From: Xenorhabdus koppenhoeferi
GTDB taxonomy: Bacteria > Pseudomonadota > Gammaproteobacteria > Enterobacterales > Enterobacteriaceae
Direction: 5' to 3'
DNA: 64,000 nucleotides
NCBI RefSeq assembly: GCF_900116635.1
Contig: NZ_FPBJ01000009.1
Span: 1 to 64,000, forward strand
Below, one piece after another: positions 1-64,000 of this stretch (the first letter of the stretch is position 1; every line of letters begins with the position of its first letter). The position numbers and the translations under genes were made by a program. The notes beneath the pieces were generated by a model. The model did no database searches and was not told where the DNA came from. It saw only the letters and a list, made by a program, of their open reading frames with translations.

Positions 1-89
1 TGACCCCATGCCGAACTCAGCAGTGAAACGCCGTCGCGCCGATGGTAGTGTGGGGTCTCCCCATGCGAGAGTAGGGCACTGCCAGACAA
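1..89 (+). rRNA. rrf: 5S ribosomal RNA, 3' part
   Basis: The window opens inside a 5S rRNA, at about nucleotide 32 of the 120-nt molecule. The conserved stretches TGACCCCATGCCGAACTCAG and GTGTGGGGTCTCCCCATGCG are readable, and the gene ends near CTGCCAGACA. The 5' part lies outside the window. Followed by tRNA-Asp and tRNA-Trp and then hdfR, it is the distal end of an operon arranged like E. coli rrnC. Confidence 0.95.
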
Positions 90-142
90 TTATTTAACAG
101 CCGTTGCCGGCACAAAAGGCAGCAGGGCTAAAGAAATTCGGT

Positions 143-219
143 GGTGCGGTAGTTCAGTTGGTTAGAATACCGGCCTGTCACGCCGGGGGTCGCGGGTTCG
201 AGTCCCGTCCGCACCGCCA
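143..219 (+). tRNA. aspT: tRNA-Asp (GTC)
   Basis: A 77-nt cloverleaf with a GGTGCGG/CCGCACC acceptor stem, anticodon GTC in the loop CTGTCAC, T arm GGGTTCGAGTCCC and an encoded CCA end. It lies 53 nt after the 5S end and is presumably co-transcribed with the rRNA operon, as aspT is in E. coli rrnC. Confidence 0.97.
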
Positions 220-227
220 CCGTATTT

Positions 228-303
228 AGGGGCGTAGTTCAATTGGTAGAGCACCGGTCTCCAAAACCGGGTGTTGGGAGTTCGAGTCTCTCCGCCCCTG
301 CCA
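228..303 (+). tRNA. trpT: tRNA-Trp (CCA)
   Basis: A 76-nt tRNA with acceptor AGGGGCG/CGCCCCT, anticodon CCA within CTCCAAA, and an encoded terminal CCA. It starts 8 nt after tRNA-Asp and is the last gene of the rRNA operon, matching E. coli trpT. Confidence 0.97.
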
Positions 304-344
304 GTTAACAACTAAGTAATAATTTGTTTAGCTTTCAGATTAAT

Positions 345-374
345 AGCCCAGCTAATTTTAGCTGGGTTTTTTCT
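345..374 (+). terminator. rRNA operon terminator
   Basis: CCCAGCTA and TAGCTGGG form a perfect 8-bp stem with a 4-nt loop, extended by weaker outer pairs and followed by a run of Ts. It lies about 40 nt after tRNA-Trp and before the convergent end of hdfR, so it should end the rRNA/tRNA transcript. Confidence 0.85.
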
Positions 375-455
375 TTTCTATTATTTACCGCGTAATTCTA
401 AGAATTTTGCGTGAATGACCTTTCCTGATCACTCTATCTCCTCTCAAAGCCAGTG

Positions 456-1292
456 TCAGGCAGTTATGGGCGCTTTTTCAACAGGAATTTTTAGTAACTG
501 TTGGATAAGCGCTTGTTGGTCACTGTTTTGCAGCCAGACTGCGTATAATGGTCGTTCTATCAGTTCGTTATTAGGTGAAGATACGAGTTTTGGATATTCT
601 TCTTGCCAATGTATAGGTAGGAAGGTTGCTGCATTTACACTATCCAATAACTCTCTGGCAATATGTGCAGATGTGGTTGTGATGATAGGAGGATGATCAT
701 TTTTTAAGATCTGTTGTTCCTGATGATGAAAATCTGCACCCCATTCTAATTTGATGTAATTTTCAATACCTTTCTCAAGGCTATGTTGAGTTGTTGATAA
801 AACAAGCTGAATATTACCGATTAACTGACTTTGGAATTCATCCATTTTTGGGGGTTCTGTAGTAATTAAGAGGTCTAATTCACGAGAATGCAATTGCTTG
901 ACTAGTGACTGACGTGTAGAAACCAGAGATTCAATCCTCGTTTCTTGATGGAGATGGTAAAACTTATTTAACCAAGATGTCAGATAACCTTCCCAAAGGG
1001 ATGCTGTAGAGCCGATAGAGAGTTCGGTATGCTGAGCAACGTAATTGATTTCTTTCTTCGCTAACTGCCAAGTATTCATTAGCGATTCTGCATAGGGTAC
1101 AAGACGTTCTCCGGCCGCAGTTAGGCGGATATTATTGCGATGCCGTGTGAATAAATTGGTACCCAACTGATTTTCTAGTTGACGGATCCGAAAGCTAACA
1201 GCGGATTGTGTTAGATAAAGCGATTCAGCTGCCCGACCAAAGTGACGAGTCTTACTGACTTCCAAAAAGGTTTTCAGTAATTCAGTGTCCAC
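456..1292 (-). CDS. hdfR: LysR-family regulator HdfR
   Basis: HdfR is a LysR-type DNA-binding regulator, described in E. coli as a repressor of the flagellar master operon flhDC. The protein is 278 aa from a GTG start at 1292, as in E. coli. An in-frame ATG at 1304 would add four residues, but the GGAG at about 1300-1303 is spaced for the GTG. The N-terminal winged helix-turn-helix (about residues 14-40, with [14 protein letters not shown]) and [13 protein letters not shown] opening match the E. coli protein closely. The C-terminal effector half is more divergent. It is divergent from maoP and lies beside the rRNA operon, the conserved enterobacterial order. In a motile insect pathogen a flagellar role is plausible but not shown here. 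Confidence 0.93.
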
Positions 1293-1408
1293 ATGCATCT
1301 CCAATAGTTTTTGTCGTTAAGATTTAAATATTTTGTTTTACAGAATGTCAAGCCTCCCTAATACTCCGCGCCATAATTAGTATGACATTAGAGTTAGGAG
1401 TGTGTCAG
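1293..1408. promoter_or_regulatory. hdfR-maoP divergent control region
   Basis: This 116-bp interval must hold both divergent promoters. In E. coli the cis element maoS, through which MaoP organises the Ori macrodomain, lies in the corresponding interval. CTAATACTCCGCGCCAT at 1358-1374 is a possible equivalent by position and general resemblance, but I cannot confirm the maoS sequence from memory. The Shine-Dalgarno AGGAG at 1396-1400 sets the maoP start. Confidence 0.4.
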
Positions 1409-1747
1409 ATGGCTGAAAGCTTCATCTCGACTAATCGTTTTTTTGATAATAAAAACTATCCGCGTGGATTTTCCCGTCATGGTGATTTCACCATCAAAGA
1501 AGCCCAATTATTAGAACGTTATGGTCATGTGTTTAATGAATTGGATCTTGGTAAACGTGAACCGCAAACAGAAGAAGAAAAACTGTTTGTTGCGGTTTGC
1601 CGCGGTGAACGAGCACCAGTAACAATAGAAGAAAAAATATGGACTAAGTATTTGACAAAAATCAGTCGTCCAAAACGTTTTCATACTCTTTCTGGCGGAA
1701 AACCGCAAATAGACCCAGCAGAGGACTATACCGATAATGATGATTAA
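1409..1747 (+). CDS. maoP: Macrodomain Ori protein MaoP (YifE)
   Basis: MaoP is a small protein that, with its DNA site maoS, is needed to constrain the replication-origin macrodomain of the chromosome in E. coli. The 112-aa length equals that of the E. coli protein. The start at 1409 follows AGGAG with 8-nt spacing; an upstream in-frame ATG at 1382 would add nine residues without homology. The segment [20 protein letters not shown] and the end SGGKPQ...EDYTD are near-identical to E. coli. It is charged, without signal or membrane segments, so cytoplasmic. It stands alone between divergent hdfR and convergent comM, each side closed by a control region or terminator. Confidence 0.93.
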
Positions 1748-1779
1748 TACCATCATTGATATTATAATCATCCATCAGG

Positions 1780-1800
1780 AGGGGCAAAATGCCCCTTTCT
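1780..1800 (+). terminator. maoP terminator
   Basis: AGGGGC-AAAAT-GCCCCT followed by TTTCTT, 33 nt after the maoP stop and just before the convergent end of comM. It is a short but GC-rich hairpin with a T-rich tail. Confidence 0.75.
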
Positions 1801-1803
1801 TAT

Positions 1804-3330
1804 TTATCCAGCTTGTTTCTGTAGCTGAATAAGTAACCTATCCATACTTCGGTAGCTGAGTGCTTCCATAATGTCTGGCTTTTCTATTCTTTTTTGTTCT
1901 TTTAAGTCTGCAATTGTACGAGAAACTTTGAGTATTCTATGCCAAGCTCGTATGGATAGCCCTAATTTCAATAAAGTATTTTCCAGAAAAACTGCATCTT
2001 CCATTTTCAATTTGCAAATATCTTCAGTTTTTTTGCTGTTGAGGGAAGCATTAATATGTCCGCACCGTTCAATTTGTATTTTTCTGGCCATTTGTACACG
2101 CTTTTTGACATCATGGCTACTTTCTCCATATTTTGCTGATGAATGACTTAAAATGCCTGGAGGAAGCAGCGGAACTTCAATAGAAAGATCAAACCGATCT
2201 AAAAAAGGACCTGAAAGTTTAGAAAGGTAACGTAGCACCTGTTGCGGGGTACTTCGGTTATGCAAACCTTGATGATAGCCTGTTGGGCTTGGGTTCATGG
2301 CAGCAATAAGTTGAACCATAGCGGGGAAACAAACTTTTGCTCTTGCTCGGGATATTACTATCTCACCGGATTCTAGTGGCTCACGTAAAGCATCAAGAAC
2401 ACTTCGGTTGAATTCGGGTAATTCGTCCAGAAATAATACCCCATTGTGTGCAAGAGAAATCTCTCCTGGCCTCGGTATTGAACCTCCACCTACTAAAGCT
2501 GCCATTGACGAACTATGATGAGGTGCCCTAAATGGGCGTGTATGCCATTTTTTTGGATTCACTGAATGCCCGACTAGACTATTGATTGCAGCGACCTCCA
2601 GAGCTTCCTGATGCGTTAATGGGGGTAACAGGCTGCATAAACGGCAGGCAAGCATGGTTTTGCCTGTTCCCGGGGGACCAAGTAGTAAAAGATTATGACC
2701 GCCAGCGGCAGTGATCTCTAAAGCTCGTTTGGCTTGTTCCTGCCCAATAATATCCTGCATATCCAAAATAGATGGTTCAGTCTGTAATTCAATGGATGAA
2801 GGTGAGGCTAGGCTGGCGTTTTTTTCTTTAAAGAAATGACAGACTTGAAGTAAATGTTCTGCCATCAATGCTTCGTTTTGGGACAAAATAGCTAGTTCAG
2901 TGTTATTTTCTGAAGAGAGAATAAGTTGTCTTCCTGCCCCTTTGGCACTCAGTGCCGCAGGGATAGCTCCCATGACCCGCCGTATTTCGCCAGAAAGCGC
3001 TAACTCCCCTAAAAATTCGTAATTTTGGAGTTTATCTGTTGCGATTTGCTCTGATGCTGCCAATATCGCGATGGCAATAGGAAGATCATATCTTCCACCT
3101 TCTTTGGGGAGATCTGCGGGTGCCAAATTAACGGTGATCCTTTTGGGTGGATAGGTAAAACCACTGTTGAGAAGTGCACTTCTTACCCTATCTCGGGCTT
3201 CTTTCACGGTGGTTTCAGGTAAGCCAACGAGGGTCAGGCCGGGTAATCCATTACTGATATGCGCTTCTATTGTCACGATGGGGGAATCGATACCAATTGT
3301 TGCCCTGGTATGAATAATGGCAAGTGTCAT
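1804..3330 (-). CDS. comM: ComM/YifB AAA+ ATPase
   Basis: ComM (YifB) is a Mg-chelatase-like AAA+ ATPase. In naturally competent bacteria it acts as a hexameric helicase that drives branch migration during recombination of incoming DNA. The 508-aa protein has an N-terminal ATP-independent-protease-like fold (about residues 20-130, with GLPGLTLVGLPE), Walker A GPPGTGKT at 218-225, Walker B VLFLDE near 298-303, and an arginine-rich C-terminal lid. It is full length and intact. The ATG at 3330 is preceded by GGAGAG. It converges with maoP and is separated from the ilv operon by a long AT-rich interval. No competence genes are seen nearby, so the role is more likely general recombination. Confidence 0.92.
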   Translation of the reverse strand: MTLAIIHTRATIGIDSPIVTIEAHISNGLPGLTLVGLPETTVKEARDRVRSALLNSGFTYPPKRITVNLAPADLPKEGGRYDLPIAIAILAASEQIATDKLQNYEFLGELALSGEIRRVMGAIPAALSAKGAGRQLILSSENNTELAILSQNEALMAEHLLQVCHFFKEKNASLASPSSIELQTEPSILDMQDIIGQEQAKRALEITAAGGHNLLLLGPPGTGKTMLACRLCSLLPPLTHQEALEVAAINSLVGHSVNPKKWHTRPFRAPHHSSSMAALVGGGSIPRPGEISLAHNGVLFLDELPEFNRSVLDALREPLESGEIVISRARAKVCFPAMVQLIAAMNPSPTGYHQGLHNRSTPQQVLRYLSKLSGPFLDRFDLSIEVPLLPPGILSHSSAKYGESSHDVKKRVQMARKIQIERCGHINASLNSKKTEDICKLKMEDAVFLENTLLKLGLSIRAWHRILKVSRTIADLKEQKRIEKPDIMEALSYRSMDRLLIQLQKQAG

Positions 3331-3932
3331 GATGCTCTCCTTAGCAAGAAAGCTAATATCATGAATCGATAAAAAATAATAAAAAGTAGCCTTTTGTTAT
3401 TTTGCGAGGAGATTCGTAAATATATCTATTGTTATAGTTATTCTGACAGTTATTTTGTAATTCTAATTAAATAGTAACTTAATGTTATCTATGAATAATG
3501 AAATTGAATAAGATCTTTCTGATAAAGCAACATAGCACTATTTTTATGGTATAACGGGTAAATTATTTAATCAGCTAAACATATAAATTTATCTTCTGTT
3601 ATATTCGAGTGTATTTTGTTAATTATGATAACTATTAATAAACAAAATTGGTTTTAATTATGTTTTGTGTGATAACGTTAGTTAATAGACGATTAAATCG
3701 TTTTTTATAATTTTACTTATTAATTATTTTATTAAATAGATAGTTACCTGTTATTTCTGAGTGTAAAGCGAGAAAAATTCAGTGGATTCATCTACTTTCT
3801 TATCTATCTAAATGAAAAGTATAAATAAAAATAATTTTGTTGCGAAAAAATAAAAATAATTATTGTCAACAATCATGGAAAGTGATAACTCTTAAATATA
3901 CGTCAAGCATACGAGTTAAAACGAACAGTATT
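3331..3932. other. AT-rich intergenic region upstream of ilvL
   Basis: About 600 bp without a supportable gene between the divergent comM start and the ilvL leader. It is strikingly AT-rich by eye, with many runs such as TTAATTA and ATAAATA. It should contain the comM promoter at its left end and the ilv operon promoter at its right. The base composition makes it a candidate for nucleoid-protein binding (Lrp, IHF, H-NS); Lrp and IHF are known to act upstream of E. coli ilvGMEDA. Confidence 0.6.
3863..3891 (+). promoter_or_regulatory. Candidate ilvLGMEDA promoter
   Basis: TTGTCA at 3863-3868 and TAACTC at 3886-3891 are separated by 17 bp, a reasonable sigma-70 pair about 40 nt before the ilvL start. 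The -10 is a modest match, so the assignment is tentative. Confidence 0.4.
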
Positions 3933-4028
3933 ATGAACACTTTTGTCCTAGTGATTAGCCTAATTATTGAGAGTGTGGTGGTGATTATCCCACCGTGCGG
4001 GGCTGCACTTGGACGAAGGAAGGCTTAA
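3933..4028 (+). CDS. ilvL: ilv operon leader peptide IlvL
   Basis: This is the 31-aa leader peptide whose translation senses charging of tRNAs for the branched-chain amino acids and sets attenuation of the ilv operon. The sequence runs MNTFVLVISLIIES and then VVVIIPPCGAALGRRKA. Thirteen of its 31 residues are Ile (5), Val (5) or Leu (3), with clusters LVISLII and VVVII. The tail PPCGAALGR is identical to the E. coli leader. The stop at 4026-4028 lies about 25 nt before the terminator stem, the spacing expected for attenuation. Confidence 0.95.
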   Translation: MNTFVLVISLIIESVVVIIPPCGAALGRRKA

Positions 4029-4050
4029 ACTAGAAAAACAGCCAGATTTC

Positions 4051-4088
4051 AAAAAACCCCGCACCGAAAGGAGCGGGGTTTTTTTTTT
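4051..4088 (+). terminator. ilv attenuator terminator
   Basis: AACCCCGC (4055-4062) pairs perfectly with GCGGGGTT (4073-4080), with CC/GG pairing possible inside a GAAA-tipped loop. A run of ten Ts follows (4079-4088). Placed just after ilvL, this is the attenuator that stops transcription when charged branched-chain tRNAs are plentiful. Confidence 0.93.
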
Positions 4089-4165
4089 GGCACTTTGGAT
4101 AGACACATAAACATAACAAAGCATCACAACAACCAACCACAGTGTAAACATAACGGGAGATGGCA

Positions 4166-5812
4166 ATGAACGGTGCACAGTCGGTTATAGAAGCGTTACG
4201 AGAGCAGGGGATTGAAAAAGTTTTCGGTTATCCTGGTGGAGCTATCATGCCAGTTTATGATGCCTTGTATGACGGAGGAATTGAGCATGTACTATGTCGT
4301 CATGAACAAGGGGCTGTTATGGCTGCAATCGGTTATGCAAGAGCAAGTGGTAAGCCGGGGGTCTGTATTGCAACATCAGGACCCGGTGCAACTAACTTAA
4401 TCACTGGATTGGCTGATGCTTTGTTGGATTCTGTTCCTGTTGTTGCTATCACCGGTCAGGTGAGTTCTGAATTTATAGGAACGGACGCTTTTCAGGAGAT
4501 TGATATTTTGGGAATGTCCCTTTCTTGTACAAAACATAGCTTTCTCATTGATTCGCTCGAAAGAATCCCCCAAGTTATGGCTGATGCTTTTACGATTGCC
4601 ATGAGTGGTCGCCCGGGACCTGTTCTGGTTGATTTACCGAAAGATATCCAATTAGCCCAAGGTGATTTTTCACCATACCTGGTATCGGAACCCCAAAAAT
4701 TATCTCTTCCTAAACAAGAGATTGAACAATCCTGTCAACTGCTGGCATCGTCTGGTAAACCCGTTTTGTACGTGGGAGGAGGTGTTGGTATTGCTGGCGC
4801 AGTACCTGAATTACGCCGTTTTGTTGCGGAAACAGGAATACCGGTTGTTTCCACATTGAAAGGTTTGGGGGCTGCGGATTGTGAACATGATTGCTACTTA
4901 GGAATGTTGGGAATGCACGGCACCAAAGCCGCCAACTTAGCTGTTCAATCCTGTGATTTATTGATTGCTGTCGGTGCTCGTTTTGATGATCGGGTGACGG
5001 GGAAATTGAATACTTTTGCGCCTAATGCCAAAGTCATTCATTTAGATATTGATCCTTCTGAATTCAATAAATTACGTCAGACTCATGTTTCATTATTAGG
5101 CGATTTAAAAACCTTGTTACCTCATTTACAGCAAACTTTATCGATTCAAAACTGGCAACAAGAAGTAAAACAATTAAAAAGTGAACATGTATGTTGTTAC
5201 GACTATCAAGGTGAAAAAATTTACGCACCATTGCTGCTGAAACAAGTTTCTGAGCGTGTGCCATCCAGCACCATAATCACAACTGATGTTGGGCAACATC
5301 AGATGTGGACTGCTCAACACATGACATTTAGCCAACCAGAGAATTTCATCACCTCAAGTGGATTGGGCACGATGGGGTTTGGTATTCCAGCCGCAATTGG
5401 CGCACAGATGGCTCGCCCGGAAGATATGGTTATCTGCATATCTGGTGACGGCTCTTTTATGATGAATGTTCAGGAGTTAGGCACGATCAAGCGTAAGCAG
5501 TTGCCAGTTAAGATGATCTTACTGGATAACCAGCGTCTGGGCATGGTTCGTCAGTGGCAGGAACTATTTTTTGAAGAACGTTATAGCGAAACGATCTTAA
5601 CGGATAATCCCGATTTTCTGACGTTGGCACGCGCTTTTGATATTCCGGGGCAGCACATTACTGATAAGTCACAAGTAGATGATGCCTTGAATGCTTTATT
5701 CAGCAGCGAGGGTGCATATTTATTACACGTATCCATTGATGAATTAGAGAATGTCTGGCCGTTGGTTCCACCAGGCGCAAGCAACGCAACCATGCTGGAG
5801 AAGTCATTATGA
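4166..5812 (+). CDS. ilvG: Acetohydroxyacid synthase II large subunit
   Basis: IlvG is the catalytic subunit of acetohydroxyacid synthase II. This thiamine-diphosphate enzyme condenses pyruvate with pyruvate or 2-ketobutyrate in the first common step of valine and isoleucine synthesis. The 548-aa length equals full-length E. coli IlvG. The start at 4166 has GGGAG 6 nt upstream; the ATG at 4160 would sit directly on that ribosome site. Visible features are the cofactor-activating Glu47 in RHEQG, the FAD-contacting middle domain, and the ThDP/Mg motif beginning GDGSFMMN near residue 427. Unlike E. coli K-12, whose ilvG is frameshifted, this reading frame is intact, so the isozyme should be active. 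It overlaps ilvM by 4 nt. Confidence 0.97.
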
Positions 5813-6066
5813 TGCAACATCAACTTGCTATTCAGGCGAAATCTTGCCCTGAAATTTTGGAGCGAATTCTGAGAGTTACCCGTCATCGTGGATTTCAGGT
5901 ATGTGCATTGAATATGGATCATATAACAGATAGTGATAATGTAAGCATTGAACTCACAGTATCCAGCCAGAGTTCCGTCAATTTACTATTTTCTCAACTG
6001 ATGAAATTAGTGGATGTTGCCAGGGTCGAGATCAAACACAAAGAATCACAATTAATAAGCGCATAG
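5809..6066 (+). CDS. ilvM: Acetohydroxyacid synthase II small subunit
   Basis: IlvM is the regulatory subunit of acetohydroxyacid synthase II and is needed for full activity of IlvG. The 85-aa protein is a single ACT domain, with [14 protein letters not shown] and [15 protein letters not shown] matching the E. coli protein (87 aa). Two consecutive ATGs (5809 and 5812) both overlap the ilvG stop, which indicates translational coupling; the doubled start also appears in E. coli. AHAS II is known as the valine-resistant isozyme, in line with this short subunit. Confidence 0.94.
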
Positions 6067-6090
6067 GGCGCAATGAAAGGAAAACTGAGA

Positions 6091-7017
6091 ATGACAAAGC
6101 AAGCTGATTATATTTGGTTCAATGGGGAAATGGTGCCTTGGGCAGATGCGAAAGTTCATGTTATGTCCCACGCCCTGCATTATGGCACTTCAGTGTTTGA
6201 AGGAGTTCGTTGCTATGACTCTCACAAGGGACCAGTAATTTTCCGTCATCGTGAACATATGCAGCGCTTGCATGACTCAGCAAAAATTTACCGTTTCCCT
6301 GTGAGCCAGAGTGTTGATGAGTTAATGGAAGCATGTCGTGCGACACTCCGTAAAAATAAATTAGTCAGTGCTTACATTCGCCCGTTGGTATTTATTGGTG
6401 ATGTCGGAATGGGGGTAAATCCTCCCGCAGGCTATAAAACCGACATTATTATTGCGGCTTTCCCTTGGGGAGCATATCTCGGGGAAGAAGCTTTGGATCA
6501 GGGCATTGATGCGATGGTTTCTTCATGGAGCCGCGTAGCAGCAAATACGATCCCAACAGCTGCAAAAGCGGGGGGCAATTATCTTTCTTCTTTGTTGGTG
6601 GGAAGTGAAGCCCGACGTCATGGTTATCAGGAAGGTATTGCACTGGATGTGCATGGTTACATTTCAGAAGGAGCGGGTGAAAACTTATTTGAAGTGAAAG
6701 ATGGAATTCTATTCACACCTCCATTCACTTCATCTGCCCTGCCTGGGATCACGCGTGATGCCATCATCAAATTGGCGCAAGATCTTGGTTTGGAAGTATG
6801 TGAACAGACTCTTTCCCGTGAATCACTCTACTTGGCGGATGAAGTATTCATGACAGGGACTGCGGCGGAGATCACACCGGTTCGTAGCGTTGACGGTATT
6901 CAGGTTGGCATTGGCAAATGTGGCCCTATTACCAAAAAAATCCAAAACGCGTTTTTTGGCCTGTTTGATGGTACGACAGAAGATAAATGGGGTTGGTTGG
7001 ACCCGGTTAATTCTTAA
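6091..7017 (+). CDS. ilvE: Branched-chain amino-acid aminotransferase
   Basis: IlvE is the PLP-dependent transaminase that performs the last step in isoleucine, valine and leucine synthesis using glutamate as amino donor. The 308-aa protein belongs to fold type IV; the PLP lysine is Lys159 in AAKAGGNYLSSL, and VFEGVRCY, the active-site loop HREHMQRLHDSA and GTAAEITPV are present. I chose the ATG at 6091, which matches the E. coli N-terminus, rather than the in-frame ATG at 6073. AAAGGA at 6076-6081 serves it with 9-nt spacing. It follows ilvM by 24 nt and precedes a hairpin before ilvD. Confidence 0.96.
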   Translation: MTKQADYIWFNGEMVPWADAKVHVMSHALHYGTSVFEGVRCYDSHKGPVIFRHREHMQRLHDSAKIYRFPVSQSVDELMEACRATLRKNKLVSAYIRPLVFIGDVGMGVNPPAGYKTDIIIAAFPWGAYLGEEALDQGIDAMVSSWSRVAANTIPTAAKAGGNYLSSLLVGSEARRHGYQEGIALDVHGYISEGAGENLFEVKDGILFTPPFTSSALPGITRDAIIKLAQDLGLEVCEQTLSRESLYLADEVFMTGTAAEITPVRSVDGIQVGIGKCGPITKKIQNAFFGLFDGTTEDKWGWLDPVNS

Positions 7018-7033
7018 TAAAAATATAAAATTC

Positions 7034-7058
7034 CACAGGCGATCGTTCCCCGCCTGTG
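7034..7058 (+). other. ilvE-ilvD intercistronic hairpin
   Basis: CACAGGCG (7034-7041) and CGCCTGTG (7051-7058) form a perfect 8-bp stem with a 9-nt loop and no T run. A transcript stem of this kind, placed 17 nt after ilvE, more likely protects the mRNA 3' end or marks a processing site than terminates it. Confidence 0.6.
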
Positions 7059-7105
7059 CTGATTGCTGAAGTTAATTAGATAAGACAGATATGGGAGTAA
7101 AAATA

Positions 7106-8956
7106 ATGCCTAAATACCGTTCTGCCACAACAACACATGGTCGTAATATGGCGGGGGCCCGCGCCTTATGGCGAGCGACAGGTATGACTGATGCTGATTT
7201 TGGGAAACCGATCATTGCAGTTGTTAACTCATTCACTCAGTTTGTGCCGGGGCACGTACATCTGCGCGATCTTGGCAAATTGGTGGCAGAACAGATAGAG
7301 GCATCAGGAGGAGTTGCAAAAGAGTTCAATACGATTGCCGTTGATGATGGTATTGCGATGGGGCATGGCGGAATGCTTTATTCACTGCCTTCGCGTGAAT
7401 TGATCGCTGACTCGGTAGAATATATGGTCAATGCCCACTGTGCTGATGCGATGGTCTGTATTTCTAACTGCGACAAAATTACACCGGGGATGCTGATGGC
7501 ATCTCTGCGTCTGAATATTCCGGTTATTTTTGTTTCCGGAGGCCCAATGGAGGCGGGTAAAACTCGCCTGTCTGATCAGATAATCAAACTGGATTTAGTT
7601 GATGCCATGATTCAGGGAGCCAATCCGAATGTCAGTGATGAACAAAGTGATCAAATTGAGCGTTCGGCTTGCCCGACATGTGGTTCTTGTTCGGGGATGT
7701 TTACCGCAAACTCAATGAATTGTCTGACCGAAGCGCTGGGGCTTTCTCAGCCCGGTAATGGTTCATTGCTTGCTACGCACGCGGATCGCAAGACCCTATT
7801 TATCAACGCAGGTAAACGCATTGTTGAACTGACTAAACGTTACTATGAAAAAAATGATGATAGTGCCTTACCACGTAATATTGCGACTAAAGCGGCATTT
7901 GAAAATGCGATGATACTGGATATTGCGATGGGCGGCTCAACTAATACCGTTTTACATTTATTGGCAGCAGCTCAGGAAGGAGAAGTCGATTTCACAATGG
8001 CAGACATTGATCGTCTGTCTCGTCAGGTGCCTCATTTATGCAAAGTCGCTCCAAGTACCCAAAAATACCATATGGAAGATGTGCATCGTGCTGGTGGTGT
8101 GATGGGTATTCTTGGTGAACTGGATCGGGCAGGGCTTTTACACCGCAATGTGAAAAATGTTTTGGGATTGGATTTACCACAAACTTTGACACAGTACGAC
8201 ATCATGCTAACAACAGATGAAGGAGTGAAGAGCATGTACTCAGCCGGGCCGGCAGGAATTCGTACAACTCAGGCCTTTTCGCAGAGTTGCCGTTGGCCGT
8301 CGCTGGATACTGATCGTGAAGAAGGGTGTATTCGTGAATATGCGCATGCTTACAGCCAAGATGGTGGATTGGCGGTTCTGTTTGGCAACATTGCTATGGA
8401 TGGTTGTATCGTCAAGACTGCGGGCGTGGATGAAGGAAGCCTGACTTTCAGAGGCTTGGCCAAAGTTTATGAGAGTCAGGACGACGCAGTAGACGCAATA
8501 CTGGGCGGAAAAGTGATAGCGGGAGATGTAGTTGTCATTCGCTATGAAGGCCCGAAAGGGGGTCCTGGAATGCAGGAAATGCTCTATCCAACGACTTATT
8601 TAAAATCGATGGGATTGGGTAAAAGTTGTGCATTGATCACTGATGGCCGTTTTTCAGGAGGAACATCGGGTCTGTCCATTGGTCATGTTTCCCCTGAAGC
8701 GGCGAATGGTGGTTTGATTGGGCTGATTCAGGATGGCGATATCATCAATATTGATATCCCAAATCGTAGAATTCAGTTGGATGTGAATGACTCAGAACTT
8801 GCTGCGCGTACACAGGCCGAATTATCTCGCGGGGATAAGGCATGGACACCGAATTACCGTGAACGTCAGGTTTCTTTTGCACTACGCGCCTATGCTTCAT
8901 TGGCGACCAGTGCTGACAAAGGCGCAGTGCGCGATAAAACCAAGCTGGGGAATTGA
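7106..8956 (+). CDS. ilvD: Dihydroxy-acid dehydratase
   Basis: IlvD is the iron-sulfur dehydratase that converts 2,3-dihydroxy acids into the 2-keto acids leading to valine and isoleucine. The 616-aa length equals the E. coli enzyme. Cluster and metal-site motifs are visible: Asp80/Asp81 in [10 protein letters not shown], Cys122 in SNCDKITPG and Cys195 in CPTCGSCSG. The start at 7106 follows GGGAG with 8-nt spacing and gives the canonical [17 protein letters not shown]; an upstream ATG at 7091 would add five residues. IlvD is oxygen-sensitive in related bacteria. It is followed by ilvA after only 2 nt. Confidence 0.97.
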
Positions 8957-8958
8957 TT

Positions 8959-10506
8959 GTGGCGGTTTATCCTCTTAATACAGAACCAAAAGGGGCGGAA
9001 TATCTCAAAGCCGCATTGAGTGCACCCGTTTATGATGTTGCTCAAGTTACCCCGTTGCAGGAAATGAAAAAAATCTCGGCCCGTTTAGATAATACAATTT
9101 TAGTTAAACGGGAAGACCGTCAGGTAGTGCACAGTTTCAAATTGCGTGGTGCATACGCAATGATTGTGGGTTTGACGGAAACTCAAAAATCCAAAGGTGT
9201 CATTACCGCTTCTGCCGGCAATCATGCGCAAGGTGTTGCGTTATCAGCCAGTAAGGTTGGTATGAAAGCCATCATCGTAATGCCAATAGCTACAGCGGAT
9301 ATTAAAGTCGATGCCGTGCGTAGCTTTGGCGGAGAAGTGTTGTTACACGGTGCGAATTTTGATGAAGCGAAAGCGAAAGCAATCGAGATGGCAAAAGAGC
9401 ACGGTTACACTTTTGTACCCCCTTTTGATCATCCTGCCGTGATTGCGGGTCAGGCAACATTGGCGATGGAATTATTACAGCAGGATGTCCACCTTGATCG
9501 CATTTTTGTGCCGGTGGGTGGTGGTGGATTAATTGCGGGTGTCGCTGTTCTCATCAAACAACTTGTACCAGAAATGAAGGTCATCGGTGTGGAAGCCGAG
9601 GATTCTGCCTGTTTGAAAGCAGCATTGGAAGCGGGGCATCCAGTTGATTTACCTAGAGTTGGGCTATTTGCGGAGGGCGTGGCAGTTAAACGCATTGGCG
9701 ACGAAACATTCCGTTTATGCCAGCAATATGTTGATGATGTTATTACGGTGGATAGTGATGCGATTTGTGCTGCCATGAAAGATATCTTTGAAGATGTCAG
9801 AGCGATTGCGGAACCTTCGGGTGCATTGGCATTGGCGGGCCTGAAAAAATATGTCCAACAACATCAGATTCAGGGAGAAAGACTGGCACATATTCTTTCT
9901 GGCGCTAATGTGAATTTTCATGGCTTGCGTTATATTTCTGAACGCAGTGAACTGGGAGAACAGCGCGAAGCCTTACTGGCAGTCACTATTCCTGAACAAA
10001 AGGGCAGTTTCCTGCATTTCTGCCAGATATTGGGTCCTCGTGTTGTGACCGAATTCAGTTATCGCTATTCGGATGTCACTGACCTGAACAAGGCCTGTAT
10101 TTTTGTGGGTATCCGATTGAGTCGCGGGAATGCTGAGCGTTGTGAAATCATTGAGGTATTAAAAGTATCGGGATATCAGGTGGCTGATTTTACCGATGAT
10201 GAAATGGCGAAATTGCATGTCCGTTACATGATAGGCGGCAGGCCAGCAAAGCCATTGCAGGAGCGGTTGTTTAGTTTTGCCTTTCCTGAATCTCCGGGGG
10301 CTTTATTGAAATTTTTACAGACGCTAGGCACACATTGGAATATCACTTTATTTCATTATCGTAGTCACGGCACAGATTATGGTCGTGTATTAGCAGCTTT
10401 TGAGCTTTCAGAGCCGGAAATATGTTTTGATCGTCATTTGGACATGCTGGGCTATGAATATCATGATGAAACTCATAACTCTTCGTTTAAATTATTTTTG
10501 ACTTAA
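8959..10506 (+). CDS. ilvA: Biosynthetic threonine ammonia-lyase
   Basis: IlvA deaminates threonine to 2-ketobutyrate, the committed and isoleucine-inhibited step of isoleucine synthesis. The 515-aa protein has PLP Lys61 in VHSFKLRGAY, the cofactor phosphate loop VGGGGL, and two C-terminal ACT-like regulatory domains from about residue 335. The start is probably GTG at 8959, with GGGGA at 8947-8951 (7-nt spacing). A TTG at 8953 overlapping the ilvD stop is the alternative and would add two residues. Very tight spacing to ilvD suggests coupled translation. The regulatory half is complete, so feedback inhibition should be retained. Confidence 0.95.
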   Translation: MAVYPLNTEPKGAEYLKAALSAPVYDVAQVTPLQEMKKISARLDNTILVKREDRQVVHSFKLRGAYAMIVGLTETQKSKGVITASAGNHAQGVALSASKVGMKAIIVMPIATADIKVDAVRSFGGEVLLHGANFDEAKAKAIEMAKEHGYTFVPPFDHPAVIAGQATLAMELLQQDVHLDRIFVPVGGGGLIAGVAVLIKQLVPEMKVIGVEAEDSACLKAALEAGHPVDLPRVGLFAEGVAVKRIGDETFRLCQQYVDDVITVDSDAICAAMKDIFEDVRAIAEPSGALALAGLKKYVQQHQIQGERLAHILSGANVNFHGLRYISERSELGEQREALLAVTIPEQKGSFLHFCQILGPRVVTEFSYRYSDVTDLNKACIFVGIRLSRGNAERCEIIEVLKVSGYQVADFTDDEMAKLHVRYMIGGRPAKPLQERLFSFAFPESPGALLKFLQTLGTHWNITLFHYRSHGTDYGRVLAAFELSEPEICFDRHLDMLGYEYHDETHNSSFKLFLT

Positions 10507-10516
10507 GCCACCAATC

Positions 10517-10551
10517 GCAAAATAGCTCTTTTGATACGAGGGCTATTTTGC
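10517..10551. terminator. Terminator-like inverted repeat after ilvA
   Basis: GCAAAATAGC (10517-10526) and GCTATTTTGC (10542-10551) form a perfect 10-bp stem 10 nt after the ilvA stop. There is no separate T run, but Ts occur inside the arm. It lies between the convergent ends of ilvA and ilvY, so it may work in both directions. Confidence 0.6.
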
Positions 10552-10716
10552 CCGATTATTGCGTCGTCAGTATTATTTAACCAACGATTTAGCACCAGAA
10601 TATCTGGAGAGGTGTTTGATAGTAAACAGTGGACGAAATAATCTGCCATCAAACGGGTTGTTTCTGATTCGAGGTAAGTAATATCAGATGAAACACTCAA
10701 TTTACAGTTTCTGAAG

Positions 10717-11598
10717 CTATAACAGATCCCAAAATGCTTTAACCAACGGTTCATTCAAGCGCTTGCTTAGTGTACAAACTCCCAATTCAAATGGCTCAAC
10801 CAACGAAATATTTTCCAGTAATGAGACACGGTTACGTACAGGTTCAGGACTATTTTCGATAACAACTGCAGGGATCAGGGCAGTCCCACAGCCCAATGCC
10901 ACCATAGAAACAATCGCTTCATGGCCGGAAACTGTTGCGTAAATAACAGGATGCAGGATCTTATTCCGGCGAAACCAAAGTTCAATGCGCTTACGTGAAG
11001 GCCCATGTTCAGGCAGGATAAACGGAACAGTATTCCAGTCTGGCTGCTCTTGTATTGCAAGCGTTTTCACCGCACAAGGCAGAGAGGGGGTAATTAATAC
11101 TAATGGTATTTCACCTATTTTAGTAAAGCTGACATTATCAGGCAGTTTTTCTGGCTTTCCTGCAATGCCTAAATCGGCGGCATCAGATTGGATCCTATCA
11201 ACGGCATCTGCGGCATCTCCCGTTGTCAGTTTAATTTCCACCAAGGGATGCTCTGCCCTGAATTTATCCAACACTTGCGGAAGATGGCTATACGCAGCAG
11301 TCACCGAACAGAACAGACGTAATTCTCCCGTCAGTGATGGGCTTTGATGATTTAATGAGTTCTGTAGCTGCTTATATTGCAGGAGCGTTTGTTGGGCAAA
11401 TTGTTTGAGCTGCTCACCGGCAATAGTGAGTTTGACTGTTCGGTTATCTCGTAGAAAGAGCGGATGCCCCAATAATTCCTCAAGGCGCTGTATTTGGCGT
11501 GAAAGCGTGGATGGGCTGACATGCATGGCCTTGGCAGTTTGCCCAAAATGACAACTTTCCGCAAGGTGTAAAAATAGTTTTAACTCACGTAGATCCAT
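10717..11598 (-). CDS. ilvY: LysR-family activator of ilvC
   Basis: IlvY is the LysR-type activator of ilvC. In E. coli it responds to the IlvC substrates acetolactate and acetohydroxybutyrate and represses its own gene. The protein is 293 aa (E. coli about 297), with an N-terminal helix-turn-helix (about 14-40, HFGQTAKAMHVSPSTLSRQ) and a periplasmic-binding-protein-like effector domain. It is transcribed away from ilvC, the standard LysR arrangement, with a candidate operator in the shared region. About 210 bp lie between its stop and the ilvA terminator region without a supportable gene. Confidence 0.95.
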   Translation of the reverse strand: MDLRELKLFLHLAESCHFGQTAKAMHVSPSTLSRQIQRLEELLGHPLFLRDNRTVKLTIAGEQLKQFAQQTLLQYKQLQNSLNHQSPSLTGELRLFCSVTAAYSHLPQVLDKFRAEHPLVEIKLTTGDAADAVDRIQSDAADLGIAGKPEKLPDNVSFTKIGEIPLVLITPSLPCAVKTLAIQEQPDWNTVPFILPEHGPSRKRIELWFRRNKILHPVIYATVSGHEAIVSMVALGCGTALIPAVVIENSPEPVRNRVSLLENISLVEPFELGVCTLSKRLNEPLVKAFWDLL

Positions 11599-11644
11599 CG
11601 CTTTTTAGCCTTTTGCCCAGAGATTTTTGTTGTAAGAAGGTATA

Positions 11645-11659
11645 TTGCATAAACTGCAA
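11645..11659. promoter_or_regulatory. Candidate IlvY operator (LysR box)
   Basis: TTGCA-TAAAC-TGCAA is a perfect inverted repeat with the T-N11-A geometry of LysR-family binding sites. It lies 47 bp upstream of the ilvY start, in the ilvY-ilvC interval. E. coli IlvY uses tandem operators there. A second palindrome, GCATAT-AATTA-ATATGC (11782-11798), lies nearer ilvC. Confidence 0.6.
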
Positions 11660-11784
11660 GATAGTCTTGTGAATATATCAATTTAAGCAACGGCTTTCAT
11701 GTCATATATTGCTTTCATACATATTGATTTCATACAAATGACCTCACAGACAGGGTCAAGAAAAAATAAAAAATAGTTGCTGCA

Positions 11785-11790
11785 TATAAT
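11785..11790 (+). promoter_or_regulatory. Candidate ilvC -10 element
   Basis: TATAAT is a perfect -10 hexamer, but I see no recognisable -35 at 16-18 bp upstream. That pattern is usual for activator-dependent promoters and fits IlvY control. Transcription from it would begin near 11797 and leave a leader of about 95 nt containing the tandem repeats. Confidence 0.5.
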
Positions 11791-11797
11791 TAATATG

Positions 11798-11874
11798 CGA
11801 AGCACAAAACAAACGAAGCGCAAAACAAATAAGCAAACACACAAATCATATGAAAAATAAATCATATGAAAAAA
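11798..11874 (+). repeat. Two 16-bp tandem duplications in the ilvC leader
   Basis: CGAAGCACAAAACAAA (11798-11813) is followed directly by CGAAGCGCAAAACAAA (11814-11829), with one mismatch. After 13 bp, AAATCATATGAAAAAT (11843-11858) is followed by AAATCATATGAAAAAA (11859-11874), again differing at one base. Both pairs have a 16-bp unit. They lie in the probable 5' untranslated region of ilvC and are rich in C and A. Confidence 0.85.
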
Positions 11875-11891
11875 TAAACATCGGAGTAACC

Positions 11892-13370
11892 ATGACTAAT
11901 TATTTTGATATGTTGAATTTACGCCAGCAATTGGCGCAATTAGGCAAATGTCGTTTTATGGCGCGGGAAGAATTTGCTGACGAGGCGGGATATTTAAAAG
12001 GCAAAAAAGTGGTGATCGTCGGTTGTGGTGCGCAAGGGCTAAACCAAGGGCTTAACATGCGTGATTCTGGTTTAGACATTGCCTATGCCCTGCGTAAGGA
12101 CGCGATTGCAGAAAAACGCGCATCATGGCGCAAGGCAACCGAAAATGGTTTCAAAGTCGGTACTTATGAAGAGTTGATTCCACAGGCCGATCTTGTTATC
12201 AACTTGACACCGGACAAACAGCATTCAGCGGTAGTTCAGGCTGTTCAGCCCTTAATGAAAGAAGGTGCTGCGTTGGGTTATTCCCATGGCTTCAATATTG
12301 TTGAAGTGGGCGAGCTGATACGCAAAGATATCACCGTTGTGATGGTTGCTCCTAAATGTCCGGGGACAGAAGTTCGTGAAGAGTATAAGCGTGGATTTGG
12401 TGTTCCCACTTTGATTGCCGTGCATCCAGAAAATGATGCGAAAAGTGAAGGAATGGCGATCGCAAAAGCGTGGGCTGCTGCAACAGGTGGTCATCGTGCA
12501 GGTGTTCTGGAATCTTCTTTTGTAGCGGAAGTGAAATCTGACCTGATGGGTGAGCAGACCATTTTGTGTGGCATGTTACAGGCTGGTTCTCTGTTATGCT
12601 ATGACCAATTGATTGCTGATGGTGCTGAACCGGGCTATGCAGGGAAATTAATTCAGTTTGGCTGGGAAACTATCACCGAAGCTTTGAAACAAGGCGGGAT
12701 TACCCTGATGATGGATCGTCTCTCCAATTCGGCTAAACTGCGTGCTTATGCTCTTTCTGAGCAATTGAAGACGCTCTTAGCTCCGCTGTTCGAAAAACAT
12801 ATGGACGACATTATTTCTGGTAAATTTTCTTCCACAATGATGACTGATTGGGCGAATGACGATAAAAATTTGCTGACCTGGCGTGAAGAAACAGGAAAAA
12901 CACCATTTGAAAATTATCCTGAGTACAATGGCAATATCGGTGAGCAGGAATACTTTGACCACGGTGTACTGATGATAGCGATGGTCAAGGCTGGCGTGGA
13001 ACTGGCATTTGAGACGATGGTGGATTCCGGCATTATTGATGAGTCTGCTTATTACGAATCTCTGCATGAATTGCCGCTGATTGCAAACACTATTGCCCGT
13101 AAACGCTTATATGAAATGAACGTAGTTATTTCCGATACTGCGGAATATGGTAATTATCTGTTCTCTTACGTTGCCGTTCCATTACTGAAAGAAACCTTCA
13201 TGGCGACGCTGCAAGCCGGGGATTTAGGAAAATCAGTTGCAGATTGTGGTATCGACAATGCCCAGTTACGTGATGTGAATGAAGCGATCCGCAACCATCC
13301 GATTGAAGTTATCGGCCATACTTTACGTGGCTACATGACTGATATGAAACGCATCTCAGTCGGCGGATAA
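11892..13370 (+). CDS. ilvC: Ketol-acid reductoisomerase
   Basis: IlvC isomerises and reduces acetolactate or acetohydroxybutyrate with NADPH and Mg2+, the second common step of valine and isoleucine synthesis. At 492 aa it is the long class II form found in enterobacteria, with a duplicated C-terminal knotted domain. The Rossmann motif [10 protein letters not shown] (about 45-54), GYSHGFNI and PKCPGTEVR are present. The start at 11892 is served by GGAG at 11883-11886; an ATG at 11850 would reach into the repeats. It is divergent from ilvY and closed by a strong hairpin. The protein aligns with E. coli throughout, including the DIISGKFSS region. Confidence 0.97.
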
Positions 13371-13380
13371 TAAGTTATTT

Positions 13381-13412
13381 ATTCTGCCCGGTGAAATAAC
13401 ATCGGGCAGAAT
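13381..13412. terminator. ilvC terminator (possibly bidirectional)
   Basis: ATTCTGCCCG (13381-13390) pairs perfectly with CGGGCAGAAT (13403-13412), and three further inner pairs (GTG/CAT with one wobble) are possible. It lies 10 nt after ilvC and 10 nt before the convergent end of the deacetylase-like gene, so it may terminate both. Confidence 0.75.
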
Positions 13413-13422
13413 ATTTCCGACT

Positions 13423-14538
13423 CTACAAACCAAACCTTGATTTCAATTCATCAATAGCTTGACGCTGGAACATTTCGAATCTTTCTTTTGGCTGCTGCAA
13501 TTGAATTGCATTGAGTATAGGATCGTTGACTTCAGTACGAATACCACTTAACTCTTCCATAACGGCTAAACCACAGAAAGGGACATAAGCTTCGGTGTAT
13601 CCTCCCTCATGAACCATAACCAATTTGCCATGACATAACTCATCTGCTGCCTGTTGTATTTTGTGAGTCATTTCGCGGAAACTGCCACTATGCAGTTGCA
13701 TTCGAGCCAGAGGATCGTAAGCATTAGCATCATATCCGCAGGCAACAATAATCAATTCAGGTTGGAAACGTTGCAAGGCAGGGAGTACAATCTGCTCCAC
13801 GGCATAGAGATAACTATTGTGTCCAGCGCCGGCCATTAATGGAATATTGATATTGAAACCTTCTCCTTCACCCGCACCGATATCATTTTCGCCACTGTAA
13901 CCTTCGGGATAACAGCCATCCTGGTGTAGTGAAATAGTCAAAACATCATCACGTTCCCAGAAAATATGCTGAGTTCCGTTACCGTGATGAACATCCCAGT
14001 CAATCACAGCAACTCGTCCAACACCAACTTTTTCCTTTGCGTGTTCAATGGCAAGAGCAATATTGGCAAGGAAGCAGAAACCCATCGCTCGATCAGGCAG
14101 ACAGTGGTGACCGGGCGGACGGGAAAGGCTGTAAGCATTATCCAATTCACCATTCAACACGACTTCTACTGCTGCATAGGTAAGCCCGGCAGATAATTTG
14201 GCAATTTCATAGCTGCCTTGTCCCATCGGTGCTTCAGGCCCCAATATTCCTCCGCCATTATCACTCATAAACTTAAAACGCTGTAAATACGCTTCGGTAT
14301 GAACCAGCTTTAATGTTGCATCATCAAGAGGTTCAGCACTACGTAAGTATAGAGAACGATTTAAACCGGAAACATCCATTAAGTTTTTCATTCTGCGTTT
14401 GGTTTCGGGGGATTCGGCATGCCCAGTATTACTGGGTGGTTGTACCCACCTACCAACGGGAAATGTGACGACATGTTGTAATGCAGAATTGTGCCAGAAA
14501 CAAAGTTCATCAAAGAAAAAGCCTGTCTTACGTTGCAT
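13423..14538 (-). CDS. Histone-deacetylase-family zinc amidohydrolase
   Basis: This belongs to the arginase/deacetylase superfamily, class II HDAC type. Bacterial members remove acetyl groups from polyamines, acetylated lysines or other small substrates; which applies here is unknown. The 371-aa protein has RPPGHH at 140-145 (catalytic histidines), zinc ligands Asp182 and His184 in DWDVHHGNGTQ, the third zinc aspartate Asp270 in GYDAN, and catalytic Tyr314 in HEGGY, so it should be active. No signal peptide is seen. The ATG follows a strong AAGGAGGA. It occupies the place where E. coli carries ppiC between ilvC and rep, on the minus strand and apparently as a single-gene unit. Confidence 0.88.
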   Translation of the reverse strand: MQRKTGFFFDELCFWHNSALQHVVTFPVGRWVQPPSNTGHAESPETKRRMKNLMDVSGLNRSLYLRSAEPLDDATLKLVHTEAYLQRFKFMSDNGGGILGPEAPMGQGSYEIAKLSAGLTYAAVEVVLNGELDNAYSLSRPPGHHCLPDRAMGFCFLANIALAIEHAKEKVGVGRVAVIDWDVHHGNGTQHIFWERDDVLTISLHQDGCYPEGYSGENDIGAGEGEGFNINIPLMAGAGHNSYLYAVEQIVLPALQRFQPELIIVACGYDANAYDPLARMQLHSGSFREMTHKIQQAADELCHGKLVMVHEGGYTEAYVPFCGLAVMEELSGIRTEVNDPILNAIQLQQPKERFEMFQRQAIDELKSRFGL

Positions 14539-14848
14539 TAATATCCTCCTTGTTACCGATTTAAATGGCTTTCATAATAGTGATACACACTTATGAGGTA
14601 CCCTTACTCCTCGCAGCGCGAAGAGTAGGGAAGAAGTGATCTACAATTTTAAATTGTTACTTAATGTTAATAAGAATAATAATTGTTATAACACTAATGA
14701 ACTTAAGAAAATGTTATGTATTTCAATTAATAGAAAAAACAGTTTTATTCTGGCGGCTGTATAAAATAAAGAAAACCGCCTCTTAGCCTGGCTTTCTGCT
14801 ACAATTTCGTTCCCTGAACTTTCATCCTGATATAATTTTCGAAACAAT
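14539..14848. other. Deacetylase gene-rep intergenic region with hairpin
   Basis: The 310-bp divergent interval must carry both promoters. CCCTTACTCCTCGC and GCGAAGAGTAGGG within 14601-14630 can form an imperfect GC-rich hairpin (one bulge, one wobble) about 65 bp from the deacetylase start. I see no clear promoter pair and no small gene. Confidence 0.5.
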
Positions 14849-16879
14849 ATGCAATTAAATCCAAGCCAACAACAAGCGGTTGAATTTGTAACGGGGCCTT
14901 GTCTGGTTCTGGCTGGGGCAGGTTCTGGCAAGACCCGGGTGATTACTAATAAAATTGCCCATTTAATCCGCAATTGCGGTTATTTGCCTCGCTATATTGC
15001 AGCGGTCACCTTTACCAATAAGGCGGCCCGCGAGATGAAAGAGCGTGTATCGCAAACCTTAGGGCGCAAGGAAACGCGAGGGTTGATGATCTCAACTTTC
15101 CACACCTTGGGCTTGGAGATCATCAAGCGTGAATATAAAGCTCTGGGTATGAAGAGCAATTTTTCGTTGTTTGATGATCACGATCAGATGGTTTTACTGA
15201 AAGATCTCACGGCAGATCTGTTGGAAGAAGATAAGGATTTATTGCAAAAGCTTATTTCCAGTATTTGTAACTGGAAGAATGAATTAATTCCACCAGAGCA
15301 GGTGATCAGGAGGGTTCGTACGGCGCAGGAGCACCAATTTGCAGAGTGTTACCGTCGTTATGATTTACATCTGAACAGCTGTAACGTTCTTGATTTTGAT
15401 GATCTGATTACCAAACCTACTCTGTTGTTAATGCGTGATGAAGAAGTCAGGGAGCGCTGGCAGAATAAAATTCGTTATCTGCTGGTGGATGAGTATCAGG
15501 ATACGAATACCAGCCAATACCAATTGGTGAAATTGCTGGTGGGCAATCGTGCTCGTTTTACCGTGGTCGGCGATGATGATCAGTCCATATATTCATGGCG
15601 TGGTGCCCGTCCACAAAATTTGATCCTGCTGAAAGAAGACTTCCCGCAGTTGAATGTGATCAAACTGGAACAGAATTACCGTTCATCAGGACGAATATTG
15701 AAGTCAGCTAATATTCTGATAGCCAACAACCCCCATGTATTTGAGAAAAAACTCTTTTCAGAATTGGGCTATGGTGATCCCCTCCGAGTGATTGAAGCCA
15801 ACAATGAAGATCATGAAGCTGAGCGGGTAGTGGGAGAACTGATCGCCCATCACTTTATCAATAAAACAGAATATAAAGATTACGCCATTCTTTATCGTGG
15901 TAATCATCAGTCCCGTATCTTCGAAAAAATGTTGATGCAAAACCGGATCCCTTACCGCATTTCGGGAGGGACATCGTTTTTTTCTCGGCCTGAGATCAAG
16001 GACTTACTCTCGTATCTGCGTGTTTTGATTAATCCAGAGGATGACAGCGCGTTTTTGCGTATCGTCAATACACCACGGCGAGAAATCGGGGCGGTGACAA
16101 TCCAGAAGTTAGGTGAGTGGGCGAATCAACGTAACAAGAGTTTATATCAAGCCAGTTTTGATTTTGGACTGGAGCAGTATCTGACAGGACGTGGTTTGGC
16201 TGCATTGCAGCGTTTTACTCACTGGATGGATGAAATATCCAAACAGACGGAGTGTGAACCGTTATTGGCTGTAAGGGACTTACTGCGTGGTATGGATTAC
16301 GAAAGCTGGCTATATGAAACTTCCCCCAGCCCGAAAGCGGCTGAAATGAGAATGAAAAATGTCAATCAGCTTTTCACTTGGATGAGCGAAATGCTTGAGG
16401 GAAATGACTTGAATGAATCAATGAGCCTTTCTCAGGTAGTGGCGCGCTTTACTCTGCGGGATATGCTGGAGCGTGGGGAAGAAGACGAAGAGCTGGATCA
16501 GGTTCAGCTGATGACGTTGCATGCTTCCAAAGGGCTGGAATTCCCTTACGTTTTTCTGGTTGGCATTGAAGAGGGGTTGTTACCACATCAGAGCAGTATT
16601 GATGAAGATAACATTGAGGAAGAGCGCCGTTTGGCTTATGTCGGCATTACCCGTGCGCAGAGAGAACTATTTTTTACTCTGAGCAAAGAGCGTCGTCAGT
16701 ATGGTGAATTGATCCGCCCTGAGCCAAGCCGATTCTTGCTTGAGCTACCACAAGATGATCTGGATTGGCCACAAAGTAAACGCGTGGTTAGTGCGGAAGA
16801 GCGAATGAAACAGGGGCAGTCGCGTCTTGCAGATATTAAATCACGTTTAGGGCTTGGTCAGAAAAACGTAGGTAAGTAA
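14849..16879 (+). CDS. rep: ATP-dependent DNA helicase Rep
   Basis: Rep is an SF1A 3'-5' helicase that works with the replicative helicase DnaB to clear protein blocks from forks and helps restart replication. At 676 aa it is close to the E. coli protein (673 aa). Walker A AGAGSGKT covers residues 22-29, followed by [10 protein letters not shown], the Walker [27 protein letters not shown] and the C-terminal motifs [11 protein letters not shown] and VGITRA. The C-terminal tail, which contacts DnaB in E. coli, is present. I saw no clear ribosome-binding site before the ATG. Another UvrD/Rep-type helicase gene, uvrD, lies at 48948. Confidence 0.97.
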
Positions 16880-16889
16880 GTACCTGTCC

Positions 16890-16932
16890 CTTTAGTTATT
16901 CTGTATTCTTAATGAATACAGAATAACTAAAG
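16890..16932. terminator. Long perfect hairpin between rep and gppA remnant
   Basis: Two 19-nt arms, 16890-16908 and 16914-16932, are perfectly complementary around a TTAAT loop. The hairpin starts with CTTTAGTTATTCTG and ends with CAGAATAACTAAAG. Placed between convergent genes, it is a likely bidirectional terminator, and the T/A-rich arm ends act as the U tract on either strand. Confidence 0.8.
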
Positions 16933-16939
16933 TAAAAGC

Positions 16940-17215
16940 TTAATCTAAACAGGGATTATTTTGTTCTTCAAGGAACAAAGACCACTGAACATAACCCTGC
17001 CATTTTATTTCTTGCTGTAATGCTTCTGCCCTGAGAGGATGCTGCATCTGTGCCTGCTCAGTATCCAATTGAGAACGTTGTTGAATATTGTGCAAGGTTC
17101 TTGCACGAATATCTTGTCCAATCGGTAAAAATCCGGATACTTCACGGACAACCAGCATATGGAAACTGTTTGAGCCTAAATCGATAGCAGCATAGAGCGA
17201 AGAAAAACCCAGCAT
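16940..17215 (-). pseudogene. gppA: gppA remnant with two in-frame deletions
   Basis: GppA normally hydrolyses pppGpp to ppGpp and has about 494 residues. Here an open frame of 91 codons joins three separate pieces of it: the N-terminus [19 protein letters not shown] with REV, then a middle piece [14 protein letters not shown]...TEQAQ resembling about residues 305-328 of the E. coli protein, then the C-terminal end HPL...KWQGYVQW. About 80% of the protein is missing, including almost all of the ASKHA-fold catalytic domain and the HD-like domain, yet the frame is kept across both junctions. It sits 45 nt after rhlB, the normal place for gppA. Catalysis is not expected. The start at 17215 matches the E. 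coli N-terminus. Confidence 0.85.
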
Positions 17216-17260
17216 AGTATTTATTCCGACATACATGTGTTATTTCAGCGCCGTATTGTA

Positions 17261-18544
17261 TTAACTCGGACGTTGACGGTTGCGTGTTGGATTTCCACGG
17301 CGCGGCATATTAGAGCGGCGTGGGTGTCCCCCTGAGCGTGCGCGATTACGGCGCTTAGGAACTGGCAGATCTTGTAATAACGCATCACTATTATATTTGC
17401 TGACCGGGATTTGGTGCTGGATATACTCTTCAATGGCCGGCAAGTTCAATACATACTCTTCACATGCCAGGCTGATAGAATGCCCACTTTCTCCGGCGCG
17501 CCCTGTCCGGCCAATACGGTGAACATAATCTTCACAGTCATCCGGCAGATCATAGTTAAATACATGTGTCACCGACGGAATATGCAGTCCACGGGCGGCA
17601 ACGTCGGTAGCCACCAAAATATCCAGATTACCCAGACTGAATTCCTCAAGAATACGCAGGCGCTTTTTCTGGGCGACATCACCTGTCAGAAGACCGACAC
17701 GATGACCATCAGCAGCCAGATGGGCCCAAATATCTTCACAGCGGTGTTTGGTATTGGCAAAAATAATGCAGCGATCAGGCCACTCTTCTTCCAGCAACGT
17801 CTGTAACAGACGCATTTTTTCTTCATTGGAAGGGTAAAATAGCTCTTCCTGAATGCGGTGCCCTGTTTTTTGCAGGGGTTCTACTTCCACATATTCAGGA
17901 TTATTCATCTGTTCAAATGCCAATTCACGCACCCGATAAGATAGTGTTGCAGAAAAGAGCAGATTCATTCTTTCCGTAGCTGCCGGAATGCGGCGGAACA
18001 GCCAGCGAATATCTTTGATAAAACCCAAATCGTACATGCGATCTGCTTCATCGAGCACGATGACTTGAATCGCACTAAGATGGATATGACCTTGTTTTGT
18101 ATAATCGATCAAACGACCTGTTGTGCCAATGACGATATCAACGCCAGATTCCAGCACCTTAAGCTGTTTATCATAGCCGTCGCCGCCGTAGGCAAGACCC
18201 ATTTTTAATCCAGTAACTTCCGACAATTCTTCTGCGTCAGAGTATATCTGGACAGCTAATTCGCGGGTAGGTGCCATAATCAGCGCTCTTGGCTGATTGA
18301 TTTTACGTTCTTTCCCCACAGGATGAGTCAATAAGTAATGAAAAGTAGACGCTAAAAATGCCAGCGTCTTGCCTGTTCCGGTTTGTGCTTGTCCCGCAAC
18401 ATCTCGGCCTTCGACAGTAAAAGGCAATGTTAGCGCCTGTATTGGCGTGCAGTTGGAAAACCCTTTTTTATCAAGAGCTCCCAAGACCTTGGGGTGCAAT
18501 GCGAAGTCGGAAAACTTCTTTTCTGTCAAATGTGTTTTGCTCAT
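17261..18544 (-). CDS. rhlB: ATP-dependent RNA helicase RhlB
   Basis: RhlB is the DEAD-box helicase of the RNA degradosome; it binds RNase E and unwinds structured RNA for PNPase. The 427-aa protein contains the Q motif (near 29-37), Walker A AQTGTGKT (53-60), PTRELA, the DEAD box at 165-168 in [11 protein letters not shown], and [10 protein letters not shown]. The C-terminal tail from about residue 393 is rich in Arg and Gly, as expected for an RNA-binding extension. It is divergent from trxA and upstream of the gppA remnant, the arrangement of E. coli rhlB-gppA. Confidence 0.96.
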
Positions 18545-18664
18545 AGTGTGGTAAGAATATCAGTTAACTATTGCTTTAAGAAAGTGTATCCGCTGAAATA
18601 AAGACACCCTAGTGTTGGTTAAGGTACACTGACACTGTAAAAGATTTTACTTTTGGAGCAAAAA

Positions 18665-19021
18665 ATGAATGAAAAAATTGTGAACGATGAAGTTGTGAAT
18701 GCAGGTATCGTTCATTTGGCTGACAGTGATTTCAACGAAGATAAACTGAATGTAAAAGGTCCTGTCCTCGTTGAATTTTGGGCTGAATGGTGTGGCCCTT
18801 GTAAAATGATTGCTCCTATTTTGGATGAAATCTCTTCAGATTTTGCTGGTAAACTGAAAGTTGCTAAGCTGAATGTCGATGATCACACTGAAACAGCACC
18901 AAAATTCGGTATTCGCGGTATCCCAACAATGATTCTGTTTAAAGATGGTGAGAAGGTTGCGGTAAAAGTGGGCGCACTGTCAAAAACTCAACTGAAAGCG
19001 TTTTTGGAACCACACCTTTAA
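18665..19021 (+). CDS. trxA: Thioredoxin 1 with extended N-terminus
   Basis: Thioredoxin is the general cytoplasmic disulfide reductase, recycled by TrxB. The active site WCGPC places the redox cysteines at 43 and 46. The cis-proline loop GIRGIPT and the buried Asp region are conserved. The protein is 118 aa, about nine residues longer than E. coli TrxA (109), because of an N-terminal stretch [14 protein letters not shown] before the first strand. ATG at 18665 is preceded by GGAG at 18655-18658, and no later start fits the ribosome site. It is divergent from rhlB and precedes rho, as in E. coli. Confidence 0.95.
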
Positions 19022-19810
19022 TTTAGAGTCAGGTCACAGTAATTACGGGCGTTTAGCATATAGGATGATTTATCTTATTGACCGCTAGACGTCTGCTACG
19101 AAGCATGGTAAGTTAGCGATTACATGCTCGTATAAAACATTTCATGAGTGAATTTTTTATTTGATATAAAGGTTTATTGGTGTAAAGAGTTGACATTATG
19201 CATGTTGCATACTAAAAAACCTGTAGTATCTGATAAATCTGTTATTTCTGGATCACCTGAAGTATCTGATAGCATATCGCATTTGGTAAATTCGCTGAGT
19301 CTATATACAGGATATTTAGTATATGGCTTAGTTCGCTGATAGCGTTCTGATACTGAACATCTCTAAGCAGGATGTTTTTGTAGTTATAATTTTTATATAC
19401 CCAATGGATTTCAAGATGCAGCGCGACGGCAAGGGAATGAATCCCCAAGAGCATAGCTAACTATGTAACTGGGGTGAGTGAGCGCAGCCAACAAAGCTGC
19501 AACTTGAAAGACGACGGGTATAGTTATAAACAGTGCTCATACCAAGATAATGCTTATGCTGAGATAGTTTTTATTTGAAATAGTTCTTATTATTGAAACT
19601 AACCACGTTTCGTTATTATCTCAGTCGTGTTTTGACAGTTTGTCAGTCTTATTTTGCAATCAATCTGAGTACTTCAAGTTACTGCCTTGTAATATAAATA
19701 TGTTAGAAGGTTTTATTCGTTTCTGGTACAAATAAACAGGCACCGATAACGTTGCCATACCATTCACGTTCAGAGTTCGAGATATACCCCGAGTTAAAGA
19801 ACCCACCATT
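19022..19810 (+). other. Long trxA-rho intergenic region
   Basis: This 789-bp interval is unusually long for trxA-rho. It contains an imperfect hairpin (TACGAAGCATG at 19097-19107 with CATGCTCGTA at 19123-19132) that may end trxA, an ERIC-type element (19396-19522), and the rho leader. A small open frame at 19148-19339 shows no resemblance to the E. coli rhoL peptide and is not called as a gene. TTGACA at 19632-19637 is a possible -35 for rho, without a convincing -10. Confidence 0.55.
19396..19522. repeat. ERIC-type intergenic repeat, copy 1
   Basis: A 127-bp imperfect palindrome with inverted ends TATACCC/GGGTATA. Internal hallmarks are GGATTTCAAG, the palindrome ATAGCTAACTATGTAACT, GGGGTGAGTGAGCGCAGCCA and CAACTTGAAAGACGACGGG. 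These are the conserved blocks of enterobacterial repetitive intergenic consensus elements common in Xenorhabdus, Photorhabdus and Yersinia. It lies between trxA and rho. Confidence 0.88.
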
Positions 19811-21070
19811 ATGAATCTTACCGAATTAAAGAATACGCCAGTATCTGAGTTGATTACTCTTGGCGAAAATATGGGGCTGGAAAATCTGGCTCGTATGCGT
19901 AAGCAAGACATCATTTTCTCTATTCTCAAACAACACGCAAAAAGTGGAGAGGATATTTTCGGAGATGGTGTGCTGGAGATATTACAGGATGGATTTGGTT
20001 TCCTCCGCTCCGCAGACAGTTCTTACCTTGCAGGTCCCGATGATATTTACGTTTCTCCTAGTCAAATCCGCCGTTTCAACCTCCGTACCGGTGATACCAT
20101 TTCAGGGAAAATCCGCCCACCAAAAGAAGGTGAACGCTATTTTGCCCTGCTGAAAGTTAATGAAGTTAACTTTGACAAACCTGAAAATGCCCGCAATAAA
20201 ATCCTGTTTGAAAACCTGACTCCGCTTCATGCCAATAACCGTCTGCGCATGGAACGTGGTAATGGTTCTACTGAGGATTTGACCGCTCGTGTGTTGGACT
20301 TGGCTGCTCCGATTGGTCGCGGTCAACGTGGTTTGATCGTTGCTCCACCAAAAGCGGGTAAAACCATGCTGCTGCAAAATATTGCAGCTAACATTGCTCA
20401 TAACTACCCAGACTGTGTTCTGATGGTACTGCTGATTGATGAGCGTCCAGAAGAAGTGACCGAAATGCAGCGTCTGGTAAAAGGCGAAGTCATTGCTTCA
20501 ACTTTTGATGAACCAGCTTCTCGTCACGTTCAAGTGGCTGAAATGGTGATCGAAAAAGCAAAACGTCTGGTTGAGCATAAAAAAGATGTCATTATCCTGC
20601 TGGATTCCATTACCCGTCTGGCTCGTGCATATAACACCGTCGTTCCTGCATCCGGTAAGGTATTGACTGGTGGTGTGGATGCGAATGCCCTGCATCGTCC
20701 AAAACGTTTCTTTGGTGCTGCACGTAATGTTGAAGAAGGTGGTAGCCTGACCATCATCGCCACTGCGCTGGTTGATACTGGTTCCAAAATGGATGAAGTT
20801 ATTTACGAAGAATTTAAAGGTACAGGTAACATGGAATTACACCTGTCCCGTAAAATCGCTGAAAAACGTGTTTTCCCTGCTATTGATTATAATCGTTCTG
20901 GAACACGTAAAGAAGAGCTGCTCACTGTACAGGATGAGCTACAGAAAATGTGGATCCTACGTAAAATTATTCACCCAATGGGTGAAATCGATGCGATGGA
21001 ATTCCTTATTAACAAACTGGCTATGACAAAAACAAACGAAGAATTCTTCGACTTTATGAAACGTTCATAG
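19811..21070 (+). CDS. rho: Transcription termination factor Rho
   Basis: Rho is the hexameric RNA-dependent ATPase and translocase that releases RNA polymerase at factor-dependent terminators. The 419-aa length equals E. coli Rho and the protein is almost identical to it. It has the N-terminal helical and cold-shock-like RNA-binding domain (1-130, with DGFGFLRS), Walker A APPKAGKT (about 178-185), Walker B VIILLDS, the Q loop and the R-loop region ending [16 protein letters not shown]. In E. coli rho is autoregulated through its leader; the long upstream region here would allow that, but no specific element can be named. Confidence 0.98.
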
Positions 21071-21158
21071 TTCCTTGAGTGAATTAACAGTTTTGTGAAT
21101 AAATTGATAGCCCTGTAAAAGGGAATTCATAACACAGCAAAATTAGCTACTTTGTTAA

Positions 21159-21186
21159 AACGTCACATTTTTGTGGCGTTTTTTTA
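21159..21186 (+). terminator. rho terminator
   Basis: AACGTCAC (21159-21166) pairs with GTGGCGTT (21173-21180) with one wobble, followed by an uninterrupted T tract. It lies about 90 nt after the rho stop and separates rho from the ECA cluster. Confidence 0.85.
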
Positions 21187-21462
21187 TCCATCTTTTTACA
21201 GGTTAGCTGAAATGGCATATATATTGCTTTGTTGAATGGTTGGCTGAATATTTTACTGAACTAATACCTTAAGAATGGTTAGTAAATAATGATTGTTCAT
21301 ATCTATTCTATGGTTAGAGCGAGTGAGTATTACCATGCATTGATTTCCTATACACGGTAGGATGTCTAGTGTTAATACTAAACTTATGTATCCGTTGTCA
21401 TAACTATCCATAAGTTAAACAATATAGATAACTTACCATTATTTTTGCAGAGAGCTGTTATT
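21187..21462 (+). other. Region upstream of the ECA cluster
   Basis: This stretch between the rho terminator and wecA must contain the main promoter of the enterobacterial common antigen genes. I see no RfaH ops element (GGCGGTAG) and no clear -35/-10 pair. No small gene is supported. Confidence 0.4.
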
Positions 21463-22551
21463 GTGAATATCCCCAGCATGAGTGTTGAAATTTTTTGCGT
21501 GTTTATATTTTCGTTTGTGTTTTTGTTCGTGGCACGCAAGATGGCAAAAAATATCGGTCTGGTCGATAAGCCGAATCACCGAAAACATCACCATGGCTTA
21601 GTCCCTTTGGTGGGGGGAATATCTGTTTTTCTCGGAGTCTGTTTTGCATTTGCTATAACCAGAGAGTTTATACCACATAAATGGTCATATCTGGCTTGTG
21701 CAACGGTATTGGTTTTTATCGGTGTATTAGATGATCGTTTTGATATCAGTGTGAAGATTCGCGCAACCATTCAGGCTCTGGTTGGTATCAGTATGATGTA
21801 TTTTGCGGGCCTTAAGCTTGAAAGCTTAGGTAATGCTTTCGGTCCATGGGAAATGACACTGGGACCATTCAGCTATGTTATGACTTTATTCGCTGTCTGG
21901 GCCGCCATTAATGCTTTCAACATGGTGGATGGCATTGATGGCCTTTTGGGTGGATTATCCTGTGTTTCTTTCGGTGCGCTAGGCGTTTTATTGTACGAAA
22001 ATGGTAATACGGGACTCGCATTTTGGTGTTTCACGGTTATTGCAGGAATATTACCTTACATTTTTTTCAACCTTGGGTTACTCGGAAAGCGTTTCAAAGT
22101 ATTTATGGGGGATGCAGGAAGTACTCTAATTGGCTTTACCATTATCTGGTTACTGACGGAAGCGACTCAAGGAGAAAACCGTCCTATTAGCCCTGTGACG
22201 GCATTATGGATCATCGCCATCCCATTAATAGATATGGTTGCCATTATGTATCGTCGATTGCGCAAGGGGATGAGTCCGTTTTCTCCGGATCGCCAGCACA
22301 TTCATCATCTGGTTATGCGTGCTGGTTTCACCTCTCGTCAGGCATTTGTCTTGATTACTTTGGTGGCAGGTTTGTTGGCATCTGTTGGAATTATTGGAGA
22401 ACGGTTAAGTTTCGTCCCTGAATGGGTGATGTTGGCATTATTTTTGCTTGCATTTGTGCTGTATGGCTACTGTATCAAACGAGCATGGCGGGTAGCCCGT
22501 TTTATCAAACGGTGCAAACGTCGCATGCGTCGGGAAGCAAGTCATCATTAA
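21463..22551 (+). CDS. wecA: UDP-GlcNAc:undecaprenyl-phosphate GlcNAc-1-P transferase
   Basis: WecA transfers GlcNAc-1-phosphate from UDP-GlcNAc to undecaprenyl phosphate, making lipid I of ECA and, in many enterobacteria, also starting O-antigen synthesis. The 362-aa protein is a polytopic inner-membrane enzyme of the MraY/WecA family with about 11 membrane helices. The acidic pair Asp90-Asp91 lies in VLDDRFD, NAFNMVDGIDGLLGG carries further catalytic aspartates, and DRQHIHH is the carbohydrate-recognition loop. The start is GTG at 21463 (E. coli wecA also uses GTG), with GAGAG 8 nt upstream. It is the first gene of the ECA cluster. Confidence 0.96.
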   Translation: MNIPSMSVEIFCVFIFSFVFLFVARKMAKNIGLVDKPNHRKHHHGLVPLVGGISVFLGVCFAFAITREFIPHKWSYLACATVLVFIGVLDDRFDISVKIRATIQALVGISMMYFAGLKLESLGNAFGPWEMTLGPFSYVMTLFAVWAAINAFNMVDGIDGLLGGLSCVSFGALGVLLYENGNTGLAFWCFTVIAGILPYIFFNLGLLGKRFKVFMGDAGSTLIGFTIIWLLTEATQGENRPISPVTALWIIAIPLIDMVAIMYRRLRKGMSPFSPDRQHIHHLVMRAGFTSRQAFVLITLVAGLLASVGIIGERLSFVPEWVMLALFLLAFVLYGYCIKRAWRVARFIKRCKRRMRREASHH

Positions 22552-22581
22552 TATATTGACTTATCAAAGAGGTTTTGTGCA

Positions 22582-23652
22582 GTGATAAACTCAGAAACGA
22601 AATCTAAACAGGATCAACCTGCTATAGAGTATGAGTTGGATGTTCGTGCGTTATGTCGTGCTCTATGGAAAGGAAAGATATGGATTATCGCACTGGCAAT
22701 GATTTTCGCTGCCGTCGCTCTGATTGTATCGTATCTGATGCAGCAAAAGTGGAGCGCAACCGCTATTGTAGACTTACCGACAACCAATAATTTGGGTAGT
22801 TATTATTCTCAACAACAATTTTTGCGCAATTTGGATACTCACATCAATGCCTCGCCAGAGGCACAATTGCCGACTATACCGGATGGTGCATATAAAGAAT
22901 TTATGACGCAGGTGGCAGCGTATGACACTCGTCGCGAATTTTGGCTTCATTCTGATTATTACAAACAGCGCAAGGAAGGGAGAGCCAAAGCGGATGCTGT
23001 ATTGCTGGATGAATTGATCAATCATATTCATATCATGCACAGTGATGGCAAAAATGTGCAGAATGACAGTATTAAATTGACAGCAGAAATGGCTGCCGAT
23101 GCCAATCAGCTTCTACGCAAATATATTGCGTTTGCTAATCAGCGGGCGAGCGAACATCTGAATAATGAAATAAAAGGTGCATGGGCGACGCGTACCCAGT
23201 CGATGAAAGCGTTGGTCAAACGTCAGGTGATGGTGGCCAAGGCAATGTACACACGCGAATTGAATGTGTTGCAGCAATCACTGAAAGTGGCAGAGAAGCA
23301 AGGTATTCACCGTAATCAAACAGACATTCCTATCGAAGAGTTGTCAGAATCCAAAATGTTTATGTTGGGTACATCATTGTTACAGGCTCAGATTGAAACA
23401 TTAGAAGCTACTGGTGCCAACTACAGCATCGATTATGATCAGAATATAGCGATGCTGGCGACATTGAATGTCGGTCCAACCCTGCAAGACACTTTCCAAA
23501 CTTACCGTTATCTCAGAACCCCTGAGGAACCCGTTAGCCGGGATAGCCCCCGCCGTGTTTTCATGATGGTTATGTGGGGCGCTGTTGGCATGTTGTTTGG
23601 TGCAGGTTTTGCCCTGGTAAGGCGTCAGCGTTCCATCAGTTCAAATAAATAG
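22582..23652 (+). CDS. wzzE: ECA chain-length regulator WzzE
   Basis: WzzE is a polysaccharide co-polymerase that sets the length of ECA chains polymerised by WzyE and is needed for cyclic ECA. The 356-aa protein has the family plan: an N-terminal membrane helix at about 35-55, a large periplasmic helical region, and a C-terminal helix at about 327-345 preceded by the proline-rich segment TPEEPVSRDSPRR. It starts with GTG at 22582 behind AGAGG. It follows wecA by 30 nt and is separated from wecB by 169 bp in which I see nothing definite. Confidence 0.93.
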   Translation: MINSETKSKQDQPAIEYELDVRALCRALWKGKIWIIALAMIFAAVALIVSYLMQQKWSATAIVDLPTTNNLGSYYSQQQFLRNLDTHINASPEAQLPTIPDGAYKEFMTQVAAYDTRREFWLHSDYYKQRKEGRAKADAVLLDELINHIHIMHSDGKNVQNDSIKLTAEMAADANQLLRKYIAFANQRASEHLNNEIKGAWATRTQSMKALVKRQVMVAKAMYTRELNVLQQSLKVAEKQGIHRNQTDIPIEELSESKMFMLGTSLLQAQIETLEATGANYSIDYDQNIAMLATLNVGPTLQDTFQTYRYLRTPEEPVSRDSPRRVFMMVMWGAVGMLFGAGFALVRRQRSISSNK

Positions 23653-23821
23653 CCGTATTTAAATAACTCATAGATTTTATTTAAGGTAATAGGAAAATAA
23701 TGACTGTTTCCGGCAGCCTGCATTTTGTATGCGGATTGGTCGGAAGCAGAGATAGAAATAGCAATTAACCATGCCTTTTCTTAGAGTTATCTACAATGAT
23801 TGACAAAATGAGAGAGCCACT

Positions 23822-24952
23822 GTGAAAGTGTTGACTGTGTTTGGTACTCGGCCGGAAGCCATTAAAATGGCGCCGTTGGTACACGCATTGTCTAGGGATG
23901 CTGCCTTTGATGCAAAAGTGTGTGTTACTGCTCAGCATAGAGAGATGCTGGATCAGGTTTTGCATTTGTTTGGGATAACGCCTGATTTTGATCTCAATAT
24001 CATGCAAAAAGGGCAGGATCTTACGGATATTACATGCCGGATCTTGCAAGGTATAAAGCCTGTACTGGAAGAATTCAAACCAGATGTAGTGTTGGTACAT
24101 GGTGATACCACGACGACCATGGCAACCAGTCTGGCCGCGTTCTATCAGCATATTCCGGTCGGCCATGTTGAGGCAGGGTTGAGAACGGGAGATTTGTATT
24201 CCCCGTGGCCGGAAGAAGCTAACCGTAAGATCGCCGGGCACTTGGCAATGTACCATTTTGCCCCGACGGAGAATTCTCGGAATAATCTTTTAAGAGAGTT
24301 CATTGCAGAAAACCGAATTTTTGTTACGGGCAATACGGTGATTGATGCTCTGCTCTTGGTACGTGACCGTATCATAAATGATAAAACGATGTATGGTCAG
24401 CTTGCGGGACTTTACCCTTTCATTGACCCGAATAAGAAGATCATTTTGGTGACAGGCCACCGTCGTGAGAGCTTTGGTAAGGGGTTTGAGCGTATTTGCG
24501 AAGCATTGGCGCAGATTGCCAGAACACATCCTGATGTTCAGGTTGTTTATCCTGTTCATTTGAACCCGAATGTGAGTGAACCCGTTAAACGTATTCTGCA
24601 TAACATTGATAACGTTATTTTGATCAAACCGCAGGATTACCTGCCATTCGTCTATCTGATGAACCATGCCTACATAATCTTGACGGATTCAGGAGGAATT
24701 CAGGAAGAAGCCCCTTCTTTGGGAAAACCTGTGCTGGTCATGCGTAATACTACTGAACGACCGGAAGCAGTAGATGCAGGTATTGTGCGATTGGTTGGGA
24801 CAGAAACCCAGACTATCGTTGCAGAAGTGACTCGTCTATTAAGGGATGACATCGCCTATCAACAAATGAGCCATGCCCATAACCCTTATGGTGATGGCCA
24901 GGCTTGCCAGCGAATTCTTGAAGCATTGAAGAAAAATCAGGTGACATTATGA
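23822..24952 (+). CDS. wecB: UDP-N-acetylglucosamine 2-epimerase
   Basis: WecB epimerises UDP-GlcNAc to UDP-ManNAc, the first step towards the ManNAcA residue of ECA. The 376-aa length is exactly that of the E. coli enzyme. [12 protein letters not shown] opens the protein; [17 protein letters not shown], the active-site GHRRESFG and [17 protein letters not shown] are all present, so the non-hydrolysing epimerase fold with its allosteric UDP-GlcNAc site is complete. The start codon is GTG at 23822. It overlaps wecC by 4 nt (ATGA). Confidence 0.96.
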
Positions 24953-26211
24953 GTTTTGGAACAATTTCTGTGATCGGCCTTGGTTATATTGGTTTGCCCA
25001 CCGCAGCGGCATTTGCCTCTTGCCAAAAGAGGGTCATCGGTGTTGATGTCAATCAACATGCCGTAGAGACGATTAACCGTGGCGCGATTCATATTGTTGA
25101 ACCTGATTTAGATAAAATTGTAAAGGTTGCGGTCGAGGGAGGCTACCTGAAAGCCGTGACTGCACCACAAGCTGCGGATGCTTTCTTGATTGCTGTACCT
25201 ACTCCTTTCAAAGGGGAGCATGAACCGGATATGGCTTATGTGCGTTCTGCTGCTGAATCAATAGCGCCAGTCTTGAAGAAAGGTGATTTGATTATTCTGG
25301 AATCGACTTCGCCGGTTGGAACGACAGAACAAATGGCTGAGTGGTTGGCTGCGGCACGCCCTGATCTCTCATTCCCTCAACTGGCAGGCGAGAACTCAGA
25401 TATTGATATCGCTTATTGCCCTGAGCGTGTTTTGCCGGGTCAAGTGATGGTGGAATTGATCAAAAATGATCGGGTGGTGGGAGGTATGACAGACAAATCA
25501 TCCCGCAGGGCAAGCGAACTGTACAAAATATTCCTTGAAGGCGAATGTGTGATCACCAATGCCAAAACAGCGGAGATGTGCAAGTTGACTGAAAACAGCT
25601 TCCGTGATGTCAATATTGCCTTTGCCAACGAACTCTCTTTGATCTGTGCTGAGCAGGGAATCAATGTTTGGGAACTGATCAGTCTGGCAAACCGTCATCC
25701 CCGCGTAAATATCCTGCAACCCGGCCCAGGAGTAGGAGGGCACTGCATCGCAGTCGATCCGTGGTTTATCGTATCCCAGAATCCTGAACAATCCCGCTTG
25801 ATTCATACTGCTCGTTTAGTAAATGATAGCAAGCCACGTTGGGTGGTTGATCAAGTAAAGGCTGCAGTAGCTGACTGCCTGACAGAGAGTGGCAAACGGG
25901 CGAATGAGGTCAAAATTGCCTGTTTTGGTCTGGCCTTTAAACCGAATATTGATGATTTACGTGAAAGCCCTGCGGTTCATATCACTGAAATGGTTGCACA
26001 GTGGCATGTGGGGCAAACCGTGGCTGTCGAACCTAATGTGCATGAACTGCCCAAGTCGCTGAAAGGTTTAGTGGAGCTGATAGATGTGGTGCAGGCATTG
26101 GAAGAGGCTGATGTTTTGCTGATGCTGGTAGATCACAGACAGTTTAAAGCCATTGGTGGTGATGCAGTAAAACAAAAATGGGTTGTTGATACAAAAGGAG
26201 TCTGGCGTTGA
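24949..26211 (+). CDS. wecC: UDP-N-acetyl-D-mannosamine dehydrogenase
   Basis: WecC oxidises UDP-ManNAc twice with NAD+ to give UDP-ManNAcA, the second sugar donor of ECA. The 420-aa protein is a UDP-sugar dehydrogenase with an N-terminal Rossmann motif ([10 protein letters not shown]), the catalytic cysteine in [12 protein letters not shown], and a C-terminal UDP-binding domain with [16 protein letters not shown]. It overlaps wecB by 4 nt at its start and rffG by 4 nt at its end, indicating translational coupling through this part of the operon. Confidence 0.96.
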
Positions 26212-27293
26212 AACGAATTCTTATTACAGGTGGCGCAGGTTTCATCGGCTCCGCAGTTGTTCGCCACATAATCAACGAGACTGAAGACAGTGTCGTCGTC
26301 GTCGATAGTCTGACTTATGCCGGCAATCTTGAGTCATTGGCTCCGGTTGCTGCTCATCCTCGTTATACATTTGAGCAGGTTGATATCTGCCAGCGTGACG
26401 AGTTAGATCGCATGTTTCAGCAATATCAGCCGGATGCCGTCATGCATCTGGCAGCAGAAAGCCATGTTGATCGTTCCATTGATGGCCCTGCGGCTTTCAT
26501 CGAAACCAATATTATTGGTACTTATACTTTGCTGGAAGCGGCGCGTGCATTTTGGCAGCAGCTGGATCAGGAAAAACAGTTGGCATTCCGTTTCCATCAT
26601 ATCTCAACAGATGAAGTCTATGGTGACTTACACGGCGAAGACGGTTTCTTCACTGAAACTACGCCTTATGCTCCGAGCAGCCCTTATTCTGCTTCAAAGG
26701 CTTCCAGTGATCATCTGGTCAGGGCATGGCATCGCACCTATGGTTTACCGACCGTAATCACCAATTGTTCGAATAACTACGGGCCTTATCATTTCCCGGA
26801 AAAACTGATCCCATTGGTGATTCTGAATGCGCTGGCAGGTCAGCCGTTGCCGGTTTACGGCAAGGGAGAACAAATCCGTGACTGGTTATATGTGGAAGAT
26901 CACGCCCGGGCGTTGTATTTGGTCGTAACCAGAGCTGAGTCTGGCGAAACCTATAACATCGGTGGACATAACGAGCGCAGAAATATCGATGTCGTGGAAA
27001 CGATTTGTGAATTGCTGGAAGAACTTTGTCCTGAAAAAAGATGGCCTGAAAGACCCGAGTGTATTATGCATTACCGGGATCTGATTACCTATGTGGCAGA
27101 TCGTCCGGGGCATGACATGCGTTATGCCATTGATGCAGCAAAAATTGAGCGCGAACTGGGTTGGATGCCACAGGAAACATTCGAATCCGGCATTCGCAAA
27201 ACTGTACAATGGTATCTGGAACATGAGAACTGGTGGCGCAGGGTGCAAGATGGTTCTTATGCAGGAGAACGTCTTGGGCTGGGAAATGAATAA
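26208..27293 (+). CDS. rffG: dTDP-glucose 4,6-dehydratase
   Basis: RffG converts dTDP-glucose into dTDP-4-keto-6-deoxyglucose, an early step towards dTDP-Fuc4NAc for ECA. The 361-aa short-chain dehydrogenase/epimerase-type protein has the NAD motif GGAGFIGS at 8-15, [11 protein letters not shown], the catalytic TDEVYGDL, and YSASKASSD with the Tyr-X3-Lys pair. Translation starts at TTG 26208, overlapping the wecC stop as TTGA; no better start exists in frame. A paralogue, rfbB, often exists in O-antigen loci; position within the ECA cluster favours rffG. Confidence 0.94.
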
Positions 27294-27311
27294 GCCCGTC
27301 AGGGGGAGAAC

Positions 27312-28187
27312 ATGAAAGGAATTATACTGGCGGGAGGTTCTGGCACTCGCTTATACCCAATAACCCGCGGTATTTCAAAACAGCTATTGCCCATTTATGA
27401 CAAGCCGATGATTTATTATCCGCTATCAGTTTTAATGCTGTCGGGTATACGCGATATCCTGATTATATCCACACCGGAAGATTTACCTGTTTTTAAACGG
27501 TTATTGGGCAACGGTGAGCAATTTGGCATCAATCTCAGCTATATAGAGCAACCTTCTCCTGATGGCTTAGCACAGGCATTTTTGATTGGTGAAGAATTTA
27601 TTGGTGATGATGCATGCTGTTTAGTTCTCGGAGATAATATCTTTTTTGGTCAGTCATTTAGCCCGAAACTGCGAAGTGTGGCAGCACGCAAAGCCGGGGC
27701 TACTGTCTTCGGTTATCAAGTAATGGATCCTGAGCGGTTTGGTGTCGTGGAATTTGATGAGCAATATCGTGTGCTTTCCATTGAAGAAAAACCGGTGCAG
27801 CCTAAATCCAACTGGGCGGTGACCGGACTCTATTTTTACGACAACAAAGTGGTGGATTTTGCTAAACAAGTGAAACCTTCCGCCCGTGGTGAACTGGAAA
27901 TCACCAGCATTAATCAGATGTATCTGGAATGCGGTGAATTGAGTGTCGAATTATTAGGGCGTGGTTTTGCGTGGTTGGATACCGGCACTCATGACAGCCT
28001 GATTGAAGCCAGCACTTTTGTTCAGACAGTCGAAAAACGACAAGGTTTCAAAATTGCCTGTCTGGAAGAGATAGCATGGCGCAATGAGTGGTTGAATTCG
28101 GAACAGATCAAAGCGGCTGCCGTAGACTTGTCAAAAACAGGTTACGGCAAATATTTAATGGATTTGCTCAATGTCTATTCACGCTAA
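27312..28187 (+). CDS. rffH: Glucose-1-phosphate thymidylyltransferase
   Basis: RffH activates glucose-1-phosphate with dTTP to dTDP-glucose, supplying RffG. The 291-aa protein begins with the nucleotidyltransferase signature [12 protein letters not shown] and has the conserved [22 protein letters not shown] and [13 protein letters not shown] strong GGGGGAG precedes the ATG. It lies 18 nt after rffG, and its last 17 nt overlap wecD. It is homologous to RfbA; the cluster position decides the name. Confidence 0.95.
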
Positions 28188-28896
28188 TCTTGAACCACTG
28201 GTTTGGGATAGCCAGTTTTTTGGTTTGTCCACCGCCCGCCTGAATTTATCACCTGAAGCGGCAGTGGTAATAACCTCCCATCTGGATAAATATGCACTGG
28301 TGCAGGCAAAGGTGCCTGCCCAGCAGACGGCGATTATTGATGAACTGTCTGTTCTGGGCTTTTCTCTGGTAGAAGGTGAGGCAGATTTACTGTTATCGCT
28401 TGATGCCGGGGGATTGGCAGGTACTCAAACCGGACAAAATTCAGCTTCAGAACTCATTACTGCAAAACCACAAGATATACCTGCATTGAAAGCGGTTGCG
28501 GAGCAGGTATTCAAGGCAAGCCGCTTCCGCGCGCCGTGGTATCAAACGGGTGACAGCGGCCGGTTCTATGCGATGTGGGTTGAAAAAGCGGTTTTGGGCA
28601 CATTTGATCACGAATGCCTGCTTATCAATAATGAATACGGTCAAATGATGGGATTCGTCACCTTACGAGATATCGGTAGCCATGAAGCGCGTATTGGCTT
28701 ACTGGCAGCCGTACCAGACAATCATCATCAAGGAATTGGGAAAAAATTAATGTCGGTGGCGCAGCAGTGGTGTCATCATCATCAGATTCAGCAGCTGAGA
28801 GTGGCAACACAAATCAGTAACATTGCTGCCTTGCGTCTTTATACACGTCGTGGTGCCATCATCGAGAGCACCGCATATTGGTTATACAGAGGATGA
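28171..28896 (+). CDS. wecD: dTDP-Fuc4N acetyltransferase
   Basis: WecD acetylates dTDP-4-amino-4,6-dideoxygalactose with acetyl-CoA to give dTDP-Fuc4NAc, the third ECA sugar donor. The 241-aa protein has a C-terminal GNAT fold; the acetyl-CoA loop is [17 protein letters not shown] (about residues 177-193), followed by the helix [12 protein letters not shown]. The N-terminal half binds the sugar nucleotide and is more variable. It overlaps rffH by 17 nt and is followed by wecE after 1 nt. In pathway order it acts after WecE. Confidence 0.93.
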
Positions 28897-28897
28897 A

Positions 28898-30028
28898 ATG
28901 ATTCCATTTAACAAACCACCGGTAGTCGGCACTGAACTGGAATACATGAAACAGGCGATAGCCAGTGGTAAATTGTGTGGTGATGGTGAATTTACCAAAC
29001 GTTGTGAAACGTGGATGGAACAGCGCTTTGGTTGCCCGAAAGTGTTGCTGACACCTTCTTGTACAGCCTCACTGGAAATGGCAGCTATTTTGCTGGATAT
29101 CCAGCCGGGTGATGAAGTTATCATGCCGAGCTATACCTTTGTTTCGACTTCCAACGCTTTCGTCCTGCGTGGTGCAACCATTGTGTTCGTGGATATCCGC
29201 CCTGATACCATGAATATTGATGAAACCCACATTGAAGCAGCCATTACAGAAAAAACCCGAGTTATTGTACCAGTGCATTATGCGGGTGTAGCCTGTGAAA
29301 TGGATACCATCATGGCATTGGCGGAAAAATATAATCTGTATGTGGTTGAAGATGCGGCACAAGGCATCATGTCTACCTATAAAGGCCGCGCTCTGGGTAC
29401 GATTGGGCATATTGGTTGTTTCAGTTTTCATGAAACCAAAAACTACTCAGCGGGTGGTGAAGGCGGTGCAACATTAATTAATGTTAAATCCTTAATAGAA
29501 CGAGCTGAAATTATTCGCGAGAAAGGCACCAATCGGAGCCAGTTTTTCCGTGGGCAGGTAGATAAATATACTTGGCACGATATCGGTTCCAGCTATTTGA
29601 TGTCTGACCTGCAAGCGGCTTACCTGTGGGGACAGCTGGAAATTGCTGAGAAAATCAACCAACGCCGTCTGGCTTTATGGGATAACTATTATCAGTCACT
29701 GAAACCACTGGCAGATGCCGGGCATTTGATTTTGCCAATTGTCCCGGAAGGTTTGGAACACAATGCCCATATGTTCTATATCAAGCTGAAAGAGATTGAA
29801 GAACGTAGTGAATTCAGTCGTTATATGAAAGAGCATGGTGTCCTGAGTGTTTTCCACTATGTTGCACTACATACTAGCCCAGCAGGTGAAAAATGTGGTT
29901 ATTTCCACGGTGAGGATCGTTTCACGACGCGTGAAAGTGACCGTTTAGTTCGTTTACCGATGTTCTATAACATTACCGACGAAGAGCAGCAGGTTGTAAT
30001 AAACCGCATCAAGGAATTTTTCGCCTGA
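28898..30028 (+). CDS. wecE: dTDP-4-keto-6-deoxyglucose transaminase
   Basis: WecE transfers an amino group from glutamate to dTDP-4-keto-6-deoxyglucose, giving dTDP-Fuc4N. The 376-aa length equals E. coli WecE. It belongs to the DegT/DnrJ/EryC1 sugar aminotransferase family; the PLP lysine is Lys181 in FHETKNYSAGGEGG, with the conserved EDAAQGIMSTYKG upstream. The ATG at 28898 directly follows GAGGATGAA and gives MIPFNKPPVVG, the conserved N-terminus; a longer frame beginning at 28823 lies inside wecD and is not used. Confidence 0.96.
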   Translation: MIPFNKPPVVGTELEYMKQAIASGKLCGDGEFTKRCETWMEQRFGCPKVLLTPSCTASLEMAAILLDIQPGDEVIMPSYTFVSTSNAFVLRGATIVFVDIRPDTMNIDETHIEAAITEKTRVIVPVHYAGVACEMDTIMALAEKYNLYVVEDAAQGIMSTYKGRALGTIGHIGCFSFHETKNYSAGGEGGATLINVKSLIERAEIIREKGTNRSQFFRGQVDKYTWHDIGSSYLMSDLQAAYLWGQLEIAEKINQRRLALWDNYYQSLKPLADAGHLILPIVPEGLEHNAHMFYIKLKEIEERSEFSRYMKEHGVLSVFHYVALHTSPAGEKCGYFHGEDRFTTRESDRLVRLPMFYNITDEEQQVVINRIKEFFA

Positions 30029-30029
30029 T

Positions 30030-31280
30030 ATGTCACTGGCTAAAGCTTCTGTCTGGACTGCGGGTTCCACACTGATCAAAATCGGTGTGGGATTGCTGGT
30101 CATTAAACTGCTCGCCGTGTCTTTTGGTCCAACAGGTGTGGGGCAAGCAGGTAACTTCCGCCAACTCATTACCGTACTGGGGGTGTTGTCTGGCGCCGGC
30201 ATTTTTAATGGTGTTACCAAATACGTTGCGGAATATCATCAGCAACCAGAAAGGCTTAAATCTGTATTGGGTACATCGTCCTCGATTATTCTGGGTTTTT
30301 CGACCCTTCTGGCAGTAATTTTTCTCTTGTTCAGTGATGCCATCAGTGAGGGATTATTTGGTTACAACCGTTACAAAACGGTTGTGCAGGCACTCGCATT
30401 TATTCAAATGGGGATCGCATACGCCAACTATTTTCTGGCAATCTTGAAAGGTTTCAGAGATGCTCAAGGCAATGCACTTGCCATTATTCTTGGCAGTTTA
30501 GTCGGTGTGATTGCTTATAGTCTCTGCTATTGGTTGGGAGGCTATGAAGGGGCATTAGCAGGGTTGGCCTTGGTGCCCGCACTGGTGGTTTTACCTGCGG
30601 GGATGATGATCCTGCATCGCAAGGTTATTGCCTTTTCGGCATTGAAACCCATGTGGGATCGCGCTATTGCGAGCCATTTGGGAAAATTTACCCTGATGGC
30701 GCTGTTGACTTCCATGACTCTGCCAGTCGCTTATATCATGATGCGAAACCTGCTGGCAGCACGTTATAGCTGGGAAGAGGTTGGAATTTGGCAGGGAGTA
30801 AGCAGTATTTCGGATGCTTATTTACAATTTATGACTGCATCTTTTACTGTCTATCTTTTGCCGACACTCGCTCGTTTGGAAAGTAAGCAAGAAATCAGCC
30901 GCGAAATTGTGAAAGCGCTGAAATTTGTTTTACCTGCCGTGGCGGCGGCCAGCTTCTCAGTCTGGTTGTTGCGTGACTTTGTCATTTGGCTGTTGTTTTC
31001 CGATGAATTTACCGTGATGCGGGATCTGTTTGTATGGCAGTTAGTGGGGGATGTGCTGAAAGTGGGTGCCTATGTTTTTGGTTATTTGGTGATAGCGAAA
31101 GCTGCTCTGCGTTTTTATATACTGGCTGAAATCAGTCAATTTTTTCTGCTGACGGGGTTCTCCCATTGGTTGATACCGATTAACGGCGCATTGGGGGCGG
31201 CTCAGTCATATATGGCAACTTACATTGTTTATTTCATTCTTTGTTGTAGCGTATTTATTATTTATCGCAGGCGAGCATGA
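30030..31280 (+). CDS. wzxE: ECA lipid III flippase WzxE
   Basis: WzxE moves the undecaprenyl-linked ECA trisaccharide (lipid III) from the cytoplasmic to the periplasmic face of the inner membrane. The 416-aa protein is a Wzx/MATE-type transporter with about 12 hydrophobic helices from residue 8 onwards and charged loops such as YHQQPERLK. It begins one base after the wecE stop and overlaps wecF by 4 nt. The N-terminus [20 protein letters not shown] is typical of enterobacterial WzxE. Confidence 0.94.
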
Positions 31281-32383
31281 CAACCCTAATTCACGTTTTG
31301 GGATCGGATATCCCGCATCATAATCAAACGTTACTGAATTTTTTTAATGACGTTTTGACCCGAAAAATGAACTTCCCAGTCAAACCGTGTTTTATGGTGG
31401 TATCTAAAGACCACACATGGCTATCAAATTATCCTAACTTGGCAATCTCGGTGTATGACAGCAAATCTGCTCTGTCACGGGCAGTGATCGGGACAGCACA
31501 AGGAAACAGAACAACCCGTTTCTTTTTCCACGGTCAGTTTAATGCTGCTTTATGGATAGCCCTATTGATGGGTAAAATTAAGCGACATCAATTTTTGTGG
31601 CATGTATGGGGAGCTGATTTATATGAAGAATCCCGCCAACTGAAATTCCGTTTGTTCTATTTGTTTCGTCGTTTGGCACAAAAGCGGGTAGGGCATATTT
31701 TTGCCACGCGCGGTGATCTTCAGCATTTTTTCCAGCATATTTCCCGTTATTCTGAGCAGTCAAAATCAGATGCGCCATCATCATTACTCTATTTCCCAAC
31801 CCGCATGGACTCTGCGCTCACGGTAACGGAAAAAATACTCGCTCCTGAAGGGGTCACTATCTTATTAGGAAATTCAGGAGATCAATCCAACCGCCATATT
31901 GAAGCCTTACATAAGATCCAACGCCAGTTTGGTGATGAGGCGCGGGTCATCATGCCAATGGGTTATCCCGATAATAACCAAGCTTATATCCACCGTGTGG
32001 AGCAAGCCGCATTGTCACTGTTTCCAGAGCAAAATGTCCGTATCCTGAAAAATCAAATGGCATTTGGCGAATATTTACCATTGTTGCACCAATGCGATTT
32101 GGGTTATTTCATTTTCAACCGCCAGCAGGGTATTGGAACACTCTGTTTGTTGATTCAATTTGGTATTCCGTTTGTTTTGAGCCGCCAGAATCCATTCTGG
32201 CATGATTTAAGGGAACAGCAGGTTCCTGTTCTGTTTGATGGTGATGAACTGAATAAACTCTGGGTGCAGGAAGCACAGCGTCAGATGCTGTCCCTCGATA
32301 AAAAGGCGATAGCCTTTTTTGATCCCAATTTTATTGAGGGGTGGAAAGCTGCCCTATCGGCAGCATCTGGAGAGTATCAATGA
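31277..32383 (+). CDS. wecF: 4-alpha-L-fucosyltransferase (Fuc4NAc transferase)
   Basis: WecF adds Fuc4NAc from its dTDP donor to lipid II, completing the ECA trisaccharide repeat (lipid III). It is a peripheral cytoplasmic glycosyltransferase of family GT56, 368 aa, with the conserved [13 protein letters not shown] opening, [10 protein letters not shown], a donor-site segment [12 protein letters not shown] and [15 protein letters not shown]. It is coupled by 4-nt overlaps to wzxE and wzyE. No membrane helix is visible. Confidence 0.95.
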
Positions 32384-33807
32384 CCTTGACACAATTCGGT
32401 GGGTTACTTGTCGTTTACGTGATCTCGCTGGTCTTTATCCTGACTTTGACGTATCAAGAATTTCGGCGTGTCCGCTTTAACTTTAATGTTTTCTTTTCCT
32501 TGTTGTATCTGCTGACATTTTATTTTGGCTTCCCGCTGACGAGCATATTGGTTTTCAAGTTTGATGTACAAGTTGTGCCAGTGGATGCTTTGCTGCATGC
32601 AATGTTAGCGTCAGGCTGCTTTTATGCTATTTATTATGTCGCTTATAAAACCCGGCTCAGTTATAAAATCCGCAGTAATAGTGATATAGAATCAGAAACA
32701 CCCTCTGCTGTGGTATCGCGCAGGCCCTTGTTTACCATGAATCGGGTGGAAACTAATCTGACCTGGCTGTTACTTGCTGGTATTGCTATCGTTACAGTGG
32801 GTTTGTTTTCTATGCAGAATGGTTTTTTGCTGTTCAAATTGCAGTCTTACAGCCAGATATTTTCCAGCCAAGTTTCCGGTGTGGCACTCAAGCGATTCTT
32901 CTATTTTTTCATCCCTGCCATGTTGGTGGTATTTTTCCTGAAACCGACCAAAATTCGTTGGTTGTGCTTCCTGGTAGGAACGGTAGGGTTTGGGATTCTG
33001 ACTTATGTGATAGTCGGGGGAACACGGGCTAACATTATTATCGCGTTTGCACTGTTCTTGTTTATTGGCATTGTCCGTGGTTGGATTACGTTGTGGATGT
33101 TGTTTGCAGCAGGTGGCATGGGGGTCGTTGGCATGTTCTGGCTGGCCTTGAAACGCTATAGCCTGGACGTGAGTGGCGCAGAAGCTTTTTATACTTTTCT
33201 GTACCTCACCCGGGATACTTTTTCGCCGTGGGAAAACTTGGCGCTGTTGCTGGATAATTACAACAAAATAGATTTTCAGGGGCTGGCACCGATTGTCCGT
33301 GATTTTTATGTCTTTATTCCCAGCTGGTTATGGCCAGAGCGGCCTGGTTTGATCTGGAATACGGCTAATTACTTTACGTGGGATGTGCTGAATAATCATT
33401 CTGGCCTTGCTATTTCACCAACGCTGATTGGCTCGCTTGTGGTTATGGGGGGAGTATTTTTTATCCCTTTGGGGGCGATTATTGTCGGTTTTATTATCAA
33501 ATGGTTTGATTGGATCTATGAAACAGGAAAACAGGAAAGTAATCGCTATAAGGCGGCGATTTTACAAGCCTTCTGTTTTGGTGCAATTTTTAACATGATC
33601 GTTCTTGTCCGAGAGGGTGTGGATTCTTTTTTTTCTCGTGCTGTGTTCTTTTGCATTGTATTTGGCCTCTGTCTGGTTGTGGCTAACTTACTGTATTGGT
33701 TATTTGAAAGCGCCGGGCTGATTCGAAAGTTAGTTGTCAGTAATTTGACTACTCCACAAAAAACATCTGTTGTTTTGGATGTAAGGAAGAAAAATGGTGT
33801 TAAATAA
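32380..33807 (+). CDS. wzyE: ECA polymerase WzyE
   Basis: WzyE joins ECA repeat units in the periplasm in the Wzy-dependent pathway, with WzzE setting chain length. The 475-aa protein has about a dozen membrane helices, the conserved GGTRANI segment and the periplasmic [17 protein letters not shown]...DF region. I chose the ATG at 32380, which overlaps the wecF stop as ATGA and has GGAGAG upstream. It is about 25 residues longer than E. coli WzyE (about 450), mainly in the loop [17 protein letters not shown] and in the C-terminal tail after the last helix. It overlaps wecG by 14 nt. Confidence 0.92.
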
Positions 33808-34531
33808 CATTCCTAAATATTGCATTCGTGGCCTCAATATCTGGGGATTTCATAATATGTCGAATTTCCTTGATCATCTTTTTCAGGATGGGCAGGTAAA
33901 AACAGGCACATTGGTTGCGATCAATGCAGAAAAAGTCCTCACGGCAGAACAAGATAATGCACTGAATATGTTGCTGGATGAGGCTGAATACCTATATGCA
34001 GACGGGATTAGCATTGTCCGTGCCATTCGTCGTAAATACCCTGATGCAGATGTATCGCGTATTGCAGGTGCGGACTTGTGGGAAGCCTTGATGGAACGGG
34101 CTGGTCTTGAAGGAACCCCCGTCTTTCTGGTCGGCGGGAAACCAGATATCTTGGCTCAAACTGAAAGCAAATTACGTACTCAGTGGAACGTCAATATTGT
34201 GGGTAGTCAGGATGGTTATTTTACGCCAGAGACGCGTGATGCGGTGTTTGAACGAATCCATGCCAGCGGTGCAGCAATTATTACTGTGGCCTTGGGGTCA
34301 CCTAAACAGGAAATCTTCATGCGTGATTGCCGCAGGATACATCATGATGCTCTGTATATGGGCGTTGGTGGAACGTATGACGTTTTCACCGGACATATCA
34401 AACGTGCCCCGAAAGTTTGGCAGAATTTAGGCCTGGAATGGCTGTATCGTTTGCTTTCACAACCAAGCCGTATCCGCAGGCAAATTAACTTATTAAGATT
34501 CCTCGGTTATTATTACGGAGGGAAGCTCTAG
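33794..34531 (+). CDS. wecG: UDP-ManNAcA transferase
   Basis: WecG adds ManNAcA from UDP-ManNAcA to GlcNAc-diphospho-undecaprenol, making ECA lipid II. The 245-aa GT26-family enzyme contains the hallmarks [51 protein letters not shown] and [13 protein letters not shown], and ends with a basic tail [11 protein letters not shown] that may hold it at the membrane. It is the last gene of the ECA cluster and is followed by a hairpin terminator. The length is almost identical to E. coli WecG (246). Confidence 0.95.
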
Positions 34532-34554
34532 CCCAGTAATGCTTCTGTTTTAAT

Positions 34555-34597
34555 CCTGCTGCTTCAATGATGTGTTATTCATATGCAGCAGGTTTTC
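34555..34597 (+). terminator. Candidate terminator of the ECA cluster
   Basis: CCTGCTGC (34555-34562) and GCAGCAGG (34585-34592) are perfectly complementary, with ATGA/TTCAT pairs possible in the loop, and TTTT follows. It begins 24 nt after wecG, the last ECA gene. Confidence 0.6.
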
Positions 34598-34888
34598 ATC
34601 TCACTTCTTATTTTTTGTCCGGTCGGCTTCTTTGTATTTGTCAAAACGGAATTTGGCAAAAACGTGAAATAATCACCTTGTTGGCAGATCAAAAAATTAC
34701 CATGATTGAGTTATTTTTCCCGATTACGGTGCCGAATCAAGCTGGCATTGTTCCAATTTTATAATTTTTTATTTCACTGATCGGCAAAACGTGTTTTGAT
34801 CCCAGCCTTTTTTACAATGATTGATTATCAATGCCTGTATTTTTTCTGTTTGCAAATATAAACATCATAAAAGTGGATAGGGAGTTTT
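34598..34888 (+). other. wecG-thrP intergenic region
   Basis: AT-rich sequence that should contain the thrP promoter. An open frame at 34567-34764 has no recognisable content and no ribosome site, so it is not called. I see no other structure apart from the thrP ribosome site GGGAG at about 34880. Confidence 0.4.
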
Positions 34889-36256
34889 ATGAGTGATTCA
34901 AAACAGAGCCTGCAAAGGGGACTTGAGGCACGTCATATTGAACTGATTGCGCTGGGTGGCACTATCGGTGTAGGGCTGTTCATGGGTTCAGCAAGTACTT
35001 TGAAATGGGCTGGACCTTCTGTTTTACTGGCCTACATTATTGCTGGGCTTTTTGTCTTTTTTATCATGCGTTCAATGGGGGAAATGTTGTTTATTGAACC
35101 TGTAACAGGTTCATTTGCTGCGTTCGGGCATAAGTACCTTAGCCCGTATTGGGGGTGCCTGACTGCGTGGGGTTACTGGTTCATGTGGGTCTCAGTGGGG
35201 ATCTCGGAAATCACAGCCATAGGAGTATATGCCGAATTCTGGTTCCCAGAACTGCCTCAGTGGGTTTCTGCGTTGGCTGCGGTCGGATTGGTTGCCTTGG
35301 CAAACATGGCCGCCGTGCGACTGTATGGTGAATTGGAATTCTGGTTTGCCATGATCAAAGTGACGACGATTATCGTGATGATCCTGATTGGCATCGGTTT
35401 GATTTTTTTCGGTTTAGGTAATGACTGGCAACCTATCGGGTTGGATAATCTGACCTCACACGGTGGTTTTTTCTCCGGTGGTTGGAAAGGATTTTTATTT
35501 GCCCTTTGTATTGTTGTCGCCTCCTATCAGGGGGTTGAATTGGTGGGTATCACCGCAGGTGAAGCGAAAAATCCACAGGTCACGATTAAAAAAGCGATCA
35601 ACAATATCCTATGGCGTATTTTGATTTTCTATGTCGGCGCTATTTTTATTGTTGTGACGTTGTTCCCGTGGACAGAAGTGGGTGCACATGGGAGTCCGTT
35701 TGTGATGACTTTTGCCAAAGTGGGTATTGTTTCCGCGGCCGCAGTCATTAACTTCGTTGTTCTGACGGCTGCACTTTCAGGATGTAACAGTGGAATGTAC
35801 AGTGGTGGCAGAATGTTGTATGCCCTGGCGCAAAACCGTCAATTGCCAGCATCACTGCTGAAATTGTCAAAAAATGGGGTGCCGGTGAAATGTATAGCAA
35901 TCACTATCGGCTGTTTGATCGCGGGTTCTAGCCTGAATTATATCATCCCAAACCCACAGTCGGTCTTTGTGTACGTTTATAGTGCCAGCGTATTGCCCGG
36001 CATGGTGCCATGGTTTGTCATTCTGGTAAGTCAGTTACGTTTCCGTAAGCATCATGAGGAAGCCTTAAAGCAGCATCGGTTCAAATCGATCCTGTTCCCT
36101 TATGTCAATTACCTGACGTTGATTTTTCTGTGTTGTGTCTTGGTCGGCATGGCGATTAATCCAGATACACGTTTCTCACTCATGGTCGGGGGCGCATTTT
36201 TGTTGCTTGTATCGTCAGCCTATTGGTTTATGAAACTGATTTGCAGAAAAAATTAA
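34889..36256 (+). CDS. thrP: Amino-acid permease ThrP (YifK)
   Basis: YifK/ThrP is an amino-acid/polyamine/organocation-family permease, reported in E. coli as a threonine and serine uptake system driven by protons. The 455-aa protein has 12 hydrophobic helices; [16 protein letters not shown] (helix 1, substrate-backbone binding) and [18 protein letters not shown] are the family signatures. In related bacteria yifK is repressed by the small RNA GcvB and by Lrp. It is a single-gene unit between the ECA cluster and the argX tRNA operon, as in E. coli. Substrate specificity is inferred from orthology. Confidence 0.9.
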
Positions 36257-36371
36257 ATGAATTTTTAAGGCTGATTATTAACCAGTAAAATCAGTTGCGG
36301 TGAAAAATGATGTCTTTATCAGCTAAATGAACAAAGCGTAATCAAACGCATCATTTCTTTTAAAAAATCGC

Positions 36372-36400
36372 TGGACAGTACGACATTAAATCCGTACTAT
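36372..36400 (+). promoter_or_regulatory. Promoter of the tRNA operon
   Basis: TGGACA (36372-36377) and TACTAT (36395-36400) are separated by exactly 17 bp. A TTTTAAAAAA stretch upstream resembles an UP element. The predicted start is about 15 bp before tRNA-Arg, typical of stable-RNA promoters. Confidence 0.7.
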
Positions 36401-36421
36401 CCTCCACCGCAACGGCGTTAA

Positions 36422-36498
<77 letters not shown>

Positions 36499-36628
36499 TT
36501 TAGAGCGTGCAAGAGCAGTGGCAATGAGTTATCGTGGTGAAATACGTTGTAAAGTAAGCAGTATTTAAAAAAGCAGTATTTAAAAAGATAGTAGTAAAGA
36601 TAGTAGTGTAGTAAAGATAATAGTTATG

Positions 36629-36704
36629 GTGGCTATAGCTCAGTTGGTAGAGCCCTGGATTGTGATTCCAGTCGTCGCGAGTTCGAGTCTCGTTAGCCAC
36701 CCCA
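36629..36704 (+). tRNA. hisR: tRNA-His (GTG)
   Basis: A 76-nt tRNA with acceptor GTGGCTA/TAGCCAC and anticodon GTG in TTGTGAT. The G at 36628 supplies the -1 guanosine required by histidyl-tRNA synthetase. It is separated from argX by 130 bp, longer than usual, filled with near-repeats of GCAGTATTTAAAAA and AAAGATAGTAGT. Confidence 0.97.
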
Positions 36705-36719
36705 TCTTTTTTATGAAAC

Positions 36720-36806
36720 GCGAGGGTGGCGGAATTGGTAGACGCGCTAGCTTCAGGTGTTAGTGTTCTTACGGACGTGGGGGTTCAAGTCCCCCTCTTC
36801 GCACCA
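36720..36806 (+). tRNA. leuT: tRNA-Leu (CAG)
   Basis: An 87-nt class II tRNA with acceptor GCGAGGG, a long variable arm (TGTTCTTACGGACG), anticodon CAG in TTCAGGT and an encoded CCA. It begins 15 nt after tRNA-His. Confidence 0.97.
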
Positions 36807-36847
36807 TAAAAAAGAGATTTAGAAAGGCAATTTAGAAAGACATAGTT

Positions 36848-36924
36848 CGGCGAGTAGCGCAGCTTGGTAGCGCAACTGGTTTGGGACCAGTGGGTCGGAG
36901 GTTCGAATCCTCTCTCGCCGACCA
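36848..36924 (+). tRNA. proM: tRNA-Pro (TGG)
   Basis: A 77-nt tRNA with acceptor CGGCGAG/CTCGCCG, anticodon TGG in TTTGGGA and an encoded CCA. It is the last tRNA of the operon, directly before a strong terminator. Confidence 0.97.
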
Positions 36925-36935
36925 GATTCTGAGGA

Positions 36936-36960
36936 AGCCCCGCAATAGCGGGGCTTTTTC
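36936..36960 (+). terminator. tRNA operon terminator
   Basis: AGCCCCGC-AATA-GCGGGGCT followed by TTTTC, 11 nt after tRNA-Pro. It is a short, GC-rich and very stable hairpin. Confidence 0.92.
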
Positions 36961-36990
36961 TTCTTTCTTCTTTCTTCTTTCTTCTTCTTT
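36960..36990 (+). repeat. Heptanucleotide CTTCTTT repeat
   Basis: Three full CTTCTTT units and two shorter ones run directly on from the terminator's T tract. It is a pyrimidine-only simple repeat in a non-coding position, so no effect on a reading frame is expected. Confidence 0.85.
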
Positions 36991-37110
36991 ATTTCTTTTC
37001 CTGCCTATAAAACGTTTTATTTTCTCGTCTATTCCCCTTCGATTTCTTTATATTGTTTTAACGGTTATTTTTAAGTGATGTTGTATTTCAACGACAAACC
37101 ATGTTCCAAA

Positions 37111-37128
37111 TGTCTCAAATAGAAGACA
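37111..37128. promoter_or_regulatory. Candidate GlrR activator site 1 for glmZ
   Basis: TGTC-TCAAATAGAA-GACA matches exactly the TGTC-N10-GACA consensus known for the response regulator GlrR (QseF) at glmY/glmZ promoters. It is centred about 193 bp upstream of the predicted glmZ start. Confidence 0.8.
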
Positions 37129-37174
37129 TTTAAATTATTGATTTTAAATGTATATTATCAATGGGCTTGCGGAG

Positions 37175-37192
37175 CGTCTCAAATGAGAGACG
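37175..37192. promoter_or_regulatory. Candidate GlrR activator site 2 for glmZ
   Basis: CGTC-TCAAATGAGA-GACG differs from the TGTC-N10-GACA consensus at the two outermost bases, but symmetrically, so it stays a perfect palindrome. Its core TCAAAT is shared with site 1, 64 bp away. It is centred about 129 bp before the predicted start. Confidence 0.72.
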
Positions 37193-37218
37193 GTATTTTT
37201 GATATGTCCTAGTGAAAG

Positions 37219-37231
37219 CAAAATGTTGATA
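37219..37231 (-). promoter_or_regulatory. Candidate IHF site in the glmZ promoter
   Basis: On the minus strand TATCAACATTTTG fits WATCAANNNNTTR at every defined position. It lies between the GlrR sites and the -24/-12 element, where IHF bends DNA to bring the activator onto sigma-54 polymerase. Confidence 0.7.
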
Positions 37232-37284
37232 ACGGAAAGTCAGTTACTGCCTGGATAAGAAGGATTTACTTTGAGTGAACAAGT

Positions 37285-37300
37285 TGGCATGTTAAATGCA
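37285..37300 (+). promoter_or_regulatory. Sigma-54 promoter of glmZ
   Basis: TGGCATGTTAAATGCA contains GG (37286-37287) and GC (37298-37299) separated by exactly 10 bp, the invariant -24/-12 spacing. The predicted start is at about 37311-37313, where GlmZ begins. Confidence 0.8.
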
Positions 37301-37312
37301 TTACTAAAACTT

Positions 37313-37521
37313 GTAGATGCTCATCCCACTCCTTATGACAGTATTCTCTTCATAAACCTGGGGATGATGCAGAGCTGATTGTCGGTGCCTATGGTCCACG
37401 TTATAGATGAGTAAGTATCACTGTCTTTTCATCACAAACCGGACACAACGTTGAGTGAGGCACCATCCGTCTGTAGACCTGATTGTATTTATACACCTGT
37501 CTTTTTGATAGGTGTTTTTTT
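37313..37521 (+). ncRNA. glmZ: Small regulatory RNA GlmZ
   Basis: GlmZ is an Hfq-dependent small RNA that base-pairs with the glmS leader and raises synthesis of glucosamine-6-phosphate synthase. RapZ and RNase E inactivate it when the precursor is plentiful. The 5' end GTAGATGCTCAT and the 3' block GGACACAACGTTGAGTGA with GCACC (37441-37464), then AGACCTG, match recalled E. coli GlmZ closely, while the middle has diverged. The length of about 209 nt fits the known 207 nt. It ends in a terminator (37493-37522). It lies upstream of the hemY 3' end, where E. coli has glmZ next to hemY, and is preceded by GlrR, IHF and sigma-54 sites. Confidence 0.92.
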
Positions 37522-37522
37522 T
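37493..37522 (+). terminator. glmZ terminator
   Basis: ACACCTGTC (37493-37501) pairs with GATAGGTGT (37507-37515), one G-T wobble, around a TTTTT loop, followed by an eight-T run. It gives GlmZ its 3' end and the Hfq-binding poly-U. Confidence 0.88.
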
Positions 37523-37573
37523 GTCTACAGGAAGTGGAGATTGCTTTTCAACCAGATTATGGTGGTGGAACCA

Positions 37574-37616
37574 CGGCTAACGATTCAAGGCGAATCTGAA
37601 TATTTATCGTTAGCCG
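37574..37616. terminator. Inverted repeat after hemY
   Basis: CGGCTAACGAT (37574-37584) and ATCGTTAGCCG (37606-37616) are perfectly complementary over 11 bp, with a smaller GATTC/GAATC hairpin inside the 21-nt loop. It lies 18 bp beyond the hemY stop. It lacks a T run, so the role as terminator of the minus-strand hem operon is plausible but not certain. Confidence 0.5.
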
Positions 37617-37634
37617 AGGGATAAATAATACGTC

Positions 37635-38840
37635 TTATGCTTCTGCGTTGCTATCGCGTTTCAGTGTCAGCATAAAGCCTTTTCTACGTGTTTGGGTGGC
37701 TTCTTCGCGTTTCTGCAATTTATCGAGTGCATCGGCAAGCCATGCGTAATCATGAGCATCTGGCCGCTGAGCAAGGGCTGCCTTAAACGCTGTTTCAGCA
37801 CTGATCCATTCACCATGATGTAGTGCAACTTGCCCCATAGTACTGTTGAGCAAAGGTGTTGTACCATGTTGTTTTAACAGGTGAACGAGGGTTTTTTGCA
37901 CGGCTTCGGTATCATTCGCCTTAAGATGTGGAATTAATAGCAGGAGGCGCTCGTCATATTGCTGCTTTAATCCATCCAGAATGATTTTTTGGGCAGTATC
38001 GTGCTCATTGCATTCAATCAAATGTTCGGCCATAGAGACTTGCAGCACGATATCATGTCGGATTTTCCGGCTTTGGTCTTTCCACCAGACTTTCAGCCCT
38101 GTGCAGCCTTTTTCGGCGATAGTTTGATTCATTAATCCAACATAGGCCTGCTGCCGTATTTCATGCATTTTGTCTTCATTATGCAGTTTGGCCTTCATCA
38201 TTGAAGGCAAGATATCAATCAGAGATTGATAAGCCCCTGAAAGTGAATAAGCCCGCTCAGCTAATCGCAATGCTTCAGGATGACGGGGAGCCTGATTCAG
38301 CAGTTTATCCACACCATTGCGTGCCGCATGAACTTCACCTTGTACCAATTGGATACGTACACGGGAAATATCGACAGGAAGTTGATCTTTTTCAGCAACT
38401 TCTGCGGCTCGTTCAATATATTGGTTGGTACGGAAATAATCCCCGCGCTGCTGGGCGGCTTCTGCTGCCAGTAAATAGTTCACGACAGGATATTCGGAAT
38501 GGTCAATATTGCGTGTCATCAGATGTTCAGCCTGCTTAAAGTCCCCTTCAGCGAATTTCAGCAGTGCTTGTCTGGTTTGTGAACGAGCCCGATTACGTTG
38601 ATGTCCACCAAAGATCCAACTATGCGTGGATGAGCTGGTACGTTTTAATCGACGATAGCTCCAGCCGATGAAAATCAGCAGAAACTGTAACAGGAGGAAC
38701 ATAATTACCAGAGCAGTAATGCTGGTGGTGATATTGCGATTGTCCGTCTGGATCAAAACATATCCTTGATGCCCGGACATTACAGGACCAAGTACGATAC
38801 CCACAATGAGGATAATGAAAAGTAATAATACTTTCAGCAT
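37635..38840 (-). CDS. hemY: HemY, inner-membrane TPR protein
   Basis: HemY is a conserved inner-membrane protein at the end of the hemCDXY operon. It is linked to late haem metabolism but its biochemical role is unsettled; it is not the protoporphyrinogen oxidase HemY of Bacillus. The 401-aa protein has two N-terminal membrane helices (about 3-20 and 42-62) and a large helical TPR-like region facing the periplasm, with VVNYLLAAEAAQQRGD and the TPR-like segment APRHPEALRLAERAY. The start ATG at 38840 has GGAGAG 6 nt upstream; a TTG at 38846 overlapping the hemX stop is less likely. It follows hemX closely. Confidence 0.92.
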   Translation of the reverse strand: MLKVLLLFIILIVGIVLGPVMSGHQGYVLIQTDNRNITTSITALVIMFLLLQFLLIFIGWSYRRLKRTSSSTHSWIFGGHQRNRARSQTRQALLKFAEGDFKQAEHLMTRNIDHSEYPVVNYLLAAEAAQQRGDYFRTNQYIERAAEVAEKDQLPVDISRVRIQLVQGEVHAARNGVDKLLNQAPRHPEALRLAERAYSLSGAYQSLIDILPSMMKAKLHNEDKMHEIRQQAYVGLMNQTIAEKGCTGLKVWWKDQSRKIRHDIVLQVSMAEHLIECNEHDTAQKIILDGLKQQYDERLLLLIPHLKANDTEAVQKTLVHLLKQHGTTPLLNSTMGQVALHHGEWISAETAFKAALAQRPDAHDYAWLADALDKLQKREEATQTRRKGFMLTLKRDSNAEA

Positions 38841-38842
38841 GA

Positions 38843-40045
38843 TCAACTCTCCTCAACGGATATTTCTGCCTGACCAGATTTTTCTATTGTGATCGGCTGC
38901 TGCGGTGGCATTTCTGGTTTAGCGTGAGGTTTATCTTCTGCTTTTTTCTGTACAGAATGCGGTAAATTATAGATACGCTTACGCACTAAATCCGCCAATA
39001 TCGGCTGGCTGCTCAGTTGCTCAGGAACCTCAATAGAAAGTGGTCGTTGTACCAGTAATTTAATGTTTTTTAAGAAAACTACTGCATCTGGAGTTGAGGT
39101 ATCAAAATAAGCCGTTACCCATTCTCCAACGTGTTCTAATGCGTCTTTATAAATTTTACTCTGATGGCGGGGAACTGATTGTGCTGCAATTAGCAGCTTA
39201 GAACGGATGTTTTCACGCAGATAAATATTCTGATTAGGTGCCAGCAACGGTTCTTTACTGTTATCACGAGGCACGATAGTAATGAAATTATCCATAAAGC
39301 TGTGCCAGCTATTCGTCAGATTTTCACGCCAGTCAGAGAGCGAGGATGTGACATCATGGTTGTTAGCCACCTCTGGCCCGGTTTTTTTCACTTCATCAGC
39401 CAGACGCAAGTGATCAACTTGGTTGGATAATTGATTCAGAGTCAGGATAATGCCATCCAGATCGAGTTGTTTTATTTTGGTCAGATCATCAATATCAATT
39501 CTGATCGCTGTGCGGGCGTAATTTAGGCTGGGATCATTCATTTCAGCAAGATTCTGGTCAGCATCTTTCAGCAAGGCAATGGCTGTAGGGACATCTTGTT
39601 CACTCCATATTTTTCGGCCCGCCATTTTAACCAGAGCACTTGCTTGAGCCAGTCGCCAGTTTTCGATATCTGTATTTGAAATTGCCGAAACACGGGTTTG
39701 AAGTGTGACTATATGGTTATCTAGCTGCTGGTGTTTATCTTTGGCTTGTTGTAAGGAAGTTTTTAACTCTTCTAGATCAGTGTCAAAATTTTGTTTATCG
39801 GCAGACTGCTGCTGTGCCAGAGAGGTTAATTGCTGCTGCAAAGCGGCATTTTCTGTTCTCAAGGCCACATTCTGTTGTTTATTGTGATAATAAATATAAA
39901 AACCACCAACACCGATTGCCAAAAAAATAGCGATTGAGAGAGTATGACCCACCCACCCATAGCGTTCGGATTTATGGAGAGCCGTTTCAGGCTGCTGAGG
40001 GCGTTTTGTCTCAACCGCATCGGTGGATTGCTTTTGTTCCGTCAT
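38843..40045 (-). CDS. hemX: HemX, membrane protein of the hem operon
   Basis: HemX is a bitopic inner-membrane protein encoded between hemD and hemY. It was once annotated as uroporphyrinogen-III methyltransferase, which the sequence does not support, since there is no SAM-dependent tetrapyrrole methylase domain. The 400-aa protein has a charged cytoplasmic N-terminus, one membrane helix at about 36-54 (TLSIAIFLAIGVGGFYIYY), and a coiled-coil segment (about 60-120, rich in Gln and Leu) before a periplasmic domain. The ATG at 40045 has GGGAT 8 nt upstream; an ATG at 40054 is too close to that ribosome site. Confidence 0.9.
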   Translation of the reverse strand: MTEQKQSTDAVETKRPQQPETALHKSERYGWVGHTLSIAIFLAIGVGGFYIYYHNKQQNVALRTENAALQQQLTSLAQQQSADKQNFDTDLEELKTSLQQAKDKHQQLDNHIVTLQTRVSAISNTDIENWRLAQASALVKMAGRKIWSEQDVPTAIALLKDADQNLAEMNDPSLNYARTAIRIDIDDLTKIKQLDLDGIILTLNQLSNQVDHLRLADEVKKTGPEVANNHDVTSSLSDWRENLTNSWHSFMDNFITIVPRDNSKEPLLAPNQNIYLRENIRSKLLIAAQSVPRHQSKIYKDALEHVGEWVTAYFDTSTPDAVVFLKNIKLLVQRPLSIEVPEQLSSQPILADLVRKRIYNLPHSVQKKAEDKPHAKPEMPPQQPITIEKSGQAEISVEES

Positions 40046-40065
40046 AATGGACATCCCATCTTGGT

Positions 40066-40806
40066 TTATTCCAGCGCCTGCATTAAGGCGTCATTATCTG
40101 CACTTTTGGCTACTTTTATCACTTGCCAGCCCAATGAGCGAGCGATATCGGCAAGGCGTTCGCTGACCACAATCAGGCAGCAACCCAATAACCACGCTTT
40201 TCCATCGCGATCAGTTACTAAGTTATATAACAGTTGCAGCATTTCGCCACTTGTTACGACGATGGTTTTTATACCATATTGCTGCCAGTGACGACTGAAA
40301 TTGGCAGCATGGTATTTGACTGGTTGTCGTGAATAACATTCACAGTAATCCACGTCTCCCCCCCGTATTCTTAATGTAGAGGTAATCACTTCGCGACCAC
40401 CATTGCCCCGGAGCAATAGCACCTTTTTATTACTCATTTGCTGTAATGAGGGGAGTTGCAGTAAATCTTCGCTGGTTTCACCTTTCTCAGACCAAAAAAT
40501 TTTCAGTCCAGTTTGTCGCTGAAACAGCAGGGAAGTTGATTTGCCAATACCATAATAAGATAGCTTATCGGGCCATAACTGGTCTTCTTGAATAAGCTGC
40601 TCATTGGCATAATGAACGGCATTTTTTGATAACAGGAAAACCAGATCTCCCGCCGACAGCCATTGCATTTTTTGTGACAGCAATGGCAAATCCGCCCCCG
40701 GATAAATTTCAATGAGCGGCACACTGAAGGCTATTTTTCCCACAGTTTGCAATCGCTTGACCAACTCCTCTCCTGAGGGGGCAGGGCGGGTGATCAGAAT
40801 ACTCAT
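40066..40806 (-). CDS. hemD: Uroporphyrinogen-III synthase
   Basis: HemD cyclises hydroxymethylbilane and inverts ring D, giving uroporphyrinogen III, the branch point for haem, sirohaem and corrinoids. The 246-aa protein is full length and consists of two similar alpha/beta domains, with [13 protein letters not shown] at the start, [17 protein letters not shown]-type and [11 protein letters not shown] segments. The family is poorly conserved in sequence, so position between hemC and hemX supports the call. It overlaps the hemC stop by 4 nt, indicating coupled translation. Confidence 0.93.
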
Positions 40807-41744
40807 TCAGATAAATTCCTCTGATATACGCAGGTCAGAATCTGACGCGCGCCTTTTTCCAATAATTCCTCTGCCAATTCCACTCCAGACTGACGGAACT
40901 CTTCTGGTGATACCACTCTTTCACCACGTACGATCACCGAGCCATCAGGTGCACCAACTAGCGCCCGCAGCCAGATTTTATCTTCCTGCCAGATGGCATA
41001 ACTGCCAATCGGTACCTGACAGCCTCCTTCAAGGCGGGAATTCATGGCGCGTTCAGCCAGAACACAGATTTCCGTTCTGGCGTGATTCAAAGGTTCCAGT
41101 AACTCGCGGGTTTGCTGATCATCAAGCCGACATTCAATGCCTACTGCACCCTGGCCGACAGCCGGCAGCAATAATTCCGGTGCCAATGGCATGCGGATTC
41201 GCTCTTCCAGCCCCAGCCTTTTCAGACCAGCAGTTGCAAGGATAATGGCATCATAATCGCCGTTATCGAGTTTGCTTAGACGAGTACCGACATTTCCGCG
41301 CAAGTCACGGATCACAAGATCTGGACGTAGCTGACGGAGCTGACACTGGCGGCGTAAACTGGATGTACCAACAATACTTCCTACGGGCAGGCCATCGAGA
41401 GAGGCGTATTCTACTGAAACAAAAGCATCCCGTGGATCATCTCGTTCGCAGATTGTGACCAACCCCAAACCGTCGGGAAATTCGACAGGGACATCTTTCA
41501 TGGAGTGGACGGCAATATCAGCTCGTTTTTCAAGCAGTGCCAGTTCCAGTTCTTTAACAAACAGCCCCTTGCCACCTACTTTTGCTAATGGTGTATCGAG
41601 GATAATATCACCGCGGGTTACCATTGGTACTAACTCGACTTTCAGTTCGGAATGAAAATGTTCCAGTTGCTTTTGAACATAGTGGGCTTGCCATATAGCC
41701 AATGGGCTTTGGCGAGTAGCGATGCGAATGGTTTTCATTGTCAT
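40803..41744 (-). CDS. hemC: Hydroxymethylbilane synthase
   Basis: HemC (porphobilinogen deaminase) joins four porphobilinogen molecules into the linear tetrapyrrole hydroxymethylbilane. The 313-aa protein has the substrate arginines in [10 protein letters not shown] and SSLRRQCQL, catalytic Asp in FVKELE..VHSMKD..P region, and the dipyrromethane-cofactor cysteine Cys242 in [10 protein letters not shown]. With the ATG at 41744 the numbering of that cysteine equals E. coli; an alternative ATG lies at 41738, and neither has a clear ribosome site. It is the first gene of hemCDXY and divergent from cyaA. Confidence 0.96.
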
Positions 41745-42372
41745 GAATAATTATATTAAGCATGGCGGATTTTTAGCCGCCAGTTAGCCACTAATAAGTG
41801 AGAAAATAGTGTCAGTTTTAACATTTCAATGGTTTTTTTTCCAGTGATGCGAACGCCAGAAAAAAAGCTAAATAGTCTACGGATATACAGTTTATAAGAT
41901 AAAAAGAATTTTAAATATTAAAATAATATTTTATTTAAATAGAGAAAATAAACAAACAGATTGATTTAAAAGCAAATCAGTATTTAGAGTTTAACTTGAT
42001 GATAAAAAACTGCGGATAATATTTAACAATAAAAAATATTATTTGAGGGGATATTTATAGAAGCCTGATGTTTTACAATGCCTTGCATCCTTTATATGAA
42101 AAATAATCAACTACAATGCTTATTATAAAAAACAAATCACGATATCTATTTTGTGATTAACTTAATATTTTACAATGAGTTAATTGTGTTTTAGCTATTG
42201 CAGGGGAGGCGAAAAGGTGGTACTGCGTACTTTACGCTTCGACTGCAAGGTGTTAAATTGATCACGTTTCCGACAATAAGTTTGTAAAAATAATTTTAAA
42301 TAATCTTGCTTTGACAAGTTATTGGAAACAGGGGACCACTGTGGGCACTGGAACAGATATCAGGCGAAACTC
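41745..42372. other. hemC-cyaA divergent intergenic region
   Basis: A 628-bp AT-rich interval holding the hemCDXY promoter on the left and the cyaA promoters and long cyaA leader on the right. I see no supportable small gene. The only element I can name is the CRP-site promoter at 42231-42269. The stretch 41870-42050 consists largely of A and T. Confidence 0.6.
42231..42269 (+). promoter_or_regulatory. cyaA promoter with CRP-cAMP site
   Basis: TGTTAAATTGATCACG at 42251-42266 matches TGTGA-N6-TCACA at 8 of 10 positions, and the surrounding AAGGTGTTAAATTGATCACG equals the E. coli cyaA P2 region as I recall it. A possible -35 TTTACG (42231) and -10 TTAAAT (42253-42258), 16 bp apart, put the -10 inside the CRP site. 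This fits repression of cyaA by its own product. Confidence 0.8.
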
Positions 42373-44973
42373 TTGTATCTCTATATTGAAACGCTGAAAC
42401 AGCGACTGGATGCAATTAACCAACTTAGGCTAGAGCGCGCTACTAACTCAATGAGTGCTGCTTTTAAGCAAGTTTATAGTTTAATTCCAGTATTATTACA
42501 TTATCATCATCAAATGATGCCAGGTTATATCAAAAACAACGTTCCTCATGGAGTTTGTTTTTTTACGCCTGATGAATCACAGCAGTTTTGGATTAGTGAT
42601 CTGGAAGGCCAGCTTTCTGGTGTCTTATCATATAATTCCAATGGTGAATTGCCGATTACGGGAATTTATTCAATGGGCAGCACCTCCTCAATCGGGCAAA
42701 GCTGTTCCTCTGATATTGATGTTTGGGTTTGTCACCAATCTTGGTTGGATCATGATGAAAAAGCACTACTGGAACAAAAATGCTCTTTGATAGAACAGTG
42801 GGCCGTTTCGCTTGGTATTGAAGTCACTTTTTTTCTGATTGATGAAAACCGCTTTCGCCATAATGCCAGTGGCAGCCTTAATGGTGAAGATTGTGGTTCC
42901 ACCCAACATATCCTTTTACTTGATGAATTTTATCGCACAGCGGTCTGTATGGCTGGTAAACGTTTGCTGTGGGCGATGGTTCCGGTGGAAGAAGAAGCAC
43001 ACTATGATGAATATGTTCTTTCCCTCTATGCCCAAGGTGTTCTGACACCAAACGAGTGGCTGGATCTGGGGGGCTTGGGTGAACTGTCAGCAGAAGAATA
43101 TTTTGGGGCGAGTCTTTGGCAGCTTTATAAAAGCGTAGACTCACCTTATAAAGCGGTATTGAAAAGCCTGTTGCTGGAAGCCTATTCATGGGAATACCCT
43201 AACGGCAAACTGTTGGCAATGGAAATGAAACAATATTTCCATGATGGCGCGATTGTTTCCTTTGGTCTTGATGCTTATAGCATGATGCTGGAGCGTGTCA
43301 CTCGTTATCTTACCGCTACGAATGATCTCATCCGTTTGGATTTGGCGCGCCGCTGTTTTTACCTGAAAGTGTGTGAAAAATTGCTGGAAAATCAAGATGA
43401 TAAAGGTTGTACAGGATGGCGTCATCAGATTATATTTCAGTTAGTAACTGATTGGGGGTGGGATGACAGTAAATTGGCTATGCTGGATAACCGTAATTCA
43501 TGGAAAATTGAGCGAGTGCGTGAAGCCCATAATGAATTGCTCGATACCATGATGCAAAGTTATCGCAACCTGATCCGTTTTGCCCGCCGTAACAATTTAA
43601 GCGTCAGTGCCAGCCCGCAGGATATTGGTGTATTGACCCGCAAATTGTATGCGGCTTTTGAAGCCTTGCCCGGTAAAGTGACGCTGGTGAATCCTCAAAT
43701 ATCCCCGGATTTGTCAGAACAAGATCTGACTTTCATTTATGTTCCTCCGGGGCGTGTAAACCGCAGTGGCTGGTATCTTTACAATCATGCCCCAACGATA
43801 GAATCGATCATCGGTCATCAACCTCTGGAATATAACCGTTATCTGAATAAGTTAGTGTCCTGGACATATTTTAATGGTCTATTAACTAAAGAGACCCAGA
43901 TTCATATGCATCACGGGGAAACTCAGTGTGACAGGCATAAACTGTGTGATTTGGTGAATGATATTGCTACCCATTTTCCGATTCGTTTACCTGCACCTAC
44001 GCCAAAAGCGTTATACAGTCCTTGTGAAATTCGCCATTTGGCGATCATCGTCAATTTGGAAAAAGATCCAACAGCCGAATTTTCCAACCAAGTTGTTCAT
44101 TTTGATTTAAGGAAGCTGAATGTTTTCAGTTTTGGTGAATCACAGCAATGTTTGGTGGGTAGCATTGACTTGTTGTATCGCAATTCATGGAATGAAGTGA
44201 GAACTCTGCATTTCAGTGGTGAGCAATCGGTATTAGAAGCACTGAAGACAATATTGGGCAAAATGCATCGGGATGCAGCACCTCCGTCTGGTGTCGAAGT
44301 TTTCTGTTATAGCAGACACTTGCGCGGGCTTATCTGTACCCGTATCCAGCAATTAGTTTCAGAATGTATAGAGTTACGCCTGTCCAGTAATCGCCAAGAT
44401 CTCAATCGTTTTAAGGCGTTGCGTATTTCAGGCCAAACATGGGGTTTATTTTTCGAGCGGTTAAATGTTTCGGTACAAAAATTGGAGAATGCTGTGGAAT
44501 TCTATGGTGCAATTTCCAATACCAAGCTACATGGTTTGCCTGTAAAGATTGATACCAAGGAAAAACACTTGCCGTCTGTGATAGACGGGTTTGCCTGTGA
44601 GGGTATTATCCAGTTTTTTTTCGAAGACATTGAGCAGAAACAAGGGTTCAATATCTATATCCTTGATGAGTCAAACCGGGTGGAAATTTATTCGCATTGT
44701 GAAGGTAGTAAAGAAGAATTGGTGCGTGATATCAGCCGTTTTTATTCCTCTTCGCACGATCGTTTTACTTATGGTTCCAGCTTTATCAATTTCAACTTAC
44801 CGCAGTTCTATCAAATTATTAAGAAGGGCGAGCGTACACATGTAACTCCATTCGTGAATGGTACGTTCCCATTGGATGATTCGGAAGCCAAGGATACAAG
44901 GTTCAATCTTGATGGGCACCTGGAAGGGGCTTGTGGGGCACATGATCCTTACCGTTCTTTATATCACTATTGA
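42373..44973 (+). CDS. cyaA: Class I adenylate cyclase
   Basis: CyaA makes cyclic AMP, the coactivator of CRP, and is regulated by the glucose phosphotransferase system. The protein is 866 aa from a TTG start at 42373, giving [19 protein letters not shown] as in E. coli, which also uses TTG. AGGCGA lies 5 nt upstream; the ATG at 42322 lies in the leader and gives no homology. The catalytic N-terminal half has [18 protein letters not shown], with Gly102-Ser103 and metal-binding Asp114 and Asp116. The C-terminal regulatory half contains [13 protein letters not shown]. The weak start codon is a known brake on cAMP synthesis. It ends in a terminator before cyaY. Confidence 0.97.
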
Positions 44974-45013
44974 TATTAAGAACAGGTAATAAACATATTC
45001 AGAGTAAGGAATT

Positions 45014-45041
45014 AAGCGCCTTATTTTTCAGGCGCTTGTTT
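45014..45041 (+). terminator. cyaA terminator
   Basis: AAGCGCC (45014-45020) and GGCGCTT (45031-45037) form a perfect stem followed by GTTTTG, 40 nt after the cyaA stop and just before the convergent cyaY end. Confidence 0.8.
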
Positions 45042-45059
45042 TGTAAAAATAAAAGGCAA

Positions 45060-45380
45060 TCACGAAAACTGGAATGACTTGCCACTTTGTTCTGTAATGG
45101 CTTGAGCCAGCACAGAGATAAAGCCATTACTGCTACGGTCACAAACCCACTGGTTATCCCGATAGTCAAAATGATAACCACCATTCTTAGTTGCCAGCCA
45201 GATCTGATGGAAGGGTTCTTGGCGGTTAATGATGATTTTGCTACCGTTTTCAAAACTGAGAGTCATCACGCCACCATTGGTTTCACAGTCAATATCTGCA
45301 TCCCCATCGTAATTATCCAGTTGTTCTTCAATATGAAATATCAATTGATCGGCCAATTGATGAAATTCGCTATCGTTCAT
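45060..45380 (-). CDS. cyaY: Frataxin homologue CyaY
   Basis: CyaY is the bacterial frataxin; it binds iron and interacts with the cysteine desulfurase IscS, modulating iron-sulfur cluster assembly. The 106-aa length equals E. coli. The acidic first helix and strand edge ([16 protein letters not shown]) provide iron binding, and [12 protein letters not shown] plus the [14 protein letters not shown] sheet are conserved. It is convergent with cyaA and divergent from lptM, with only 75 bp between the cyaY and lptM starts. Confidence 0.96.
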
Positions 45381-45455
45381 GTTTATTTCCTATTTGCTTT
45401 TCAGGGCCTAGCTGCGATTATAGAGAGTATTGGCGCATGAATCACAGGCATTAAT

Positions 45456-45638
45456 ATGATGAAAAAACAACTCCGTTGGTCACTGGCCATCATAACATTA
45501 CTCTTTCTGGTTGGTTGTGGCTTGAAAGGCCCCCTGTATTTTCCACCTGTTGAGACATCAGATGCACACCCCTCTGTAAAAAAGGTGGATACAGTACAAC
45601 CAGCAGATGCGAAGCAACCTATTATAGGTGCCCAATAA
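45456..45638 (+). CDS. lptM: LPS-assembly lipoprotein LptM (YifL)
   Basis: LptM is a small outer-membrane lipoprotein that promotes disulfide maturation of LptD in the LptDE translocon. The 60-aa precursor has a basic start, a hydrophobic core, and the lipobox LVGC with the lipidated Cys21, immediately followed by GLKGPLYFPP, the hallmark of the family. The C-terminal tail is variable. Two ATGs (45456, 45459) are possible. It heads the lptM-dapF-yigA-xerC-yigB series, the enterobacterial order. Confidence 0.92.
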   Translation: MMKKQLRWSLAIITLLFLVGCGLKGPLYFPPVETSDAHPSVKKVDTVQPADAKQPIIGAQ

Positions 45639-45675
45639 TAACGAGTCGGTAATGTGATTGAGATTGGGGTCGTAT

Positions 45676-46500
45676 ATGCAGTTCTCCAAAATGCATGGTC
45701 TTGGCAATGACTTTATGGTCGTTGATGCAGTAACCCAGAATGTTTATTTTTCTCCAGAGTTAATCTGCCGTCTGGCCGATAGGAATACGGGGATAGGCTT
45801 TAATCAGCTTTTGGTTGTTGAAGCTCCCTATGATCCTGACTTAGACTTCCACTATCGCATTTTTAATGCTGATGGTAGTGAAGTTTCCCAATGTGGCAAT
45901 GGGGCACGTTGTTTTGCTCGTTTTGTTCGCCTTAAGAAGCTGACGAATAAACGCGATATCAAAGTCAGTACGCGGGCCGGTCAGATGGTATTGAGCATCA
46001 CAAATGATGATCAAATCTGTGTCAATATGGGAGAACCAATTTTTGAGCCGCAGCGCGTTCCCTTTCGTGCCAATAAGGCTGAGAAAACTTATATTATTCG
46101 TGTAGCTGAACGTACGGTGCTTTGTGGTGTAGTGACAATGGGAAATCCCCACTGCGTAATACAGGTTGAAGATGTGGACACCGCCGAAGTGGACGTACTG
46201 GGATCGGTGTTGGAAAGTCATGAACGTTTTCCTGAGCGGACGAATGTTGGCTTCATGCAGATAATGAGCCGTGGCCACATTCGATTGCGTGTTTTCGAAC
46301 GTGGTGCTGGTGAGACTCAGGCCTGTGGCAGTGGTGCATGTGCGGCAGTGGCTGTAGGTATTCAGCAAAACCTGCTGGATAATCAGGTGCGGGTTGATCT
46401 TCCGGGCGGTTCTCTGCAAATTCACTGGGATGGGCCGGGTAAACCGCTCTTTATGACAGGGCCTGCAACCCACGTTTATGACGGTATGATTCATTTGTGA
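45676..46500 (+). CDS. dapF: Diaminopimelate epimerase
   Basis: DapF interconverts LL- and meso-diaminopimelate, giving the precursor of lysine and the peptidoglycan crosslink residue. The 274-aa length equals E. coli. The two-domain fold carries the catalytic cysteine pair: Cys73 in [10 protein letters not shown] and a second cysteine near 217 in [13 protein letters not shown]. The start at 45676 gives [13 protein letters not shown], the canonical N-terminus; an upstream start at 45658 would add six residues. It follows lptM by 37 nt. Confidence 0.96.
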
Positions 46501-46548
46501 TTGATTCAGTATTTATTGGGTCATTCTTGAAATATGGGGCACTGGAAA

Positions 46549-47253
46549 ATGGGTGAAAAAAACGATCCATTGCATATTGAAAACAGGTTGAATGATCAAA
46601 CAGTAGTGGATTATTTGCTGAATAATCCCGATTTTTTTATCCGCAATGCCAATATGGTCGAGAGGATACGCGTTTCCCATCCAGCGCGTGAGTCCATCTC
46701 TTTGATGGAATGGCACATGAATCGTCAGAGGAAACGTATCCGTTATCTGAAAGACGATTTTATTCATTTGATGGAGCAGGTTAAACAGAATGAAGTGCTG
46801 TTTAGTCATCTATTGCAATTACTGTCCGACCTATCTGGTGCCAAGAGTTTGCAGGATTTTCTCTCCTGTCTGAGTTCATGGTCAAAAACATTGGGGTTAA
46901 GTAACAGTTACATTCGGCTGTTCAGTGACAGATGGCGTCTCGGCGCACCACTGAACTCTCCAGAATTGGCAATTTCCCGCTATACTTTTGAACCTGTACG
47001 CATTAAGCGGTTCGGGGATGGTAATCATTATCTTGGGCCATTACACGGCCCAGAAATTTTGTTGTTGATGCCACAGGCGCGTCATGTTGGCTCGGTGGCG
47101 ATTTCCCTTTTAGGATCACAAGGGAATTTGGGCATGGTAATTTTCAATAGCCATGATAAACAACATTATCACGATGGCATGGGAACTGACCTTCTCGATC
47201 AATTGGCGGAGCTGTTGCCAGGATTATTGTCCCGCTGGATTGAACGCATATGA
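46549..47253 (+). CDS. yigA: DUF484-family protein YigA
   Basis: YigA is a cytoplasmic protein of the DUF484 family, related to GAF-type sensor domains; its function is not established. The 234-aa protein has the typical [16 protein letters not shown] opening, a predicted coiled coil around residues 50-80 ([20 protein letters not shown]), and a C-terminal GAF-like half with [18 protein letters not shown] prefer the ATG at 46549, which gives the E. coli length (235); an ATG at 46534 would add five residues. It overlaps xerC by 4 nt, and yigA-xerC linkage is very widely conserved, suggesting some connection with chromosome dimer resolution. Confidence 0.88.
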
Positions 47254-48164
47254 CTCAGCTAGTCGATCTTCTGTTAGAGCCTGTGGACGCTTTCTTGCAC
47301 TACTTGCGGGTTGAGCGGCGCTTAAGTCCCTTAACGATCACCAATTATTGTTACCACTTGGCGGTTATGGCGGAAATGTCATTAGAAATGGGGATACGTG
47401 AATGGCAGGAGCTTGATCCTGCTAAAGTCAGAATATTTGCTTCCCGCAGTCGTCGGGCAGGATTGGAATCTGCCAGTCTTGCCTTGCGTCTTTCTGCTTT
47501 GCGTAGCTTCCTTGATTGGATGGTTATGCAGGGAAAACTGGGTGCCAATCCCGCTAAAGCTGTCAGTGCCCCCCGTAAAAAACGCCACTTGCCTAAAAAT
47601 ATGGACGTGGATGAAGTAAACCAACTGCTGAACGTCAATTTTAATGATCCTTTGTCAGTACGTGACAGAACTATGCTTGAAGTAATGTATGGGGCGGGGT
47701 TACGTTTGTCTGAGCTGGTTGGTCTTGATTGTCACCATTTAGATTTGGAAAGTGGGGAAGTCTGGGTACACGGCAAGGGCAGTAAAGAACGTAAAGTGCC
47801 TTTCGGTCGTGTGGCGCAGGAATGGTTGCAGCGTTGGTTGGAAATGCGTGAGCTGTTTGAACCGGAAAGTGACGCGGTTTTCATTTCCAGCAAGAGCGGG
47901 AAAAGGATCTCTGCCCGTAATGTACAGAAACGATTTGAACAGTGGGGTATCCGGCAAGGTGTGAACAGCCATATCAATCCCCATAAATTGCGTCACTCTT
48001 TTGCCACGCATATTCTGGAGTCCAGTGGCGATCTGCGTGCGGTACAGGAATTGCTTGGTCATGCTAACCTGTCAACAACACAGATCTATACGCATCTGGA
48101 TTTTCAGCATTTGACCAAAGTTTATGATGTGGCACACCCCAGAGCCAAACGAGGGAAACCATAA
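47250..48164 (+). CDS. xerC: Site-specific tyrosine recombinase XerC
   Basis: XerC acts with XerD at the dif site to resolve chromosome dimers before division. The 304-aa protein has an N-terminal SAM-like DNA-binding domain (to about 105) and a C-terminal catalytic domain with the full set of active residues: Arg152 (GAGLRLSEL), Lys176 (GKGSKERK), His246 and Arg249 ([10 protein letters not shown]), His271 ([10 protein letters not shown]) and nucleophile Tyr280. It is coupled to yigA by a 4-nt overlap and to yigB by 1 nt. As the housekeeping recombinase in conserved order it is not a sign of a mobile element. Confidence 0.97.
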
Positions 48165-48880
48165 TGCGTTTTTATCGGCCTCTCGCGCCGTTTTCTGCGA
48201 TGACATTCGATTTAGATGATACACTTTACGATAATCATCCTGTAATCGATAAAACCGAAAAAGAAGTGTTGTGTTTTATCCGGCAGTACAATATCAAGTT
48301 CCGTCACTTTGAACGCGAAGATTTGCATGTATATCGTCAGGCGGTTCTTGAACGGGAGCCTGATATTTACCATGACGTCACATCATGGCGCAGACAGTCT
48401 GCGGAACTCATGTTTAATCATCATGGTTTCGATCATCAAGAAACGATTCGGGGCACGGATGAGATTATGGCGTGTTTTATGTACTGGCGTAATCAAATTG
48501 CCGTGCCGGAATCGACCCATGACACCTTGTCTGCACTGGCGAAAAAAATGCCGTTGGTTGCGATCACCAATGGAAATGCAGAACCCGCAGCATGTGGTCT
48601 CTCCCCTTATTTCGAATTTGTATTGAAGGCGGGAGTGGATGGGCGTTCTAAACCTTGTCCGGACATGTACTATCTGGCGGCAGAACGACTGAATTTGCCC
48701 ATTAATCAGATCCTGCATATAGGAGATGATCTGAAAACGGATATAGAAGGTGCGCTTTACAGCGGAATGCAGGCTTGCTGGCTCAACATTGAAAATAAAA
48801 ATCTGATGCAGGAACCTGAGGGGCGTTTAGTTCCACATGTAGAGATTTCTGATTTGGCTTCTTTGATAGCACTGTTATAA
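48164..48880 (+). CDS. yigB: FMN phosphatase YigB
   Basis: YigB is a haloacid-dehalogenase-superfamily phosphatase; the E. coli enzyme hydrolyses FMN and other small phosphates and is considered a likely contributor to riboflavin synthesis. The 238-aa protein has motif I DLDDT with nucleophile Asp16 and Asp18, motif II AITNGN, Lys in SKPCPDMY, and motif III HIGDDLKTDIEGA. The four-helix cap between motifs I and II makes it subfamily I. The start codon overlaps the xerC stop by one base. Confidence 0.92.
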   Translation: MRFYRPLAPFSAMTFDLDDTLYDNHPVIDKTEKEVLCFIRQYNIKFRHFEREDLHVYRQAVLEREPDIYHDVTSWRRQSAELMFNHHGFDHQETIRGTDEIMACFMYWRNQIAVPESTHDTLSALAKKMPLVAITNGNAEPAACGLSPYFEFVLKAGVDGRSKPCPDMYYLAAERLNLPINQILHIGDDLKTDIEGALYSGMQACWLNIENKNLMQEPEGRLVPHVEISDLASLIALL

Positions 48881-48905
48881 TTTCAGATTGTAATCTGTAT
48901 AAAAA

Positions 48906-48921
48906 CTGTATAAAAAAACAG
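48906..48921. promoter_or_regulatory. LexA box upstream of uvrD
   Basis: CTGTATAAAAAAACAG fits the SOS-box consensus CTG-N10-CAG, with the CTGT/ACAG ends intact and a purely A/T centre. It lies 26 bp before the uvrD start; E. coli uvrD carries a LexA box in the same place. Damage-inducible transcription of uvrD is expected. Confidence 0.88.
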
Positions 48922-48947
48922 TGCCACTTACACAACTGATGGTAATT

Positions 48948-51113
48948 ATGGACGTTTCTTATCTGCTCGAAAGCCTGAATGATAAACAACGCGAAGCGGT
49001 CGCGGCATCCCGTATTAATATGCTGGTGCTGGCCGGGGCTGGTAGCGGTAAAACGCGCGTATTGGTTCACAGGATTGCTTGGTTACTGTCAGTTGAAAAT
49101 GCCTCCCCGTTTTCCATCATGGCAGTCACGTTTACCAACAAAGCTGCCGCAGAGATGCGTCATCGCATTGAAAACCTGATTGGTACCAGTCAGGGAGGAA
49201 TGTGGATTGGTACGTTCCATAGTCTTGCTCACCGTTTACTGCGTGCACACCACCTTGATGCAAACTTGCCGCAGGATTTTCAGATCCTTGATAGCGAAGA
49301 TCAGCACCGCCTGATCAAACGCATTATCAAGGCCATGAATTTGGATGACAAACAGTGGCCAGCCCGTCAGGGCATGTGGTACATCAATGGTAAAAAAGAT
49401 GAAGGTTTGCGTCCGCCGCATATCGAAAGTTATGGCAACCCGGTGGAAGCGACATGGCTGAAAATCTATCAGGCCTATCAAGAAGCGTGTGATCGCGCAG
49501 GGTTGGTGGATTTTGCTGAGCTGCTGCTTCGCGCACATGAACTATGGTTGAATAAGCCGCAGATTTTACAGCACTACCGCGAACGTTTTACTAATATTCT
49601 GGTAGATGAATTTCAGGATACCAACAGCATCCAATATGCGTGGATCCGCCTGTTAGCGGGTGATAGCGGTAAAGTAATGATTGTCGGAGATGATGACCAG
49701 TCTATTTATGGCTGGCGTGGTGCTCAGGTAGAAAATATCCAGCGGTTTCTCAACGATTTCCCTGGGGCGGAAACCATCCGTTTGGAGCAGAATTACCGTT
49801 CCACCAGCAATATCCTCAAGGCAGCCAACGCCCTAATCTCCCATAATAGTGATCGCCTGGGCAAAAATTTGTGGACAGAAGGGAGTGAGGGCGAGCCTAT
49901 TTCACTGTACTGCGCTTTCAATGAATTGGACGAATCCCGTTATGTTGTTGGTCGTATCAAGCATTGGTTGGATAATGGCGGGGCTTTAAAAGAGTGCGCT
50001 ATCCTGTACCGCAGCAATGCTCAGTCCCGTGTTCTGGAAGAAGCCTTGTTACAGGTTTCCATGCCTTACCGCATTTATGGTGGTCAGCGCTTCTTCGAAC
50101 GTCAGGAAATCAAAGATGCGTTATCCTACCTGCGATTAGTGGCAAACCGTCATGATGATTCCGCTTTTGAACGCGTGGTGAATACACCGACACGTGGCAT
50201 CGGTGACAGAACGCTTGATGTTATGCGTCAAATGGCACGTGATCAGCAAAAAACCTTATGGGAAAGCAGTCTGTTACTGATTCAGGAGAAAGTGCTGGCG
50301 GGTCGGGCAGCATCGGCATTACAACGTTTTATTGAATTGATTGAAGCGCTGGAGACAGAAACTCAGGAAATGCCGCTGCATGTGCAGACCGATCGCATTA
50401 TCCGTGATTCTGGCTTGTGGGCGATGTATCAGCAGGAAAAAGGTGAAAAGGCGCAGGCTCGTATCGAAAACCTTGCAGAATTAGTCACGGCGACCCGTCA
50501 ATTCAGTTATCAGGATGAAGATGAAAATCTACTGCCATTGCAGGCGTTTCTGTCTCATGCAGCGCTTGAATCCGGGGAAGGTCAGGCAGATGCCTGTCAG
50601 GATGCCGTTCAATTGATGACGTTGCACTCGGCAAAAGGTCTGGAATTCCCACAAGTGTTCATTGTGGGAGTGGAAGAAGGAATGTTCCCGAGCCAGATGT
50701 CCATTGAAGAAGGTGGAAGATTGGAAGAAGAGCGTCGACTGGCCTATGTAGGTGTCACAAGGGCGATGGAAAAATTGACACTCACCTATGCTGAAAGTCG
50801 TCGCTTATACGGAAAGGCAGTGTATCATCGTCCATCTCGTTTTATTGGGGAACTGCCGACGGAATGTGTGACAGAGGTTCGTCTGTGGGCAACAGTGTCC
50901 CGCCCTGTCAGCCACAAGCGGCTTGGTACACCCATCAGCACCAATGATAGTGGTTATGCACTTGGGCAACGTGTACGTCACCCCAAATTTGGTGAAGGGA
51001 CGATTATCAATATAGAAGGCGATAAGGAACATTGCCGCTTACAAATCGCGTTTCAAGGGGAAGGCATCAAATGGCTGGTAGCCGCCTATGCCAGACTTAA
51101 AACCGGCCAATAA
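48948..51113 (+). CDS. uvrD: DNA helicase II UvrD
   Basis: UvrD is the SF1A 3'-5' helicase of nucleotide-excision and mismatch repair; it removes excised strands and strips RecA filaments. The 721-aa protein has Walker A AGAGSGKT (29-36 region, Lys35), [47 protein letters not shown] and VGVTRA, and the C-terminal Tudor-like domain (LGQRVRHPKFGEGTI) that contacts RNA polymerase and UvrB. ATG at 48948 gives the conserved MDVSYLL; a GTG at 48921 lies inside the LexA box. Full length and intact. Confidence 0.97.
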   Translation: MDVSYLLESLNDKQREAVAASRINMLVLAGAGSGKTRVLVHRIAWLLSVENASPFSIMAVTFTNKAAAEMRHRIENLIGTSQGGMWIGTFHSLAHRLLRAHHLDANLPQDFQILDSEDQHRLIKRIIKAMNLDDKQWPARQGMWYINGKKDEGLRPPHIESYGNPVEATWLKIYQAYQEACDRAGLVDFAELLLRAHELWLNKPQILQHYRERFTNILVDEFQDTNSIQYAWIRLLAGDSGKVMIVGDDDQSIYGWRGAQVENIQRFLNDFPGAETIRLEQNYRSTSNILKAANALISHNSDRLGKNLWTEGSEGEPISLYCAFNELDESRYVVGRIKHWLDNGGALKECAILYRSNAQSRVLEEALLQVSMPYRIYGGQRFFERQEIKDALSYLRLVANRHDDSAFERVVNTPTRGIGDRTLDVMRQMARDQQKTLWESSLLLIQEKVLAGRAASALQRFIELIEALETETQEMPLHVQTDRIIRDSGLWAMYQQEKGEKAQARIENLAELVTATRQFSYQDEDENLLPLQAFLSHAALESGEGQADACQDAVQLMTLHSAKGLEFPQVFIVGVEEGMFPSQMSIEEGGRLEEERRLAYVGVTRAMEKLTLTYAESRRLYGKAVYHRPSRFIGELPTECVTEVRLWATVSRPVSHKRLGTPISTNDSGYALGQRVRHPKFGEGTIINIEGDKEHCRLQIAFQGEGIKWLVAAYARLKTGQ

Positions 51114-51201
51114 TCCGGTCGAATGTTGACAGGCTTTTTCTTCTAAGCGTAACATTCGCGCCTTACGACAAACGTAGGGAGTTTCAGGAGACTTATGGTA
51201 C

Positions 51202-52152
51202 ATGCTGAACGCATTTAAATTAGAGAATAATTGCCTGCTCCGCCTTGAATTTGAAGAAGGTGATAAGTTATCCGACTCCATGTGGGTAGATTTAGTTGGA
51301 TTGGGGGATGATGATCGTCTCCGTGTCCAAAATGAACTTGGGCAAGTTCTGGCAACCCGCACTGAACTGGATGACATTGAAGCATCGGCACGTTTTTTTG
51401 AAGATGAAAATGGCATGCACGTCCACTCATTTTTCTACTTTGAAGATGCCGAAGACCATGCTGGTAACTCGACAGTCGCGTTTACCATTCGTGACGGTCG
51501 TCTCTACACATTGCGAGAGCGTGAACTCCCTGCATTTCGATTATACCGAATGCGCGCCCGTAACCAGATCATGGTTGATGGGAATGCCTATGAACTGCTT
51601 ATGGACTTGTTCGAAACCAAAATCGAACAGTTGGCTGACGTTATTGAAAACATTTACAGTGTGCTGGAATCCCTGAGCCGGGTTATTATGGAAGGTAAGC
51701 AAGGGGATGAATTCGACTCTGCTCTCTCTAACCTGGCAGAGCAGGAAGACATCGGCTGGAAAGTTCGCTTGTGTCTGATGGATAGTCAGCGTGCTTTGAA
51801 CTTCCTTGTACGCCGTGCCCGTTTGCCGGCAAATCAGCTTGAACAGGCCCGTGAAATCCTGCGAGATATCGAATCCCTGCTGCCGCACAATGAATCCTTG
51901 TTCCAGAAAGTTAACTTTCTGATGCAAGCGGCGATGGGATTTATCAACATCGAACAGAGCCGCATTATCAAAATTTTCTCCGTTGTTTCCGTGGTATTCC
52001 TGCCTCCTACGCTGGTGGCATCCAGCTATGGGATGAACTTCGAATTTATGCCGGAACTAAACTGGACATTCGGCTACCCTGCGGCCATCGGGTTGATGAT
52101 AGCTGCGGGACTGGCGCCTTATCTCTATTTCAAACGGAAAAATTGGTTGTAA
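51202..52152 (+). CDS. corA: Magnesium/cobalt transporter CorA
   Basis: CorA is the main constitutive Mg2+ channel of enterobacteria and also carries Co2+ and Ni2+. The 316-aa length equals E. coli. A large acidic cytoplasmic domain is followed by two C-terminal membrane helices; the selectivity-filter motif Gly-Met-Asn in [12 protein letters not shown] lies between them. The end is the typical basic KRKNWL. Upstream, CGAATGTT (51120-51127) and AACATTCG (51151-51158) form an inverted repeat in the leader. An overlapping seven-codon frame (51195-51218) competes for the same AGGAG ribosome site. Confidence 0.96.
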
Positions 52153-52183
52153 TAAACCTCTTCAATTCCAGTACAGAACGGTG

Positions 52184-52311
52184 TATACACAATGGATTTC
52201 AAGTTGCATCGCCGACGGCAAGAGGGCAAATCCCCGGGAGTATAGATAGCTATGTGACCGGGGTGAGCGAGCGCAGTCAACAAAGAGGCAGTTTGAAAGA
52301 CGAAGTGTATA
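52184..52311. repeat. ERIC-type intergenic repeat, copy 2
   Basis: A 128-bp element with inverted ends TATACAC/GTGTATA and the ERIC blocks GGATTTCAAGTTGCATCGC, ATAGATAGCTATGTGACC, GGGGTGAGCGAGCGCAGTCA and GTTTGAAAGACGAAG. It fills the corA-rarD space, where E. coli has yigF and yigG. Confidence 0.88.
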
Positions 52312-52343
52312 GATATATACGCCCACAGAAGGGCGTATTAGCT

Positions 52344-53243
52344 TTACTTATTTCCTTTCCGCAAGCGGCGCTGAGTATAAAGCGCATCCAGTGTAAACAG
52401 GATCAATGCCGCCCAGATAAACCCAAAAGTAACCAAACGATCTGGACCAATTTTTTCGCCATAAACCAATGTTGCCAGCAAGAACATCAGAGTAGGGGCA
52501 AGATATTGGAAAAATCCGAGTGTGGACAAACGCAGATGACCAGCGGCAACGGTGAAAAATAATAACGGCACTGTAGTAATTATACCCGCAGCAATCAATA
52601 ACAGATTCAGAGATAGGGAGCTATTCAGCATATTGCTGGTTGGTGTATGCGTGAAAAACAGCAGGTAAACCAACGCAACAGGAAACACCCAGATTGTTTC
52701 AATCAACATACCGGATTGTGCATCTACTCCCAGTTTTTTGCGAATCAATCCATAAAGAGCAAAAGTTGTTGCTAAATACAGACCAATCACCGGTATAGAG
52801 CCAAACTGCCATATCTGGATAAATACTCCCGTAAATGCCAACCCCACTGCGATCCACTGCATGCGACGGAATCGTTCACCAAGGAATATCATGGCGAACA
52901 GCACACTTACTAACGGATTGATGAAATACCCAAGGCTTGCTTCCAGCATATGATTATTATTAACTGCCCAAATATAAATCAGCCAGTTACTGGCAATCGT
53001 AAAGGCCGTGATGCCTAACAGTAACATGATCTTCGGCTGTTTGATGGCAGTTAAAACCTGATGCCAGTGACGGGTTGCCGTCAGCATCAGCACCATAAAA
53101 AAAACTGACCATATAACACGATGCGACACAATTTCATCGGGTGGCACGTGTTGTATTTTCTTGAAGTAGATGGGAGCCAACCCCCAAATAATATAGGCAC
53201 CCAAGGCATACAGGATACCTTTGACAGTCTGTTGGTTACTCAT
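52344..53243 (-). CDS. rarD: EamA-family transporter RarD
   Basis: RarD is an inner-membrane protein of the drug/metabolite transporter superfamily with ten hydrophobic helices in two EamA repeats. The transported substrate is not known; the name comes from a chloramphenicol-sensitivity resemblance in Pseudomonas. The 299-aa protein begins KGILYALGAYIIWGLAPIYFK and contains EASLGYFINPLVSVLFA and the RLSTLGFFQYLAPTLMFLL repeat signature. It is transcribed towards the ERIC element; 268 bp without recognisable content separate it from yigI. Confidence 0.92.
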   Translation of the reverse strand: MSNQQTVKGILYALGAYIIWGLAPIYFKKIQHVPPDEIVSHRVIWSVFFMVLMLTATRHWHQVLTAIKQPKIMLLLGITAFTIASNWLIYIWAVNNNHMLEASLGYFINPLVSVLFAMIFLGERFRRMQWIAVGLAFTGVFIQIWQFGSIPVIGLYLATTFALYGLIRKKLGVDAQSGMLIETIWVFPVALVYLLFFTHTPTSNMLNSSLSLNLLLIAAGIITTVPLLFFTVAAGHLRLSTLGFFQYLAPTLMFLLATLVYGEKIGPDRLVTFGFIWAALILFTLDALYTQRRLRKGNK

Positions 53244-53511
53244 AATATCCTTGAATGTTTAGATAGTTAAGAAGAGATGCAGGGGTATTCGGCCCATGAA
53301 CCTATACAATTTGGCATCGGGTAGCATGATTTACAAGTAGTTAATAGCATGAGTAATAAATTAAATTACACCACGTATCTAAATAGCATTTTTTGCTAAA
53401 TTGCTATGCTCAGGAAAGAAAGAGTTATCTATATTTATATAATCTACCTCTGCTTCATATTTTTCTGTTCCGGCAGTAGTCGCTCCTAAACATAGCTGAG
53501 CTATATCATCT

Positions 53512-53997
53512 TTAGCCAACTAAATAAGTGCCCGTCGCACTGGCAATATGTATCTGTTGTTCATTGTGCAGTTCGATTCTGGCGACTGATACTTTGTTGC
53601 CAGCTCGGATTATATTGCCGCTTGCTGTAAATACCTCACCGCGTCCGGGGCGCAGGTAATCCACTCGCAAATCAATGGTGCCCAGTGTCGCCAGTCGCTT
53701 TTGTATCTCTGGGATTGTGAGAGTTTCCAGCGTTGTCAGAGCATGGCTTGCACAAACCAATCCTCCAGCAACATCCAGTATAGAGGCGATCGCTCCACCG
53801 TGTAGGATCTTCTGAGCTATATTACCGACCAGCTTTTCTTCCTTACGAAATTGCAGTTCTGCGTAGTCTTGTTCGAAACGAAGCAGCTCAAGCCCCAGAA
53901 GCCGGTTAAATGGCATCTGATAGATAAAAATTTCACCAATGAGTTTACGGGCTTCTTCCGGTGTTAATGCTTTGTCTGCTCGCAATCTATTTTCCAT
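53512..53997 (-). CDS. yigI: Hotdog-fold thioesterase YigI
   Basis: YigI is a PaaI-type hotdog thioesterase acting on acyl-CoA. E. coli YigI has been described as a medium- and long-chain acyl-CoA thioesterase. The 161-aa protein has the central hotdog helix with [17 protein letters not shown] and the acidic residue typical of the active site, followed by the sheet segment [17 protein letters not shown]. No signal peptide is seen. It sits between rarD and recQ; pldA, which lies next to it in E. coli, is missing. Confidence 0.88.
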
Positions 53998-54348
53998 GAG
54001 TCTGTTTCCTGATAATAAAAAGTAAATATTCAGATGTTTAATGAATCTTTATAGTTAATAACTTGTTAAGTCTATGCTTTTATTACTAGCCTTACCAGTC
54101 TGTGAAGCATTCCGAAAAACAGTTCATTGAAAAAAACAGACTACAAAAAATAACCATGTAGTGTGTAAAATAAGCGATAATTTTTACTTTATAACTATAA
54201 GAATTGCTCCGGCGGTGAGATAGCATGGGGTGGTATAACATGGGTTGATATAACATGGTAGTGAGATATCGCAATGTACAGGCGTTTAGATCGTGTCTGT
54301 ATTTTTTACGGCCTTTTTTAAGGTTTTTTCTAAAGATTGGGGAAAGGC
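53998..54348. other. yigI-recQ intergenic region, no pldA
   Basis: About 350 bp, AT-rich, with no trace of a pldA phospholipase gene, which lies here in E. coli. It must contain the divergent yigI and recQ promoters and includes a three-unit tandem repeat at 54215-54259. Confidence 0.55.
54215..54259 (+). repeat. Three-unit 15-bp tandem repeat upstream of recQ
   Basis: GTGAGATAGCATGGG, GTGGTATAACATGGG and TTGATATAACATGGT follow each other without gaps, each ending in the shared (A/T)A(G/A)CATGG core. It lies 90 bp before the recQ start and does not belong to a supported gene. Confidence 0.8.
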
Positions 54349-56175
54349 GTGTCTACCGCAGAACTCATCAGCACGGCATCGCTGGCTGAACAAGCATTAC
54401 GAAAAACATTCGGATACCAGCAATTCCGCCCGGGACAGCAGCAGGTTATCGACGCCGTTCTTGACGGGCGTGACTGTCTGGTAGTTATGCCAACGGGAGG
54501 CGGCAAGTCGTTGTGCTACCAAATTCCCGCACTGGTTAAAAATGGGCTGACGCTGGTTGTTTCTCCCTTGATTTCACTGATGAAAGATCAGGTTGATCAG
54601 TTACGGGCGAATGGAGTGGAAGCGGAATGCCTGAACTCAACTCAAAACCGCGAACAGCAATTTGATATTATTCAGCGTTGTCGTCAGGGGAGCATTAAAC
54701 TGCTCTATATTGCCCCTGAACGGCTGGTGACAGATAACTTCCTTGAGCATCTTCACGATTGGCAGCCTGTTTTACTGGCTGTCGATGAAGCTCACTGCAT
54801 TTCCCAGTGGGGACATGATTTCCGCCCAGAATACCGGGCGTTGGGGCAGCTTCGTCGCCGATTCACTAATCTTCCCGTGATTGCATTGACAGCTACGGCG
54901 GATAAAACTACCCGTCAGGATATTGTGCGTTTACTGGAACTGCATGAACCAATTATCCATATCAGCAGCTTTGACCGTCCCAATATTCGCTATACGTTAG
55001 TGGAGAAATATAAACCGCTCGATCAGCTTTGGTCATTTGTTCGTGGTCAGCAAGGAAAAAGTGGGATTATTTACTGCAACAGCCGCACTAAAGTAGAAGA
55101 AACAGCGGAGCGCCTGCAAAAGCGGGGGCTTAGCGTCGCATCTTACCATGCGGGATTGGAGAACAACCAACGTGCATGGGTACAAGATGCGTTTCAACGG
55201 GACGATTTACAGGTAGTTGTGGCGACAGTTGCATTTGGTATGGGAATTAATAAACCCAATGTGCGTTTTGTCGTGCATTTTGATATTCCCCGTAATATCG
55301 AATCCTATTATCAGGAAACCGGCCGGGCAGGACGGGATGGTTTACCCGCTGAAGCAGTGTTATTTTACGATCCTGCGGATATGGCTTGGTTGCGCCGCTG
55401 TCTGGAAGAAAAGCAGGCTGGTGAGCAACAAGATATCGAACGGCATAAACTCAATGCTATGGGCGCATTTGCGGAGGCGCAGACTTGCCGGCGTCTGGTA
55501 CTGCTGAATTATTTCGGGGAAAGTCACCAGACAGCTTGTGGTAACTGTGATATCTGCCTTGATCCTCCCAAGCGTTACGATGGTCTGGTCGAGGCACAAA
55601 AAGCGCTATCTTGTATTTATCGCGTTGGACAACGTTTTGGGATTGGCTATATTGTAGAAGTACTTCGCGGCGCGAATAATCAACGCATTAGAGACTTCGG
55701 GCACGACAAACTGCCTGTGTATGGCATTGGCAAAGAGCAGAGTCAAGAACATTGGATGAGCGTCTTGCGTCAGCTTATTCATTTGGGATTGATTAGCCAA
55801 AACATTGCCAATTATTCTGCATTGCAACTGACAGAGGCTTCGCGGCCAGTGTTGCGGGGAGACGTTCCATTGCAGCTTGCGGTGCCCCGCATCCAAAACT
55901 TGAAAAGCCGCAATCAGCAAAACAAATCTTACAGCGGGAACTATGATCGCAAATTATTCGCCAAATTGCGTAAATTGCGTAAATCCATTGCTGATGAAAA
56001 CAACATTCCACCTTTTGTAGTTTTCAATGACGTTACATTGATTGAGATGGCAGAGCAGTGCCCGATAACTCCGGATGAACTTTTGCTGATTAATGGTGTT
56101 GGGCAACGTAAGCTGGAGCGTTTTGGGGACGCATTTATGGCACTTATACGCGATCATTTTGAAGGATTTGAATAA
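54349..56175 (+). CDS. recQ: ATP-dependent DNA helicase RecQ
   Basis: RecQ is a 3'-5' SF2 helicase of the RecF recombination pathway that processes gaps and suppresses illegitimate recombination. The 608-aa protein (E. coli 609) has Walker A PTGGGKS with Lys53, the DEAH box in [25 protein letters not shown] and [10 protein letters not shown], then the zinc-binding cysteines ([12 protein letters not shown]...ACGNCDIC), winged helix and C-terminal HRDC domain. The start is probably GTG at 54349, behind GGGGA; an in-frame TTG at 54337 is the alternative. It is followed by a degenerate ERIC element. Confidence 0.96.
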
Positions 56176-56189
56176 CCGAAGAGTACTAA

Positions 56190-56308
56190 TATCCAATAGA
56201 TTTTGAGCCGCTTGCGGCGGCAAGGGAAATAATCCCAGCCACACAGCTAACTATGTGGTTGGGATGAATAAGTGCCGCCAAAGAGGTAACTTGAAAGATG
56301 AAGGAGAT
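56190..56308. repeat. Degenerate ERIC-type repeat, copy 3
   Basis: About 119 bp with the recognisable order TATCCAATAGATTTTGAG, GGCGGCAAGGGAA, the palindromic CAGCTAACTATGTGGTTGGG and GTAACTTGAAAGATGAAGGAG. It is more diverged and slightly shorter than the other two copies. It lies between recQ and pldB, where E. coli has rhtC and rhtB, and its right end adjoins the pldB ribosome site. Confidence 0.75.
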
Positions 56309-56323
56309 AACAAAGGAAGATGA

Positions 56324-57322
56324 ATGGCACCTGAGATATTGAAAGAAAGCTGGTTAAACCGCGAACCTCAGTTCTCTACTTTTACAAATGGATTATTGCT
56401 GGATTTCTGGCAAACGAGGAAAGAATGCCAATTTATGGGTGTTGATGATGTGCCGATCCATTATGTCTCCTTTTGTTCCCCTCATCATGACAAAACATTG
56501 GTGATCTTACCTGGTCGCAGCGAAAGCTACGTAAAATACTCTGAAGTGGCCTATGATTTTTACCATCTGGGTTATGACATTTTCATTATTGACCATCGTG
56601 GTCAGGGGCGTTCAGGGCGGCTGTTGGATGATAGACAAAAAGGCCATGTCGAAGCGTTTGATCATTATGTGGATGATTTTGCCAAATTTGTTGAACTAGA
56701 AGTGATATCTCGTCTGCCTCATCGCTGTTATGCTCTTGCCCATTCGATGGGAGGGGCGATCCTGAGCTGTTTCCTGTTGCGTCATAAAGAACCCATTTTT
56801 CGTTCGGTGGCATTATGTGCTCCCATGTTTGGAATCAATTTACCGATGCCCCGCTGGCTGGCTAATTTTCTGGTTAATCAAGCTGAACCTAATGTTAAAA
56901 CACGCAACGCATATGCATTATCAACCGGGCAATGGCGGCCATTACCTTATTTGATCAATATATTAACCCACAGTTATGCGCGTTATCAGCGATACTTACG
57001 CTATTATGCTGATTATCCTGAATTGCGCCTTGGCGGGCCGACCTACCATTGGATGCGTGAAAGTATGTTGATGGGCGATTATTTGGTTGAGAATGCAGAG
57101 AAAATTCAAATTCCGCTCATTGTGTTGGAGGCGAGTGAAGATAAGGTAGTTAGTAATCGGGAGCTACTGGCTTTTTGCAGATCACGTCAAAAAGCGGGAA
57201 TGGGAAAAGAAAAACAAAAGTCTCTGGTTATCCAAGGGGCTAATCACGAAATCCTGTTCGAAAAAGATATGTTGCGGGCGAAGGCTCTCAATGCAATTTG
57301 TGATTTTTTTGATCAAAACTGA
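56324..57322 (+). CDS. pldB: Lysophospholipase L2
   Basis: PldB is an inner-membrane-associated lysophospholipase that hydrolyses lysophosphatidylethanolamine and related lipids. The 332-aa alpha/beta-hydrolase has the nucleophile elbow AHSMGG with Ser141, the oxyanion segment VILPGRSES, a Asp in EASEDKVVSN and His in QGANHEILFE, giving a complete catalytic triad. No cleavable signal is visible. In E. coli the pldB-yigL transcript is processed and the small RNA SgrS stabilises the yigL part through pairing within pldB; the tight 21-nt spacing to yigL here would permit a similar arrangement. Confidence 0.94.
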   Translation: MAPEILKESWLNREPQFSTFTNGLLLDFWQTRKECQFMGVDDVPIHYVSFCSPHHDKTLVILPGRSESYVKYSEVAYDFYHLGYDIFIIDHRGQGRSGRLLDDRQKGHVEAFDHYVDDFAKFVELEVISRLPHRCYALAHSMGGAILSCFLLRHKEPIFRSVALCAPMFGINLPMPRWLANFLVNQAEPNVKTRNAYALSTGQWRPLPYLINILTHSYARYQRYLRYYADYPELRLGGPTYHWMRESMLMGDYLVENAEKIQIPLIVLEASEDKVVSNRELLAFCRSRQKAGMGKEKQKSLVIQGANHEILFEKDMLRAKALNAICDFFDQN

Positions 57323-57343
57323 TTTAGTTTAGGAACTATAACT

Positions 57344-58144
57344 ATGTATCATGTTGTTGCTTCAGATTTAGATGGCACTTTGTTATCTCCCGACCATAAA
57401 TTAACGCCATATACCAAGGAAACGCTGAACTTGCTGACAAAACAAGGGGTTCATTTTATTTTCGCGACAGGGCGCCATCATGTTGATGTGAGGCAAATCC
57501 GTGATGGGTTGGGTATTGATGCGTATATGATCACCTCCAATGGAGCAAGGGTTCATAATACTCAGGATGAACTAGTCTTCAGCCACAACTTAGATCCTGA
57601 GATAGCTCATGATTTATGCCTATTGGAATTTGATAATCCTGATGTTCTGACTAACTACTTTAACAATGATGATTGGCTGATGAATCGTGAAGAGTCTGAG
57701 CAAGAAGAGTTTTTTCAGGAATCTGTTTTTCACTATCAACTCTTCCAACGCGATAGCTTCCCGACAGATGGGGTATGCAAGGTTTATTACACCAGTGAAG
57801 ATTATAATTACTTGGTGGATTTGGAAGAACAAATTAAAGCGCGTTGGGGAGAAAAGGTTAATGTCAGCTTTTCACTGAGAAATTGTCTGGAAGTGATGGC
57901 GGGTAGTGTTTCCAAAGGCCATGCTCTGGAACAGGTTTGTCTATCTCTCGGATATCAATTAACCGACTGCATTGCTTTTGGTGATGGTATGAATGATAAA
58001 GAAATGCTAAGTGTGGCAGGCAAGGGCTGCATTATGCAAGGCGCTCATCAGCGGCTGAAAGACATTTTACCGGATATGGAAGTTATTGGTTCCAATGCTG
58101 ATGATGCAGTTTCTCGTTATCTGCGGAAAATGTACCACGTTTGA
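57344..58144 (+). CDS. yigL: Sugar/pyridoxal phosphatase YigL
   Basis: YigL is a haloacid-dehalogenase-superfamily phosphatase (Cof type, subfamily IIB) that dephosphorylates phospho-sugars and pyridoxal phosphate; in E. coli it relieves glucose-phosphate stress. The 266-aa protein has nucleophile Asp8 and Asp10 in ASDLDGTLL, motif II FATGR, motif III Lys in VSKGHAL, and motif IV FGDGMNDKEML. The cap domain is rich in acidic and aromatic residues. It is the last gene here in E. coli-like order; a terminator follows, then a change in map context. Confidence 0.94.
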   Translation: MYHVVASDLDGTLLSPDHKLTPYTKETLNLLTKQGVHFIFATGRHHVDVRQIRDGLGIDAYMITSNGARVHNTQDELVFSHNLDPEIAHDLCLLEFDNPDVLTNYFNNDDWLMNREESEQEEFFQESVFHYQLFQRDSFPTDGVCKVYYTSEDYNYLVDLEEQIKARWGEKVNVSFSLRNCLEVMAGSVSKGHALEQVCLSLGYQLTDCIAFGDGMNDKEMLSVAGKGCIMQGAHQRLKDILPDMEVIGSNADDAVSRYLRKMYHV

Positions 58145-58233
58145 TGTTGATAAATTGAATTTATCCAATAAATTTCAGCATCAGTGAGAACACAACGCAA
58201 TAGCTTGAAAAATTAAGGCAATAATCGTTTGAG

Positions 58234-58262
58234 AACAGTATCCGACAGGATGCGGTTTCTTT
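58234..58262 (+). terminator. yigL terminator
   Basis: AACAGTATCC (58234-58243) pairs with GGATGCGGTT (58248-58257) around GACA, with one mismatch and one wobble, followed by TCTTTTA. It closes the pldB-yigL unit. Confidence 0.65.
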
Positions 58263-58406
58263 TATTTGTGACACTAACGGCAACAGACATCAACTTTGAC
58301 CATACTTCACGCTTAAGAAGCCGGAAGCATATCATAGCAACTAACTATTTAATACATGACCGAATTTAGAGCTAGTCTGCAAAAATAACAGAATAAAACA
58401 TCAGTA

Positions 58407-58427
58407 AAGGGCTTCATCAAAGCCCTT
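58407..58427 (-). terminator. Terminator of the DUF1460 lipoprotein gene
   Basis: AAGGGCT (58407-58413) and AGCCCTT (58421-58427) form a perfect 7-bp stem directly beyond the stop codon of the minus-strand gene at 58434. The T tail on the minus strand is short. Confidence 0.6.
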
Positions 58428-58433
58428 ATTTAG

Positions 58434-59234
58434 CTATTTCGTTGCGCGTAAAACAATAACGCCTGGTTTAGAACTCATATATTCAATAAAAGGTGTATCT
58501 ACAACTTTGTTATTTTTAGACAAAGATGAAGCATTACGATACAAAACTTGATTATCTTTTTTAATAACAATACCCGTATGAGAAACATCTAATCCATTTA
58601 TTGGAGAATAAACACCTGCAAGATCTCCATCTTGCATATTATCAAGAACCTTTTGGTTTATTGCTTCCCCCGGAATATAGGTTACCATACGAGGAGTGAC
58701 CCCTAATCCTTTGATATATTCACTACCATCTGATTTTTGATTTAACATTTTTTCTACTGTAATAGCATCAGGACTGAGCGTTGACGTAACATCAATTGCA
58801 TTTCGCGGGGATACCGCATACCAATCCGTGAAAAAATGTTTTCGCTTATAATAGCTGACATCCGAATTCTTATAGCGCGTATTGACCAATGAATTAAGAA
58901 AAGAGGTTTCATTTTCTGATTTTGTCAGAGCGACGACATAATCAAGATATGTGAAACAATCAACGGCATCGAAATTAACAACGAGTGTTTCTTGCTGGTC
59001 AGGACTTCCTATTAACGTATTAGCAAGATAGGGAGTCCCTAAAAATGAAGCTGATACACGATCAACCAATTCACCTTGAGTAAGATTTTTATTCGGTTTT
59101 ATTTCACTATCAATAATATTATTGATTTTTTCTTTGGCATTATCACTTATCATTATGGGATAGCCTGGCTGATCATTTGAAGCACAAGAAATTAAAGAAA
59201 ATGCAAGCAGAACCAGTAGAGGTGATTTCATCAT
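58434..59234 (-). CDS. DUF1460-family lipoprotein, probable cell-wall amidase
   Basis: A lipoprotein precursor of 266 aa with a hydrophobic signal and lipobox LISC (lipidated Cys17), followed by a DUF1460 domain. Proteins of this family have an NlpC/P60-like papain fold and are thought to act as N-acetylmuramoyl-L-alanine amidases or similar peptidoglycan hydrolases. The probable catalytic cysteine is Cys93 in AVDCFTYLDYVVAL and the histidine His219 in VSHTGIV; FLGTPYLANTLIG is also typical. Its AT-rich codon use differs from its neighbours, and it stands alone on the minus strand at the boundary between two E. coli map segments. Activity and substrate are not known; it could modify the cell's own wall or that of competitors. 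Confidence 0.82.
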   Translation of the reverse strand: MMKSPLLVLLAFSLISCASNDQPGYPIMISDNAKEKINNIIDSEIKPNKNLTQGELVDRVSASFLGTPYLANTLIGSPDQQETLVVNFDAVDCFTYLDYVVALTKSENETSFLNSLVNTRYKNSDVSYYKRKHFFTDWYAVSPRNAIDVTSTLSPDAITVEKMLNQKSDGSEYIKGLGVTPRMVTYIPGEAINQKVLDNMQDGDLAGVYSPINGLDVSHTGIVIKKDNQVLYRNASSLSKNNKVVDTPFIEYMSSKPGVIVLRATK

Positions 59235-59323
59235 CTATTACCTAAAGTTGTTATTAACAACTTCATTAATATTGTAAATTATTTCAAATAGCAACTAAAA
59301 TGTCATCAACATCTAGCGTCATT

Positions 59324-62300
59324 TTATAATTCTCCCGGCTTACGTGGTGGATTGCGGCCCGAAATGTTACTTGTGGAACTGCGGATTTCTTGCCCAAAAA
59401 TATCAACACGCGCCTGAAATGGTGGGAATGGCAAAGTAATATCGTGTTTGCGGAATTCCTGCAAAATGTGTTGATGCACTTCATGGCGTGCAGGCATACG
59501 ATGCCCCATTTCTGCGGCATAAGCGCGCAATTCATAAACTTGAATGCCTTGCTGTAGATCCACTAAATAAACTTCCGGTATCGGATTATCCAGAATCAGC
59601 GGTGAGCTTTTTGCTGCGGCCATCAATATATCAGTGGCATTTGCTGATTCAATATCTACCGGAACAGGAATGGTCAGAACGATACGAGTGATAGTGTCAG
59701 ACAGTGACCAGTTGATAAATTGTTCTGTAATGAATGCCCTGTTGGGAACGATAATTTCTTTTCTGTCCCAGTCAGACAGGGTGGTTGCCCGCGTATTAAT
59801 CTTCGTGATGCTGCCTGTGAGGCCCCGGATAGTCACGGTATCACCAATCCGGATCGGTTTTTCAAATAAGATGATCAGGCCGGAAATGATATTGGCGAAG
59901 ATCTCTTGTAAACCAAAACCAAGCCCGACCCCCATTGCTGCAATCAGCCACTGGAGTTTCGACCACTCAATGCCTACCAGCGAGAAACCAACCAGACCAC
60001 CAACGAGAGTGATACTGTATTTAGTCAGTGTCGTAATGGCATAACCTGTGCCCGGTGCCAGCTCCAAATGCTGTAAGAGTGCGAGTTCTAATAGTGCGGG
60101 AAGATTACGGACAAGCTGCGTAGTAATGATGATAACTAAGATCGCAATTAACACTGAACCCATAGTAATTGGCTGGACACTATCGACACCATTGATGGTT
60201 GTGCTAACGTCCCAAAGCTGAATATTCTCGAGAAAAGAGAAGGCGGAGTGCAATTCAGACCACAATAGAATAAGTGAAACGAGGGCAATCATCGTCAGGA
60301 TCGAACGGACCAATCCCAACGATTGGGCACTGATTGCATCCAAATTGATGACGGGTTCTTCAACTTCGATTGCGCCTTCTACACTGCTATTGATATTGGC
60401 TGAGTCTTCTTCACTTTTAGCACGTTGGGCCAATATCTCAGCGCGGCGCTGTTTGGCACGTTCAAAGGCAATTTTACGCCTTTGGATCAGCATCCATCGA
60501 CGAATAATGTGGTAAATGACCAGTAAGAAGAACCAAATGGCGACAGACGTTTCCAAACGCCCCAGCAGAGCTTGTGAGGTTTGCAGATAGCCGAGGATCG
60601 CAGCAAATGCCGCTAATATTGGGGCAGAAAGCAGTATCCACCATAAAACGGAGCTAACGATATTTTCGCCTGAACCATGTTTATCCATGTAAAGCGGAAT
60701 ACCGGCGCGTTTTAGGCTGCTGGTCACCAGACTCAGGGAAATACAGAGCATGATGAAACAGAGCCTGCCGAGGGTTGTGGTAAATTCCCGGTCGCTGTAA
60801 TGATTAAAGGTGATCAGTGCCATCATGAGAGGCACGATCAGGAAAATGGAAAGACGATAAAAACGCATTGCCCGTTTTATGCGTTCTTCCGGCCACCGAA
60901 AATGGGCAATAAATAAGCCATTGGGATGGGCAAACGCTGCACTCAGCATAAAGACCCACAGAACCGGCGTTGTTTCACGTACACCATTGCCGATTGCATT
61001 AGCCATCGGATACTGCCAGGCATTTTGCAGGCCATAACCAATGGCTGACCAGAGCATTGGCAGTGGTAATGCCGCGACGATAGACCAAAAAACGGTACGC
61101 AAGGTAAGGGTGAAATGGTCTTGTGTTACTTTGCCGATACGGTTGCTGGAGCGCTCAAGAAAAGCATGATATTGGCGATGTGAGCTAATACTGAAAATCA
61201 CCAGCAGTAAAGTACCCACCAAATAGAGCAGGGTATCCTGTGTGGTCAGAATACTGTGGATTGCACCACCCAGTTGCGAAAATGTATCCAGGGATAGCAG
61301 ACGTGTCAGATCTTGTACTACCTGCAATGGGTATTTCAGTGAAATGGGATTGACATCTGCAACCCAGAACAGATAACGGTGAGTCGCATCCTGTACTTCT
61401 TTTAGGGCATCATTTAACTGGCTGGTGGAGACTTTGAGCTTTGTTAGCTCCAGTATTTCGTTGTCATATCCTGAAAGCAGGGAACTTAACAGCTCTTTTC
61501 TTGTACGGATAAGTGAGTCATAGACTTTCTTTTGTGCCGGTGTCAGTGAGCTGTACGTTGGTAAATTTTGGTTGGTATCCCGTTGTGAATGTCCCAGCAT
61601 TTCTTCATGTTTCAGCCTTTCGACTCGCAATTCGACAATACTTCTGTCAAGTTGCTGGGATTTCGGCATATCAGGAACACGGGTGACTTGTGCTCTTAAC
61701 ACTTCTCCTAGTGCGGTGGAATCGCTCAGCCATTGTGCCTGCTCGCGGATGGTATTAAGCGTCTGGCGAACAGTCAGAATATCACTGGCGGCTTTGCGTT
61801 GCTGTGAGCTAATGGCATCCATATTTTGAGTTTGCTGGTTGAGCATTTGTGAGAGCTGGCGGTTTTGCTGAAGTTTATCTTGCAAAAACTGAGGGAGTTG
61901 CCCGCCACTTTGTTCCGCCAACATTTCGGTATGTTCAAGTGCTGATTCTGCTTTCTGCTGGCGTTGGCTATTTAACTGACTGCGCAGTTGCTGGAGTTTA
62001 AGATCCAGTCGTTGGTAGCGTTTTTTGAATAAGTCAGCGCGAACACGGGCAATTTCTTGTCGATTATTGGCAGAAAGCTGGGCTATTTCCAGTTCATTGG
62101 TTGCTGCCTTACGGGCATTGATCTCTGCCTGAGCCAGAGTCAATTGTGCTTCCGCCAATGGAGTAGAAGGAGAACCCAAAGATTGGAGACGGGAAATCGC
62201 CTCGGTCAGCAGACGTTTTGCCTCAACTTGTTGTTGAGGCAACTGATTAATAGAATCACTGATATCCCGGATCTTGTCTTGTTCTTGCTGTAATTGGCGC

Positions 62301-62668
62301 CCGTGTTCCAACAATTCGCTACTGGTCTGAATAATCTGTTGTTCCAGATTACTGATAGATTGATTGGCAGGAATAGGGGGAACAGTATCACTTTCAGCAA
62401 TAATTTTCTGGCGAAGCTCTTTGATGATAGAAGGAAAATTATCAATCGACTGTTGATATTCCTGAGTACGCTCGTTGGCAGATTTTGTATCGTTAACCCA
62501 ATTTATAGCCCCTTGAAGTGATTGCGCGATTTCAGAATCATGAGAATTCTTATTGTCTTCAACCTGCTTCAGCTCTTTTTTCAGTTGGGTATCATCCAAC
62601 TGTGTTATAGCGGCAAAAGCTGGATTTGCAATCAGCAAGCTGAGAAGTAAACTGATAATCAGGTGCAC
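59324..62668 (-). CDS. mscM: Miniconductance mechanosensitive channel MscM (YjeP)
   Basis: MscM is a very large MscS/MscK-family channel that opens under membrane tension during osmotic downshift. The 1114-aa protein (E. coli 1107) has a signal peptide ending AFA at about residue 19, a long periplasmic helical domain rich in coiled-coil Gln-Leu repeats (about 20-470), eight or more additional membrane helices, and a C-terminal MscS module with the pore helix AAMGVGLGFGLQEIFANIISG and FEKPIRIGDTV. Translation starts at GTG 62668 behind AAGGAG. It is downstream of psd, as in E. coli psd-mscM. Confidence 0.95.
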   Translation of the reverse strand: MHLIISLLLSLLIANPAFAAITQLDDTQLKKELKQVEDNKNSHDSEIAQSLQGAINWVNDTKSANERTQEYQQSIDNFPSIIKELRQKIIAESDTVPPIPANQSISNLEQQIIQTSSELLEHGRQLQQEQDKIRDISDSINQLPQQQVEAKRLLTEAISRLQSLGSPSTPLAEAQLTLAQAEINARKAATNELEIAQLSANNRQEIARVRADLFKKRYQRLDLKLQQLRSQLNSQRQQKAESALEHTEMLAEQSGGQLPQFLQDKLQQNRQLSQMLNQQTQNMDAISSQQRKAASDILTVRQTLNTIREQAQWLSDSTALGEVLRAQVTRVPDMPKSQQLDRSIVELRVERLKHEEMLGHSQRDTNQNLPTYSSLTPAQKKVYDSLIRTRKELLSSLLSGYDNEILELTKLKVSTSQLNDALKEVQDATHRYLFWVADVNPISLKYPLQVVQDLTRLLSLDTFSQLGGAIHSILTTQDTLLYLVGTLLLVIFSISSHRQYHAFLERSSNRIGKVTQDHFTLTLRTVFWSIVAALPLPMLWSAIGYGLQNAWQYPMANAIGNGVRETTPVLWVFMLSAAFAHPNGLFIAHFRWPEERIKRAMRFYRLSIFLIVPLMMALITFNHYSDREFTTTLGRLCFIMLCISLSLVTSSLKRAGIPLYMDKHGSGENIVSSVLWWILLSAPILAAFAAILGYLQTSQALLGRLETSVAIWFFLLVIYHIIRRWMLIQRRKIAFERAKQRRAEILAQRAKSEEDSANINSSVEGAIEVEEPVINLDAISAQSLGLVRSILTMIALVSLILLWSELHSAFSFLENIQLWDVSTTINGVDSVQPITMGSVLIAILVIIITTQLVRNLPALLELALLQHLELAPGTGYAITTLTKYSITLVGGLVGFSLVGIEWSKLQWLIAAMGVGLGFGLQEIFANIISGLIILFEKPIRIGDTVTIRGLTGSITKINTRATTLSDWDRKEIIVPNRAFITEQFINWSLSDTITRIVLTIPVPVDIESANATDILMAAAKSSPLILDNPIPEVYLVDLQQGIQVYELRAYAAEMGHRMPARHEVHQHILQEFRKHDITLPFPPFQARVDIFGQEIRSSTSNISGRNPPRKPGEL

Positions 62669-62714
62669 AATAAGGGGCTCCTTGGCTTTAAAATTCGCTG
62701 ACGATATCTTTAAT

Positions 62715-63614
62715 TCACTGATTCTCTGTATTCACAGTAGGTTCTTCTGATGCCACTGTCTGAGCCATTAAGCTCCCCATACGGGTTTGTGAACCACTGT
62801 ATAAATTATTGGCAAAATGAATCTGATCGGAAGCAAACAGGTTGATGACAGTTGAACCGAGTTTGAAGCGCCCCATTTCCTCTCCCTTTTTCAGGGGAAC
62901 AGCACCTTCCTGACCCTCTGTTGGGTAAGTCCAGCGTTTGATGATGCCCTCACGCGGTGGTGTGATACAACCACTCCAGACGGTTTCTATACTGCCGACA
63001 ATTGTCGCACCAACCAGAATTTGCACCATCGGTCCAAATTCTGTATCAAATAAACAGATGACACGCTCATTACGTGCAAACAAATTTGGAACATTAGCTG
63101 CTGTCAATGGATTGACTGAGAACAGATCGCCCGGGACATAGATCATCTCTTTTAGCACACCATCGCATGGCATATGGACACGGTGATAATCTTTTGGTGA
63201 TAAGTAAGTCGTGATGAACTGACCGTTGCGGAACTGCTCTGCCAGTTGATACTGCCCTGCCAGTAGCGCTTCTACAGTGTAATAGTGGCCCTTGGCCTGA
63301 ATAATTTGATCTTCACGGATAGCCCCAAGCTGGCTGATGGTTCCGTCTGCGGGCAGAGCCAATTGAGTAGTCTCATTGACGATAGGGCGTACGTCCTCTT
63401 TTAAAGGACGGATAAAGAACTCATTGAATGTTGAGTAAGCGGTGAATGAAGGATCTTTTGCTTCATTCATGTCTACTTTATAGGCTTTGGCAAAAGCCTT
63501 GATGGCGAGCTGTGTCATCCAGCCCGCCTTTTTATTGGCAAACCAGCCTGCTAAATGTGTAATACATTGTTTTGGCAGTAAATATTGTAAACTGATTTTA
63601 ATATTATCCAGCAC
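62715..63614 (-). CDS. psd: Phosphatidylserine decarboxylase
   Basis: Psd makes phosphatidylethanolamine, the main membrane phospholipid, from phosphatidylserine. The proenzyme is 299 aa from GTG 63614 ([11 protein letters not shown], matching E. coli MLNSFKLSLQY), with AGAGG 5 nt upstream; an ATG at 63674 would add twenty residues without homology. Self-cleavage at LGST before Ser254 yields the small alpha chain with its pyruvoyl group; Asp90 and His147 ([11 protein letters not shown]) are the expected partners. The alpha chain is about 20 residues shorter than in E. coli, lacking part of the acidic tail. It associates with the inner membrane. Confidence 0.95.
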
Positions 63615-63708
63615 GTCAACCTCTTGGATTTTTTCTTGGCAAATTGGACAAAAGTCTACCATTGTACCTGCCATTGTTTTTAATGTCAGTGTATCGTTAA
63701 TTATTGTC

Positions 63709-64000
63709 TTATTTTTGACTGTCTGTAAAATTTCGGCGTGGTTTAACCTGTGCCATACTTTCTAAGATTCGCTGATAATTCTCGAAACGTTCTTCTGCAA
63801 TATCATCTTGATCCAATGCTTCCCTCAAGGCGCAGCCTGGATCATCTTGATGTTTGCAATCGCGGAATTTACATCTGCCAAGGTATTTACGGAACTCAAT
63901 AAAGCCTTGTGTAACTTGTTCTGGCGTTAAATGCCATAAACCAAATTCACGAACACCTGGAGAATCAATCACATCTCCGCCCAGAGGGAAATGGTAAAGA
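63709..64000 (-). CDS. rsgA: Ribosome small-subunit GTPase RsgA, C-terminal part
   Basis: RsgA is a circularly permuted GTPase that assists late maturation of the 30S subunit. Only the C-terminal part lies in the window; the gene continues beyond the right edge. The G3 motif [10 protein letters not shown] is visible, followed by the zinc knuckle with cysteines and histidine in [22 protein letters not shown], and the end [19 protein letters not shown]. It is upstream of psd by 94 bp on the same strand, as in E. coli rsgA-psd-mscM. Confidence 0.95.

Follow-up and report, generated by a model that had tools for sequence, protein, structure and literature searches.

The window, a 64,000-nucleotide stretch of one Xenorhabdus koppenhoeferi contig, carries on its minus strand, between rhlB and rep, a short open frame at 17236..16940 that reads toward lower coordinates. 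Counted from the upstream in-frame ATG at 17236, the frame has 98 codons, and counted from the ATG at 17215, which aligns with the gppA start of relatives, it has 91 codons. The features of the locus are collected in Table 1. The hairpin that follows the frame is probably a terminator in both directions; in the 150 bases that follow gppA in 29 relatives, perfect arms reach 4-11 bp at most.

Table 1. Features of the gppA remnant and its surroundings, in window coordinates.
Feature	Position	Strand	Basis
gppA remnant, 91 codons and stop, from the original gppA start codon	16940..17215	-	alignment to relatives, NCBIfam NF008260
Piece 1, GppA residues 1-28, start and conserved [10 protein letters not shown] region	17133..17215	-	tblastn, alignment
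Junction 1, three bases assignable to neither side; sister GppA residues 29-301 lost	17130..17132	-	alignment
Piece 2, GppA residues 302-328	17048..17129	-	tblastn, alignment
Junction 2, CAG common to both sides	17048..17050	-	alignment
Piece 3, GppA residues 469-503 and stop codon; preceding CAG assignable to either side	16940..17047	-	tblastn, alignment
rhlB, intact by length and domains, directly upstream of remnant	17261..18544	-	length, Pfam
rep, intact by length and domains, convergent with remnant	14849..16879	+	length, Pfam
Hairpin, 19-bp perfect arms, 5-base loop, 3' of remnant between convergent gppA and rep	16890..16932	-	z -7.60

We placed the window genome in a rep plus rhlB tree together with 27 genomes with intact gppA (G019 and G007 were omitted because rep is missing or partial in the stretch taken). 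The closest relative among the genomes compared is G020, hereafter the sister, at 0.21 substitutions per site, and the window is nearly collinear with it. The sister is longer than the window by about 1.1 kb at 10501-10723 and by 4.3 kb at 58160-59318. A repeat of about 129 bp occurs at 19395-19522 and 52184-52311, and the sister has it too; it presumably resembles an ERIC element. As a separate observation, rep of the window genome has 11 residue changes at 474 otherwise invariant positions, compared with 1-6 in five genomes, so selection is possibly weaker in the window lineage.

An earlier note, made from the letters of the window and giving no strand, had read the frame as the GppA N-terminus, a middle piece and the C-terminal end fused together, and we found that all three pieces match GppA. 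The NCBIfam model for GppA (NF008260, PRK11031) gives three matched stretches within the 91 residues (E 1.1e-20, 74.2 bits); this score is below the curated whole-protein cut-off of 624, and the intact protein of the sister scores 883. With the GppA of the sister as query, tblastn recovers residues 1-32 (84% identity), 303-329 (81%) and 467-500 (94%), which follow one another along the contig as they do in the protein. Hence, the middle piece also matches GppA.

Column mapping on the 503-residue GppA of the sister shows that residues 29-301 and 329-468, i.e. 413/503 (82%), are missing, which agrees with the estimate of about 80% made beforehand. The normal length had been given as roughly 494 residues and needs correction, since intact GppA of the genus has 499-512 residues from its start codon (502 in 23/29 Xenorhabdus genomes). 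In the sister, Pfam places the Ppx-GppA phosphatase domain (PF02541) at residues 22-302 and domain III at 309-482; hence, the remnant retains almost nothing of the phosphatase domain and only a minor part of domain III. The 98-residue frame has no Pfam match at E up to 1 and thus no match to PF02541. Judged by its sequence, the remnant is no working member of the GppA family. In Vibrio cholerae, GppA residues 1-310 and 18-310 are functional and residues 1-308 fail (PMC7552824). By analogy with these fragments, pppGpp hydrolysis by the remnant is expected to be absent, and no activity is to be expected of a protein that lacks residues 29-301.

Comparison of the rhlB-gppA region across Xenorhabdus, which the earlier note had proposed, found a GppA frame that measures 504-519 codons from stop to stop in 29/29 other genomes compared and the remnant arrangement in only 1/30, the window genome, with one strain of the species covered. 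The orthologue lies in the same place: gppA and rhlB are together in the stretches of 29/29 relatives, and rep is present in 28/29 (one partial). The open literature searched yielded no report of gppA loss in Xenorhabdus.

In a wider sample of 149 genomes of the family that includes the window genome, 88 have, by our count, full-length GppA; with a threshold of E up to 1e-5, GppA finds no match in 50, and in the remaining 11, the window genome among them, the match is partial or Ppx-only. Of the 50 genomes without a match, all 20 that were listed are 2.4 Mb or smaller. Hence, small genomes of this sample commonly lack full-length gppA. Five further members of the family (G056, G079, G082, G135 and G175) have a visibly broken gppA, and its frame is broken too; three of these genomes are only 81-87% complete (G082, G135 and G079) and G056 is 49% complete, so some breaks may be draft errors.

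Two members of other genera of the family, G139 (L165:1866-2777) and G097 (L166:2407-3312), have clean GppA frames of 303 and 301 residues that adjoin rhlB and end after domain II. At E up to 0.001, neither genome yielded a C-terminal half of GppA. These short proteins may lack pppGpp activity, since by their own numbering they end near the V. cholerae limit (PMC7552824).

Relative to intact relatives, the first deletion is 816 bp net, with its junction between 17133 and 17129, and the second is 417 bp, or 420 bp relative to the sister, which has one extra codon. The two separate in-frame deletions proposed for this gene are supported, and their short junctions differ. Several relatives have GG on both sides of junction 1, which would correspond to 818 bp lost and two bases added, and the sister has other bases there. 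The three unassigned bases at this junction allow two alternatives, 819 bp lost and 3 added, or 818 bp lost and 2 added. On the two-base reading (two extra T), the frame would have been put back by a later change, the one point that would lean toward selection for the frame. Slippage, or illegitimate recombination, between very short stretches common to both sides probably produced each deletion.

Since the assembly is a draft of 91 contigs, gppA could be whole in the organism and the remnant an artefact. We consider this highly improbable, because the site is inside a 92-kb contig, and the 91 contigs hold no further gppA pieces at E up to 0.001. Moreover, two deletions with different short junctions and with flanks collinear with the sister would be, in our judgement, an unusual assembly error.

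The unbroken frame admits two accounts, chance and selection, both of which had been offered in the earlier note. We simulated 200,000 random deletion pairs in the sister gppA and found that both deletions are in frame in 11.1% (0.111) and that a frame open from start to stop results by any route in 13.7% (0.137); in 20,000 trials with breakpoints near the observed ones, the frame is open in 12.9%. Hence, retention of the frame after two deletions is not rare (about 1 in 9) and is no strong sign of selection; an open frame is about what chance would leave of a gene lost recently. In our judgement, an out-of-frame case would hardly have drawn notice.

The 91 codons might instead encode a new small protein under selection, such as a peptide ligand of Ppx, SpoT or RhlB. 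In keeping with this, the start codon, the sequence before it, the stop (by eye) and the hairpin are all kept, the frame is open through both junctions, and dN/dS to the sister is 0.153 (12 amino-acid and 17 silent changes on 89 alignable codons, a count too small to separate neutrality from constraint). On the same 89 codons, dN/dS between the window and L114, L116 and L117 is 0.136, 0.116 and 0.078, and five pairs of intact genes give 0.058-0.134. Against a peptide, such low pairwise values mostly date from the period before the loss, when gppA was still complete. The remnant changes 1/36 columns that are invariant in 27 intact proteins, compared with 0-3 of 35-38 in intact genomes. Hence, with so few changes in the remnant pieces, gppA was lost recently, and after a recent loss the frame should still be unbroken.

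Changes were also assigned to the branch leading to the window. With L114 as outgroup, the remnant has 5 amino-acid and 8 silent codon changes, and rep plus rhlB have 22 and 116 (5/13 versus 22/138, Fisher P 0.058); with L117, the remnant has 2 and 9, and rep plus rhlB have 17 and 132 (2/11 versus 17/149, Fisher P 0.62). With the other two outgroups, amino-acid to silent changes in the remnant are 4:7 and 2:6. On the sister branch, the same columns have 2 and 7 (L114), 2 and 4 (L117), 2 and 5 (L131) and 4 and 7 (L116). Hence, for two outgroups and 89 codons, the share of amino-acid changes in the remnant is not lower than that of rep plus rhlB on the same branch, which argues against a selected small protein.

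By hand arithmetic with L114, a neutral branch would give about 30 amino-acid changes per 8 silent ones, and 5 are seen; on that basis, about a tenth of the branch would be neutral, although counts so small allow for as much as about a third. With L117, 2 amino-acid changes are seen and about 34 expected, so that the estimated neutral share is nil. The branch counts fit a loss that is recent relative to the branch and are compatible with both neutral decay and constraint on a peptide.

Also against a selected small protein are the 11-14% chance of an open frame and the absence of the arrangement from the other 29 Xenorhabdus genomes, which leaves the frame unconserved across species. We regard a new small protein as very unlikely. 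A narrower form of the idea takes the 91-residue fusion, with translation beginning at the gppA start, to be a new regulatory peptide that was retained and is built from the ends of GppA, the frame at junction 1 having been restored by a second small change under selection; it earns barely any credence from us. Selection for a short peptide, as suggested in the earlier note, is thus not supported, given that chance keeps the frame about once in nine times and that the remnant occurs in 1/30 genomes.

Selection might also act on the message, if translation to the end of the remnant protects the rhlB mRNA or its terminator. In favour of this, a strong hairpin follows the remnant with no gene in between, and rhlB and gppA are cotranscribed in V. 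cholerae; yet the rhlB transcript is still detectable after removal of gppA from V. cholerae, and E. coli gppA is apparently its own transcription unit (PMC7552824). Moreover, positions 16000-20000 have no match to an RNA family at gathering score, a promoter scan gave 4 sites compared with 3.9 expected from shuffles, and complete loss of the remnant would probably protect equally well. Protection of rhlB is therefore a most improbable reason for the kept frame, and the proposal of the earlier note that undisturbed rhlB mRNA ends are under selection finds no support.

At E up to 0.001, a search of the 91 contigs with the GppA of the sister matched nothing but Ppx and the three pieces of the remnant; hence, no second gppA was found. 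A Pfam domain search gave, besides Ppx, one weak match below the cut-off (20 versus 27 bits, in a 363-codon frame). Ppx (510 aa), SpoT (704 aa, with HD domain) and RelA (745 aa) are full length and above their NCBIfam cut-offs, and ppk (polyphosphate kinase) lies in an open frame of 737 codons. The prediction that the GppA enzyme is lost is borne out to the extent that nearly all of its phosphatase domain is gone and no other gppA was found in the genome, and the paralogue Ppx, for which a search had been proposed, is present at full length.

Mutants of other bacteria indicate what such a loss may mean. In V. cholerae, deletion of gppA gives about tenfold more pppGpp under amino-acid starvation, the mutant grows normally in both media tested, and overexpressed ppx complements the deletion (PMC7552824). 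In E. coli, a gppA mutant had 3.8-fold more pppGpp than the wild type under isoleucine starvation, and gppA loss combined with the hydrolase-deficient spoT1 allele was lethal (PMC7593582). By analogy with these mutants, GppA loss should raise pppGpp under starvation (PMC7552824, PMC7593582), and intact SpoT should make the loss tolerable.

The window genome has 3,182,127 bases (3.18 Mb) in 91 contigs with a completeness of 100, and each of 28 other Xenorhabdus genomes that are at least 99% complete is larger (3.6-5.3 Mb). We compared about 192 kb with two stretches of the sister and found that, among 190 sister frames of at least 100 codons, 135 are present in full, 4 are partial (one merely because the stretch ends there) and 51 are absent, including edge frames beyond the compared stretch. 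The three other partial genes are gppA, a tryptophanase-family gene and speG (spermidine N1-acetyltransferase). The tryptophanase-family fragment, beyond the window at C38:77218-78114 (L155:13218-14114), is an open frame of codons 51-349 of 467, joined to other sequence at both ends; it scores above the cut-off of the tryptophanase subfamily model and below that of the tnaA equivalog model. For speG, the last 34/180 codons are left beside ppk, at C54:21322-21423 (L151:1322-1423). Hence, gene fragments are not special to gppA.

We are highly confident that the gppA remnant is a recent pseudogene in a lineage whose genome is small for the genus. An intact orthologue lies in the same place in 29/29 relatives and the catalytic domain is disrupted; counting against a pseudogene, the frame is kept through both junctions and has no internal stop, unlike the broken frames of the five other family members, and pairwise dN/dS is low. 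On this pseudogene reading, gppA would not have been needed enough to be kept in the window lineage, two deletions would have taken about 82% of it, and both would have kept the frame by chance. Any peptide made from the remnant would be inactive, and SpoT and Ppx would now handle pppGpp. Loss of GppA function is very likely, and a function of the 91-residue peptide is unlikely.

As a sequence feature, the remnant is an ordinary young pseudogene. It makes the window strain a natural gppA null in a genus where 29/29 other genomes compared have the gene, with relA, spoT and ppx kept. Such an insect-associated strain could reveal how a symbiont of nematodes deals with more pppGpp.

In host-associated bacteria whose genomes are small, some pseudogenes arise through deletions between very short repeats. 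The gppA remnant is like these deletion pseudogenes in the ends that are left, the short shared bases at a junction, the small genome and the presence of other fragments; it differs in that both deletions happen to be in frame, which keeps start and stop connected. The broken gppA of G056, G079 and G175 represents loss of the same gene in genomes that are small or low in completeness score; those copies have frameshifts or stops, whereas that of the window has two clean deletions. Within the genus, genome reduction in X. poinarii, which has a small genome, is ascribed to block excision and to small deletions that leave gene remnants, without pseudogene accumulation (PMC4079199); hence, genome shrinkage in Xenorhabdus need not leave pseudogenes. 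Gene remnants left by small deletions are a feature shared with X. poinarii, which differs in its reported lack of pseudogene accumulation (PMC4079199). Compared with GppA itself (NF008260), the remnant is alike in the sequence of its three pieces and in its position after rhlB and before rep, and differs by the 413/503 residues that were lost.
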